Source: a virus. From it: a stretch of 43,417 nt of DNA. Position numbers and translations under genes: made by a program. The DNA is taken from the IMG/VR virus record IMGVR_UViG_3300030450_002935, positions 1 to 43,417 of that record, one strand, 5' to 3'. Position 1 is the stretch's first letter, and each line of letters opens with the position of its first letter. Below are positions 1-43,417 of this stretch, one piece after another. The notes under the pieces are model-generated. The model ran no database searches. It had not been told where the DNA came from and saw only the letters and a program-made list of their open reading frames with translations.

Positions 1-749
1 GAAAAAACTGGAACTGGTGAAGGACAGTATTTCTCGCCAAGCCAGAGACAACTTTTCGCCGCTGGTGGTGATCCTTTTTTTGATTTTGGCCTTAACGTCA
101 CTGCAGGTTCGTTAGAACTCAAGAGGTTAATAACTGGTGAAGGTCAAATAGATCCGAAAGAAACATTTATTGGTAAGTGGCTTGAGAGCACTAGAGAAGG
201 CTATCAAGAGGCTTTAGGAGCCAAGAATTATTGGGAGATGACTGCAGAGCAGAAGGCTCTCCTTAATGATTTACCTGCTTCTATCGCTGCGAATATTTAT
301 GCAGGAGGAATTCTTGGACTTACAGGAGTTCCTGTCCTTCAGACCTCTTCTGGCCTTTTTAATAAAGCAGGCACTTGGGCAATCGCTATTGGACTAGAAG
401 AGGCCTTGTCTTCTGCTTTTGAGGGACGGGATAAAACAGGTTCTGCTTTTGATTTAGCTCAGCAGATGGGTTTAGATAATCCATTTGCGATTAAGCCTAC
501 TGATAGTTATATGCAGGCTTTTATCAAAGCTGCTACAGGGAATGCCTTTACTGTTGGTCCTCTTGCTGGCGTAGTCAGGGCAGGATTTGAAATACCAAAC
601 ACTTGGAGGTATATCAAAGAGAACGGTATAAAACTCGATATAAACAATGCGCGAACTTGGCTTGATGAAAATGCTATTCAACGATTCGGTTCTTCAGAGT
701 TCTTAGATTTTAATAAGGCTATCGAAGCAGGAAAAAAATTAGCTAGTGA
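1..749. repeat. Left copy of imperfect terminal overlap
   Basis: Bases 1-749 align without gaps to 42669-43417 (offset 42668). By hand I count 49 mismatches (about 6.5 %). Both copies lie in the same frame of the same ejection-protein gene, so the window closes into a circle of about 42,668 bases. Because the copies differ they are not a simple direct terminal repeat. The mismatches are concentrated in the first 650 bases and the last 80 bases are identical. Confidence 0.9.
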
Positions 750-3306
750 TTTTAAATCAGGTCAACTTGTTGAAAACTTAAGTGGAGATCAAGGTAGACA
801 AGTTTCTCCTTCCTCAACTATTCAGCCTGAAGGGGCTACTCGATTGGAGCCTGATGACTCTATTAAAAAAGTTGAAGACCTTGAAGGTGACATTGAATTT
901 AAAGCTCAGGAAGCTGGTCTATCTGTAGATCAAGCTATTCAGAAAGTTTCTGGGGCTACAGAGGTTGATGTTGTTGTTAGAGCAATTGACGAATTGGAAG
1001 ATACCCGTGTTGAGAAAATCCTTGAATCTGAAGGAAGTGTTCTTGATCAACTTAACAAGGAATTATTGGATCAAGATGAAGCAAAACAAGCAGGAATTGA
1101 GGCTAGAAATAATGAATTTAGCATCGACGAAAATCAAACAGCATTTGTTATTCCCGAAGGTACTCGTTTAGGGAGAGCAACTTATGGTGGAGCAAGCATT
1201 GAATTTGCGAACAAGATTGATCACGCAGCTTGGTTATTAAGACCTGGCAGAAAAAGTTACCCTAAGGTAACAAGAACAATCAGAGAACTTGCTGCAAAAT
1301 CAGGCATTGATTTTGATGACATAAGAAGACATGGAGCAAATGTTCATCAGTCGATAAAGGATCAAGTTAAGGAGCAATATGGAACAGCACAAGCATCTAA
1401 TTCAGCTCTATCAGGTCAGACTATTTCTGTACCCGATAAAAGATTTGGCAGAGTAGTTTCTACAGCTAATGCTCCTGATCCTGTTGTCTCTTTTGCTGAT
1501 CAATACAGATCAATGTCTACCAATAATTTATTGGCATTAGCAAATCCAGAAGTAAATCCTAAATTATTTGCTGAGATAAAAACTCGTACAGGGCGTGAAT
1601 TTTCTGAACTTAGAAGAGCTGATGTAATAAGAGGTTTATTAGCTCTAAGAGAACAAGGGGTTACGGTTAGACCCATAGATGCAAAATTCAAATCAGCAAC
1701 AGCAAGAAACAATGCAAAAGTAGATCTTGTTAAAAGAGCTATTGATCAAGGAGAAGTTAGACCTTCATCTTCTACTGTCCCTGAGGCACAGGAATTACCG
1801 TTTAAGCCTGAAGATCGAAACACAACTGTTAGAGATATTGCTAGAGAAGAATTACTTTTATCTCGAAAATATGATGCAATTGATAGAGCTAAAGCAGCAG
1901 GTTTAAAAGAAAAAACTAGGCTTCAAGAAGGTTATTATGATATGCCGCTAGCGGAACAAAAAGATAATGGATTATTAGAAGGTTGGAGTAGGCAGGAGGC
2001 AGAAGCCGTAGAAATAACAGATCTTAATAGACAATTAGAAAGCTTAACTGATGAACTTGAAGGCTTAGAAAGACTGCAAGAAGAACGAACAGGTCGTGGG
2101 TTAGGCAGTAGCGAAGAATTAGATGAAATGATAGCTAGAAACAAATCAGCCAGATATGAAGTTGAAGCTGAATTAGCGCGAATACAAGGTGATGATTCTT
2201 TTGATTTCTCTGCACTTCGTAGTCTTAAGGAAGAAGTAAAAGTGGCAAGATATGATCCTGCAATGATAAGAGTTCTTCAAAATAGACAAGCTTTACACCA
2301 ATTCTTAGCAGACACAGTTAGAAGAATAGGAGGTGAAGATACTAAGTTTACTTTCTTTGAAAGGGTTCAAGAGTTAGAAAAATTTGACGCTCAGTGGGGA
2401 ATTGATAAAACTAACGCAAAGATTGGCGGAGAATATGAAATATTTACTGATCATCTTAGTATATATGAAGTAACTAAAGGCTTAAAACCTTCTGAGATTG
2501 TCGACCGTTTCCAAGTTGCAGCACATGAAAGTTTTCATCGTCTTCAATTCGGTTATTTAACCTTAGAAGAAATGAAGGTTTTCGATACTATAGATGGAGG
2601 GAAAAGATTTAATTTCTATGGTCAACTTAATCCAAATTTGAATACTGCTTTTAAGAGACAAAAAACAGCTTCGATTGAAAAGATGACAGTTGGTTTTCAA
2701 GAATATGCTTTAGCGAGAGCAATGGGAGTTGATCCTTTTGAAAGAGCAATGTTTAATAAAGTTGGAGCATTTTTAGAAGCAACATTCCCTAGAGTAGATA
2801 AGCTTTCATGGGTTGATGGAAAATTCCATCACTTTATCTTGAAAGTAATGTCTGGCTTTGATCGTATATTTGAGGCTACTAGAAGAGTTGGTAATTATAT
2901 GCAAGGGAGAGGTTTTAATAGTGTTGATAGTATTTATGAAGCTGCATATTCTGGAAAGATCGCAGAGACCAGAAGGTTTAATAGTGTCCTTGATGCTATA
3001 AACAAGTCAGAAATAGAGGTACAAATGAATCAAATAATGGATAGGATTGCGCGAAGAAATCAAGAAAGAATAAAACCTGGCCTCACTAAAAAAGACTCAA
3101 CAAGGCTTACACGTTTGAACAACAGAGATCAGGCTAAGATAGAAGCTCTATCTAAAAATTATGCTGACGGAACTAAAAAAAGTGACATCCTAAATCGTTG
3201 GTCAACTGATAATGAGAAGTTTTTAAAATGGTTAGAGGAGCGAAAAACAATAAAACAAAACCGAATTACAGAACTTAAATCCCTTGCCCTTAATGGAGGT
3301 TGCTAA
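1..3306 (+). CDS. Large internal virion (ejection) protein, C-terminal part, with zincin-like HExxH motif
   Basis: The frame is open from base 1, so this is the 3' portion of a gene whose start lies at 42234 near the right end. Joined across the overlap it would encode about 1246 residues, close to T7 gp16 (1318). It follows gp14- and gp15-like genes, as gp16 does in T7, so a role in the ejected core or trans-envelope channel is likely. The sequence is mostly charged and helical with coiled-coil-like stretches. At bases 2524-2538 it reads HESFH, an HExxH zinc-metallopeptidase signature, in the context VAAHESFHRLQFG. A glutamate-rich helix (EKMTVGFQEYALARAMG) about 50 residues later could supply a third ligand. 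I do not see a T7 gp16-type transglycosylase motif. The in-frame ATG at 238 is internal. The next gene has its Shine-Dalgarno inside the end of this one. The ejection role is inferred from order and size; protease activity is inferred from the motif. Confidence 0.75.
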   Translation, partial: EKTGTGEGQYFSPSQRQLFAAGGDPFFDFGLNVTAGSLELKRLITGEGQIDPKETFIGKWLESTREGYQEALGAKNYWEMTAEQKALLNDLPASIAANIYAGGILGLTGVPVLQTSSGLFNKAGTWAIAIGLEEALSSAFEGRDKTGSAFDLAQQMGLDNPFAIKPTDSYMQAFIKAATGNAFTVGPLAGVVRAGFEIPNTWRYIKENGIKLDINNARTWLDENAIQRFGSSEFLDFNKAIEAGKKLASDFKSGQLVENLSGDQGRQVSPSSTIQPEGATRLEPDDSIKKVEDLEGDIEFKAQEAGLSVDQAIQKVSGATEVDVVVRAIDELEDTRVEKILESEGSVLDQLNKELLDQDEAKQAGIEARNNEFSIDENQTAFVIPEGTRLGRATYGGASIEFANKIDHAAWLLRPGRKSYPKVTRTIRELAAKSGIDFDDIRRHGANVHQSIKDQVKEQYGTAQASNSALSGQTISVPDKRFGRVVSTANAPDPVVSFADQYRSMSTNNLLALANPEVNPKLFAEIKTRTGREFSELRRADVIRGLLALREQGVTVRPIDAKFKSATARNNAKVDLVKRAIDQGEVRPSSSTVPEAQELPFKPEDRNTTVRDIAREELLLSRKYDAIDRAKAAGLKEKTRLQEGYYDMPLAEQKDNGLLEGWSRQEAEAVEITDLNRQLESLTDELEGLERLQEERTGRGLGSSEELDEMIARNKSARYEVEAELARIQGDDSFDFSALRSLKEEVKVARYDPAMIRVLQNRQALHQFLADTVRRIGGEDTKFTFFERVQELEKFDAQWGIDKTNAKIGGEYEIFTDHLSIYEVTKGLKPSEIVDRFQVAAHESFHRLQFGYLTLEEMKVFDTIDGGKRFNFYGQLNPNLNTAFKRQKTASIEKMTVGFQEYALARAMGVDPFERAMFNKVGAFLEATFPRVDKLSWVDGKFHHFILKVMSGFDRIFEATRRVGNYMQGRGFNSVDSIYEAAYSGKIAETRRFNSVLDAINKSEIEVQMNQIMDRIARRNQERIKPGLTKKDSTRLTRLNNRDQAKIEALSKNYADGTKKSDILNRWSTDNEKFLKWLEERKTIKQNRITELKSLALNGGC

Positions 3307-3308
3307 CC

Positions 3309-6300
3309 ATGTCTACTTGCGATGAAATTTTCCAAGAGATTCAAAAACTACAAAGAGAAATTGATGAACTAGATAAGTCAAGGATTCTTTTCGATAGGCT
3401 TGCTTCTCCAAAACCTGATCCTGACCCTATAAAAATTGAAGGGCCAGACGGAAACGAAGTTGAAATCGACGTTGAACAAGCTTTTTATCGAATGAGCAAT
3501 GACCCTGAGAATGTTGAAGCATGGGCTCAACGAGCAATAGGTCAAAGAGCTAAGGCGGCTGGAGCAGAAGGTGTCTTTCAAAATGTAGACCAACTGGTAA
3601 GAGAACTAGGAGAATATGAAGCACAGAAAATGCTTCGTATTTTTCAGGCTGCGACAGGTGATTGGGAATTTTATTTTCCAAAGGATTTTGAGGCCATTAC
3701 TTCTAAGATTGATATAGATAAAACAAAAGAGTTGTTGATTTCTTCTGCTCAGCAAGTCGGAGTAGATTTAAACAGAGGGACTTTAGATAGAGCAATTGCA
3801 GTAAATTTGGCTCCTTTCCAATCCATACTTGAGAATCACACAAGACTGCAAATAATGAGAGATTGGTCTAATACAACGCTTCGAGTAGAAATAAAACGCT
3901 TGACAGACGAAATTAAGAACACAGGAGTTTCTACGCCTCGAATTAAGCAGCAAGTTCTTACTAAATGGAAGACAGCAATTTTTGCTCAACGTGCTCTTTC
4001 TATTGCGAAGAGAAGATGGGGTCAGATGGGAAAAAATCTTCAAGCAATAGGAGGGAAAGATTTATCAAAAGAAATTGATACTCTTTATAGAGAAACAGGA
4101 ATTGAAAGTAAAACTGATCTTGTGAACAATGCTGAAGAGATAGCTACATCAACAATTGCAGATTTCACCAGTGAAGATAGTTTAATCACTAAAGTTGTTC
4201 AGGCTGCAGATAGAGGTGTTGATGGAATTAAAGAGCTGGAAGAGATTCAAGCAGTTCTTAAAATAGAAGGAGCAGATCCAACAATAGATCTTGATGCACA
4301 ATGGGACGCTACTTGGAGGCGTTACGCTAGAGCATCTATTAAAGATACTTTATTCTTTGCTTTCAAGTCACAAGTTATTAATAACTGGCTTCAAAACAAA
4401 GTAGTTTATGCCGCTGAAGGAGTGAAGTCTTTTGCTGCAACAACAGCAGAGTTGACAGGTGCTCCTTATAGGGCGTTTACGCAAAGAAATTTACCGGAAA
4501 TCCAAGGTGATTTATTCACACCACATGGAACAGCTTTCTCTCGTAATTTCTTAAAGGCGGTGTTTGAGTCAGGAAGGATGCATCTCAGAGGTCATTTAGT
4601 AGTTGATTCCATGATGAAGCACACTGTTAAAGAGATTTTTCAAGAAAATTTCTTTGAGGGAAAAACTCCTTTTGGAGGTTCTATTGACAAGGTAAACAAC
4701 CAAGTAGGAATGTTGAGTCTTGAAGAGCAGGCAAAGGTTGGAGATTCAATAATGGAGACTCCATTGAGACTTGAAGATGTTGCTAGTTTAGATAATAATT
4801 CTGTTGTCTTGGCAAGTTATAAACTTCATGTAGGAGTAAAAAGATTCATCAGTGGCTTGATAGATAAAGAAAATAAGTTACCTCTTTTTAGTGCATTGCA
4901 AATGATGCAATTAGTTGATCATAGAATTGGCAAGCGAGCATTTTTAGTTAAAAGACATTTAGATTTAACTCTTGAGGCAGCAAGGCAGAATCCAACTCTA
5001 AAAGTTGATCAATGGGCTGATATTGCAGATACCAAAATATCCGACGAACTTTACCAAGCTACTCCTACCAAGGAAAATATTACTGCTTATAGAAAACAAT
5101 ATGGATTAGACAAAAGTGTTAGTGACAATGATATTTCAGAAGCAATTGCTATGGATAAAGTTGGTTATCCAGTTCTGTCCAATGCAGCTCAACAGGCGGC
5201 ATATAGTCAATCCTATGGGATGAGAATGCAAGAAGATCTACCAGGCGTAGGTCTACCAGGAGGACAAGCTGTTGATAACTTGGTAAGTCGCATTAGAAGA
5301 AACGAAATTGTAGATGTAGCCGCAATACCTGTCTGGAAGACTGCTTCAACTTCGGCTGTCTATAACTTCATTTTAGGCAATCCTCTTTGGTCGGCAGCAA
5401 GAGTTAGTAAGGCTGTTTATCACGGATTTAAAGGAACTTTGACAGACGATATGGTTAGACATGCTTATGCATCATCTTTTACTGCTGCTGGGATGATGTC
5501 TATGTTTATGCTTTTAGATAGTCAGGGTCAAGTTGTTGGCAATGGACCGCCTCCAGGTACTGAGGCTTATAGCAACTGGAGCCAAAAATTAGAGAATGAA
5601 GGTAAACAACCTAATAGCATTTTTGGAATACCTTGGGCCTTTGGCAATCTTCCTATCGTAAGCACTATGTTTATGTATAAGGACTTTATGGATGCAGGTA
5701 AATTTGCTACTTCAAACAAATATGATCGCATAGAAATTCTTGATGCGTTCTCAATGGTTCTAACAGGACAGCTTATGAGAACTCCTTCTTTCAAGCTTTT
5801 TCATAATCTTTTCGACGCATTAAATGATACTTCTGGAAATGCTTATCGTACTTTATGGGAAACAGGTGCTTTTGCTGTTTCTCCCCTCTTTACTCCTTCT
5901 GGGCCTTTAAGAGACTTGGGCGCAATTACGGGTACAAGTAGAAGTGATCTTTATCGTCCTAGTGGCAGTGAAACTCCTGCAACAAGGGAATATATAGATA
6001 AAGCTTGGGGTCCAGATCATCCTATAACTATTGCGAATAATTGGTTAAGAGAAATCACGTATAGTATGGCCCCACAAATTAGTGGTCTTCCTACTAAGGA
6101 ACACACATGGTTAGGGCGTCAAATTGCTAGACCTGATGGTCATATAGGCGAGTGGTTGATAGGTCAGCCAGGTTTATGGCATGGAGAAGGCAGTAATAAA
6201 GTTGAAATGATATTGGATCAATTGCAGCTTTTAGATCCTCCTAGTGAAATCTTGACTCAAAGAATAGGTGATATTCCTATCACACCTGAATTAACTAAGT

Positions 6301-6788
6301 TATTAAATTATAATTTAGGCCATGTAACAGCAGATGGTTATATAACAGATCAGGACGCTGCTGTTTCGGCTTTTTCTGATGGTAGTCCCAGGAAAATACT
6401 TAATTTTACTGCTCAACAAATAACAATAACAGGTGCTGTTCAGCCACAAACAATTCCACTAGATGTTACTAATCTATTAAATAGAGTAACCAGTGGAAAC
6501 ACTTTACGCGAAGCTCTTGCTGCTCTTTTTGAGAGTACTGAATGGAAAGATTGGGAAAGAGATAGCAGCCTTTCTATAAATCAAGAAACAACTAGAGCGA
6601 GGATTGATCAATTACCAGGACCAAGAGTTGTCAAAATCTTGATTGATTTTTACAGGGCTAAAGCCATTAGAGAAACAATTGAGTCTGGTCATCCCGATGC
6701 AGATTTGTATCGACGAAGGCTAGAGGCAGCAAGGGAGTTTGAAGCGGGCCAGGGTGTTCAGGACTTACCGCAATTATTTGGTTACTAA
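3309..6788 (+). CDS. Large internal virion / ejection protein (second gp16-sized protein)
   Basis: Encodes 1159 residues. I chose ATG 3309 because GGAGGT sits 8 bases upstream; the frame also allows TTG 3300. The N-terminus is a coiled coil (EIQKLQREIDELDKS), followed by long alpha-helical, Arg/Lys-rich segments. One moderately hydrophobic stretch near residues 720-740 (SFTAAGMMSMFMLLD) might insert in a membrane. No enzyme motif is recognised. It directly follows the gp16-like gene and precedes the tail fibre, in the place where T7 has only gp16 before gp17. It may be a second core component, or the C-terminal half of a split gp16-type protein. The function is inferred from position and size only. 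Confidence 0.7.
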   Translation: MSTCDEIFQEIQKLQREIDELDKSRILFDRLASPKPDPDPIKIEGPDGNEVEIDVEQAFYRMSNDPENVEAWAQRAIGQRAKAAGAEGVFQNVDQLVRELGEYEAQKMLRIFQAATGDWEFYFPKDFEAITSKIDIDKTKELLISSAQQVGVDLNRGTLDRAIAVNLAPFQSILENHTRLQIMRDWSNTTLRVEIKRLTDEIKNTGVSTPRIKQQVLTKWKTAIFAQRALSIAKRRWGQMGKNLQAIGGKDLSKEIDTLYRETGIESKTDLVNNAEEIATSTIADFTSEDSLITKVVQAADRGVDGIKELEEIQAVLKIEGADPTIDLDAQWDATWRRYARASIKDTLFFAFKSQVINNWLQNKVVYAAEGVKSFAATTAELTGAPYRAFTQRNLPEIQGDLFTPHGTAFSRNFLKAVFESGRMHLRGHLVVDSMMKHTVKEIFQENFFEGKTPFGGSIDKVNNQVGMLSLEEQAKVGDSIMETPLRLEDVASLDNNSVVLASYKLHVGVKRFISGLIDKENKLPLFSALQMMQLVDHRIGKRAFLVKRHLDLTLEAARQNPTLKVDQWADIADTKISDELYQATPTKENITAYRKQYGLDKSVSDNDISEAIAMDKVGYPVLSNAAQQAAYSQSYGMRMQEDLPGVGLPGGQAVDNLVSRIRRNEIVDVAAIPVWKTASTSAVYNFILGNPLWSAARVSKAVYHGFKGTLTDDMVRHAYASSFTAAGMMSMFMLLDSQGQVVGNGPPPGTEAYSNWSQKLENEGKQPNSIFGIPWAFGNLPIVSTMFMYKDFMDAGKFATSNKYDRIEILDAFSMVLTGQLMRTPSFKLFHNLFDALNDTSGNAYRTLWETGAFAVSPLFTPSGPLRDLGAITGTSRSDLYRPSGSETPATREYIDKAWGPDHPITIANNWLREITYSMAPQISGLPTKEHTWLGRQIARPDGHIGEWLIGQPGLWHGEGSNKVEMILDQLQLLDPPSEILTQRIGDIPITPELTKLLNYNLGHVTADGYITDQDAAVSAFSDGSPRKILNFTAQQITITGAVQPQTIPLDVTNLLNRVTSGNTLREALAALFESTEWKDWERDSSLSINQETTRARIDQLPGPRVVKILIDFYRAKAIRETIESGHPDADLYRRRLEAAREFEAGQGVQDLPQLFGY

Positions 6789-6832
6789 AGAGTGGATCTA
6801 GCTGAAAAAGACAGAATAAGGCAGAATACCTC

Positions 6833-6844
6833 TACACCCTTGTA
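6833..6844 (+). promoter_or_regulatory. TAC-N6-GTA element before tail fibre
   Basis: TAC ACCCTT GTA in the 67-base gap before the tail-fibre gene, ending 11 bases before its ATG. It is a member of the recurrent 12-bp family found at the head of most transcription units here. A phage RNA-polymerase promoter is the simplest guess, but the imperfect dyad could equally bind a dimeric regulator. Confidence 0.5.
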
Positions 6845-6855
6845 ATTTTCCTAGG

Positions 6856-8499
6856 ATGCCACTGTCATATTCAACCCATACAGGGGACAATACAACTTCG
6901 ACTTTTACTCTTGGCTTCGGGAGTAATTATTTAGTAAAGAGCCATGTCAAGCTCTATTACGGGTACAACATTTTAGATGGTACATATACAACTCTTTTGG
7001 TCGATGGCACTGATTACAACTGGACTAGCGCGACGCAAGTTCAACTAATTGATACTGATGGGTCTCCTAAGAATTTAGCCACAGGAGTTGTCTTAACTCT
7101 TATTCGAGTTACTCCAAATAGTTCTCAGTTGTCAGCCTGGAGCGACGGTTCAAATCTCACGGCTGAAGCATTAAACAATGCTGATTTGCAAAATCTATAT
7201 GTAATACAAGAACAGCAAGATCGTAATGACGCAGGAATCACCCAATCCACTGCTGCAAAAACCTCTGCTGATTCTTCTGCAACGACTGTTAGCACATTAA
7301 GCAGTACACAATTTAGAACCGATGGATCCCAGGCTATGACTGGGAATTTAGATGTAGGTAATAACAAGATTGAAAATTTAGCTGATCCAACAGGAAACAA
7401 TGACGGTGCTAATAAAAAATATGTAGATGATCAAGTTGGAGCAACATCGACGAATGCCACTAATGCGGCTACTTCTGCCAGTAATGCGGCAACGTCGGCC
7501 ACCAATGCAGCTTCTTCTGCGACAAGTGCCTCGACTTCGGCCACGAATGCAGCTTCTTCTGCGACCACTGCTACTACTCAAGCCAGCAATGCGTCAACGT
7601 CGGCCACTAATGCTGGTTCATCTGCTACTACTGCTTCCACTCAAGCAAGTAATGCTTCGACATCAGCGACAAGTGCCTCCACTCAAGCCAGTAATGCCGC
7701 GACCTCTGCAACTAATGCGGCCAGTTCTGCTACAGATGCAGCAACTGCAAAGGCAGCCGCGGAAAGTGCAAGAGATTCTGCTTTAGCTTCGCTGGATAGT
7801 TTTGACGATCGTTATTTAGGAGTAAAGAGTGCAGCTCCCACTGTGGACAACGATGGAAATGCATTAGTTGCAGGTGCTTTGTATTACGACGATGGGACTA
7901 CAAACACTCAGGGGATGAAGGTTTATACGGGGTCAGCTTGGGATGCTGCTTATGTTGCAGGAGGTTCCTATCTTGCTTTGTCAGGCGGAACTATGACTGG
8001 TTCGATTGCTTTTTGGGCTAGTCAACCGACTGCAAGTACATCTGATCCAAACATTGTTCAATTAGAAGACAGCGTTTCTAGTACAAGTACAACAAAAGCT
8101 GCGACTCCTAATAGTGTTAAGACCGCATACGACAAAGCTAATGATGCTTTACCTAAGGCAGGAGGAACACTAAGTGGGAATGTTGATCATTCTGGTAATG
8201 GCTATTTTCAATTACCTGTTGGTAGTGATGCTCAAAGACCTTCGACGCCTCAAGCCGGATGGGTAAGAGCGAATAATGATAGTAATCAATTTGAGGGTTA
8301 TATCAATAGTGCGTGGGGGCCATTAGGAGGTGGAGCTGCTGGAGGCGGAGGAGAACAAATCTTCCATTTAAGTGAGCAAGAAATGAATAATTCTTATACG
8401 GTTCCTAGTACAAAAAATGCGGGAGTTTTTGGCCCACTCACGATTGCTTCAGGCGTTGTTTTAGAAATAAGCTCGTCTTCTGTCTTAAGTGTGGTTTAA
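6856..8499 (+). CDS. Tail fibre protein (T7 gp17-like N-terminus)
   Basis: Encodes 547 residues. Residues 1-125 match the T7 tail-fibre N-terminal domain that docks the fibre to the tail: a PLSYSTHTGDNTTSTFTLGF opening, a GTDYNW segment, then a helix with NNADLQNLYVIQEQQDR. Residues about 195-300 are a low-complexity Ala/Ser/Thr/Asn region of short repeats (variants of SATNAASSAT), probably a trimeric coiled shaft. This is followed by fibre-repeat-like segments (ALSGGTMTGSI, LPKAGGTLSGNV) and a Gly-rich linker (GGGAAGGGGEQ). The C-terminus is short, so receptor binding may be done by the separate fibre-like proteins encoded just downstream. Confidence 0.9.
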   Translation: MPLSYSTHTGDNTTSTFTLGFGSNYLVKSHVKLYYGYNILDGTYTTLLVDGTDYNWTSATQVQLIDTDGSPKNLATGVVLTLIRVTPNSSQLSAWSDGSNLTAEALNNADLQNLYVIQEQQDRNDAGITQSTAAKTSADSSATTVSTLSSTQFRTDGSQAMTGNLDVGNNKIENLADPTGNNDGANKKYVDDQVGATSTNATNAATSASNAATSATNAASSATSASTSATNAASSATTATTQASNASTSATNAGSSATTASTQASNASTSATSASTQASNAATSATNAASSATDAATAKAAAESARDSALASLDSFDDRYLGVKSAAPTVDNDGNALVAGALYYDDGTTNTQGMKVYTGSAWDAAYVAGGSYLALSGGTMTGSIAFWASQPTASTSDPNIVQLEDSVSSTSTTKAATPNSVKTAYDKANDALPKAGGTLSGNVDHSGNGYFQLPVGSDAQRPSTPQAGWVRANNDSNQFEGYINSAWGPLGGGAAGGGGEQIFHLSEQEMNNSYTVPSTKNAGVFGPLTIASGVVLEISSSSVLSVV

Positions 8500-8503
8500 T
8501 TTA

Positions 8504-8524
8504 GGATGTAGTTACATCCCCGTA
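8504..8524 (+). promoter_or_regulatory. Palindrome plus TAC-N6-GTA element before fibre-like gene
   Basis: GGATGTA-GT-TACATCC is a perfect 7-bp dyad (8504-8519). Its right arm overlaps TAC ATCCCC GTA (8513-8524). It lies in the 45-base gap between the tail fibre and the next fibre-like gene, about 20 bases before ATG 8545. The dyad is not followed by a T-run, so I favour a promoter or operator over a terminator. Confidence 0.5.
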
Positions 8525-8544
8525 ATTCTCGCTAGTATTTCAAC

Positions 8545-9189
8545 ATGCCTATTTCTTTGAACGGCAATGGAGTTATAACGGGAGTCTCCGTCGGGGGATT
8601 GCCTGACAGCATTATTACGAATGCTGAGCTAGCTGATGACGCCGTAGGCATTGCTGATTTATCGGCAACTGGAACGGCTTCAAGTTCAACCTTTCTAAGG
8701 GGCGATAATAGTTGGGCGGCTGCTGGTGGAGGTAAAATCCTTCAAGTACAAGGTCCAGTTGTTTCAGATACTCAATATGAAATTACCAGTTCTACTTACA
8801 GTGACACAGATCTAACAGACACGATTACCCCTGAAGCAACTTCAAGCAAAATACTAGTAGCTTTTCATCTTAAGACTTATTGTGATACCAATAACTATGT
8901 CTGGTTGGGAATTAAAATTATTAGAACTGTAGGCGGTTCTGATACAACAGTTTTGCATGATGATTCATACAACGCACATAGTGTAAGTGCTCACGTAAAT
9001 ATCTCCTACAGAAGATCAATTCATGTAGTTGATTCACCTAGCACAACTTCTGAATGCACATATAAGCTACAAGTGGCAAGACCTCGTGGATCTGGTTCCT
9101 TGGCTGGTCCTTATTTAAACGGTCCCGCAGATGCTTCTTATGTTGGAGAAGAACAAAGTAGTATTTTATTAATGGAGATTGGAGCCTAA
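8545..9189 (+). CDS. Fibre-like / receptor-binding tail protein (copy 1)
   Basis: Encodes 214 residues. The N-terminal third has phage-fibre features (LSATGTASSSTFLRGDNSWA, then GGGKILQ). The remaining 140 residues look like a beta-sandwich tip and share ordered matches with the protein at 9500-10144: GGKILQ, ITP.ATSSKIL, VDSPS.TSE.TYK and a final MEIGA/MEVGA. This makes the two tandem paralogues. The stop overlaps the next start (TAATG), so it is translationally coupled to a chaperone-like gene. It is probably a head-distal tip or auxiliary fibre; no enzymatic motif is seen. Confidence 0.7.
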   Translation: MPISLNGNGVITGVSVGGLPDSIITNAELADDAVGIADLSATGTASSSTFLRGDNSWAAAGGGKILQVQGPVVSDTQYEITSSTYSDTDLTDTITPEATSSKILVAFHLKTYCDTNNYVWLGIKIIRTVGGSDTTVLHDDSYNAHSVSAHVNISYRRSIHVVDSPSTTSECTYKLQVARPRGSGSLAGPYLNGPADASYVGEEQSSILLMEIGA

Positions 9190-9503
9190 TGAAAATAACT
9201 AAAGGAGTAGCAATACAATCATTAGTCCCTGGGGCTGACTGTGTAGTAGTTAATGATTCTGAAATTAGGTGGATGTCTAAGGACAAAACACAGCCTAGTG
9301 ATACTGCTATTGCAAATGAAGTTAAGAGACTTCAAGCCATTCAAGATTATCAAGAACCTAGACTTCGCAGTTATCCTTCAATCAACGAACAAATGGATAT
9401 GTTATTTAAGGCTATTGACGCAGACGATACCTTAAAAAGTAAATTTTCTGCGTTTCATTCAGCAATTGAGGCTGTTAAAAAAGCTAACCCTAAATCATCA
9501 TGA
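9189..9503 (+). CDS. Putative fibre-assembly chaperone (copy 1)
   Basis: Encodes 104 residues. The C-terminal half reads RSYPSINEQMDMLFKAID...AIEAVKKANPKSS. This fits the YPs-x-x-x-Q-x-D-x-L ... A-V-K-x-x-N-P-K pattern common in small proteins encoded right after phage tail fibres and annotated as assembly chaperones. It is paralogous to the protein at 10141-10437. The start overlaps the fibre stop and its own stop overlaps the next fibre start, so fibre and partner are probably made in coupled amounts. The chaperone role is an inference from pattern and context. Confidence 0.6.
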   Translation: MKITKGVAIQSLVPGADCVVVNDSEIRWMSKDKTQPSDTAIANEVKRLQAIQDYQEPRLRSYPSINEQMDMLFKAIDADDTLKSKFSAFHSAIEAVKKANPKSS

Positions 9504-10144
9504 GCAAGGTTAAGTTATTAGCAACGACTGGGGGGGGCAGTACCTCACTTGAGGGCCCCAACTCGACCACAGCCAATGCAAATGTGTCCTGGCAACTACC
9601 AGTTGCTGACGGCTCGAATGGTCAAGTTTTAACTACTAACGCCTCTGGTCAGTTGGCCTTTTCAGATGTAGCAGCAGGCGGCAAGATTTTGCAGCTAATA
9701 AGTGCTACAAAGACTGATCAATTTTCTGCTACTACGGAGGACGCTTGGACAGACATAACTGGATTGTCTGTTGCTATTACACCAAGTGCTACGAGTAGCA
9801 AGATTTTATTTAGAGCTATGGTTGTTGTAGGTACGAATGTCTCTGACGCGGTACCTGCGTTGAGAGTCCTACGAGATTCAACAGCTATCGGGATAGGCGA
9901 TGCCGCAGGCGGGAGAGGACGAGCATCGGGAGCCATGAATGTTGCACATGATTGGGTAGCAGAATCGGTCCCTATAGACATAGTAGATAGTCCGAGTTCT
10001 ACAAGTGAATTGACTTATAAAGTTCAATATTACAAATCGCAATCACCAACTATTTATATAAATAGCTCATATAGAGATGCTGATAGTAGTGGTATAGATT
10101 TTCGGTATTCGTCAGTTGTATATGTAATGGAGGTAGGAGCATGA
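9500..10144 (+). CDS. Fibre-like / receptor-binding tail protein (copy 2)
   Basis: Encodes 214 residues, the same length as its paralogue at 8545. It shares the GGKILQ junction, the TPSATSSKILF strand, the IDIVDSPSSTSELTYKVQYY strand and the terminal YVMEVGA, while the exposed central part (residues about 110-160) has diverged completely. Conserved core strands with a variable surface are what duplicated receptor-binding tips would show. Start ATG 9500 lies inside the end of the preceding gene and its stop overlaps the following small gene. Confidence 0.7.
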   Translation: MSKVKLLATTGGGSTSLEGPNSTTANANVSWQLPVADGSNGQVLTTNASGQLAFSDVAAGGKILQLISATKTDQFSATTEDAWTDITGLSVAITPSATSSKILFRAMVVVGTNVSDAVPALRVLRDSTAIGIGDAAGGRGRASGAMNVAHDWVAESVPIDIVDSPSSTSELTYKVQYYKSQSPTIYINSSYRDADSSGIDFRYSSVVYVMEVGA

Positions 10145-10437
10145 GTTTAGATCACAGAGCTATTTATAAGGCTTATCCAAACGTCACTTCTATTGACGAT
10201 GGCGAAGGCGCAAAAGATAAAGATGGAAAGTCTGTAACTTTAGAACAATCAAAAATAGATGCAGCTAGAGTTGAATTAAATAAACTAAAATATAAAACTG
10301 ACAGACAAACTAAGTACCCTCCCTTGGCAGACTTTGCCGATGCTATGTACTGGAATAGTAAAGGAGATGATACAAACTTAAAAGCATATTATGCGGCCTG
10401 TGAAAAGGTCAAAACCGACAACCCTAAGCCTTCTTAA
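10141..10437 (+). CDS. Putative fibre-assembly chaperone (copy 2)
   Basis: Encodes 98 residues, paralogous to 9189-9503. The C-terminal half has TKYPPLADFADAMYW...YYAACEKVKTDNPKPS, preserving the YP-x-x-x-x-x-D motif and the V-K-x-x-N-P-K-x-S end, while the N-terminal half is unrelated. It is coupled by an ATGA overlap to the fibre-like gene upstream. It probably assists folding or attachment of its cognate fibre, which would explain co-duplication of the pair. Confidence 0.6.
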   Translation: MSLDHRAIYKAYPNVTSIDDGEGAKDKDGKSVTLEQSKIDAARVELNKLKYKTDRQTKYPPLADFADAMYWNSKGDDTNLKAYYAACEKVKTDNPKPS

Positions 10438-10443
10438 TTAACA

Positions 10444-11586
10444 ATGTCTACTCTCAAAGTCGGTGGAATAAGAGGAATTAGCGCCAGTTCTGATGCAATC
10501 ACTGTTAATGCAAGTGATGGAACGTGTACGGCAAATATTACTAATAACTTAAGCAATCGCAATTTAATAATTAATGGTTCCCAAGATATTGATCAAAGAA
10601 ATAGTGGAACTGAAGTGAATCCAGTGGTTAGTGGAAACTGTGTTACTGATCGGTTTAAATTTGATTTGTCACAAGCTTCTAAAATCAAAGCCCAACAAGT
10701 AGCAGATGGGCCAACAGGATTTACAAAGAGCCTCAAAGTTACATCTTTAGCAGCTACAACTCCTGGTGCTTCTGATTATTACCTACTACAACAGAATATC
10801 GAAGGTTTAAATTCAGCTCAGTTGGGATGGGGAGCTTCTGGAGCGAAAACTGTTACTTTGTCTTTCTGGGTTAAATCTAGTTTGACTGGTACTTTTGGTG
10901 TTGCGATAAGAAATAGTGCTTTTAACAGAACAAATGTTCAAACTTATGCAATCTCTGCTGCTGATACTTGGGAGAAAAAAAGCATATCTTTTACAGGTGA
11001 CACTAGCGGTACTTGGTTAATCACAAACGGAGTCGGGTTGCGAGTGGCTTGGGATCTAGGAGGTGGGACTGATTTTGATGCCGCCTCAACTGGCTCATGG
11101 TTGGCTACAAATGATTTTACTACTAGTTCTTGTACTCATTTAGTAGCTACCAATGCAGCCACATGGCAAATAACAGGCGTTCAGTTAGAGGTTTCAGACC
11201 ATGCCACTGACTTTGAATATCGTGATTTTCAATCCGAGCTTTCCCGTTGTATGCGTTATTATGAAAAGTCATATAATTACGGTGTAGCACCAGGAACCGC
11301 GACAAATGTTGGTTATTTAACTAATGGGGGCTTTACTGCTGCTAATAGTGCAAGTCATGCAGCAAGAGGATTGCAAAAATATATCGTACCGAAGAGGGCT
11401 GTTCCTACAATTGTTAATTATGATTTGTCTGGAAATTCCGGTAAATGTAATTTCCCAGATACCTCAGATAACGTAACAATGTCAGTTATACACAGCGGGT
11501 TTAATCAAGCTTCTGTCGAGACAGCCGCAGTATCAACTACTGATTTAAGATTATATTGGCATTTCACCGCTGACGCAGAATTATGA
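10444..11586 (+). CDS. Fibre-like protein with carbohydrate-binding-type domain
   Basis: Encodes 380 residues. The segment SNRNLIINGSQDIDQRNSG followed by VTDRFKFDL is a hallmark of phage tail-fibre or spike head domains (NLIxNGxxxIxQR ... DRF/W). It continues with a beta-sandwich in the style of glycan-binding modules (TVTLSFWVKSSLTGTFGVAIRN; WQITGVQLEVSDHATDFEYR; SRCMRYYEKSY). It is the third fibre-like gene in tandem and again is followed by an ATGA-coupled small gene. It is not obviously homologous to the two 214-residue copies. A role in receptor binding is likely; the receptor is unknown. Confidence 0.75.
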   Translation: MSTLKVGGIRGISASSDAITVNASDGTCTANITNNLSNRNLIINGSQDIDQRNSGTEVNPVVSGNCVTDRFKFDLSQASKIKAQQVADGPTGFTKSLKVTSLAATTPGASDYYLLQQNIEGLNSAQLGWGASGAKTVTLSFWVKSSLTGTFGVAIRNSAFNRTNVQTYAISAADTWEKKSISFTGDTSGTWLITNGVGLRVAWDLGGGTDFDAASTGSWLATNDFTTSSCTHLVATNAATWQITGVQLEVSDHATDFEYRDFQSELSRCMRYYEKSYNYGVAPGTATNVGYLTNGGFTAANSASHAARGLQKYIVPKRAVPTIVNYDLSGNSGKCNFPDTSDNVTMSVIHSGFNQASVETAAVSTTDLRLYWHFTADAEL

Positions 11587-11738
11587 CCTATCAAAAATTC
11601 CCTGTCTATCAAGGCAAGGAGGTTCCATTCATTAAAAGAAAAAGTGACAATGCTTCTATCCCTATAGATACTGCAAATAAGGACTATCAAGAGTATCTTG
11701 AATGGGCTAAAACTAATACAATTGAAGCCGCTGATTAA
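11583..11738 (+). CDS. Small protein coupled to fibre gene
   Basis: Encodes 51 residues, starting MTYQKFPVYQGKEVPFIKRK and ending NTIEAAD. ATG 11583 overlaps the upstream TGA by ATGA. It lacks the YP...NPK signature of the two other small partners. Its position, size and coupling match them, and the segment DYQEYLEWAKTN resembles the end of many tail-fibre accessory proteins. The function is inferred from context only. Confidence 0.6.
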   Translation: MTYQKFPVYQGKEVPFIKRKSDNASIPIDTANKDYQEYLEWAKTNTIEAAD

Positions 11739-11790
11739 TTGTAGGTGATATTTATTTCTGTCTAGCCATCTTCTTTTTTTCTGATTAGAT

Positions 11791-11802
11791 TACGGGGGCG
11801 TA
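11791..11802 (+). promoter_or_regulatory. TAC-N6-GTA element before late gene pair
   Basis: TAC GGGGGC GTA within the near-palindrome ATTACGGGGGCGTAAT, 15 bases before ATG 11817. It is a member of the recurrent element family, here with a G-rich centre instead of a C-rich one. Confidence 0.5.
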
Positions 11803-11816
11803 ATTGATTATTAGAA

Positions 11817-12020
11817 ATGGTTCGTAAAGTAATTGACGGTTTGGCCGTTGCTTCCTTTTTGTTAAGTGCTGCTTTTGTTGGCGGTGGTATCTATTCCTAT
11901 ATGTGGATTACCAGCGAAGACAATCAAAAAGAATTGCTTGATAGTGCAGTAGAAAAGATCAAAGAAAACTTGCCAATTCCTAGTATCCCTGAGGCGACAG
12001 GACCAGCATTGCCGTTCTAA
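11817..12020 (+). CDS. Small single-span membrane protein
   Basis: Encodes 67 residues. A hydrophobic helix at about residues 8-30 (GLAVASFLLSAAFVGGGIYSYMWI) is followed by an acidic amphipathic stretch and a Pro-rich tail ending PALPF. I associate this family with cyanophages, where it has no assigned function. It ends exactly where the next gene begins (TAA then GTG), so the two are probably co-translated and may act together. A role at the cell envelope late in infection is a guess. Confidence 0.65.
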   Translation: MVRKVIDGLAVASFLLSAAFVGGGIYSYMWITSEDNQKELLDSAVEKIKENLPIPSIPEATGPALPF

Positions 12021-12740
12021 GTGGAAATACTAGAAATACCTAGGATTGGTATTCGTAATATAAAAATTCAGGAAGTACCAGTTAGGCCGTCCTATTTAGA
12101 TATAGAAGTACCTGGTTGCAGTTACCAGCATCGTGATCAGAACTTACAGGCGAAACTCTTAATAACAGATCCTGGCGGAGTTTATTCAAATTGCCCTGGT
12201 GGTGCTGGTATCCCTAGTTATTATCCGATGGACTGGAACCCTAAAGATATAAAGGTTATAGAAGAAAAGCCCGTTGCCAATAACGAGACGCCACCACCTC
12301 CTGAGTCAACTGCTACTGATGTCCCAGAAATTCCTAATACAGGAGAGAAACCTGTTGACTGTCCAGCTCCTAATATGCCTCGTATTGGCGATATAGCACA
12401 GAATCAAAAAGAAAAGGTTAGTGGATTTGAATTAAGTAGTGACGGTAAAAGTTGTATCATTTTATATGAAGATATAGGGGTAGTAGAACAGTTCCTACCT
12501 ACACCTCAGACAGTAACAACCACGGCAACAATCGCGCTAGTCGCTACAAGCTCGGCAATTTTAGCCAAGCCTATTGCTGATTTATTGCTGAAAATTATTA
12601 AACCTACTATTAAAAAAGTAATTACTACCTTAAAAACGAAGATCCTGAAGAAGGAACCAGAAAAGGTAGGGCGTTCTCAGAAGTTGATGGAACAAAGAGC
12701 GAGGAATAAGGCTCTGCGTCTCTTAAAAAAAGGTTGGTAG
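12021..12740 (+). CDS. Conserved cyanophage-type protein with C-terminal membrane segment
   Basis: Encodes 239 residues from a GTG start placed directly after the upstream stop. The N-terminus (residues 1-90) is a compact Cys-containing domain (PGCSYQHRD ... DPGGVYSNCPGG ... YYPMDWNP). A Pro-rich linker with PPPPES follows, then a second Cys pair, and a hydrophobic helix near residues 168-185 (TTTATIALVATSSAILA). The tail is strongly basic (KPTIKKVITTLKTKILKKEPEK ... LRLLKKGW). I recall this arrangement from cyanophage genomes, without known function. The last 116 bases overlap the convergent minus-strand gene. Confidence 0.65.
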   Translation: MEILEIPRIGIRNIKIQEVPVRPSYLDIEVPGCSYQHRDQNLQAKLLITDPGGVYSNCPGGAGIPSYYPMDWNPKDIKVIEEKPVANNETPPPPESTATDVPEIPNTGEKPVDCPAPNMPRIGDIAQNQKEKVSGFELSSDGKSCIILYEDIGVVEQFLPTPQTVTTTATIALVATSSAILAKPIADLLLKIIKPTIKKVITTLKTKILKKEPEKVGRSQKLMEQRARNKALRLLKKGW

Positions 12741-13335
12741 ATTCTATGGAATGAGTATGCGGTAACACTTGATTTGGTAAAACTGTGACTTCAATGTCCT
12801 CACAGGTAACCGCGCTAGGACTACCTGGACGGAAGCGAACACCAAGCTTGAGCTGTTCGGCGCATATCTTGAGACGATGCAAACTTACCTCTAATGAGGT
12901 CTTCGTATATAGCAACTCTTGATTTTTTATATTCGTCTCAACGGCTTGATGGCAAAGGTCAACACCTCTACCCAGTGGAATACTGAATTGTAAACTTGCG
13001 CCCCAATTGAGCGAAAAATTCTCCTTCTCAAATCGGGGGAGCTCACTGTGGTACAGGACTTCGCCTTCATCCGAGTATATGGGTGTTCTCGTAACAGTTT
13101 CCCGTGGTAATTGATAGCTATGGCTATTTACAACATAGGGCGAGAAACTGATAGAAGGCGTAGTGCATTGAATGCCCTGCGAATAGCGCATTACTGTGCC
13201 ACTTGATGGGATTATTTGCGTTGCATTGTTATTAACGATCCCTTGACTTGAAGACTGTGGCGAACTGACCGTAGTCGAGTTGGCAAGTGCCTTTGTAGGG
13301 GTAATTAATAATAATATATAGGCTATTGTCCGAAT
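12625..13335 (-). CDS. Secreted or envelope-associated protein of unknown function; start codon unclear
   Basis: The frame is open from 13461, but residues encoded upstream of about 13347 overlap the preceding gene and look like non-coding shadow. A convincing signal peptide begins at about 13341 (NKYIRTIAYILLLITPTKALA, cleavage before NS). No ATG, GTG or TTG lies there. ATT 13335 is my best guess and the only ATG is at 13461. The mature part carries QLPRETVTRTPIYSD, NWGASLQFSIPLG and a helix with two Cys (DLCHQAVETN...LKICAEQ). It is the last gene of a three-gene secreted cluster. It converges on and overlaps the plus-strand gene ending at 12740. Alternatively it is fused to the upstream gene by frameshifting. 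Confidence 0.55.
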   Translation of the reverse strand: MRTIAYILLLITPTKALANSTTVSSPQSSSQGIVNNNATQIIPSSGTVMRYSQGIQCTTPSISFSPYVVNSHSYQLPRETVTRTPIYSDEGEVLYHSELPRFEKENFSLNWGASLQFSIPLGRGVDLCHQAVETNIKNQELLYTKTSLEVSLHRLKICAEQLKLGVRFRPGSPSAVTCEDIEVTVLPNQVLPHTHSIESTNLFLRDAEPYSSLFVPSTSENALPFLVPSSGSSFLR

Positions 13336-13814
13336 ATACTTATTGACTCGGATACCTGTGTTGTCTCTACAGTACGAGTTACGTTCACAATTGACTCCAA
13401 CCCTGGAGAAGTGACATGTTCTATAAGGGAAAATGGGGCTCCCTCGTTTACTATTTGCCATTGTGGAATTGATTCAAGTTGTGGCGAAGTCCAAGAAAAA
13501 TCAACGCCGTTAATTGTTTGCGTAGTGGTAGAAGTAGCTGATGGATTTATTAATGTTCCTTCTGTAGGTTCTACATTCATGCCCGATGCTGAATAGGTAT
13601 AGCCAGTATTAAATGAATGACTGGTCACGCTCTCCGTCAAAATTGAAGTTGATGTAGAATTGACACGCATCTCACCGCTACGAAATTGGGGCGTTATCGG
13701 AGCTGCTAGAAGGCTTTTAGGTGCTATTAAACTGCATAATGGTAATAAAGATAAAGCACTAATAATAAAACTACTAGCGCAATGATTCCTGATATTGTTA
13801 ATATCATTTGTCAC
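13323..13814 (-). CDS. Secreted protein of unknown function
   Basis: Encodes 163 residues from GTG 13814, which follows the upstream stop after one base. The N-terminus has a charged head, a hydrophobic core (FIISALSLLPLCSLIAP) and an SLLAAPI cleavage region, which fits a Sec signal peptide. The mature protein is Ser/Thr-rich and beta-prone (STSTSILTESVTSHSFNTGYTYSASG). No family is recognised with confidence. It is the middle member of a signal-peptide trio, so it is likely periplasmic, outer-membrane or virion-associated. Confidence 0.65.
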   Translation of the reverse strand: MTNDINNIRNHCASSFIISALSLLPLCSLIAPKSLLAAPITPQFRSGEMRVNSTSTSILTESVTSHSFNTGYTYSASGMNVEPTEGTLINPSATSTTTQTINGVDFSWTSPQLESIPQWQIVNEGAPFSLIEHVTSPGLESIVNVTRTVETTQVSESISIFGQ

Positions 13815-13815
13815 T

Positions 13816-14304
13816 CTAGTCTATTGTTATTTGACTTTGAATTGATCCAATAGCCGTGCTGTTTTCTCCGCCCGCAGTAAGTGTGATTACACCCGCTGAA
13901 GTTACCCCACCAGCCAAGCTTCCAGCCGTGCCCCCTTTAGTACTTGTTTGACTACTGAAATTGCCTACTGTGCCCACTGTTGGGGCGCTAGTTGGTACAG
14001 CATCGCCCTGAATGTAACTCTGGGAAAAACTGAACGACTCGCCTCCAGTGGCGTTCTGGGTGGCTGAAATAGTTCCTGGCGCATAAATTCCGCTGGTAAT
14101 GGTTCCCGCCGATATAGTCCCAGCCGTCGTTCCATCCGTTACGTCCACCCCAGTCCCCGAAATACTGAATGTACTTGGAACCCTAGTAGCGGTTGTAGAA
14201 GCAGCGCCAACTGTTAACTGAGCTGAAGAGGTTATGGAATGCTGTATATCTGCATATGCGGGACTTGCTAGCAGAAATAAAGCCAATGAGAAAAGTCGTT
14301 TCAT
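13816..14304 (-). CDS. Secreted Ser/Thr/Gly-rich protein (cyanophage-type)
   Basis: Encodes 162 residues. A clear signal peptide MKRLFSLALFLLASPAYA is followed by DIQHSITSSAQLTVGAASTTATR. This start of the mature protein is one I associate with a cyanophage structural or hypothetical family. The rest is low-complexity beta-repeat (SAGTITSGIYAPGTISA, GGTAGSLAGGVTSAGVITLTAGG). It is coupled to the upstream membrane-protein gene by a 4-base ATGA overlap. The function is unknown; secretion is well supported by sequence. Confidence 0.7.
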   Translation of the reverse strand: MKRLFSLALFLLASPAYADIQHSITSSAQLTVGAASTTATRVPSTFSISGTGVDVTDGTTAGTISAGTITSGIYAPGTISATQNATGGESFSFSQSYIQGDAVPTSAPTVGTVGNFSSQTSTKGGTAGSLAGGVTSAGVITLTAGGENSTAIGSIQSQITID

Positions 14305-14750
14305 GACAGTTTGTCTAGGTCGTTGATCTTGGTTGTGGGCTTAACTACTTCAGCTCCATTGATTGTCAGTGGAGTCTGCACCCTAATTATTTGCTCATTA
14401 GTTGCTTGATTGTTTTTAGCAATCATTGCCTCCATGTCTTCCTTGGTGATGCCACCTCCATTCTTTTTGTCTTTTGTGTTAATTGAAAATCCAGCAAGCG
14501 CTCCTGTAAACACCGAAGCAATGAAGGTTGGGTCGAAATTCTGCTTTTCAAATCCAGGTAAAGAGACGTAGGCCAAAGTTAAAATGAATCCACTCCAGCA
14601 GACAATTCCAAGTCGCACAAAAACTCCAATCAGTGCTATTTGTTCTTCTCTGTCGGGTGTTAATTCTTGAAGCTTTCCTAAGACTCCTTTCTTTTTTTCT
14701 GGATTGTCTTTTAAGTTTTCAGTTGAAGGGTTTGCTTTTGTGTCGGGCAT
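14301..14750 (-). CDS. Two-span membrane protein, holin candidate
   Basis: Encodes 149 residues. A charged cytosolic N-terminus (KENPEKKKGVLGKLQELTPDREEQ) precedes two hydrophobic helices (IALIGVFVRLGIVCWSGFILTLAYV and PTFIASVFTGALAGFSI), then a charged tail. Small two-span proteins of this type act as holins, and no other holin candidate is clearer. It is the first gene of a four-gene operon that ends with three secreted proteins, and is preceded by a TAC-N6-GTA element. The holin call is inference; no experimental homologue is recognised. Confidence 0.5.
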   Translation of the reverse strand: MPDTKANPSTENLKDNPEKKKGVLGKLQELTPDREEQIALIGVFVRLGIVCWSGFILTLAYVSLPGFEKQNFDPTFIASVFTGALAGFSINTKDKKNGGGITKEDMEAMIAKNNQATNEQIIRVQTPLTINGAEVVKPTTKINDLDKLS

Positions 14751-14761
14751 AGAAGTTGCTC

Positions 14762-14773
14762 TACAAGGTCGTA
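14762..14773 (-). promoter_or_regulatory. TAC-N6-GTA element before holin-like operon
   Basis: On the minus strand TAC GACCTT GTA, 11 bases before the ATG of the two-span membrane-protein gene and between it and the exonuclease stop. It also contains ACGACC, which links it to the second recurrent motif of this genome. Confidence 0.45.
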
Positions 14774-14790
14774 GTGATATTTTAAGTTAA

Positions 14791-15555
14791 TTAGTCAAGT
14801 TCGTCTCCTAATTGCAATCCCATAGGTGGATCCCATAGCAAAGGCTTTTCATTTACCTTGTCGTATTCACCTATTCGTAAAATGCGAGCACAGCGTGCCA
14901 TCGCAAGAACAGAGGGAGTATTTTCTGGATCTTTGCCTGCTGCTTTTGCATAAGCAAGATTTACTTTGGCCCATAATTCATACTCAGTATTTGCCCCTTC
15001 TAAAATTTTTGCGGCCATTTTGGGTCCACAACCTTTCAAGCCTGGGTATCCATCGCAAGCATCTCCAGTCAGTACTTGTGTATAAAAAGCTACGTCTGCA
15101 TCCCATCTAGATATTTCTTCTAGGTCTCCTTCATTATTTATATGAAACCCAGGAATTGTTCGTAGGTCTTTATCCCTTGAATAGATAATGTCGTCAGGCA
15201 TACAAGAGATGCCAACTACATCATCTCCTTCGACATTGGATAATTCGATGCAGGACCAGGTTTTACGAATCCAGTCTCTAAGTGATAAATACCCCGCTGG
15301 TTTTCGATACTTAAGTCTGTTTGATTTGTAACGGGGATAGACCGAGTAGCGATAATTTGTCCTGTCACCCAAGGCCAAGAAAAGTTCGTGGTTAGGTGCA
15401 AGCTTTTGAATGCGGTTGATTTCTGCATTGATAGCGGTTTTAGCGTCAGTGATTCGACAGTGATAAGTCCATATGTCAGGACTCCATTCGACTTCGTATT
15501 CAGCACCAGATGCACATTTATAGAGATCTGGTTCAATGTCATAGAGAAGTTTCAT
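14791..15555 (-). CDS. 5'-3' exonuclease (T7 gp6-like, FEN superfamily)
   Basis: Encodes 254 residues from ATG 15555. The frame is open to 15615, but MKLLYDIEPDLYKC gives the expected first strand with a metal-binding Asp. Family motifs follow in order: GDRTNYRYSVYPRYKSNR (helical-arch region), VEGDDVVG (acidic metal ligands), SRDKDLRTIPG, and the helix-hairpin-helix with metal ligands TGDACDGYPGLKGCGPKMAAKIL. In T7 this enzyme removes RNA primers, degrades host DNA and promotes recombination. It lies at the end of the replication gene block, downstream of several tiny overlapping genes. The size is slightly below T7 gp6 (300 residues). Confidence 0.9.
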   Translation of the reverse strand: MKLLYDIEPDLYKCASGAEYEVEWSPDIWTYHCRITDAKTAINAEINRIQKLAPNHELFLALGDRTNYRYSVYPRYKSNRLKYRKPAGYLSLRDWIRKTWSCIELSNVEGDDVVGISCMPDDIIYSRDKDLRTIPGFHINNEGDLEEISRWDADVAFYTQVLTGDACDGYPGLKGCGPKMAAKILEGANTEYELWAKVNLAYAKAAGKDPENTPSVLAMARCARILRIGEYDKVNEKPLLWDPPMGLQLGDELD

Positions 15556-15703
15556 CGTCCGATTGCGATAAAGATCTTTGGCAATAAATTTCTTCGAGTC
15601 TGCTGACTCTTTCATTTAGTTTTGATTGATTAAGGCTGCATTCAGCAATGGCTACTAAAAGCTCTTCAATCATTTCTCTGAAGCGTTCTTCATGGATTTC
15701 CAT
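15539..15703 (-). CDS. Small helical protein overlapping exonuclease start
   Basis: Encodes 54 residues (begins MEIHEERFREMIEELLVAIA, ends SDDETSL). ATG 15703 has AGAGGA 8 bases upstream inside the end of the preceding gene. Its stop overlaps the first codons of the exonuclease. It is predicted to be a single acidic amphipathic helix or coiled coil. The function is unknown. The ribosome-binding site and the tight packing support it as real. Confidence 0.55.
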   Translation of the reverse strand: MEIHEERFREMIEELLVAIAECSLNQSKLNERVSRLEEIYCQRSLSQSDDETSL

Positions 15704-15914
15704 CTGAATTTCCTCTCAGGTATTTGGATTTGATTCCTTCTTCAAGAATCTTTGCGGCAATGCTTGAGATGCTTTGCCCTTGATACTCCTCAGTTGGACT
15801 CCAAGGTGAATTACAAGTGGGACATGTTGTAGTGGATTCAAACCTTGAGAAAGCTTTTAAGACGGCGTAAGCACCTTCAGAGACTCTTACATTGATTTGA
15901 CGCTTTTCAGGCAT
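15690..15914 (-). CDS. Small ribbon-helix-helix-like protein with CxxC
   Basis: Encodes 74 residues. AGGAGG lies just upstream of ATG 15914; a GTG at 15920 would overlap the ribosome site, so I prefer ATG. The start KRQINVRVSEGAYAVLKAFSRFE resembles a ribbon-helix-helix DNA-binding strand plus helix. A CPTC pair (TTTCPTCNSPW) then interrupts before a second helix (ISSIAAKILEEGIKSKYL). It could be a small transcription regulator; a zinc site would need a second Cys pair from a dimer partner. The function is inferred weakly. Confidence 0.6.
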   Translation of the reverse strand: MPEKRQINVRVSEGAYAVLKAFSRFESTTTCPTCNSPWSPTEEYQGQSISSIAAKILEEGIKSKYLRGNSDGNP

Positions 15915-16083
15915 AAGCACCTCCTGTTTCTTTCTTGTCGATGACGAGAATGTTCGCCCCTGGATAAGTTTCTTTTGCTTTTTTAACTGCGAGGTCAGGT
16001 CTACTAGCTCTCACCATTCCTCTCAATGTCTGTTGATTCTTTCTTTTGATCAGGATCGTGTAATCCCATAAGTTTTTGCTCAT
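15907..16083 (-). CDS. Small basic protein of unknown function
   Basis: Encodes 58 residues from ATG 16083 (MSKNLWDYTILIKRKNQQTL ... VKKAKETYPGANILVIDKK). The pattern is strand, strand, helix (RPDLAVKKAKETY), strand, a compact alpha-beta fold. The frame could extend to GTG 16143, but that part overlaps another likely gene. The stop overlaps the ribosome-binding region of the next gene. No family is recognised. Confidence 0.55.
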   Translation of the reverse strand: MSKNLWDYTILIKRKNQQTLRGMVRASRPDLAVKKAKETYPGANILVIDKKETGGAYA

Positions 16084-16162
16084 TGTGTTGCCAGTGATAA
16101 ATAAGGGTTTGGAGTTCAGCGATTCTTTGGAATGCGTAGTCACATCTTTCTTTTGTATTCAT
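16004..16162 (-). CDS. Small protein in overlapping frame
   Basis: Encodes 52 residues (MNTKERCDYAFQRIAELQTL ... DIERNGES). ATG 16162 overlaps the previous TGA as ATGA, the coupling used throughout this block. Its 3' half overlaps the next gene by 80 bases in a different frame. It is predicted to be a helical hairpin. The function is unknown, and the overlap means one of the two frames could be spurious. Confidence 0.45.
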   Translation of the reverse strand: MNTKERCDYAFQRIAELQTLIYHWQHNEQKLMGLHDPDQKKESTDIERNGES

Positions 16163-16329
16163 AGAGACTCGTAATCAAGGATTCGGTATAAGGCTCGGAC
16201 GTAACCGTCGAACCACATTTGAAGATCTCGATCGCCCTTTTTAAAGGCTTCTTTATATGAACTGTCTGCATCAAGAATCATCGCCTTAATCGTTTCACGA
16301 GAAATAGTCAGTCCAGGTGTTTTATTCAT
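16159..16329 (-). CDS. Small hypothetical protein
   Basis: Encodes 56 residues. ATG 16329 overlaps the end of the upstream gene by 8 bases. The sequence MNKTPGLTISRETIKAMILD continues into an acidic/aromatic helix (MWFDGYVRALYRILDYESL). It is all-helical with no recognised family. It sits in the string of coupled micro-genes between primase-helicase and exonuclease, the place where T7-like genomes usually carry DNA polymerase. Confidence 0.55.
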   Translation of the reverse strand: MNKTPGLTISRETIKAMILDADSSYKEAFKKGDRDLQMWFDGYVRALYRILDYESL

Positions 16330-16543
16330 CTGAATAGCCTCGAACTGAGCGAAGATTGGCGAGGTCCACGACTCGCTTCGCATAGTCTTTGGAGGCATTT
16401 GATTCTTGAAACAAGACGGTACAAGAGTTCTCATAGGTTTCAGTGATAAGTGCTTTCTTCCATGTAGCCCCCGTGAAGAAATAAACAGCTTGCGCTTTTC
16501 TGATTTGTTTCCAGTTCAGAATTGGATGTCCTGGTCTTCCCAT
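16322..16543 (-). CDS. Small basic hypothetical protein
   Basis: Encodes 73 residues from ATG 16543, overlapping the last 28 bases of the primase-helicase (MGRPGHPILNWKQIRKAQAV ... RVVDLANLRSVRGYSDE). The frame extends further upstream inside the helicase gene, but that part looks like shadow. The MGRP opening and basic, aromatic composition could suit nucleic-acid binding, which is a guess. No family is recognised. Confidence 0.55.
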   Translation of the reverse strand: MGRPGHPILNWKQIRKAQAVYFFTGATWKKALITETYENSCTVLFQESNASKDYAKRVVDLANLRSVRGYSDE

Positions 16544-18099
16544 TTTTGATTTAGAGATTGGGTTTTTTCGTCGAACTGAAATGAGCCTGCATAACCACTC
16601 CGTCCGAGCATTCGATTTTTGAGGCATCTTGAATGAGTGAGATTTGTTCCCCTAGCGCGACTCAAACTCCAGATCGTGTCAGCTAACTGAACTATTGAGT
16701 GCGAGCCGCGAATGTCATGTAGTTCAGGCATTCCTCCGTTCTCCATGTTTTGAGACTGAGAAGATGAACGGTTGAGATGACTAATAGCGAAGACAGTGCA
16801 TTTAGTAGACGCGATAAAACTTCTAATTTTTGTGATCAAAGAATCTAAATGTCTTGTATCTTGAGCCAATCCACTGCCAATAATCGTTAAGTGATCAAGG
16901 TAGATATGTTGGCAACCAAGAGATCTGACCATATAACTCATCCTTTGCAGAATGACTCTTTCATCTAATGATCCAAAGTGATCAAAAAGTTCTAAGGAGC
17001 CTGATCCGGTTACAAACTTGTCTGCTTGAGCGATTCGTTGCAGTTCCTCATCAGTGAGTCCTGCATAATCTTGTCGAGCATGAAGCTGCATTCCTGCAGC
17101 CATCCCAACGAAACGAAAGATCGCTTCTTCTGCTGTTTCTTCTAAACCAATCCATCCCACTTTTATGCCGCGCTCCATGTCGTGAAGAGCTAATGCTCTA
17201 GCGAAGGTAGTCTTCCCAATTCCTGAGCCCGCAATGAGAACAATGAGTTGGTTGTCATAAAAAGGAGTCTTCTGATTCCAAAAACCAAAACCACATTCTG
17301 TAGCTCTACGGTTAGGTGGTTTTTTAGCTATTCCTGCATAAGCAGAAGCAGGTTTAATTCCATCGGGTCTGAGTTCTTTAGCTGCGTAAACAGCTTCTTT
17401 AACTGCGAGACTTCCTAACTCTTGAAGAGTGTCGTTGGCATCTTTGCGAGGAAAGACAACACGGCGAACTTGTCCAGGCTCAAATAATGAAACAAGTTCA
17501 TTAGCAGCAGCGTTACCAGGCTCATCCATGTCTGTAGCGACATAGATAATTTTGAATCGACTAAAGAAATCAAGTTTTTTCTTGACAAAATTAGCTGCAT
17601 TTTGAGCTCCGTTAGGAACAGAAATTCCTACGATTTTTCCGTGGGTTGAGTAGTAGACGCTGGGGGCATCCATTTCCCCTTCGCAGATTGCACAAGCATC
17701 ATGGAATTGAGGATTTCCGAGATGTGTACCAAACCCTGCGACATTTTTGGCGTCTCCTCGCCATGAGATTTTTTTGTCATCTCTACGAAATTTCTGGGCT
17801 ATGTGTTTGCCAGAGTCATCCCTGTATTGGAAACAAAGGCCATCGTCAGTTTTGAGAATGCCGTATTGATCAAATACTCTTTTTGGGATTCCTCTGTAAG
17901 AATCTGAGGTCCAAGGTTTTAGGTCTTCGAGAACTGTCATTGGCCGAATAGGTTCCGGTCTGGCAGTTTCTTCAGTGGTTTCCCCTTTCGTGAAGGTTTG
18001 ACACGAGAAGCACCACGAGTGGTCCGAGTAGACCGCAAGCGCGTCACTGCTATCGCAGTTGGGACAAGAATCGTGGCGAATAAAACGGGATTCACCCAT
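16516..18099 (-). CDS. Primase-helicase (T7 gp4-like)
   Basis: Encodes 527 residues from ATG 18099, with GGAGG just upstream. The frame reaches 18126 but the Zn motif places the start here. Domains in order: a zinc-binding primase domain (C12-P-N-C15 ... C30-F-S-C33); a TOPRIM catalytic core (CEGEMD near 140, ATDMDEPG near 190); and a RecA-type hexameric helicase with Walker A GSGIGKTT near 291, GLEETAEEA, Walker B IYLDHLTIIG and motif H4 AISHLNRS. The tail ends WEDQDIQF with a terminal Phe, as in T7 gp4, whose acidic Phe-ended tail contacts the polymerase. It unwinds DNA and makes RNA primers at the fork. Since no phage polymerase is encoded, its partner is probably a host enzyme. Confidence 0.93.
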   Translation of the reverse strand: MGESRFIRHDSCPNCDSSDALAVYSDHSWCFSCQTFTKGETTEETARPEPIRPMTVLEDLKPWTSDSYRGIPKRVFDQYGILKTDDGLCFQYRDDSGKHIAQKFRRDDKKISWRGDAKNVAGFGTHLGNPQFHDACAICEGEMDAPSVYYSTHGKIVGISVPNGAQNAANFVKKKLDFFSRFKIIYVATDMDEPGNAAANELVSLFEPGQVRRVVFPRKDANDTLQELGSLAVKEAVYAAKELRPDGIKPASAYAGIAKKPPNRRATECGFGFWNQKTPFYDNQLIVLIAGSGIGKTTFARALALHDMERGIKVGWIGLEETAEEAIFRFVGMAAGMQLHARQDYAGLTDEELQRIAQADKFVTGSGSLELFDHFGSLDERVILQRMSYMVRSLGCQHIYLDHLTIIGSGLAQDTRHLDSLITKIRSFIASTKCTVFAISHLNRSSSQSQNMENGGMPELHDIRGSHSIVQLADTIWSLSRARGTNLTHSRCLKNRMLGRSGYAGSFQFDEKTQSLNQKWEDQDIQF

Positions 18100-18292
18100 C
18101 GCCTCCACCCGAAGTAGGGCGATCAATGACCAAGCCTCTTGATTTACCTGCGTTAACTGCTAAATACTCTTCAGTTGTGAAGTGCTTATGGCACTTTTTA
18201 CAGAGTCGATAACGCCTAATAGTGCCTATTTCACTTCTAGGTTGAGTCTTTACTATTGACTCTTCACTACCACAGTGAGGACAAGGGATCAT
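18092..18292 (-). CDS. Small zinc-ribbon protein
   Basis: Encodes 66 residues. ATG 18292 overlaps the RusA-like stop as ATGA. The N-terminus has CPHCGSEESIVKT ... YRLCKKCHKHFTTEEYL, two CxxC knuckles spaced as in a zinc ribbon and reminiscent of the N-terminus of NrdR (CPxC ... RRRxC ... FTTxE). It lacks the ATP-cone, so it is only the ribbon. It may bind DNA or RNA. It lies between resolvase and primase-helicase in a coupled replication operon. Confidence 0.75.
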   Translation of the reverse strand: MIPCPHCGSEESIVKTQPRSEIGTIRRYRLCKKCHKHFTTEEYLAVNAGKSRGLVIDRPTSGGGDG

Positions 18293-18666
18293 AGGTCTTC
18301 CTCCCAAACGAGATTCAGAACTATGTGAGCTTCTTTTTCTTTGGTTCTAAACCATTTCATTGTTACGCAACCAATAACTTTGACGTTGTCGTCCTTCCAA
18401 AGGATTTCATTGCCAGCGTCTAATACAGCACCCAGTCGATTGTCCAAATCTCCGCGAGCTGGACCCATAAAAGTGACGTTTAAATTGGTCACGTAGTCCA
18501 GAGGTTTTTTCATCCAAAACTCAGACATGTGAGCCTTGGCTTTTTCAATCCATCGCTTATAAATCGGATCGTTGTAAGGGCGGCGTTGACCCATAAAGGA
18601 TCTTGGACGCGGCTTGGAAATAGGACGTAAAGGCAGGATTATTTCCTGACTTTTAAGCATTCCCAT
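18289..18666 (-). CDS. RusA-like Holliday-junction resolvase
   Basis: Encodes 125 residues. The RusA pattern is visible: an N-terminal strand followed by KPRPRSFMGQRRPYNDP; GPARGDLDNRLGAVLDA with the catalytic Asp pair in the GDLDN motif; then a third acidic cluster, WKDDNVKVIG. RusA enzymes resolve Holliday junctions and may take the place of T7 gp3 endonuclease I here, debranching replicating DNA before packaging. The start overlaps the SSB stop (TGATG). Confidence 0.85.
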   Translation of the reverse strand: MGMLKSQEIILPLRPISKPRPRSFMGQRRPYNDPIYKRWIEKAKAHMSEFWMKKPLDYVTNLNVTFMGPARGDLDNRLGAVLDAGNEILWKDDNVKVIGCVTMKWFRTKEKEAHIVLNLVWEEDL

Positions 18667-19232
18667 CAGAAGGGAACCTGTTCTTTCTCACTTACTGAAT
18701 AACCAGTTGGAATCACTTCAAAGACTTCTTCGTCTTTAGGGAAAGAAGAACCTCCTGAATACTCGACTAAATCAACGACTTGCATTTTTATGGGCTGCAA
18801 TGTCATGCCAGCACCTGCTTTGTTACTCCAGGGATAAATACTGAAAGCAATAATGACTTTTGAGCCGTTGCCTATTTCGGTATTTGTAGGCCAAGGAGCA
18901 CGCCTGCTATCCATGACTATTGGTCCTTCTGATTTGCTGCCATCTTTCTGAACAAAACAAGGCAACTTAAATTTGAGAACTAATTTTGAAGAATCTTCTT
19001 TGTCAGGTAAACAGTTAAACCAGTAAGTATTTTTCTTAGCTTGAGTTCCATGAAGTTCGTGAAACTTTTGCTCCATCATCATCGTGAATTCGATGACATT
19101 TTTATCTTGACCGTCAAGAAGCATCTCAGCGGTCCACTCGAAACCATTTTTGTCATAGTTTTCACGAGCTTCACCCAGGAGTTTGCACCAACGCACCTCC
19201 CCTAGTGGTGTTTTAATTAATTCTTTGGTCAA
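18666..19232 (-). CDS. Single-stranded DNA-binding protein (T7 gp2.5-like)
   Basis: Encodes 188 residues from a TTG start (no ATG is available in frame near the 5' end). The fold pattern matches gp2.5-type SSBs: TPLGEVRWCKLLGEARENYDKNGFEWTAEMLL, a basic central part, APWPTNTEIGNGSKVIIAFSIYPW, then PIKMQVVDLVEY. The C-terminus is acidic and ends SVSEKEQVPF. T7 gp2.5 also ends in Phe, but the Pro-Phe tip is like bacterial SSB (DDDIPF), which recruits host replication and repair proteins. It protects ssDNA and organises the fork. It heads the operon SSB, RusA, zinc ribbon, primase-helicase. Confidence 0.85.
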   Translation of the reverse strand: MTKELIKTPLGEVRWCKLLGEARENYDKNGFEWTAEMLLDGQDKNVIEFTMMMEQKFHELHGTQAKKNTYWFNCLPDKEDSSKLVLKFKLPCFVQKDGSKSEGPIVMDSRRAPWPTNTEIGNGSKVIIAFSIYPWSNKAGAGMTLQPIKMQVVDLVEYSGGSSFPKDEEVFEVIPTGYSVSEKEQVPF

Positions 19233-19274
19233 TGGCCCTATAGATAGTGTTGGCTCAATGAATATACACTGCTC

Positions 19275-19286
19275 TGCGAGCTCGTA
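19275..19286 (-). promoter_or_regulatory. TAC-N6-GCA element before SSB operon
   Basis: On the minus strand TAC GAGCTC GCA in the flanking context CCACTAC...GCAGAGC, about 43 bases before the SSB start and between it and the RNA polymerase stop. It is a variant of the recurrent element (GCA for GTA), matching the variant upstream of the terminase-small-like gene. Confidence 0.4.
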
Positions 19287-19304
19287 GTGGTCATGCGATA
19301 CATG

Positions 19305-21701
19305 TCAGGAAAACAAATAGAGATTTGTACCTATTTTGCCTGGATCAAGCTCGCCAAGTGAAGGGATCTTTGGCAGGGAGATCCCAGTTGCTACTTGGAC
19401 TTCATCCCTAAATCCTACTAGCCAGTTAGGGGCATATAAAGCGCCAAAGGTATCATGCAACAATTCATGAACAGCCTTTGCGTCAGTCGCATGAACAGCA
19501 AAACAATCGTGATTCGTTAGGACTTCAATCTGTTGCTCTCCGGCAGCGTAACAAAAGTTGTGTAGGAAGGTAGCATCCATTGCATGAGTGAAATTAGCTG
19601 CAATTCCTTTATTGGCCTTTGTCGCTGATAAAGGAGAATTTGTATTTTGCTCGTCAAGCTTCATTGAGATTTTTGTTCCAAATAAAAGAGTATCTATTCG
19701 TCTTCGTTTAGGTTCTCGATCTGCAATTTTCATCGGCCAGCCAGATGGAGTTGTCCATTCCAGTGGGTAATCTTTTGTCAAAACTTTTCTAGTTACTTTT
19801 TTAAGCCAGCTTTTCAATTCCAATACAGGAGTAATTCTTGACTTCATCTCTGCCCATAAATGACTTGCCAAGTATTTAGCTGGCAAAGCGACTCGAAATG
19901 AATACTGATCTAAAGGGGTATAGCCAAGATAGGTATCCAAGGCATCTACCAATGAATCGCAGAGAGACATGTAGGAGCCTCCATAAGGGGCTGCAAGGAT
20001 TGGCTTCTTACAGAGACTTCGATCTATTCCTCTCTCCAGCCATAACTCTGCAACGATCCTTTCTCTCTCTTCTCCGAATTGAAGGTCATTGACCAGTCTT
20101 GCTGTTACTCCCTCCGCTACAACTGTGTATAAGTCTTGGGGGTCGGAGCCATATAAATTGCACAATCTTCCAACTGTTTTATCTCTCAACAGGGCTGCAA
20201 TAATCCCGCACCCTGAAGTGGTCTGATCGAACCGAACTGGCACCCCAGTTTTACCTGTATCAAGTACCTCTTTTACCCCCTTACATGTCTGTAAATACTG
20301 CCAGGGATCCTTAGCATTCCTCCACAATTGCAAATTACCTAAAGGGTCAGAACCAACTGCTTTTATTTCTTCAATATGCTTTTCCCCCCAACGCAAACGC
20401 TTTTCCCAAGTGGTTCTATTCAGACCGTTATGACCTGCTGCAGACCTTAGTAACCAATTCAATCCTTCCTGGTCTACATGCTTCTTATTTGCAAATGAAA
20501 TTATGGATTTCTCATAGTCTGGCCCTTGAGTTGTGCAGTATTTATTGCTGGTGTAGACCCTTCCTCTATGGCAAGCGTGATATGCCTGCCAGATCTTTTT
20601 ACCTGCAAGTTCTTCTGCTAATTGGATAGACCTTTCGATCTTTATACGTCTTGAACGGTTCTGTTCTCTGTCACGGTGCGCTTGAGATGCTAGACGATTT
20701 CGTTGTTTAAGCTCATCTTTTCCAGGCTCATTACCTAGTCGGTCAGGAACTTGTAATGGCACTTTTCGACAAGGCCAAAGTCCATCTATTCCGTTATCCC
20801 ATGTCTTTCTTAGAAGTCTCACTAGTTCTTCGCTGACTTCTAGCTCTGTTTCTTGCAAATGGTTTACGACACCAATAAATTTTTCTAAATCAGCTTGCCT
20901 GTAATGCTCGATTCCTATCGAGTCTTTGACCTCTATGTCTTGGACGGGAACCCTAATCAAACATTCTTCGTTGCCAAGTATCCCGCCTCCGTAAAGACCA
21001 GGCCATGTTTCGGGAGGGCAAATCATTGCCGTATGTGAGACGCGATAATTTCGTGGAGGACAATTTTTGATGAATTCTTCAGCCTCTTCTGAAGGCAATA
21101 CAAATCGAGGTTGTGTTCTTCCAACCCTCTGCCTCACGACTTTTACTAAACCTGCAGCTTGAATATGGTCTAAAAGGAATTGACCGATTTGTAGCCTCGA
21201 AAGATTATTGAATTCAGGGACAGGACATCCGAGTTCTCTCATTATTTCTCTACTGCTGATCTTGTTTCTACTTAGTCCTTGTCTCATTAAACGCCTTAAT
21301 TCCAATGGACTTTTATTTTCTAGCCTCATTAATCTGCATTCCTTTTCAATAGCACTTCCAATGTTTTGACAGAAGGTGGCAAGCCTTTGTTTTCGGCTTA
21401 ATTGGTCAATGGTTCCAATGAGTGCAATAGCTGCAATCTGGTGAACACTTTTAAAAGGATCGAAAAAAGGTATCGCTGCTCCATGTGTTCTTGCTGCTGA
21501 AGGATCCTTTAAATGATTTACAAAAGCTTTCTCTATGGATCTTGCAACTTCATCAACACAGGTTTCATATAACTTCTGCCCATAATTCAAGGCACTCTCT
21601 CTTCCTAACGATTTGATTCTTCTTTCATTGGTTTCATGTGAACTTTTTGCACGATACTCAGCAGTTCTTTGGCGTTGACTTTGCTCGCGAATGAGGTGCA
21701 A
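19305..21701 (-). CDS. T7-like single-subunit DNA-dependent RNA polymerase
   Basis: Encodes 798 residues from TTG 21701, the only start codon between an in-frame stop and the conserved region. It is somewhat shorter than T7 gp1 (883). Recognisable family motifs are DQTTSGCGIIAALLRDKTVGRLCNL (palm motif A with catalytic Asp, T7 D537 region), KKPILAAPYGGSYMSL (the Lys/Tyr helix, T7 K631/Y639 region) and LTNHDCFAVHA (His-Asp motif C, T7 D812 region). The C-terminus is LYLFS; T7 ends in FAFA. It transcribes phage middle and late genes from phage-specific promoters, for which the TAC-N6-GTA elements are candidates. It lies next to integrase. Confidence 0.93.
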   Translation of the reverse strand: MHLIREQSQRQRTAEYRAKSSHETNERRIKSLGRESALNYGQKLYETCVDEVARSIEKAFVNHLKDPSAARTHGAAIPFFDPFKSVHQIAAIALIGTIDQLSRKQRLATFCQNIGSAIEKECRLMRLENKSPLELRRLMRQGLSRNKISSREIMRELGCPVPEFNNLSRLQIGQFLLDHIQAAGLVKVVRQRVGRTQPRFVLPSEEAEEFIKNCPPRNYRVSHTAMICPPETWPGLYGGGILGNEECLIRVPVQDIEVKDSIGIEHYRQADLEKFIGVVNHLQETELEVSEELVRLLRKTWDNGIDGLWPCRKVPLQVPDRLGNEPGKDELKQRNRLASQAHRDREQNRSRRIKIERSIQLAEELAGKKIWQAYHACHRGRVYTSNKYCTTQGPDYEKSIISFANKKHVDQEGLNWLLRSAAGHNGLNRTTWEKRLRWGEKHIEEIKAVGSDPLGNLQLWRNAKDPWQYLQTCKGVKEVLDTGKTGVPVRFDQTTSGCGIIAALLRDKTVGRLCNLYGSDPQDLYTVVAEGVTARLVNDLQFGEERERIVAELWLERGIDRSLCKKPILAAPYGGSYMSLCDSLVDALDTYLGYTPLDQYSFRVALPAKYLASHLWAEMKSRITPVLELKSWLKKVTRKVLTKDYPLEWTTPSGWPMKIADREPKRRRIDTLLFGTKISMKLDEQNTNSPLSATKANKGIAANFTHAMDATFLHNFCYAAGEQQIEVLTNHDCFAVHATDAKAVHELLHDTFGALYAPNWLVGFRDEVQVATGISLPKIPSLGELDPGKIGTNLYLFS

Positions 21702-21942
21702 GGCATCTTTTTACTGTTCGGATGAAACCTATTCGCTAAGGGGCCGTATGTCCAGCCTTTATTTGCCTGAGAAGCTAGTGAACGATTGATTTACACCCTC
21801 GTAGAGACCTAAAAGATGAATTATGAGTTCGGCTGAACCTAGTACTGGACTGGGTTCTTTGACTTAGCTCTCTTAGGAAGATTCTAAGCCTTTACAAATA
21901 CATTGATCAGGTGAATAGTCCGAATAATTGTTGTAATGCAAT
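21702..21942. promoter_or_regulatory. Intergenic region between tRNA/integrase and RNA polymerase
   Basis: A 241-base gap without a convincing reading frame. It contains TAC ACCCTC GTA at 21792-21803 (minus strand TACGAGGGTGTA), about 90 bases before the RNA-polymerase start. It flanks the tRNA carrying the presumed attachment site, so it may also hold integrase arm sites. I see no strong terminator hairpin. Confidence 0.5.
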
Positions 21943-22014
21943 GGGGGTCGCGAGGATCGAACTCGCCTTAACTCCATTATGAGTGGAGCGCATTCACCAG
22001 ATTGCTAGACCCCC
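21943..22014 (-). tRNA. tRNA with CAU anticodon (Met or Ile2), probable attachment site
   Basis: The minus strand folds as a 72-base cloverleaf: acceptor GGGGGTC/GACCCCC (7 bp); D arm GCA/TGC with CTGG in the loop; anticodon stem CTCCA/TGGAG around loop CTCATAA (anticodon CAT); variable loop TTAAG; T stem GCGAG/CTCGC with loop TTCGATC. The discriminator base is A and no CCA is encoded. The anticodon stem lacks the GGG/CCC pairs of an initiator, so elongator Met or Ile2 is likelier. Its first base follows the integrase stop codon directly. Integrases commonly target tRNA genes, so this is probably also the attP core, and a complete tRNA would restore the host gene on integration. Confidence 0.9.
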
Positions 22015-22881
22015 TTAAGCCGCCTCTCTTAGCTTCGTCAAAGCATCAAATGCCTTTGCGTGCTGGTCGTGTGGCATGTGAACGTACCTCTGACACATCT
22101 GTTCAGAAGAATGTCCAAGCCAAGCAGCTATCTCCAAACTAGAGCATCCTCGCCTTCCTAACCGCGTCGCGCATGTGTGTCTTGTTGCTTTGATAATAAA
22201 TGTTTTATGAATCCCGCATCTCTCTAGAGATTTTTTTACCTGGAAATACAATTCATTTTTGTCAATTTTCCAAACTTTTATTGAGTTAAGTTTAGGAACC
22301 TGTAGCTTGGCTATGTCAAACGCAAGAGGAGTTAAAGGAAGAACTCTATTTGCAGTTTTATTGTCATGTGCTCTTTTGAAAAATGTTACTGTTTTGTTTT
22401 TAAAATCATAATCCTCTCTGGTCTGTCTTCTCATCTCTATGGGACGGCATCCCATCTCAATTAAAAAGACAAAAAACCTTGCTATATCAGACCTTCCACG
22501 CCTTATTAAGTCTTCGCATACTGCGTCTATTTCTGGATCCTCCCATACTATGTTCTTGTGATTATCAAGAGTTAAATTGCGAGGCATCTCTGGCAAGTGT
22601 TCAACATCTCCGAAAAGAACTGCCATTTGACGCATAGTTTTTAACGTGCTTATTTTCGCGTTAATTGTTGCATTGGAATTTCCCAATACCTCTGAACAAT
22701 ATTCTCTAAACTTCATTACTTCTTTTGCATTTGCCTCGACAATTGGCATTCCAGGGCCAAGAAATTCAATCAATCCTGTTGCCCTTTGAATAGTTGTATG
22801 GGCAGCCTGTTGGCTTTTCCATTGGGTTGAAACTGCTTTGTTGAAGGCTTGTTTAAGTGTGTAATTTGAGGGTTTGGTCAT
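22015..22881 (-). CDS. int: Tyrosine-family site-specific integrase
   Basis: Encodes 288 residues. An N-terminal core-binding domain (residues about 5-95) is followed by the catalytic domain with Arg in MGCRPIEMRR (R146), KATRHTCATR (R234), LGHSS (H257) and the nucleophile RYVHM (Y266). The usual first His of the H-x-x-R box is Lys here (K231-A-T-R234), a tolerated variation in some integrases. It would catalyse recombination between attP and a host tRNA gene. Its stop codon abuts the tRNA. The ATG is preceded directly by two overlapping copies of ACCACGACCA and lacks a Shine-Dalgarno. It is followed on the same strand by the tRNA and RNA polymerase. Confidence 0.92.
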   Translation of the reverse strand: MTKPSNYTLKQAFNKAVSTQWKSQQAAHTTIQRATGLIEFLGPGMPIVEANAKEVMKFREYCSEVLGNSNATINAKISTLKTMRQMAVLFGDVEHLPEMPRNLTLDNHKNIVWEDPEIDAVCEDLIRRGRSDIARFFVFLIEMGCRPIEMRRQTREDYDFKNKTVTFFKRAHDNKTANRVLPLTPLAFDIAKLQVPKLNSIKVWKIDKNELYFQVKKSLERCGIHKTFIIKATRHTCATRLGRRGCSSLEIAAWLGHSSEQMCQRYVHMPHDQHAKAFDALTKLREAA

Positions 22882-22900
22882 GGTCGTGGTCGTGGTCAGC
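22881..22900 (-). promoter_or_regulatory. Double ACCACGACCA motif at integrase start
   Basis: On the minus strand CTGACCACGACCACGACC runs straight into the ATG. It consists of two copies of ACCACGACCA offset by 6 bases, the last A being the A of the start codon. The same decamer stands 11-13 bases before six other start codons in this genome. The gap to the upstream gene is only 26 bases, so a transcript started here would be essentially leaderless. Confidence 0.6.
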
Positions 22901-22907
22901 GGGATTT

Positions 22908-23225
22908 TTAGATATTGTCGATAGTCCTCATTAGTGCATGTCCTTTTTTTGTCAGTCTGACTCTGTACCTGCGGCCTTCCTTAGGGTCAATAAAGACCTC
23001 AACAAGGCCTAAGCACTTTTTTCTGTGTCTGACATTTTCTCCTAATGAATTGACTATGCGACTAGCAGAAGCATTTGAAATTTTGAATTCATCTTCGATC
23101 TCTCTATAAGTGCAGGAGTCTTTTTTTCCTACAAAGAGTAAGACTTGCGCGTGATGAATCGGTATAACGCAGGGATCCAAAGCTCCCAGAATTTCAAGCA
23201 AAGCCTCGGCTTGATTTTTATCCAT
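22908..23225 (-). CDS. Winged-helix (MarR-like) DNA-binding protein
   Basis: Encodes 105 residues. Helix-turn-helix and wing features: TYREIEDEFKISNASASRIVNSLG (residues about 39-62), then a beta wing, VEVFIDPKEGRRYRVRLTKKGHALM. This matches small MarR/PadR-like regulators. It lies directly upstream of integrase and is preceded by a 270-base gap with regulatory-looking sequence. Together with a second winged-helix gene at 23497 it is a candidate controller of integrase expression or of the lytic-lysogenic choice. The target is unknown. Confidence 0.75.
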   Translation of the reverse strand: MDKNQAEALLEILGALDPCVIPIHHAQVLLFVGKKDSCTYREIEDEFKISNASASRIVNSLGENVRHRKKCLGLVEVFIDPKEGRRYRVRLTKKGHALMRTIDNI

Positions 23226-23467
23226 GAAAGGATCGGACTCCTAAAGCCCCGTGAAGGGATGCGACTGACATCATAGGTAATTCGTATGTAGATCCGTGAG
23301 CTGAGGTTACTCCGGCACAGGTGAGCGGCCAAGTGGCCTTCTCGCCCCTGTAATGGAATGACAAATGAAGCAATAAGGTTGCACACCTTCCTTAGTTAGA
23401 ATCGCATGGTGGTAGGTATTGCCTAGCATACACATCCTCAGTACTCCTTGTATCTGCAAATGTCCAC
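23226..23467. promoter_or_regulatory. Intergenic region upstream of winged-helix/integrase genes
   Basis: About 240 bases with no convincing gene; an 85-codon frame (23129-23386) overlaps the winged-helix gene and lacks protein-like features. On the minus strand it holds TTACAGGGGCGAG (23341-23353), a relaxed match to the recurrent TAC-N6-GTA element, about 115 bases before the regulator start. It also holds a GGCCACTTGGCC dyad and an AGGAG 15 bases before the regulator ATG. Confidence 0.4.
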
Positions 23468-23491
23468 AAAAAAGGGGACTGTTACGTCCCC
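23468..23491 (-). terminator. Rho-independent terminator of early minus operon
   Basis: On the minus strand GGGGAC-GTAACA-GTCCCC, a perfect 6-bp stem, is followed by TTTTTT. It lies just after the stop of the winged-helix gene at 23497 and so closes the transcription unit running down from about 26.9 kb. Confidence 0.8.
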
Positions 23492-23496
23492 GTGTA

Positions 23497-23841
23497 TCAA
23501 ATGAGACCAGCTTCTCGAAGGAGATGCTTTCCTCCTTTGGACAGTGTCACCTTGTAAAAAGGAGCGCCCACAAGAGAAAGTCTTTTTTTATCTCGATTAA
23601 GCAAATGCAAATGAGGTTCAATGAGTTCTTCTTTTTTTGAATCCCATCTAGGTGTCATTGCTAGTACTGCTCGCGAGATTTGAGCTTTCGGTGCTCCGGT
23701 CAATTCACTTAGTTCTCTAAATGTCTTAGGAGCTTGCGCTACGTATAAAAGACATTCAATCCCTAAGGCAGAGACCTGACCTCCTTTGCTGTTTGCTCTC
23801 AAGTAAGAAAGCAAACGCGCAAGACTTGATAGATTTTTCAT
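23497..23841 (-). CDS. Winged-helix (MarR-like) DNA-binding protein, second copy
   Basis: Encodes 114 residues. The HTH is in KTFRELSELTGAPKAQISRAVLAMTPRWD (residues about 38-66), with a wing and a final helix VTLSKGGKHLLREAGL. Its architecture parallels the 105-residue regulator at 22908. Its start overlaps the upstream membrane-protein gene by ATGA. It is the last gene before a strong terminator. It is a likely repressor or activator of phage early genes. Confidence 0.7.
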   Translation of the reverse strand: MKNLSSLARLLSYLRANSKGGQVSALGIECLLYVAQAPKTFRELSELTGAPKAQISRAVLAMTPRWDSKKEELIEPHLHLLNRDKKRLSLVGAPFYKVTLSKGGKHLLREAGLI

Positions 23842-24095
23842 CTCAAGACTCGAGGCAGCTTTTCTATTGATTTTTTTAACTCTTCCCTTGCCTCTCTATT
23901 AATTTCGGCAACCCCTTTTACATAAGCCTCAACATCAGCTTGAGTTCTGAGTTTTTTTGAACGCAATTGTTTGTGCTTTGTGTAAAACTTTGTGTAAAAA
24001 GTTGATTCCCTTGATTTAGAGAATTTTTTCAAAAGGAAATAAGAGGCCCCCATAAGGAGCCCTAAATAAAGGAGTAAAGAAAGAATGGTATTCAT
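23838..24095 (-). CDS. Small N-terminally membrane-anchored protein
   Basis: Encodes 85 residues. A hydrophobic helix at residues 3-22 (TILSLLLYLGLLMGASYFLL) is followed by a strongly basic helical tail (KKFSKSRESTFYTKFYTKHK ... NREAREELKKSIEKLPRVLR). It probably sits in the inner membrane with a cytosolic tail. ATGA overlaps at both ends tie it to the neighbours. The function is unknown; early expression suggests host take-over or exclusion, which is only a guess. Confidence 0.65.
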   Translation of the reverse strand: MNTILSLLLYLGLLMGASYFLLKKFSKSRESTFYTKFYTKHKQLRSKKLRTQADVEAYVKGVAEINREAREELKKSIEKLPRVLR

Positions 24096-24208
24096 TTACT
24101 TTTTACCCCCTTCGGTTGACCTTCCTTAAGAATTTTAAGGATTTTCTCAAGAGTGACAGCAATGCGATGAATGTCGCGCTCTGTTTCGGTGTTGTATTGA
24201 CGGGTCAT
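24092..24208 (-). CDS. Micro-gene, 38 residues
   Basis: Encodes MTRQYNTETERDIHRIAVTL followed by a basic end (EKILKILKEGQPKGVKSK). ATG 24208 overlaps the upstream TGA and its own TGA overlaps the next ATG, giving perfect ATGA coupling on both sides. That is strong evidence that it is translated despite its size. It is predicted to be a single amphipathic helix. No family is recognised. Confidence 0.65.
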   Translation of the reverse strand: MTRQYNTETERDIHRIAVTLEKILKILKEGQPKGVKSK

Positions 24209-24555
24209 TTTTCCTCTGCAAGTTTGGTCAACGCATCTCCTGCAGGCTGATTTGTAAGGATTACTACTGCTGCAGCGATAGCAGCCATAGTTGCTGGTTG
24301 ATCCTCACTTATTAACAGGCTTACGCCATTTTCAGCGTGAAAACCTTCAACCCCATCTTCAAAACAGTGAAGAATGGAATTGAAATCATGAGGACGTGTC
24401 GCAATAGCAAAGCCAACAGCATTGTCTTTTTTGCGACTGCAGATTATTGGGTGATAAGGCTCAGGGTCTATCTCTGCCCAATCAAAAATAGCCATTACAT
24501 GTTCAGCGAACATTAGAGCGTTGGGGCCAAGTTGTGAAGAATCAGATTCCATCAT
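24205..24555 (-). CDS. Hypothetical protein, 116 residues
   Basis: The start overlaps the upstream stop (TAATG). Its body suggests an alpha-beta fold: NALMFAEHVMAIFDWAEIDPEPYHPIICSRKK, GFAIATRPHDFNSILHCFED, then an Ala-rich helix ATMAAIAAAVVILTNQPAGD. It is acidic overall. I recognise no family. It belongs to the early coupled cluster of four small genes ending at the terminator at 23.47 kb. Confidence 0.65.
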   Translation of the reverse strand: MMESDSSQLGPNALMFAEHVMAIFDWAEIDPEPYHPIICSRKKDNAVGFAIATRPHDFNSILHCFEDGVEGFHAENGVSLLISEDQPATMAAIAAAVVILTNQPAGDALTKLAEEK

Positions 24556-24824
24556 TATTCAGCTCCGAGAGAAAAGGACTTAAGCAATGCCAAGTTCTCC
24601 TTTAACCATTTAAAACCTTTTTTTATATCTTTGCTAAGGGCCATAGTCTCATTGACATGACGCTCGCAGCGATATAAAAAATCTTGTTTGTATTGGTCAG
24701 CAGAAATGAGTTTTGCCGCCTTGGTATTAGCTGCCAGTTCTTCCTTGAGAAGCCTGACCTCTGTCTTGGTTTCCATAAGCGCCGCGAATAAATCCGCACG
24801 CTTTGAAGTTGGTTTTAATTCCAT
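24555..24824 (-). CDS. Hypothetical coiled-coil protein, 89 residues
   Basis: Almost entirely helical, with a heptad-like region KRADLFAALMETKTEVRLLKEELAANTKAAKL and a second helix with FLYRCERHVNETMALSKDIKKGFKWL. The first gene after a hairpin cassette, it has ACCACGACCA 12 bases before its ATG and no Shine-Dalgarno. It is coupled to the next gene by a one-base overlap. The function is unknown. Confidence 0.65.
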   Translation of the reverse strand: MELKPTSKRADLFAALMETKTEVRLLKEELAANTKAAKLISADQYKQDFLYRCERHVNETMALSKDIKKGFKWLKENLALLKSFSLGAE

Positions 24825-24900
24825 TGGGAAATTGTGTGGTCGTGGTTTGATGTCTTAAGAAGACATCAGGGAGCCCCGAAGGGCTCCGTGATGGCATCAA
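24825..24900 (-). promoter_or_regulatory. Intergenic hairpin cassette A
   Basis: Reading the minus strand after the clamp-like gene: CATCA-C-GGAGCCC-TTCG then the complementary GGGCTCC-C-TGATG (hairpin 1). This is followed by hairpin 2 with perfect 9-base arms TGATGTCTT/AAGACATCA separated by CTT, then AACCACGACCA, 12 bases, and ATG 24824. It is one of four full copies of the same module between early genes. Confidence 0.75.
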
Positions 24901-25563
24901 TCAACGAATTAGAACTGGCATCAATAGATATTCCAGTTCTAAATTTTCTAACCGTTTAACATTGCAAGTCGCTGTAAATACAACCGGAGTAGAGCAAGTA
25001 TTAAAGGCCATTTTTATTGGTCCTTTTGAACATTTTTCTACTGATTTGCAGAATTCTCCAATGTATTTAGGGTTAAAAGCTATTGGTTTGCCAGGGTTAT
25101 TAGTGAAAGAATCTGGTATCAAACTAACAATGTCAGGGTAAGTCCCTTTAAAATCAATTGATTGAAATTTTCTTTCTAGTAACTCGTTAGAGTTACCTTT
25201 ACCCCCGATAAAATCCAATGATTTATCAAGATTGATAATGACATCTTTGGCAAGTCTCACTTGCTTTTTTAATAGCCTTGCGTCTATCTTCAAACCTTCC
25301 GAGCTATTGACCTTGTAAAAGTCATTAGCTGGTTTGAAATTTGAAGGAATAACAAACCTAAAAAGCCTATGCCCATCAGTTGACTGAATTTCAATACCTT
25401 TGCTTGACTTAGTTACATAGACACAGTTAAGCAAAAGCTTTGCAGCGTCAGTACTGGCGAATTGGGCCGCAAGATGAAGGATTGAAGCAGGCAAGCAGGC
25501 ATTAATACCTGAGAGTTTCCCTGAGGCTTGGTAAATTGCCTCGGGTTTAGATGTGGTAGTCAA
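24901..25563 (-). CDS. Truncated DNA polymerase III beta sliding clamp-like protein
   Basis: Encodes 220 residues from a TTG start (AAGG upstream, no ATG in frame). Residues about 20-150 resemble DnaN domain 2: LPASILHLAAQFAS, then LLLNCVYVTKSSKGIEIQSTDGHRLF with the TDGHRL signature (62-67; E. coli T172-L177), and FKGTYPDIVSLIP (138-150; E. coli VDGRFPDYRRVLP). Only about 10 residues later comes IAFNPKYIGEF (161-171; E. coli IGFNVSYVLDV) and the end YLLMPVLIR (E. coli YVVMPMRL). Domain 1 and the first half of domain 3 are therefore absent (E. coli: 366 residues). The pieces retained form the cleft that binds client peptides of Pol III, Pol IV and MutS. The phage lacks a DNA polymerase, so this protein may recruit, tether or titrate host replication factors. 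It stands alone between two hairpin cassettes. The homology is judged by eye. Confidence 0.72.
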   Translation of the reverse strand: MTTTSKPEAIYQASGKLSGINACLPASILHLAAQFASTDAAKLLLNCVYVTKSSKGIEIQSTDGHRLFRFVIPSNFKPANDFYKVNSSEGLKIDARLLKKQVRLAKDVIINLDKSLDFIGGKGNSNELLERKFQSIDFKGTYPDIVSLIPDSFTNNPGKPIAFNPKYIGEFCKSVEKCSKGPIKMAFNTCSTPVVFTATCNVKRLENLELEYLLMPVLIR

Positions 25564-25640
25564 ATTAAATACCTTGGTCGTGGTTAGGATGCCTCTATTA
25601 AGAGAACATCAGGGAGCCCCGAAGAGCTCCGTGATGTCAT
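25564..25640 (-). promoter_or_regulatory. Intergenic hairpin cassette B
   Basis: Minus strand after ardA-like gene: CATCAC-GGAGCTC-TTCG-GGGCTCC (hairpin 1 with a U-G wobble). Hairpin 2 is GATGTTCTCT-TAAT-AGAGGCATC, with CTCT/AGAG and GATG/CATC pairs, then AACCACGACCA and 11 bases to TTG 25563. The arm sequences differ from cassette A but pairing is kept. Confidence 0.75.
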
Positions 25641-26219
25641 CTATTCAAAGACTGCATAGCCTTGATCTGGTATAAATTCAGCGGACCAACTATTGCAGTG
25701 AAACTCGCCATTCCAAACGCTTTCCCAGTCGATATAAGACCATAAAGGCCCTTTCTCTTCTTCACGGGTCATGCTTTCATACCATTCCTCTGCAAAGTCA
25801 GCGGCTTTATCCCAAATACCGTGATATTTGTCTCGAAATTGTTCTTCAGTTGGCGGTTCTTTCTCTGACCAATGATGCTCACAAAAATATTTATAAGCCA
25901 TTAAGTCAGAGTCACTAAAACCTTTTGCTGTTTGGACATAATCAACTAAATCTTGAAGATTTGGCCATTCAGTACCAACTAAACAACTACCAGACAAACC
26001 CTCGTAGTCATGCATTGCCCATTCTTCAGCGCCTAAGGCTGGAGAATGTTCGATGATGTGGTCTATGCATTCTTCAATGTCCTCGACACTTTCGCATAGT
26101 TCTAGGTTCACCCAGGAGCCATGCAAGATGCCTTCGTTATATGCACTAAGACAGGCAAAGTAAGCGTTAAACCTTTCACCGTGTCCTAATGCTGCTGGTC
26201 TAGCTTTTACAGTAGACAT
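25641..26219 (-). CDS. ardA: ArdA-like antirestriction protein
   Basis: Encodes 192 residues, very acidic. It shows ArdA hallmarks: FNAYFACLSAYNEGILHGSWVNLE near the N-terminus, HSPALGAEEWAMHDYEGLSG (the conserved AEEWxIHDYEG box), LAxFAEEW-type helix ADFAEEWYESM and WSYIDWESVWNGEF (YIDYE-like) near the C-terminus. ArdA dimers mimic B-form DNA and block type I restriction-modification enzymes. Placement in the first-transcribed minus-strand genes fits protection of incoming DNA. The start ATG has AAAGG and an ACCACGACCA motif 11 bases upstream. Confidence 0.9.
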   Translation of the reverse strand: MSTVKARPAALGHGERFNAYFACLSAYNEGILHGSWVNLELCESVEDIEECIDHIIEHSPALGAEEWAMHDYEGLSGSCLVGTEWPNLQDLVDYVQTAKGFSDSDLMAYKYFCEHHWSEKEPPTEEQFRDKYHGIWDKAADFAEEWYESMTREEEKGPLWSYIDWESVWNGEFHCNSWSAEFIPDQGYAVFE

Positions 26220-26290
26220 AGTTAATCCTTTGGTCGTGGTTAATGCTGAGAAGAACCCAGCAGGGAACCCCTAAGGGCTCCGTGATGGGA
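26220..26290 (-). promoter_or_regulatory. Intergenic hairpin cassette C
   Basis: Minus strand: CATCAC-GGAGCCC-TTAG-GGGTTCC (hairpin 1, G-U wobble). Hairpin 2 has TGCTG and CAGCA arms, then TTAACCACGACCA and 11 bases to the ATG of the ArdA-like gene. The order of elements is the same as in the other cassettes. Confidence 0.75.
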
Positions 26291-26578
26291 TCAATACAAA
26301 CGAAAATTAATTAATTCGGGGACTGCGTCTAATACTTCATCCTCAGTTGTGTAAACCAAATCTTCAAAGCAGTAGAAACAATCCTCAAACCTGTCCCCGT
26401 AGGGATCGACAAGGAAAAAACATTCCTCGCCCTCTTCGTTCTTGGTTTCTTCAATCGTGAAACCTGTTGCGACTTCTAAGAAATACGCATACTTCTTTCT
26501 TCTCTCTTCTTTACTTAGAGGCATTAGCTGCTTGAAGTAATGCCAGAAAAGAGCTCGCAAACGCTCATAAGTAAGCAT
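26291..26578 (-). CDS. Small acidic hypothetical protein
   Basis: Encodes 95 residues. A basic helical N-terminus (YERLRALFWHYFKQLMPLSKEERRKKYAYFLE) is followed by a very acidic, Cys/Phe-rich C-terminal half (YGDRFEDCFYCFEDLVYTTEDEVLDAVPE). There is no Shine-Dalgarno; ACCACGACCA lies 11 bases before ATG. It neighbours ArdA and shares the acidic character of DNA-mimic counter-defence proteins. That role is speculative. Confidence 0.65.
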   Translation of the reverse strand: MLTYERLRALFWHYFKQLMPLSKEERRKKYAYFLEVATGFTIEETKNEEGEECFFLVDPYGDRFEDCFYCFEDLVYTTEDEVLDAVPELINFRLY

Positions 26579-26647
26579 TGGTTTTTGTTTGGTCGTGGTG
26601 TGTGCTGGTGAACCCAGCAGGGAGACCCGAAGGCCTCCGTGATGGAA
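26579..26647 (-). promoter_or_regulatory. Intergenic hairpin cassette D
   Basis: Minus strand: CATCAC-GGAGGCC-TTCG-GGTCTCC (hairpin 1), then hairpin 2 with TGCTGG/CCAGCA arms around GTTCA, CACACCACGACCA and 11 bases to ATG 26578. Arms in hairpin 2 are changed on both sides relative to cassettes A and B while pairing is preserved. Confidence 0.75.
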
Positions 26648-26920
26648 TCAAACCATTGAAGGAGCTTTCTTTAGCCCGTGTTTTCGCGCTAATTCAGCTA
26701 TTGAAGGAACTTTCTTTAGGCCTTCGTTGTATTCGATGATTGGCTCTTGGTCCTCTTCATCCATCTCAAGACAGTTGATTGCATCCTGTGCAAACTGTTC
26801 AAGACTTTCTTCTCTATCAACGTGAATCTCTAGGTCACTTAACAGCCCTTCTGGGTCGTCTTTGTAAGCCTCGAAGATTATCCTCAATAGGAATGATGAA
26901 GGAACTCGTTTGACTGTCAT
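26648..26920 (-). CDS. Small acidic protein with C-terminal direct repeat
   Basis: Encodes 90 residues, the first gene of the minus arm. An acidic middle (DLEIHVDREESLEQFAQDAINCLEMDEEDQEPI) is followed by two copies of a short basic repeat: GLKKVPSIAELARKH and GLKKAPSMV. The underlying DNA is also repeated. There is no Shine-Dalgarno; ACCACGACCA lies 13 bases before the ATG. As the first minus-strand gene entering transcription it may act on host RNA polymerase or defence, but no family is recognised. Confidence 0.65.
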   Translation of the reverse strand: MTVKRVPSSFLLRIIFEAYKDDPEGLLSDLEIHVDREESLEQFAQDAINCLEMDEEDQEPIIEYNEGLKKVPSIAELARKHGLKKAPSMV

Positions 26921-27469
26921 GTGCTTGATAGTGTGGTCGTGGTTAGCTCAGGTTTAACCTGAACTGCTCCCATTCTACTGGATAATTACGCCCCTGTATC
27001 ATTCTTATTGAAATTCCTTACACTTGGCGGCTCCCTCACTCTCTTTACACTTAAGGAAAGACAATCAAATAAATACCTGTAAATCAACCTAGCCGAATAA
27101 GTTATTCGGAATAAAGCCAGTTATAGCCTACCCCTGGACCCTTTTGATTCCTTTTTTTCTCAGTTTCTTCTATATATTTATTTTTTGAAGGGGTACGGGG
27201 GGACCGCCCTTCCTCAACGTAATAATTACCTACTTAATCGCGAGACCAAAAATGGGATATAAGAAAAGGAAGGAGAAATATATCGAGGTAACGGAAAAAA
27301 GATGTGGGGAGATGTGTGGAATGTTGTTAAAACCCCTGCCGTCTGTTTTTAATGTTTTTCAGAAAGAATGTCAATGTTCAAGGTTAACAAAAGGAAACAA
27401 AAGGTGTTAGGGAACGAGGAGAATACTGAGGGGGTGTAGTGTAAAAGTTCCACGACCAGAGGAAAGGGT
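26921..27469. promoter_or_regulatory. Divergent control region, possible origin
   Basis: About 550 non-coding bases separating the two arms. Minus side: ACCACGACCA (26934-26943), the dyad TCAGGTT/AACCTGA (about 26947-26964) and TAC GCCCCT GTA (26987-26998). The centre has a perfect dyad CCGAATAA-G-TTATTCGG (27093-27109), a pyrimidine tract with an AT-rich ATATATTTATTTTTT (about 27140-27190), and a G-run GGGGTACGGGGGG. Plus side: very purine-rich, almost C-poor sequence leading into CCACGACCA (27450-27458), 11 bases before the first plus-strand gene. Early host-polymerase promoters and a replication origin would be expected here, but I cannot identify them with certainty. Confidence 0.55.
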
Positions 27470-27712
27470 ATGGGTAAGGAGACTTATGAGATGAAGGAAA
27501 TGAAGGAGAAGGTAGGAAAGAGGAGGGATCCGAGTGGAGGGAAGTTAGCGAGAGATTTTACGAAGGAAGAGAGGGTGAGATATGGGGAGCAGATGAGGAT
27601 GTATAGGAGTCGATATGGATTAACGGATGGATTCAGGTTAGATAAGAAGGGGTTTGATGAGTATTTGAAGAAAAGGAGAGAGATGGATGAGAAAGGTAGG
27701 GGATGTAGATAA
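27470..27712 (+). CDS. Small charged early protein with C-poor coding strand
   Basis: Encodes 80 residues: KETYEMKEMKEKVGKRRD, FTKEERVRYGEQMRMYRSRYGL, DKKGFDEYLKKRREMDEK. It is rich in Lys, Arg, Glu and Met. A strong ribosome-binding site (GAGGAAAGG) and a CCACGACCA motif 11 bases upstream of ATG support it. The coding strand holds only 9 C in 243 bases and uses AGG, AAG and GAG almost exclusively, unlike any neighbour. It is the first gene of the plus arm, so it is probably early and may bind nucleic acid. No family is recognised. Confidence 0.6.
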   Translation: MGKETYEMKEMKEKVGKRRDPSGGKLARDFTKEERVRYGEQMRMYRSRYGLTDGFRLDKKGFDEYLKKRREMDEKGRGCR

Positions 27713-27740
27713 AATGAAGGGAGCCCTGAAGCTTGCTGCT

Positions 27741-27750
27741 TGGTCGTGGT
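27741..27750 (-). promoter_or_regulatory. Isolated ACCACGACCA motif on minus strand
   Basis: ACCACGACCA preceded by CCCCGCCG, similar to the CCCGCTG before the integrase copy. It points into the 3' end of the early plus-strand gene and no minus-strand gene starts after it. It could give an antisense transcript or be a relic of a lost cassette; a GGGAGCCCTGAAG stretch at 27719-27731 resembles half of hairpin 1. Confidence 0.4.
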
Positions 27751-27766
27751 CGGCGGGGTTAGATGG

Positions 27767-27786
27767 AACCTCCTTCGGGAGGTTTT
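27767..27786 (+). terminator. Hairpin terminator after early plus-strand gene
   Basis: AACCTCC-TTCG-GGAGGTT, a perfect 7-bp stem with a UUCG loop followed by TTG. The short T tract makes it a weak intrinsic terminator or an RNA-processing hairpin, placed between the early gene and the terminase unit. Confidence 0.6.
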
Positions 27787-27838
27787 GTCGCTATTTTTTG
27801 AAGATACGTCAGAATGAAGAAAGTTTTGGTGGGGACCA

Positions 27839-28039
27839 ATGCCTTATTTAACAAACAATCAAAGGATGGATTTAGGACTGGAGGGCGCATGTTGCGTTAA
27901 ACCAGAGACATTGGAGAAAGCAGATACAACGAATGTGTATGTAGACGAAGAAGTACAGCAAAAAATAGGAGGGCAGGCTGTTAGGCCAGTAATTGAGATA
28001 GCAGATCCAAAGAAAGAAGAGGTAGAGACTGAAGAGTGA
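27839..28039 (+). CDS. Small protein preceding terminase
   Basis: Encodes 66 residues (begins MPYLTNNQRMDLGLEGACCV, ends DPKKEEVETEE). A GGGG tract 5 bases upstream may serve as ribosome site. Its stop overlaps the GTG of the terminase gene as GTGA, so it is coupled to it. The NQRMDLGLEG start and acidic tail give no family match. Position would suit a small terminase, but the better small-terminase candidate lies at 29753-30016. A role in packaging is only contextual. Confidence 0.6.
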   Translation: MPYLTNNQRMDLGLEGACCVKPETLEKADTTNVYVDEEVQQKIGGQAVRPVIEIADPKKEEVETEE

Positions 28040-29802
28040 AGCAGATTTGGGAACCATTACCTCCACAACTGAGGGATAGCTTTCCAAATTTCACTTGTTA
28101 TTTGTTGCGAGAGTTGGGGCTTGCAGATGCTCCAACTAAGCAGCAAATATCAGTGTGCAAATGGATGCAAGAAGGACCTGATAGGAGTCTGACTGTTGCA
28201 TTCAGGGGATTAGGGAAGTCAATTCTTGCGTCTTTTTATGCTTTATGGAGATTAAGAGTAGATCCAGATGAAAAGATTCTGATTGTCTCTGCTACAGCAG
28301 TTAAATCAACAGATTTCTCTTCATTTATGTTGAGATGTATAGGAGAGATAGATATATTGCAGTGTTTAATGCCAGGAACAGATAATAGATTTTCTAATGT
28401 AGCTTTTGATGTTGGTCCTGCACAAATAGAACAAAGTCCTAGTGTTAGATCAATGGGAATTATGGGTCAAACTACAGGTCAGCGCTGTACTTGTGCAATA
28501 TTAGATGATGTAGAAACTTTGGCAAATGTTATTACTCAACTTAAACAAGAAAGAGTTGCTCATGCTGTAGAAGAAATTCAATCAATCATTAAACCTGAGG
28601 AGGGACAAACACTTCCGAGGAAGATTTTGTACCTGGGTACGCCTCATGTTGAGACCAGTATTTACCTTCGTCTTGTTAGGGAAAGGAATTACTCCGCAAG
28701 ATATTGGCCTGCGCTTTACCCCGACGAGCTTGATTGCTACGAGGGCAACCTCGATCCGACGATCGAACAAGAGGTCATCTCGAACAGCAGCCTCGTAAAA
28801 GAGCCTACGGATCCAGAAAGGTTTAGTCATGAGGACATTCTCCAAAGACAATCTTCAATGACGAAAGCCAGTTTTGAACTTCAGTTCATGCTGAATACAA
28901 GACTGGCAACTTTGGATAAATTTCCAATTCGTCTTGGTGATCTGATGGTTGTTGATTTAGATGGAACAGCTCTCCCAGAAACTTGTGTTTGGTCTAATCA
29001 ACCTGACGTGAGATTGCAAGAGTTGGTATGTGTAGGACTTGGTGCAGATCGTTATTATCATCGTCCTATTTTTCAAAATGGTTGGGTTCCTAAGACAGAA
29101 ACATGGAGATGTGTCTTAGCTATTGACCCTGCAGGCCGTGGAGCAGATGAACTGGCCTGGGCTGTTGTTGCAGAGTTGAATGGAAACCTATTTTTACTTG
29201 AATCAGGGGGGTCAACTCTTGGTTATGCAGATGAAGTTCTGCAGTTTCTCGCTAAAACAGCAAAGAAATGGGATGTGAACTATGTCGTTGCTGAATCAAA
29301 TATGGGTGACGGGATGTTTAGTGCTTTACTTAAGCCTCATCTGATACGGGAACACCCCGTCACTATTGAAGAAGTTAGACATAACACGAGAAAAGAGCAA
29401 CGATTATGCGACACACTTGGTCCTTTGATTCAACAGCATCGTCTAATTATTAATAGCCGCGTCATTAAACAAGATTATCGACTGACTGATGAAGATCCTG
29501 AACATGGATATTCAAGGTCTTTATTTTTTCAAGCGTCAAGACTGACAGCAGAGAAAGGATGTCTCAGTCATGATGACCGTTTGGATGCTTTGGCAATTGC
29601 TTGTGGTTATTTTGTTGAAGCTGCAGCACAAGATCAACAAAAAGCAACCCGATCTCGTGCTGACCAATTATTCCAAGATGAATTAGAGGCCTGGAGAGAT
29701 GAAACGATCGGGTCTATTGATGCCTTAGCAATGGGTTGGACTAAATCGAAACCTAATGGGAAGGCTTACGGGGGAGTTCAGAGGTTGCACGTGGGTTCCT
29801 AA
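28036..29802 (+). CDS. Terminase large subunit (T7 gp19-like)
   Basis: Encodes 588 residues from GTG 28036. ATPase domain: Walker A AFRGLGKS (residues about 55-62) and Walker B with catalytic acid in CAILDDVE. Nuclease domain: ALAIDPAGRGADELAW with the first metal Asp, VVAESNMGDG, and LSHDDRLDALAIA near the C-terminus. It matches T7 gp19 in length (586) and motif order. It cuts and translocates concatemeric DNA into the procapsid through the portal. The last 50 bases overlap the convergent small-terminase-like gene. Confidence 0.95.
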   Translation: MKQIWEPLPPQLRDSFPNFTCYLLRELGLADAPTKQQISVCKWMQEGPDRSLTVAFRGLGKSILASFYALWRLRVDPDEKILIVSATAVKSTDFSSFMLRCIGEIDILQCLMPGTDNRFSNVAFDVGPAQIEQSPSVRSMGIMGQTTGQRCTCAILDDVETLANVITQLKQERVAHAVEEIQSIIKPEEGQTLPRKILYLGTPHVETSIYLRLVRERNYSARYWPALYPDELDCYEGNLDPTIEQEVISNSSLVKEPTDPERFSHEDILQRQSSMTKASFELQFMLNTRLATLDKFPIRLGDLMVVDLDGTALPETCVWSNQPDVRLQELVCVGLGADRYYHRPIFQNGWVPKTETWRCVLAIDPAGRGADELAWAVVAELNGNLFLLESGGSTLGYADEVLQFLAKTAKKWDVNYVVAESNMGDGMFSALLKPHLIREHPVTIEEVRHNTRKEQRLCDTLGPLIQQHRLIINSRVIKQDYRLTDEDPEHGYSRSLFFQASRLTAEKGCLSHDDRLDALAIACGYFVEAAAQDQQKATRSRADQLFQDELEAWRDETIGSIDALAMGWTKSKPNGKAYGGVQRLHVGS

Positions 29803-30016
29803 AAGGGACCACTTTTTCTTCCATGCTGGAGAAATCCAACTTTTTCGCAAGCTTGCTTAATGAGCTGTTGCCTGTTGCTACAGCAGTCACATTGTTCTGC
29901 TTAAGTAACATTAATGCCTCAGCACGAGCCTTGCGGTCACCGTTTCTTAGGTCATCTAAAACTTGATCAATGACTTCAGCGTGCATCTCTGCAAGCTTAG
30001 AATTTAGATCTTCCAT
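29753..30016 (-). CDS. Terminase small subunit-like protein (T7 gp18-like), antisense
   Basis: Encodes 87 residues. The pattern LAEMHAEVIDQVLDDLRNGDRKARAEALMLLKQNNVTAV, then LSKLAKKLDFSS and a basic Pro-rich tail, matches short small-terminase proteins of T7-like marine phages (helix, LLKxNNIT, then L..KLxF). It would recognise DNA and regulate the large subunit. It lies on the minus strand, tail-to-tail with terminase large, overlapping it by 50 bases, with its own upstream TAC-N6-GCA element. The family call is by eye. Confidence 0.65.
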   Translation of the reverse strand: MEDLNSKLAEMHAEVIDQVLDDLRNGDRKARAEALMLLKQNNVTAVATGNSSLSKLAKKLDFSSMEEKVVPFRNPRATSELPRKPSH

Positions 30017-30019
30017 GTC

Positions 30020-30031
30020 TGCATGGTCGTA
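30020..30031 (-). promoter_or_regulatory. TAC-N6-GCA element before small terminase-like gene
   Basis: On the minus strand TAC GACCAT GCA, starting 15 bases before the ATG at 30016. The match combines the TAC-N6-GYA pattern with the ACGACCA core of the other motif, so the two families may be related. Confidence 0.4.
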
Positions 30032-30086
30032 GAATAACTACCCCACTTTGGCTTATTAGCGCGATAATCGGTAGGCTTGTAAGGTC

Positions 30087-30098
30087 TACATCCCCGAA
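30087..30098 (+). promoter_or_regulatory. TAC-N6-GAA element before virion gene block
   Basis: TAC ATCCCC GAA, two bases before the GTG start of the next gene. It shares CTACATCCCCG with the element before the fibre-like gene at 8513. It sits in the short divergent gap between the small-terminase-like gene and the plus-strand virion block. Confidence 0.4.
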
Positions 30099-30100
30099 GA

Positions 30101-30292
30101 GTGGTTTATTTTCCCTCTATAGATGAGAGATTTGTTTCTGCTTTGGCAGAACAATTTCCTGATAAATCTCCTGATTTAACCCAGGAGGAGAAGGAAGTTT
30201 GGTTTAAAGCTGGTCAAGCTTCAGTGGTGCGCTGGCTTCGTATTAAGTACGAAGAACAGCAAGATGATGTTTTGTCTTTGGAGGTTCCCTGA
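30101..30292 (+). CDS. Small hypothetical protein
   Basis: Encodes 63 residues from GTG 30101 (PSIDERFVSALAEQFPDKSP ... FKAGQASVVRWLRIKYEEQQDD). It is a helical, acidic protein. Its stop overlaps the next start (TGATG). It is the first gene of the cluster leading to the portal; in T7 this interval carries genes 6.5-7. No family is recognised. Confidence 0.6.
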   Translation: MVYFPSIDERFVSALAEQFPDKSPDLTQEEKEVWFKAGQASVVRWLRIKYEEQQDDVLSLEVP

Positions 30293-30699
30293 TGTGTTTT
30301 GGCGGAGGCGGAGGTCGAGCAACTATTACTCAACCTGATTACAACGCCTATAACCAACAATTTCAGTTACAAAAAGATGCAATTAATCGGACGTTGGATA
30401 ACAACACCCGAAGCATTCAGGCTGAATTAAATACTGCTTTGAGGTCTAAGAAATCAGTTCTTGAAGAATTGACTACTTCTCAAAGAAGTTTGGCAGAGAA
30501 CACCAATGCACAAGCAATGCGATTAGCTCAGGTGATAGGGCCTCCTCCTCCTGAGAAACATGCTGATGCTCCTGTTATTGGAGCTAAGGCTCGTGGCTTG
30601 GTAGGCAAAAAAGGTAAGTCTGCTTTGCGAATAGGTAGAGGCTCTTCTACCAAGTCCGGCGCTGGTGCTGGAGCCAATTTGAACATTTATTCCACTTAG
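30292..30699 (+). CDS. MCFGGG virion protein, T7 gp6.7/gp7.3-like (copy 1)
   Basis: Encodes 135 residues. The N-terminus MCFGGGGGRATITQPD recalls T7 gp6.7 (MCFSPK). The middle is helical, and the C-terminus KKGKSALRIGRGSSTKSGAGAGANLNIYST recalls T7 gp7.3 (a basic KK...L..ARSSGGGINI end). Both T7 proteins are minor virion proteins tied to tail assembly or ejection. It is first of three tandem relatives that share the M-C-x-G start and this Gly/Ser-rich end, upstream of the portal gene. Confidence 0.65.
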   Translation: MCFGGGGGRATITQPDYNAYNQQFQLQKDAINRTLDNNTRSIQAELNTALRSKKSVLEELTTSQRSLAENTNAQAMRLAQVIGPPPPEKHADAPVIGAKARGLVGKKGKSALRIGRGSSTKSGAGAGANLNIYST

Positions 30700-30711
30700 G
30701 AGGTTTGCATC

Positions 30712-31110
30712 ATGTGTTTTGGTGGTGGTCCCAAAATGCCCAACATTGTTTATCAAGGTCCAAGTGATGAGGACATTGCTAAAAATGAACAGGCTTTAGC
30801 TGAATACCAAACTCGCGTACAAGAGCAGCAGGCAACTTTTACGTCTCAATTGCAAGAACAAATTGACGCGGCGAATGCAGAGACAGCTTCTTTACAAGAA
30901 CGATTAGATGCAACTGCAGCTTCTGCAGCCGCGGCTTCTGCGGCACAGCAAACAGGTGCTTATGTAGCTTCTTCTCAAGTTAGTGAAGACGTGACAGGGG
31001 CTCAGACCACTGCTGCAATTACTAAAAAGAAAAAACCTTCTTCAAATTTAAAAATAGCTAAAGCTGGACTGCCTTCCGCCGCAGGCGCTGGGCTCAATAT
31101 TGGAGTTTAA
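30712..31110 (+). CDS. MCFGGG virion protein, T7 gp6.7/gp7.3-like (copy 2)
   Basis: Encodes 132 residues. It starts MCFGGGPKMPNIVYQGPSDE, has a long Gln/Ala/Glu coiled coil (residues about 22-85), and ends KKKKPSSNLKIAKAGLPSAAGAGLNIGV, the same C-terminal theme as its neighbours. AGGAGG precedes the ATG by 9 bases. It is likely a minor tail or ejected virion protein; the helical centre differs from copy 1. Confidence 0.65.
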   Translation: MCFGGGPKMPNIVYQGPSDEDIAKNEQALAEYQTRVQEQQATFTSQLQEQIDAANAETASLQERLDATAASAAAASAAQQTGAYVASSQVSEDVTGAQTTAAITKKKKPSSNLKIAKAGLPSAAGAGLNIGV

Positions 31111-31112
31111 TT

Positions 31113-31586
31113 ATGTGTGCTGGACCTGGTAAACCTATCGCTGATTTTGTTAATCGGACAGTTGAAAATGTTTCTGGAGTAACGGCCAAGAGACAGGCAA
31201 TTAAACAACAAGAAGAAGCAAATGCAGAAGCTGGTAGGAAACAAGCTGAATTAGATCGTTTAGCAAGAGAAAGAGAGGCTGTTGCAGCTCAACAACAGTC
31301 TCAATTAATGGCTTATGAAAATAGCTTGAAACAACAGCAAGCTGCACAACAGGCGCAAGTCGAAGAATTAAAAGCAGAGAATGCTCAACGTATTGGAGAG
31401 ACTCGTGCAAGAGGTACAGCGGTAGTTAATAGTTTGAGAATTCTTGCTCAAGATCCAAGAAGAGCCCCATCAGCACAAACGTCTAAAAAATCACAGACAA
31501 AAGGAAGACCTAGAGCAACAACTGCCTCCTTAAAACTAGGAACTGGTCAGACAGGTTCTGGTTCTGGTACAAATTATTCCGTTTAA
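31113..31586 (+). CDS. MCxG virion protein, T7 gp6.7/gp7.3-like (copy 3)
   Basis: Encodes 157 residues. It starts MCAGPGKPIADFVNRTVENV, followed by a Gln/Ala/Glu/Arg-rich coiled coil (residues about 25-100). It ends in a basic stretch, KKSQTKGRPRATTASLKLGTGQTGSGSGTNYSV. The start two bases after the previous stop shows tight coupling. It is the third of three tandem relatives and the most diverged. Its likely role is a minor tail or ejected virion component. Confidence 0.6.
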   Translation: MCAGPGKPIADFVNRTVENVSGVTAKRQAIKQQEEANAEAGRKQAELDRLAREREAVAAQQQSQLMAYENSLKQQQAAQQAQVEELKAENAQRIGETRARGTAVVNSLRILAQDPRRAPSAQTSKKSQTKGRPRATTASLKLGTGQTGSGSGTNYSV

Positions 31587-31590
31587 AATC

Positions 31591-33228
31591 ATGGCTACTT
31601 ATTCATCAGCTACAGGGACAGCAGAACAGCGTTATAGGCAAGGAGAAGGAGATCGGAATTATTTTCTTGAACGTGCTCGAACTTCTTCTCGTTTAACACT
31701 TCCTTATTTGGTTCCTGCTAGCAATGACACGCGGCCAAATAATAAAGATACTTATCCCGTTCCTTGGAATGGCATCGGAGCTAGAGGTTGTTTAAACTTA
31801 GCGAGCCGAATGTTATTGGCGTTACTTCCCCCAACGCAGCAATTCTTTCGGTTCTCCCTCGACGATACCGAGCTGATTAAGCAAGGGGTATCGCCGGAGG
31901 AGAAGTCGAAATTTGAAGAAGCTCTTAGCAAGATTGAAAGAGTAGTTCTTCGTGAGATTGAAGCTAGTAATGATCGTGTTGTATTTCACGAGGCTTTGCT
32001 TCATCTCATTGTTACAGGGAATGCATTGCTTTATGTCTCGTCAGAAGGTTTACGTGTTTATCACTTAAATCGTTTTGTATGTTTTCGAGATCCGATGGGC
32101 AACCCGACTGAGGTTGTTGTATGTGAAGAACTTCCTTATTACTCTTTGCCTGACAAGATTAAAGACTTACTTGAAGAGGAACAAGAAGAAGAATTAAAGG
32201 GAGCTTTTGATCCTCAAGAAGTTTTAGAAAGAAAAGAAGAAGAAAAAACCTGCAAAATCTATACGCGAATTGAATGGAAAAATGATCAAGTTTATTGGCA
32301 TCAGGAAGTTAAAGGAAAAATAGTTCCTGGTACTGAAGGACGTTCTCCTAAAGATGTAAGTCCTTGGTTGCCTTTAAGGATGATTCGCACTGACGGACAA
32401 CCTTATGGAATTGGGTATGTTGAATCTGCGGCAATTGCTGATCTTCAAACTGTTGAAGCTTTATGCCAGGCAGTAGCAGAGGGTTCACTTGCTAGCAGTA
32501 AGTGTGTTTTTCTGGTCAAGCCAAATGGTGTTACGAAAGCAGCAGATTTAGCGAAGTGCCCAAATGGAGCATTTGTTACAGGAGATCCTAATGACGTATT
32601 GGCTTTGCAAGTTCAAAAAAGCCAAGATCTCTCTGTTGCAATGCAGGGCAAACAGCAAATAGAAACAAGGCTTGCACAGGCTTTCATGCTTGCTGATGTA
32701 AGAGATTCGGAAAGGACGACTGCTGAAGAAGTGAGATTGCAGGCTTTGCAGATTGAAAATTCGTTGGGTTCGATTTATTCCATATTGACGAGTGAATTTC
32801 AAGTACCTTATGTCGCACGCAAATTAGACATTCTTGTTAGAGAAAACAAAGTACCGAAATTACCAAAAGAATTAGTCAAGCCAGTCATGACGGTTGGCTT
32901 GGCTGCTGTTGGGAGAGGTAATGATCTTGAACAATTGGTTCGGTTCATTACCACTCTTGGTCAGACAATTGGCCCTGAAGGTATGGCTACTTATTTGAAA
33001 CCAAGTGAGTTGATTACAAGACTCGCTTATTCAATGGGTATCGACACTATTGGGTTAATTAAGTCTGCAGAGGAGTTGCAGGCGGAAGCGTTAGCAGCTC
33101 AACAAGCAGCCCAACAACAGGCAGTTTTGGAATCAAAGCTGGCTGATCCACAAAACATTGCCAATGCAGCTCAAACTACTCAAGAGATGCAGATGGCTGA
33201 ACAACAACCAACTGAAGAACAACCATGA
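31591..33228 (+). CDS. Portal (head-tail connector) protein, T7 gp8-like
   Basis: Encodes 545 residues (T7 gp8 is 536). Typical features: YRQGEGDRNYFLERARTSSRLTLPYLVP, PVPWNGIGARGCLNLASRMLLALLPPTQQFFRF near the N-terminus, and LPLRMIRTDGQPYGIGYVESAAIADLQTVEAL in the middle. RDSERTTAEEVRLQALQIENSLGSIYS follows, then a Gln-rich C-terminal tail. Portal dodecamers form the DNA entry vertex and attach the tail. It is followed by scaffold and capsid, as in T7. Confidence 0.95.
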   Translation: MATYSSATGTAEQRYRQGEGDRNYFLERARTSSRLTLPYLVPASNDTRPNNKDTYPVPWNGIGARGCLNLASRMLLALLPPTQQFFRFSLDDTELIKQGVSPEEKSKFEEALSKIERVVLREIEASNDRVVFHEALLHLIVTGNALLYVSSEGLRVYHLNRFVCFRDPMGNPTEVVVCEELPYYSLPDKIKDLLEEEQEEELKGAFDPQEVLERKEEEKTCKIYTRIEWKNDQVYWHQEVKGKIVPGTEGRSPKDVSPWLPLRMIRTDGQPYGIGYVESAAIADLQTVEALCQAVAEGSLASSKCVFLVKPNGVTKAADLAKCPNGAFVTGDPNDVLALQVQKSQDLSVAMQGKQQIETRLAQAFMLADVRDSERTTAEEVRLQALQIENSLGSIYSILTSEFQVPYVARKLDILVRENKVPKLPKELVKPVMTVGLAAVGRGNDLEQLVRFITTLGQTIGPEGMATYLKPSELITRLAYSMGIDTIGLIKSAEELQAEALAAQQAAQQQAVLESKLADPQNIANAAQTTQEMQMAEQQPTEEQP

Positions 33229-34112
33229 CCACAGCTCCACAAGCACCAGACACTTCACCTCAAATTGCTATTCCTGAAGGACAGGAAGGAATGGCAGGCC
33301 CAGGTCAAGAGGACTTACTTGAAGAATTCCGTAAAGAGCAAGAAGAAGCTCAACGAGAATTAGAGGTTCCTGAAAAATTTAGGAATGCTTCAAAAGAAGA
33401 TCTGATCAAGGCTTATCAAGAGCTTGAGAAGATGAAGTCTAAACAGCCAGAGGAATCTAAAGCTCCTGAAACCAAAGAAGCTAAAGAGTCAGAGGTCACT
33501 GGTTACACCGCAGAACAAGCTGCAGAAGTTTATGGAAAGGAAGCTGTAGAAGCTTTAGCAGAGAAGGGTTTAAACCTTGCTGACGTGATGTTTAAGGCTG
33601 ATCAAGGTGAAGACATCAGTGAGCATTTTGACACCCTTGCAGAGACATTTAAAGTCCCTAGGCAAGTCGTAGAGAATTATGTTTCTAAATCTCAAGGAGC
33701 GCCTGCTGAAAAAACTTCTGAGCTTACTGAAGCAGATGGAGCTGAATTAAAAGCTGAAATTGGTGGAGAGGATGCTTTCAATCAATTGGCAGATTGGGCA
33801 AGAAAAACTTTAGATCCAGAAGTTATAAAAGAATTTGATGCTGCTGTAGAGAGTAATAACAAAGAGACAATTCGATGGGCTTTAAGAGCTTTAAGAGCAG
33901 AAAGGAATTCTCCTGACACTGTTGTAGAGCCAAAGCTCTACGGGGGTGGTGATGCTCCGGCGGAAAGCAAATTTGAAAGTCAGCAGCAAGTATTAGATGC
34001 GATGAATAAGAGGAATGAAAGAGGTCAACGTATTTACGATATTGATCCTGCTTATCAAGAAAAGGTAAAAGAAATGCTTTATAGAAGTGAAGTTTTTAAC
34101 CCACAACGCTAA
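33225..34112 (+). CDS. Capsid assembly (scaffolding) protein, T7 gp9-like
   Basis: Encodes 295 residues (T7 gp9 is 307), acidic, helical and Glu/Gln/Ala-rich. A disordered start is followed by FRKEQEEAQRELEVPEKFRNASKEDLIKAYQELEKM, and the C-terminal helices are NKRNERGQRIYDIDPAYQEKVKEMLYRSEVF. It overlaps the portal stop by ATGA and lies directly before the capsid gene. It directs procapsid assembly and leaves before maturation. Confidence 0.9.
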   Translation: MTTAPQAPDTSPQIAIPEGQEGMAGPGQEDLLEEFRKEQEEAQRELEVPEKFRNASKEDLIKAYQELEKMKSKQPEESKAPETKEAKESEVTGYTAEQAAEVYGKEAVEALAEKGLNLADVMFKADQGEDISEHFDTLAETFKVPRQVVENYVSKSQGAPAEKTSELTEADGAELKAEIGGEDAFNQLADWARKTLDPEVIKEFDAAVESNNKETIRWALRALRAERNSPDTVVEPKLYGGGDAPAESKFESQQQVLDAMNKRNERGQRIYDIDPAYQEKVKEMLYRSEVFNPQR

Positions 34113-34213
34113 TATTTAGCGCAGAACACCCCAACAGCAGCAGGCCCATCAAGGTGGATAACCTGTATGAGGAAGGAAAAGTGCTTCTAATTAAAACTTT
34201 TACTTACTGATTC

Positions 34214-35239
34214 ATGGCTGTAACACTAAGCCGTATCGGTCAAATTAAGGGCTCTGCTGCTACTTGGGGAGCAGGCGCTACTGGTTTAGATACCGATAGG
34301 GCGATGATGCTGAAACTCGGCAGTGCCGAAGTTTTGGATGCCTTTATGACCGCAACGGTTTTTAAAGGAAAAACTCGCGAAAGAAACATTCGTGGTGGCA
34401 AGAGTGTCGCCTTCCCAATCACGGGAAAAATGGTTGCTACTTATCATCAACCAGGCACTGAAATTACCGGAAATGGTAATGATCCATCCGACATAAATGA
34501 GCGGGTAATTAGTCTTGACGCATTGATGGTTGCTGATGCAGCGATTCTTGAAGTTGATGAGCTTATGTCATATTTTGATGTAAGACAAATCTATACAAAA
34601 GAATTAGGCAGAGCCCTTGCAGTAGAATATGATAAGCGTGTTGCAAGAATGATTTTTGCAGCCGCAAGTAATTCAACTGAGCCATTAGACAAGTCTTCTA
34701 ATAGTGGTAGAACAGGCCAAGGAATTACACTTGGTACTGACTACACAGCAGGCGGTGCAACCCGTCAAGCAAAAGGCGATGCTCTTGTTAATGCTATCTT
34801 CGATGCCCGTGTAGGTTTTGAAGGAAAAGATGTAAGTATCGACGACATGTACGCCGTCTTTACTCCAGAAGATTATTATCTTATTACTCAATCAAGTCGT
34901 GCAATTAATGCTGACTTTGGTGGAGCTGGAAACATCGCTGATGGCCGTACTCTAAAAGTAGCTGGCATCCCAATCTTTAGTTCTAATCATGTTAACCAAG
35001 CTGCTTACACACTTGTAGCTGGTGATCACAATTCAGATTATGCTCAAGATTTAAGCAAGACCAAAGGCTTAATTTTCAATAAAGAAGCAGTTGGAGTAGT
35101 TTCATTGCTTGCTCCTTCCCTTCAAATGACAGGCGAAGAGTTCAGAGTGGTTCACCAGTCTGACCTTTTGGTTGCACGTCAAGCTCTCGGAATGGGAGTT
35201 CTTCGTGCAGAATCTGCTTGTAAGGTTGTTATTCCTTAG
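34214..35239 (+). CDS. Major capsid protein, T7 gp10-like
   Basis: Encodes 341 residues (T7 gp10A is 345). HK97-fold landmarks of the T7 group are present: DRAMMLKLGSAEVLDAFMTATVFKGKTRERNIRGGKSVAFPITGKM, YHQPGTEITG, then YAVFTPEDYYLITQSSRAINADFGGAGNIADGRTLKVAGIPIFSSNH, ending in LLVARQALGMGVLRAESACKVV. It has a 100-base leader without a clear promoter element. A strong terminator follows the gene, as T-phi does in T7. Confidence 0.95.
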   Translation: MAVTLSRIGQIKGSAATWGAGATGLDTDRAMMLKLGSAEVLDAFMTATVFKGKTRERNIRGGKSVAFPITGKMVATYHQPGTEITGNGNDPSDINERVISLDALMVADAAILEVDELMSYFDVRQIYTKELGRALAVEYDKRVARMIFAAASNSTEPLDKSSNSGRTGQGITLGTDYTAGGATRQAKGDALVNAIFDARVGFEGKDVSIDDMYAVFTPEDYYLITQSSRAINADFGGAGNIADGRTLKVAGIPIFSSNHVNQAAYTLVAGDHNSDYAQDLSKTKGLIFNKEAVGVVSLLAPSLQMTGEEFRVVHQSDLLVARQALGMGVLRAESACKVVIP

Positions 35240-35264
35240 ATAAAGTAGGTCTGCATAATAAATT

Positions 35265-35291
35265 GAGGTCAGTTTACTGGCCTCTTTTTTT
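35265..35291 (+). terminator. Intrinsic terminator after capsid gene
   Basis: GAGG-T-CAG-TTTA-CTG-G-CCTC (stem of 7 bp plus a T-G wobble) followed by TTTTTTT. This is the position of T-phi in T7, allowing high capsid expression relative to tail genes. Confidence 0.85.
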
Positions 35292-35311
35292 GTGTCTAAT
35301 ACAATAAGAAC

Positions 35312-35323
35312 TACATCCCTGTA
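35312..35323 (+). promoter_or_regulatory. TAC-N6-GTA element before tail genes
   Basis: TAC ATCCCT GTA with the extended dyad CTACATCCCTGTAG, 8 bases before ATG 35332. It lies just after the capsid terminator, so it is well placed to restart transcription for the tail genes. Confidence 0.55.
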
Positions 35324-35331
35324 GTGATCAA

Positions 35332-35994
35332 ATGGGCATAGCAAATCAAACAGTGACGCCAGGGAGAACTTCTCTTCTTGATGCAGTGAATATTCTCCTA
35401 GAGAACATAGGGGAACAACCAGTCAATACGCTGGAAAATCAGCAGATTCAGGACGCTCGTTTCGCGGAAAGAGTTCTTCTTGAATTTCACAAGGAAGGCC
35501 AGGTAAAGGGTTGGAGCTGGAATTCTGAACATTGCTATCCCTTCTCAAAAGATTCTTCAACAGGAGAAGTTTCTATTCCTTCAAATGTTGTTCAGTTTGC
35601 ACTTGATCCTTATGTCTACGCAAATAGGTATGTATTGAGAGGTCAAAGACTTTATGACACAACCAATCGGACTTATGTAATGGAGTCAACAGTGACAAAG
35701 ATTGAGGCTGATGTTATTTGGTTGATGCCCTGGGACGAAACACCTGAAGCGTATAACCGTTGGACAACAATTCGTTCTGCCCGTGTTTTTTCAGCAAGAG
35801 TTTTAGGTACTGACGCTTCGTTTAGATATACGGCTGCTGACGAAAGAGATGCTCAAACAGTTTTGGAGCGTATGGAACAACAGCAAGAACAACCAAATAT
35901 TTTGACAGGAGGAAGGAACTACTTACCTTTCCCTACTTATGCCCCTCCTTCTGGTTTAACTACTCGTCGTCTTAGTTCTGGTATTCGCATCTAA
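35332..35994 (+). CDS. Tail tubular protein A, T7 gp11-like
   Basis: Encodes 220 residues (T7 gp11 is 196). Conserved sequence TSLLDAVNILLENIGEQPVNTLENQQIQDARFAERVLLEFHKEGQVKGWSWNSEHCYPF leads, with later ARVFSARVLGTDASFRYTAADERDAQTVLERMEQQ. It forms the gatekeeper ring between portal and nozzle. The stop overlaps the next start (TAATG). Confidence 0.92.
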   Translation: MGIANQTVTPGRTSLLDAVNILLENIGEQPVNTLENQQIQDARFAERVLLEFHKEGQVKGWSWNSEHCYPFSKDSSTGEVSIPSNVVQFALDPYVYANRYVLRGQRLYDTTNRTYVMESTVTKIEADVIWLMPWDETPEAYNRWTTIRSARVFSARVLGTDASFRYTAADERDAQTVLERMEQQQEQPNILTGGRNYLPFPTYAPPSGLTTRRLSSGIRI

Positions 35995-38513
35995 TGGCTC
36001 TTCGTTCTTATTCAATCCCAAATCTTAGTCAGGGAGTTAGCCAACAACCTGATGCTCAAAGAGATCCTAGTCAAGGAGAAATCCAAGTTAATGGCATGTC
36101 TTCAATTATGGAAGGCTTAAGGAAAAGGGATTCCAGTTATACATTGGCTGAAGTTTCAGCTACCTCTTTTGGCGATTGTTTTATTCATAGTATTCTTAGG
36201 GATAATGTCGAAGAATATTTAGCAGTAATTACAAGTTCAAGTATTAAAGTTTATGATTTAGAAGGTACAGCAAAAACAGTTACTCCTGCGACTAATGCTT
36301 ATAACTATTTGAGTACGATAAGTGATGCGAAGCAAGACATAAGAGCTGTAACAATTGCTGATTATACGTTTATATCAAATACTAAAAAGATTCCTGCAAT
36401 GAACACAGCCACAGCACCGACAAGTGCGCGGCCTAGTGCTCATGAAGCTTTGGTTTGGGTTAAAGCAGCATCTTATGGTCAAACTTATAAATTAACTGTT
36501 AATGGTTATACAGCATCAATCCAGACTGCAGTTGCACCAGTTGTCAGTGATGGATCTTCTGTAACAGAAAATAGAATAAGTTCTGAAGATATTGCACAAA
36601 GTTTAAAGACAACTTTAGAGGCTACTGCTTTATCTGGAGTAACAATTACCAGAAGTGGATCTGTACTTTGGCTCCAATCTTCTAGTGCAATTACACTTGC
36701 TGCTACAGACGCGAGAGCCAATGCAGATATAACTGCGATCCTTAATGAAGTTCAAACCTTTACTGAATTACCGACTATTGCTCCGAATGGTTATCAAGTA
36801 GGAATTAGTGGAGATCCTGGCAATAATTTTGATGGTTACTATGTTGAATTTAAACCTAAGAGTGGAACATTTGGAGAAGGTTTATGGGTTGAAACTGTTA
36901 GTCCAGGCGTTGAATATGAAATAGACAAAGATACGATGCCGCATTTACTAGTCAGATTGCCTGACGGTAATTTTTGGTTCGGTCCTGCTGATGGAAGTAC
37001 TCAAGGAAGTTCTCCTAATACTGTCGTAATCCCTACATGGGGTCAGAGAACTACAGGTGATTACACAACAGCCCCTAATCCAAGTTTTATTGGACATGCA
37101 ATAAATGACATCACGATATATAAGAACAGACTTGTTCTTCTTGCCGATGAAAATGTCATTCTTAGCAGGGTCCGAGAGTTCTTTAATTTCTGGCCTGAGA
37201 CGGTTACAACGATTCTCGATACAGACCCTATAGATGTTGTTGCATCTAATAACAGGGTTTCAGTTCTTCGTTATGCGGTTCCTTATCAAGATGAATTAAT
37301 TCTATTTTCTTCTCAATATCAATTTAGATTTAATGCTGCAGAAACAGTTTTAACTCCAGCCACTGCCCAGATAACAGTCTTAACTCAGTTTGAAACTGAT
37401 GTAAATGTAAGGCCTCAGTTAGCAGGGGGAGGGATTATCTTTGCTCAAAATAATGGTGACTGGGCGCAATTCCGTGAGTTTAGTGTTAGAGGAGCTGGCA
37501 CTGCTTTAACCGCAGATGCACAGGATCTAACAGGTTATGTCTCTGCTTATGTACCCAGTGACATTTTTAAATTAACGATCAACGATACAAGTAATGCTGT
37601 TTTCTGTATTAGTTCAAAAACGGGACATAAAAATCGAATTTACCTTTACAAATACTTTTTTAGGAATACAGGCCAAGGAGTAGAGAGGGCTCAATCCAGT
37701 TGGAGTCATTGGGAATTTAGTGGGGCCGATGAAATCCTTCAGGTCTTATGCATTAGGGAAACTCTTTATTGCTTAATGAGGTATGGAACGAAGGTGTATT
37801 TAGAGGCTGTCCCTGTTATGGATCGCCTTAGCGAGCCTGTTGCAGGAGCCCCCTATCCTTTCCTGTTGGATCGTCGCATCTCTACTACTACTGAAACTCC
37901 TAGTGGGGTGAGAGTTTCAGCAGGTACGTATGACGCAACTACACAGAAAACGACATGGACACTTCCCTACACAATTGCATCCAAGACGGAAGCATGGAGT
38001 GCTTTTGATACAACGGCGAACGGAGGTGTTTTACTTGGGTCGGCAACGAGTGGGAACCAAATTATTGCTGATGGTGATTGGTCTAGTTCTCCGATTTACT
38101 TTGGCGAGTCTTATAACTTCAGATACCGTTTTACTCGTTTTAAATTATATAAAGAAATAGGAGGAGGAAAGGCTGCAGGAAATGTAGAGAGGACACAAGT
38201 AAGACATGCAAAGCTAAGGTACCATGAAACATTTTTCTTTGAAATTCATGTATTCCCAGAAGGAAGAGACACAGGTATTTATAAGTTTGAGAGTGAAATC
38301 TTAGGTTCTAGGAATTCACTTATTGGTTCTGCTTTGCCTACTGGATGGGATTCAGATAACGAAAGATTTCAGGAAGGTGTCTTTACTATTCCAATAATGA
38401 GTCGTGGTGAACGATGCATGGTTGAGATACATAACGACACTCCTCACCCTTGTAAGTTTTCAACTTGCGAATGGGTTGCTTTACTAACAGGAAAAGCGAA
38501 CGCATTAAGATGA
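35994..38513 (+). CDS. Tail tubular protein B (nozzle), T7 gp12-like
   Basis: Encodes 839 residues (T7 gp12 is 794). The start SIPNLSQGVSQQPDAQRDPSQGEIQVNGMSSIMEGLRKRDSS is the family signature. Other landmarks are DYTFISNTKKIPAM, FIGHAINDITIYKNRLVLLADENVILSRVREFFNFWPETV and the C-terminal EFRYRFTR-type strand (NFRYRFTRFKLYKE). It forms the hexameric nozzle that carries fibres and opens on adsorption. Confidence 0.95.
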   Translation: MALRSYSIPNLSQGVSQQPDAQRDPSQGEIQVNGMSSIMEGLRKRDSSYTLAEVSATSFGDCFIHSILRDNVEEYLAVITSSSIKVYDLEGTAKTVTPATNAYNYLSTISDAKQDIRAVTIADYTFISNTKKIPAMNTATAPTSARPSAHEALVWVKAASYGQTYKLTVNGYTASIQTAVAPVVSDGSSVTENRISSEDIAQSLKTTLEATALSGVTITRSGSVLWLQSSSAITLAATDARANADITAILNEVQTFTELPTIAPNGYQVGISGDPGNNFDGYYVEFKPKSGTFGEGLWVETVSPGVEYEIDKDTMPHLLVRLPDGNFWFGPADGSTQGSSPNTVVIPTWGQRTTGDYTTAPNPSFIGHAINDITIYKNRLVLLADENVILSRVREFFNFWPETVTTILDTDPIDVVASNNRVSVLRYAVPYQDELILFSSQYQFRFNAAETVLTPATAQITVLTQFETDVNVRPQLAGGGIIFAQNNGDWAQFREFSVRGAGTALTADAQDLTGYVSAYVPSDIFKLTINDTSNAVFCISSKTGHKNRIYLYKYFFRNTGQGVERAQSSWSHWEFSGADEILQVLCIRETLYCLMRYGTKVYLEAVPVMDRLSEPVAGAPYPFLLDRRISTTTETPSGVRVSAGTYDATTQKTTWTLPYTIASKTEAWSAFDTTANGGVLLGSATSGNQIIADGDWSSSPIYFGESYNFRYRFTRFKLYKEIGGGKAAGNVERTQVRHAKLRYHETFFFEIHVFPEGRDTGIYKFESEILGSRNSLIGSALPTGWDSDNERFQEGVFTIPIMSRGERCMVEIHNDTPHPCKFSTCEWVALLTGKANALR

Positions 38514-38956
38514 AATGGATTAAAGCTACCTCTAGTATTGCTTCCGAGGTCGGAGAGAATTTAAGACGCCAGGACGTAAATGAAGTATTAATGAGTCATG
38601 GAATGACAGGCCATCAAGCAGTTATGGAAAGCTTTAAGCAGAGTTCAATTTGTCAGGCAATAGAGGGTGACGATGGTGACCCTGTTGGTCTTACGGGGGT
38701 AGTGGACAATAGAATATGGCTTTTAGGGACAGATAAATTGACAGCAACTAAAAATCACCGATGGCAGTTATGTCTTTATGGGCGAGAATGGGTTGAACAT
38801 TGCCTTGAGAGTGTGGGAAAACCTATTGGAAATTATGTCTATTCAGAAAATAAAAAATCAATTCGTTGGTTGAAACATTTGGGCTTTATTATTTATGAGC
38901 CAGAGCCATTTGGTCCCTGGGATTCAATGTTCTGTCCTTTTTGGAGGAGTAACTAA
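38510..38956 (+). CDS. GNAT-fold internal virion protein, T7 gp13-like
   Basis: Encodes 148 residues from ATG 38510, which overlaps the gp12-like stop as ATGA; upstream in-frame codons lie in the preceding gene. The sequence SHGMTGHQAVMESFKQSS, DGDPVGLTGVVDNRIWLLGTD, then GKPIGNYVYSENKKSIRWLKHLGFIIYEPEPFG follows a degenerate acetyltransferase fold. T7 gp13 sits in the same position and is needed for core assembly. Catalysis is not implied. Confidence 0.8.
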   Translation: MKWIKATSSIASEVGENLRRQDVNEVLMSHGMTGHQAVMESFKQSSICQAIEGDDGDPVGLTGVVDNRIWLLGTDKLTATKNHRWQLCLYGREWVEHCLESVGKPIGNYVYSENKKSIRWLKHLGFIIYEPEPFGPWDSMFCPFWRSN

Positions 38957-39846
38957 TGGCATTTCTTGCCCCTACAAGCTGGGCTGGTCTCGGAGCAGCA
39001 GGTGCTGGAGCTAGCGCTGCTGGTGGGTCAACTTTGTTGACAGCTTTAGGTGGTCCAGTCGGAATCGCTTTAGGAGCTGGTCAGGCTCTCCTTGGGATTG
39101 CAGGCGCTTCTCTTGAGAACAAAGCAAAACAACAGGATTATCTAAATCAAACTGCTTTTCAAAATGCGACTACTGCCTTTAATACTTGGCAGGCAGGGCT
39201 AAATGCAGATATTCAAGACCTTAATTCTGACTATCAATATTGGGCTGAAACTGTTCAATACAATAATAATTTGGCCCAGGTTGCAGCAAATAGAAATTAC
39301 GAATTTTCGAGAGAATTAGTTCAAGCTGAAACTGTTGCAAGAACAAGAGCATCCGCCACTGCTGCAGGAATGATTGATGCTGATGCAATAGCAGGTCAGT
39401 TACGAGAAAGAGCTATGCAGGAAAGCATGGCAATAATGCAGCAGAAAAGAAGAGCGTTACAAGCTAATGCCACTGTTCAGGCAATGTCTAAGACAGGTGC
39501 AGGTCGAACCTTGGAATCGTTTGAACGTAATTTTGCTTTTCAATTAGGCGAGTACACGACAATATCTAGCATTAATGAAGGGATTAGAAATAGACAATAC
39601 CGTCGCGATCAATATGCAAATATTGCTAGAAGTTTGAGCCAATACAACAGTCAGCAGTTTTACGAGCGTCAAAAATATATTGATCCAATTGCTCCATTTG
39701 CGCCTTTACCTACTTTGGTCATGCCTCCCCCTCCTTCTATGACAGGGGCCAAACCTATTGATACCACTCTTCTTGGTGCTGGTACTGCTGTTCTTGGTGG
39801 TGTTAATACAGCTCTTGGTATTGGTGACTATTTATCCTCTCAATAG
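38956..39846 (+). CDS. Internal virion protein, T7 gp14-like
   Basis: Encodes 296 residues (T7 gp14 is 196). The N-terminus is a Gly/Ala-rich hydrophobic segment (LGAAGAGASAAGGSTLLTALGGPVGIALGAGQALLGIAGA, residues about 8-50) suited to membrane insertion. A Gln/Asn-rich helical domain (TRASATAAGMIDADAIAGQLRERAMQESMAIMQQKRRAL) follows, with a Pro-rich C-terminus. T7 gp14 forms the outer-membrane pore during ejection. Order and composition support the call. Confidence 0.85.
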   Translation: MAFLAPTSWAGLGAAGAGASAAGGSTLLTALGGPVGIALGAGQALLGIAGASLENKAKQQDYLNQTAFQNATTAFNTWQAGLNADIQDLNSDYQYWAETVQYNNNLAQVAANRNYEFSRELVQAETVARTRASATAAGMIDADAIAGQLRERAMQESMAIMQQKRRALQANATVQAMSKTGAGRTLESFERNFAFQLGEYTTISSINEGIRNRQYRRDQYANIARSLSQYNSQQFYERQKYIDPIAPFAPLPTLVMPPPPSMTGAKPIDTTLLGAGTAVLGGVNTALGIGDYLSSQ

Positions 39847-39856
39847 GTAATTAATT

Positions 39857-42172
39857 ATGTCAACTGTTAAGCCTCTTCCTGAAGGAACAATCAATCCTCA
39901 AGCCAAGCCAGTAGCTGCTTTTATAAGTCCTGGCAGCAAACAAGTTGCGAAACCAGCTCAAGTTGCTTCTGTTCCCATGCCTAAAGGAATCAGAACAACC
40001 CCTACAGGCGGTACAACTTATGTGCAGGGAGGTAATGCTGCTCGTGATTTAGCACAAGCATTAGAGCCATTTGCGAAACAATCAGTGGAGCTGGCTACTC
40101 GTGCAGGACTTCAATATATTGATTGGCGAATTGACCAAGGGGAAGAAGCAGTTCGAGCTGAGATAGCTGCAGCGCAAGCGGCGTTATATGCAGACGAATC
40201 TACGGAGGTTTCTCAACTCGATAGAGCTGCTGCAATACGACGAGTAGCTGCTCAAGATCCTGAGGCGGGATCTTTGATGGCAGCACTTGATCCTTATACA
40301 GAAATAGGAAGATTGCGAGGATTGGCTAAAACAGCAGCTTTAGAAGTTCCTTTGGGGATGAGAAATTATGTAATGTCAAACAGGAATCAGATTAATCTTC
40401 TTGACGGTGCAAATGGATTAGTAGGTTTGCAATCTCTTCGAGCAGAGTATGTAACTAAACTCTTTGATACTTATGGATTAAGTCAAACAAGTCCAGGCGT
40501 TCAAAAATATTTATTGCCAGAAATTGAAAAGGTTTCGGAAGATTTAGCAAAAGAAATAATAGATACTTCAGTAAAAGCTAGAGAGACATTTGCTCCGAGG
40601 ATTTTATCCGCCCAACTCGAAAGAGCTATTAAAAATATTGATTCAGGGAAGCCTTTTACTCTTAATGAAATTACTTACAATAAAGAGGATGATCCTGAAG
40701 GTTATAACGCCAACAAGATTGCTTATCTTGAAAGAATAATTGAAGTAGGAACTGCAGATGCTTTTGCAGGTTCTGATCGAGCTTTGAGGATGTTAACTGC
40801 TACTGAGATGCTTAAAGAAAAGTATAAAGATGATCCTAGTTTTATGGCTTTGTTAAATCAAATTAAGACTCAAGAAACAATTCAAATGAATGGAGAGTCT
40901 ATGGTTCTCACTCTTCAAGGCTTTGACATCCAATTAGCAAGAGGAGGCACTAGTATTTTAAAAGCACAGACAGAAGCAACGAAATTATTAAAGAGGGAAT
41001 TTAATGATTATTTAGCAGCAGAGATGTTAAAGAATCCTGAACGCGAAAATGATTCTGACTATGCAATTCAACTCCTGGAGCAGTTTATAGAGGATAAGGG
41101 AGGCGAGGAAGCTTTACCTCCTGGTGCATTAGCTGAATTGCGAGGCGTGTTAAGTACTACAGATTTCAGATCTGAAATTAGTGTTTCTGAACCTTTGGTA
41201 GCCGGAAGTCAGTTGCAACTTACTCAGGAAATTAGTGAGTTGAAATATGATGAAGACTTTGCGGCTAATGTATCTGAGATAAGAGAAAATATAAGGAGAA
41301 TTTCTGAGAAATTAAACGATGATGGCACGTGGTTTGGACAAACGACGGAGCTATTAAACGCACGAATTGATGATGTCATTAATATAAATAAATACGACAC
41401 GGTGATTACGGAGAAGGTAACTGCTGAAGTTACTTCTTTCTTAAGTATTTTTGGTGGACCAGGAGCTACTCCTTTCCTCAGGACAGTTGAGTCTAGGTAC
41501 GGCTATGGAGTAAGACAGTTTGCTGAGCAGAAACTTAAAGAAGCAATGATTGAGGGGGAAATTTCCCAGAGTCAAGCATCGTTAGTTGTTCAGGAGGCTA
41601 TACAAACATATAGAGCTGAACAAGTTGACTCTGGAATTATTTCTGAATTATTTGAGGGAGACCCTAATGATTTCCTCTCAAAGCAGAGAACCCAAGAGAC
41701 TTTGAGAAAGTATTTCCCTGGAGCTTCTCCCTCTTTTGAGCCAGGCAAGAGTAGTACTGTTCCAGCAGCAGATTCTGGGCAAACGGTTCGACTTATTAAT
41801 CTTGACCAAATTGATTCTTTCCCTAATAGAGGTTTAATTCTTCGTCAATATGAGACGAGACCTATTCTTACGCTTTCGTCTTTACGGGAGGTAATTAGCT
41901 CAATTATTTCTACCAAAGAGATTCCTGAGAGTTTACGGAAAGCCAGATTTGAGTCAGGTGCTCCTAATTTGTTCGATTTTTTAATGAAACAAATCGGCCA
42001 ATATGGTGAATATGATTTGGAGTCAGATTTCAGTAAAGAAGATTTAGAGCTTTTAGAACAGCTTTTAGTCTCATCTGGAAATTTTGAAAACAATATTCTG
42101 TCTTCTTATCTATTAGAGAAAAGTCATCCAAGACTTGCGGCTTTGGGTAATTGGACTGACAATATGGTCTAA
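39857..42172 (+). CDS. Internal virion protein, T7 gp15-like
   Basis: Encodes 771 residues (T7 gp15 is 747). It has a Pro/Gly-rich start (GTINPQAKPVAAFISPGSKQ, later TPTGGTTYVQGGNAARDLAQALEPFA) and then long helices with a basic/acidic pattern. Between the gp14-like and gp16-like genes, it is expected to build the periplasmic tunnel for DNA ejection. No enzyme motif is seen. Confidence 0.82.
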   Translation: MSTVKPLPEGTINPQAKPVAAFISPGSKQVAKPAQVASVPMPKGIRTTPTGGTTYVQGGNAARDLAQALEPFAKQSVELATRAGLQYIDWRIDQGEEAVRAEIAAAQAALYADESTEVSQLDRAAAIRRVAAQDPEAGSLMAALDPYTEIGRLRGLAKTAALEVPLGMRNYVMSNRNQINLLDGANGLVGLQSLRAEYVTKLFDTYGLSQTSPGVQKYLLPEIEKVSEDLAKEIIDTSVKARETFAPRILSAQLERAIKNIDSGKPFTLNEITYNKEDDPEGYNANKIAYLERIIEVGTADAFAGSDRALRMLTATEMLKEKYKDDPSFMALLNQIKTQETIQMNGESMVLTLQGFDIQLARGGTSILKAQTEATKLLKREFNDYLAAEMLKNPERENDSDYAIQLLEQFIEDKGGEEALPPGALAELRGVLSTTDFRSEISVSEPLVAGSQLQLTQEISELKYDEDFAANVSEIRENIRRISEKLNDDGTWFGQTTELLNARIDDVININKYDTVITEKVTAEVTSFLSIFGGPGATPFLRTVESRYGYGVRQFAEQKLKEAMIEGEISQSQASLVVQEAIQTYRAEQVDSGIISELFEGDPNDFLSKQRTQETLRKYFPGASPSFEPGKSSTVPAADSGQTVRLINLDQIDSFPNRGLILRQYETRPILTLSSLREVISSIISTKEIPESLRKARFESGAPNLFDFLMKQIGQYGEYDLESDFSKEDLELLEQLLVSSGNFENNILSSYLLEKSHPRLAALGNWTDNMV

Positions 42173-42176
42173 TCTC

Positions 42177-42188
42177 TACAAGCTCGTA
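42177..42188 (+). promoter_or_regulatory. TAC-N6-GTA element before large ejection-protein gene
   Basis: TAC AAGCTC GTA, 46 bases before ATG 42234. It shares the CGTAATTCTC context with the element before the fibre-like gene at 8513. Confidence 0.5.
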
Positions 42189-42233
42189 ATTCTCCGGCAT
42201 TATGGAGTCATGTAGTCATCCGCAAGAAATCAC

Positions 42234-43417
42234 ATGTCGGAATTAAGGACGCTTGGTGCAAATGAACAGATACCTACTTCACCTGGATATAAGATTGATT
42301 TTTCTCCGCCTTCAGAAGAGGAACAGCAACCTGGATGGTTTGATTTTCCTATCGAAGTTATAAAACAGCTCTGGGAACTGCCAGGGAATTATCAGAGGGT
42401 AGCCAAAGAGTTTGATATTGATTACACAGCCACAGGAGCCCATCGTGGAGGAGTATCAGGAGCTCTTTGGGGGGACAAAGGCGTAGCCCCTGGAGTAAAC
42501 GAAAAAGGAGAGTTTGATTGGTGGCAATTGATATTCCAGATGCTTACAGGTGGTTCTAGTTCGGCTCAATATATAGGTGGAGAGTCTCCTGGAATTCCTG
42601 TTAGCACTGGGTCAACTGCAAGCTTTATTGAGACTGGGCGACAACCCCTGCCAATTTATAAAGATGAAACTGAAACTGGAACTGGTGAAGAAAATTATTT
42701 CTTGCCAAGCCAGAGACAACTTTTCGCCGCTGGTGGTGATCCTTTTTTTGATACTGGCCTTAACCTCACTGCAGGTTCGTTACACCTCAAGAGGTTAATA
42801 ACTGGTGAAGGTCAACTAGATCCGAAAGAAACACCAATTGGTAAGTGGCTTGAGAGCACTAGAGAACTCAATCAAAAGGGTTTAGGAGCCAAGAATTATT
42901 GGGAGATGACTGCAGAGGAGAAGGCTCTCCTTAATGATTTACCTGCTTCTATCTTTGCGAATATTTATGCAACAACAATTCTTGGATTTACAGGAGTTCC
43001 TGTCCTTCAGACCTCTTCTGGCCTTGTTAACAAAGCAGGCACTTGGGCAATCGCTATTGGACTAGAAGAGGCCTTGTCTTCTGCTTTTGAGGGACGGGAT
43101 AAAACAGGTTCTGCTTGGGATTTAGCTCAGCAGATGGGTTTACCTAATCCATTTGCGATTAAGCCTACTGATAATTATATGGAGGCTTTTATCAAAGCTG
43201 CTACAGGGAATGCCATTTTTGTTGGTTCTCTTGCTGGCGTAGTCAGGACAGGATTTGAAACACCAAACATTTGGAGGCATGTCAAAGAGAACGGTATAAA
43301 AGTCGATATAAACAATGCGCGAACTTGGCTTGATGAAAACGCTATTCAACGATTCGGTTCTTCAGAGTTCTTAGATTTTAATAAGGCTATCGAAGCAGGA
43401 AAAAAATTAGCTAGTGA
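42234..43417 (+). CDS. Large internal virion (ejection) protein, N-terminal part
   Basis: Starts MSELRTLGANEQIPTSPGYK and is open to the right edge (394 codons). It is the 5' part of the same gene whose 3' part fills 1-3306. The first 145 residues are unique to this end; residues 146 onward duplicate the left edge at about 87 % amino-acid identity. An acidic Pro-rich start (FSPPSEEEQQPGWFDFPIEV) is followed by a small-residue hydrophobic segment (ASIFANIYATTILGFTGVPV) that may contact membrane. It follows the gp15-like gene, so a gp16-like core role is likely. I see no lytic transglycosylase motif in this N-terminus, where T7 gp16 has one. Confidence 0.75.
   Translation, partial: MSELRTLGANEQIPTSPGYKIDFSPPSEEEQQPGWFDFPIEVIKQLWELPGNYQRVAKEFDIDYTATGAHRGGVSGALWGDKGVAPGVNEKGEFDWWQLIFQMLTGGSSSAQYIGGESPGIPVSTGSTASFIETGRQPLPIYKDETETGTGEENYFLPSQRQLFAAGGDPFFDTGLNLTAGSLHLKRLITGEGQLDPKETPIGKWLESTRELNQKGLGAKNYWEMTAEEKALLNDLPASIFANIYATTILGFTGVPVLQTSSGLVNKAGTWAIAIGLEEALSSAFEGRDKTGSAWDLAQQMGLPNPFAIKPTDNYMEAFIKAATGNAIFVGSLAGVVRTGFETPNIWRHVKENGIKVDINNARTWLDENAIQRFGSSEFLDFNKAIEAGKKLAS
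42669..43417. repeat. Right copy of imperfect terminal overlap
   Basis: Gapless counterpart of bases 1-749, in frame, with 49 differences. Of 35 differing codons only two are synonymous (both AAT/AAC). It marks the closure point of the assembly rather than a packaging end, since it falls inside a coding region. Confidence 0.9.

Follow-up and report, generated by a model that had tools for sequence, protein, structure and literature searches.

The two ends of the window, by which we mean the whole stretch of 43,417 nucleotides analysed here (IMG/VR record IMGVR_UViG_3300030450_002935), carry two versions of one segment of a single gene, and these versions differ almost exclusively by amino-acid-changing substitutions. 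The explanation that we consider probable is that two strains of a marine podovirus coexisted in the sample, that an assembly at k=77 joined a branch from one strain to the circular genome, and that residues 146–369 of a gp16-like protein have been under positive selection. A metaSPAdes-type assembler working at this k would have closed a circle of ~42.7 kb via strain B's version of the gene, retained the 672 bases of strain A as a branch into the same 77-base node, and written out branch and circle as one contig, the ends of which therefore overlap inexactly.

The inexact terminal overlap and its origin in assembly

Positions 1–749 align with 42669–43417 without gaps. The 49 mismatches fall into 35 altered codons, 33 of them non-synonymous and two synonymous (both AAT/AAC), and codon positions 1, 2 and 3 are hit 26, 16 and 7 times, respectively. 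Both copies are free of stops in frame 0, and the other frames contain many. Our recount reproduced exactly the figures given in the initial annotation (mismatches, codons, their division into 33 and 2, codon positions, no indels and no stops), and the codons that it cited as examples (GGA GGA to ACA ACA and TTT to CCA) are correct. The first four mismatches occupy bases 1–4 at the cut edge, where a hidden indel is possible, and are less certain; the blastn alignment of the contig ends starts at base 5. The last mismatch lies at base 672 and is followed by exactly 77 identical bases, the second long identical stretch being one of 85 bases at 364–448. The parts of the overlap are as follows.

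1..672, + strand: version A, very likely the second haplotype branch, corresponding to codons 146–369 of the rebuilt gene and holding all 49 differences (from the alignment and the k-mer node)
364..448, + strand: 85-base identical run within the overlap, where the paths also meet at k=77; second copy at 43032–43116
673..749, + strand: first copy of the 77-base identical run, a node of the k=77 graph with two entries and one exit
42669..43340, + strand: the segment in version B, running on without interruption from the 5' part of the gene at 42234–42668 (from the alignment)
43341..43417, + strand: second copy of the 77-base identical run, which is the final k-mer of the contig

Eight values of k were tried (21, 33, 55, 77, 79, 99, 127 and 141), and only at k=77 does the final k-mer of the contig coincide with a branching node (positions 673 and 43341). 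End overlaps, exact or inexact, were also sought in seven long relatives retrieved via the major capsid protein: two of them have exact k-mer repeats at their ends (77 bases in a relative of 42,936 bases and 127 bases in a relative of 42,461 bases) and five have none. Both 77 and 127 are standard k values of metaSPAdes. The 77-base junction, the restriction of the branching node to k=77 and the terminal repeats of the two relatives together indicate that positions 673–43417 represent one turn of a circle and positions 1–672 a second haplotype. The circle measures 43,417 − 749 = 42,668 bases, which is similar to the relatives. That the overlap is a product of assembly is well supported, and it is very likely that the two versions are real haplotypes; the possibility of a chimeric contig delivering both of them, raised in the initial annotation, is borne out by the 77-base junction.

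Contigs produced by metaSPAdes share ends of the maximum k length at forks (COBRA paper, PMC10914622). Our contig resembles such cases in that its final 77 bases recur elsewhere in the same contig, and differs from them in having 672 bases of a strain branch ahead of the circle. As a result, the ends show no exact repeat and IMG/VR lists the record as linear. In virus catalogues, a second haplotype can thus be concealed where the ends of a contig match inexactly, and complete genomes possessing such ends get filed as linear.

A putative ejection protein gene in the gp16 slot

When 42234–42668 is joined to 1–3306, a gene of 145 + 1101 = 1246 codons is obtained. Its parts and neighbours are the following.

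42234..43417, + strand: first 394 codons of the putative ejection gene (5' part), in version B, beginning with ATG
1..3306, + strand: rest of this gene up to the stop codon
38465..42172, + strand: upstream neighbours, namely an internal virion protein resembling T7 gp13 (phrog_308), followed by the products of the gp14 and gp15 slots (these two labels are by gene order)
3300..6788, + strand: second large protein, between the putative ejection gene and the tail fibre gene (6856–8499)

The structural module runs from terminase through portal, scaffold, capsid, two tail-tube genes, the match to the internal virion protein family and the gp14 and gp15 slots to the 1246-codon gene, the second large gene and the tail fibre gene. 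This T7-like gene order, with the gene placed between the gp13–gp15-like genes and that for the tail fibre, assigns it to the gp16 slot, and we infer that its product is a putative gp16-like ejection protein. Searches of PHROGs, Pfam and PDB gave no match to it at the level of family, sequence or fold. The structure model of residues 1–394 is helical and of low confidence (mean pLDDT 63.6), so that its fold matches are not meaningful, and the nearest homologues are ~40% identical over the part compared. The label of ejection protein used in the initial annotation accordingly holds as far as gene order is concerned, and finds no counterpart in sequence, family or fold.

The ejected proteins of T7 and P22 form a DNA channel through the cell envelope (PMC10883804, PMC8954989). 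Phage P22 evades the exclusion protein SieA through changes in its ejection proteins gp16 and gp20, whose genes rank with the most variable virion genes in the P22 group (PMC10883804). The protein of the window is similar to T7 gp16 and to P22 gp16 and gp20 in gene order, in its size of ~1250 residues and in its fast divergence; it differs from them in having no detectable sequence or fold match, in being followed by a second large gene, and in the HExxH motif that its relatives carry near the C-terminus (PMC8954989, PMC10883804). By analogy with these systems, residues 146–369 would most plausibly come into contact, as the DNA is injected, with a variable factor belonging to the host envelope or acting in exclusion.

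The HExxH motif (AAHESFH, AGHEAFH or AVHEPFH) is conserved near the C-terminus, at residue 987 of the rebuilt protein, and was found in every full-length relative checked (L106, L107, L111, L112, L114–L117 and L119–L122). As it has the form seen in zinc metallopeptidases, the motif possibly marks a candidate protease that would be injected together with the DNA. The third-position GC content of the gene (42234–43417 plus 750–3303) changes from ~0.30 in codons 1–375 to 0.14–0.21 in codons 376–1125, which is possibly an old recombination border.

Evidence for selection between the two versions

The comparison of versions A and B yields dN of 0.084 and dS of 0.020 by the Nei–Gojobori method (dS of 0.017–0.018 by two other methods), and the dN/dS ratio is about 4.2–4.8. 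With dS this low, the two versions would be recently split haplotypes, driven apart over residues 146–369 by positive selection. When the observed types of substitution were placed at random in 20,000 trials, two or fewer silent codons were obtained in 0.07% of the trials (P 0.0007) and 35 or fewer altered codons in none, the real changes being more crowded into codons than in any trial. The third-position count also deviates from random placement (P 0.002–0.004), and adjacent changes lie within codons rather than across codon borders in a ratio of 12 to 1 (P 0.04). The ratio of 33 to 2, the crowding into codons and the position of adjacent changes inside them all point to selection acting on amino acids.

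A part of this signal comes from codons with more than one change, which make up 11 of the 33 altered codons if the first two are excluded. When they are set aside as single events, the remaining 22 one-step codons, two of them silent, give a marginal P of 0.03–0.06 against neutrality; tested against dN/dS of 0.35–0.5, the same codons give P of 0.00003 to 0.0015. In the homologue alignment, the columns of the differing sites are somewhat more variable than the rest (P 0.02), and these sites show no enrichment in helices of the low-confidence model (25 of 33, against 177 of the 249 residues overall). Exchanges between G and C account for 21% of the changes in the pair (10 cases), compared with 9–15% in the relatives. 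Where the versions differ, A shares 9, 9 and 8 residues with the three nearest homologues and B shares 4, 4 and 6, and since A agrees more often, B may be the more derived version, which is a weak indication given that two of the three homologues are close to each other.

The absence of positive selection would have to be reconciled with these figures by assuming that two real haplotypes are under relaxed constraint (dN/dS near 1) and that multi-nucleotide mutations have inflated the number of changed codons. The share of multi-hit codons, which are common in the relatives' copies of the gene too, and the marginal result for the one-step codons agree with this assumption, but adjacent changes stay inside codon borders, and the gene is constrained in the relatives, so that its sudden release in an intact frame would be odd; we consider this explanation rather unlikely. 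Noise of assembly or sequencing at one contig end is improbable. Contig ends are often weak, and the lack of stops alone has a probability of 0.12–0.15 under random change, but the scarcity of silent codons, the third-position count and a codon clustering beyond all trials are not what random differences would give; furthermore, there are no indels in 749 bases, and paths of 672 bases with 7% random error are not kept by k-mer graphs. The very low dS beside dN might also mean that silent differences were lost, either because reads were corrected to match the major strain or because an overlapping gene or RNA element constrains silent sites. This is quite improbable, as three mismatches have no neighbour within 20 bases where ~2.3 are expected by a hand estimate, i.e., isolated mismatches are not depleted, the other frames are full of stops, and the silent divergence of the gene among relatives equals or exceeds that of the neighbouring genes.

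A truly linear genome with two diverged partial copies of the gene at its ends would be in line with the class given by IMG/VR, but in this case neither end copy would be a whole gene, and both the relatives, with a single intact copy inside the structural module, and the 77-base junction make such an arrangement very improbable. Targeted diversification, for example by a diversity-generating retroelement, could be suspected from the preference of the changes for the first two codon positions, but it is hardly credible: no reverse transcriptase was found, there is no template repeat of the segment elsewhere in the window, and the differences are scattered across 672 bases. On these grounds the retroelement, the overlapping gene, the read-correction bias and the true duplication were set aside.

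Diversifying selection is, in our opinion, the best reading of the differences, though not a proven one, as it concerns a single pair chosen after the fact. The same claim in the initial annotation is favoured by the dN/dS of the pair and by the random-placement test, and is weakened by the result obtained without multi-hit codons and by the values seen in relatives. We place roughly even weight on the wider proposal that intense and recent diversifying selection acts on residues 146–369 of the ejection protein between strains living side by side, in an arms race taking place in the host envelope at DNA injection and not at the receptor.

The gene in related phages and other genome features

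The dN/dS comparison across related phages suggested in the initial annotation did not reveal the same effect elsewhere: the ratio is about 0.05–0.87 and never exceeds 1 over 249 codons, the maximum of 0.87 being reached among 197 windows of this length. Only scattered windows of 60 codons rise slightly above 1, and dN/dS above 1 was not seen to recur in related lineages. In pairs of relatives whose silent divergence is close to or a little above that of our pair, dN/dS is 0.18–0.38, and the difference between our pair and four such pairs pooled has a Fisher P of ~1e-9, a figure that is indicative only since the pairs share sequences. The ejection gene and its neighbour IVP2 are the fastest structural genes among the relatives; with no 249-codon comparison there going beyond the maximum given above, the pair from the window stands out as an outlier for this fast-evolving gene. 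Searches of IMG/VR for close relatives of the ejection gene, the middle part of this gene and IVP2 found none, and no close DNA relative of the ejection gene was found in phage records.

Among the relatives, the otherwise near-identical phages L038 and L041 differ in codons 502–605 of the ejection gene (37% amino-acid identity, dS 0.8), and the near-identical flanks of this block of ~100 codons indicate its exchange by recombination within the gene. In L039 and L044 the head proteins are 99–100% identical while IVP2 and the ejection gene share 40% and 34% identity, respectively; the whole ejection module appears to have been swapped between these close phages.

Marine viral genes with raised pN/pS are mainly tail and receptor-binding genes (PMC6832022). 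Our case resembles them in that changes of amino acids are over-represented in the variation within populations of marine viruses, and differs in that it involves an internal, putatively ejected protein and 224 codons, compared within one pair of haplotypes rather than through read mapping. A search of the literature on positive selection in internal virion proteins returned nothing directly relevant. If confirmed, the pair would show strong diversifying selection acting on an ejection protein in nature, in parallel with the way in which P22 escapes SieA, and would suggest that a marine host has an undescribed exclusion or envelope factor.

The genome also encodes a T7-type RNA polymerase, a primase-helicase, a single-strand binding protein and a 5' exonuclease, as well as a possible processivity factor at 24901–25563; a search of the window with PF00476 for a DNA polymerase, limited to family A, was negative. 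Four intergenic direct repeats of ~65 bases, 81–83% alike (24837–24901, 25575–25644, 26229–26294 and 26588–26651), precede small genes of the early region and are possibly promoters or operators. A tyrosine recombinase (phrog_1 integrase) is encoded at 22015–22881 on the minus strand of this otherwise lytic-looking T7-like genome.
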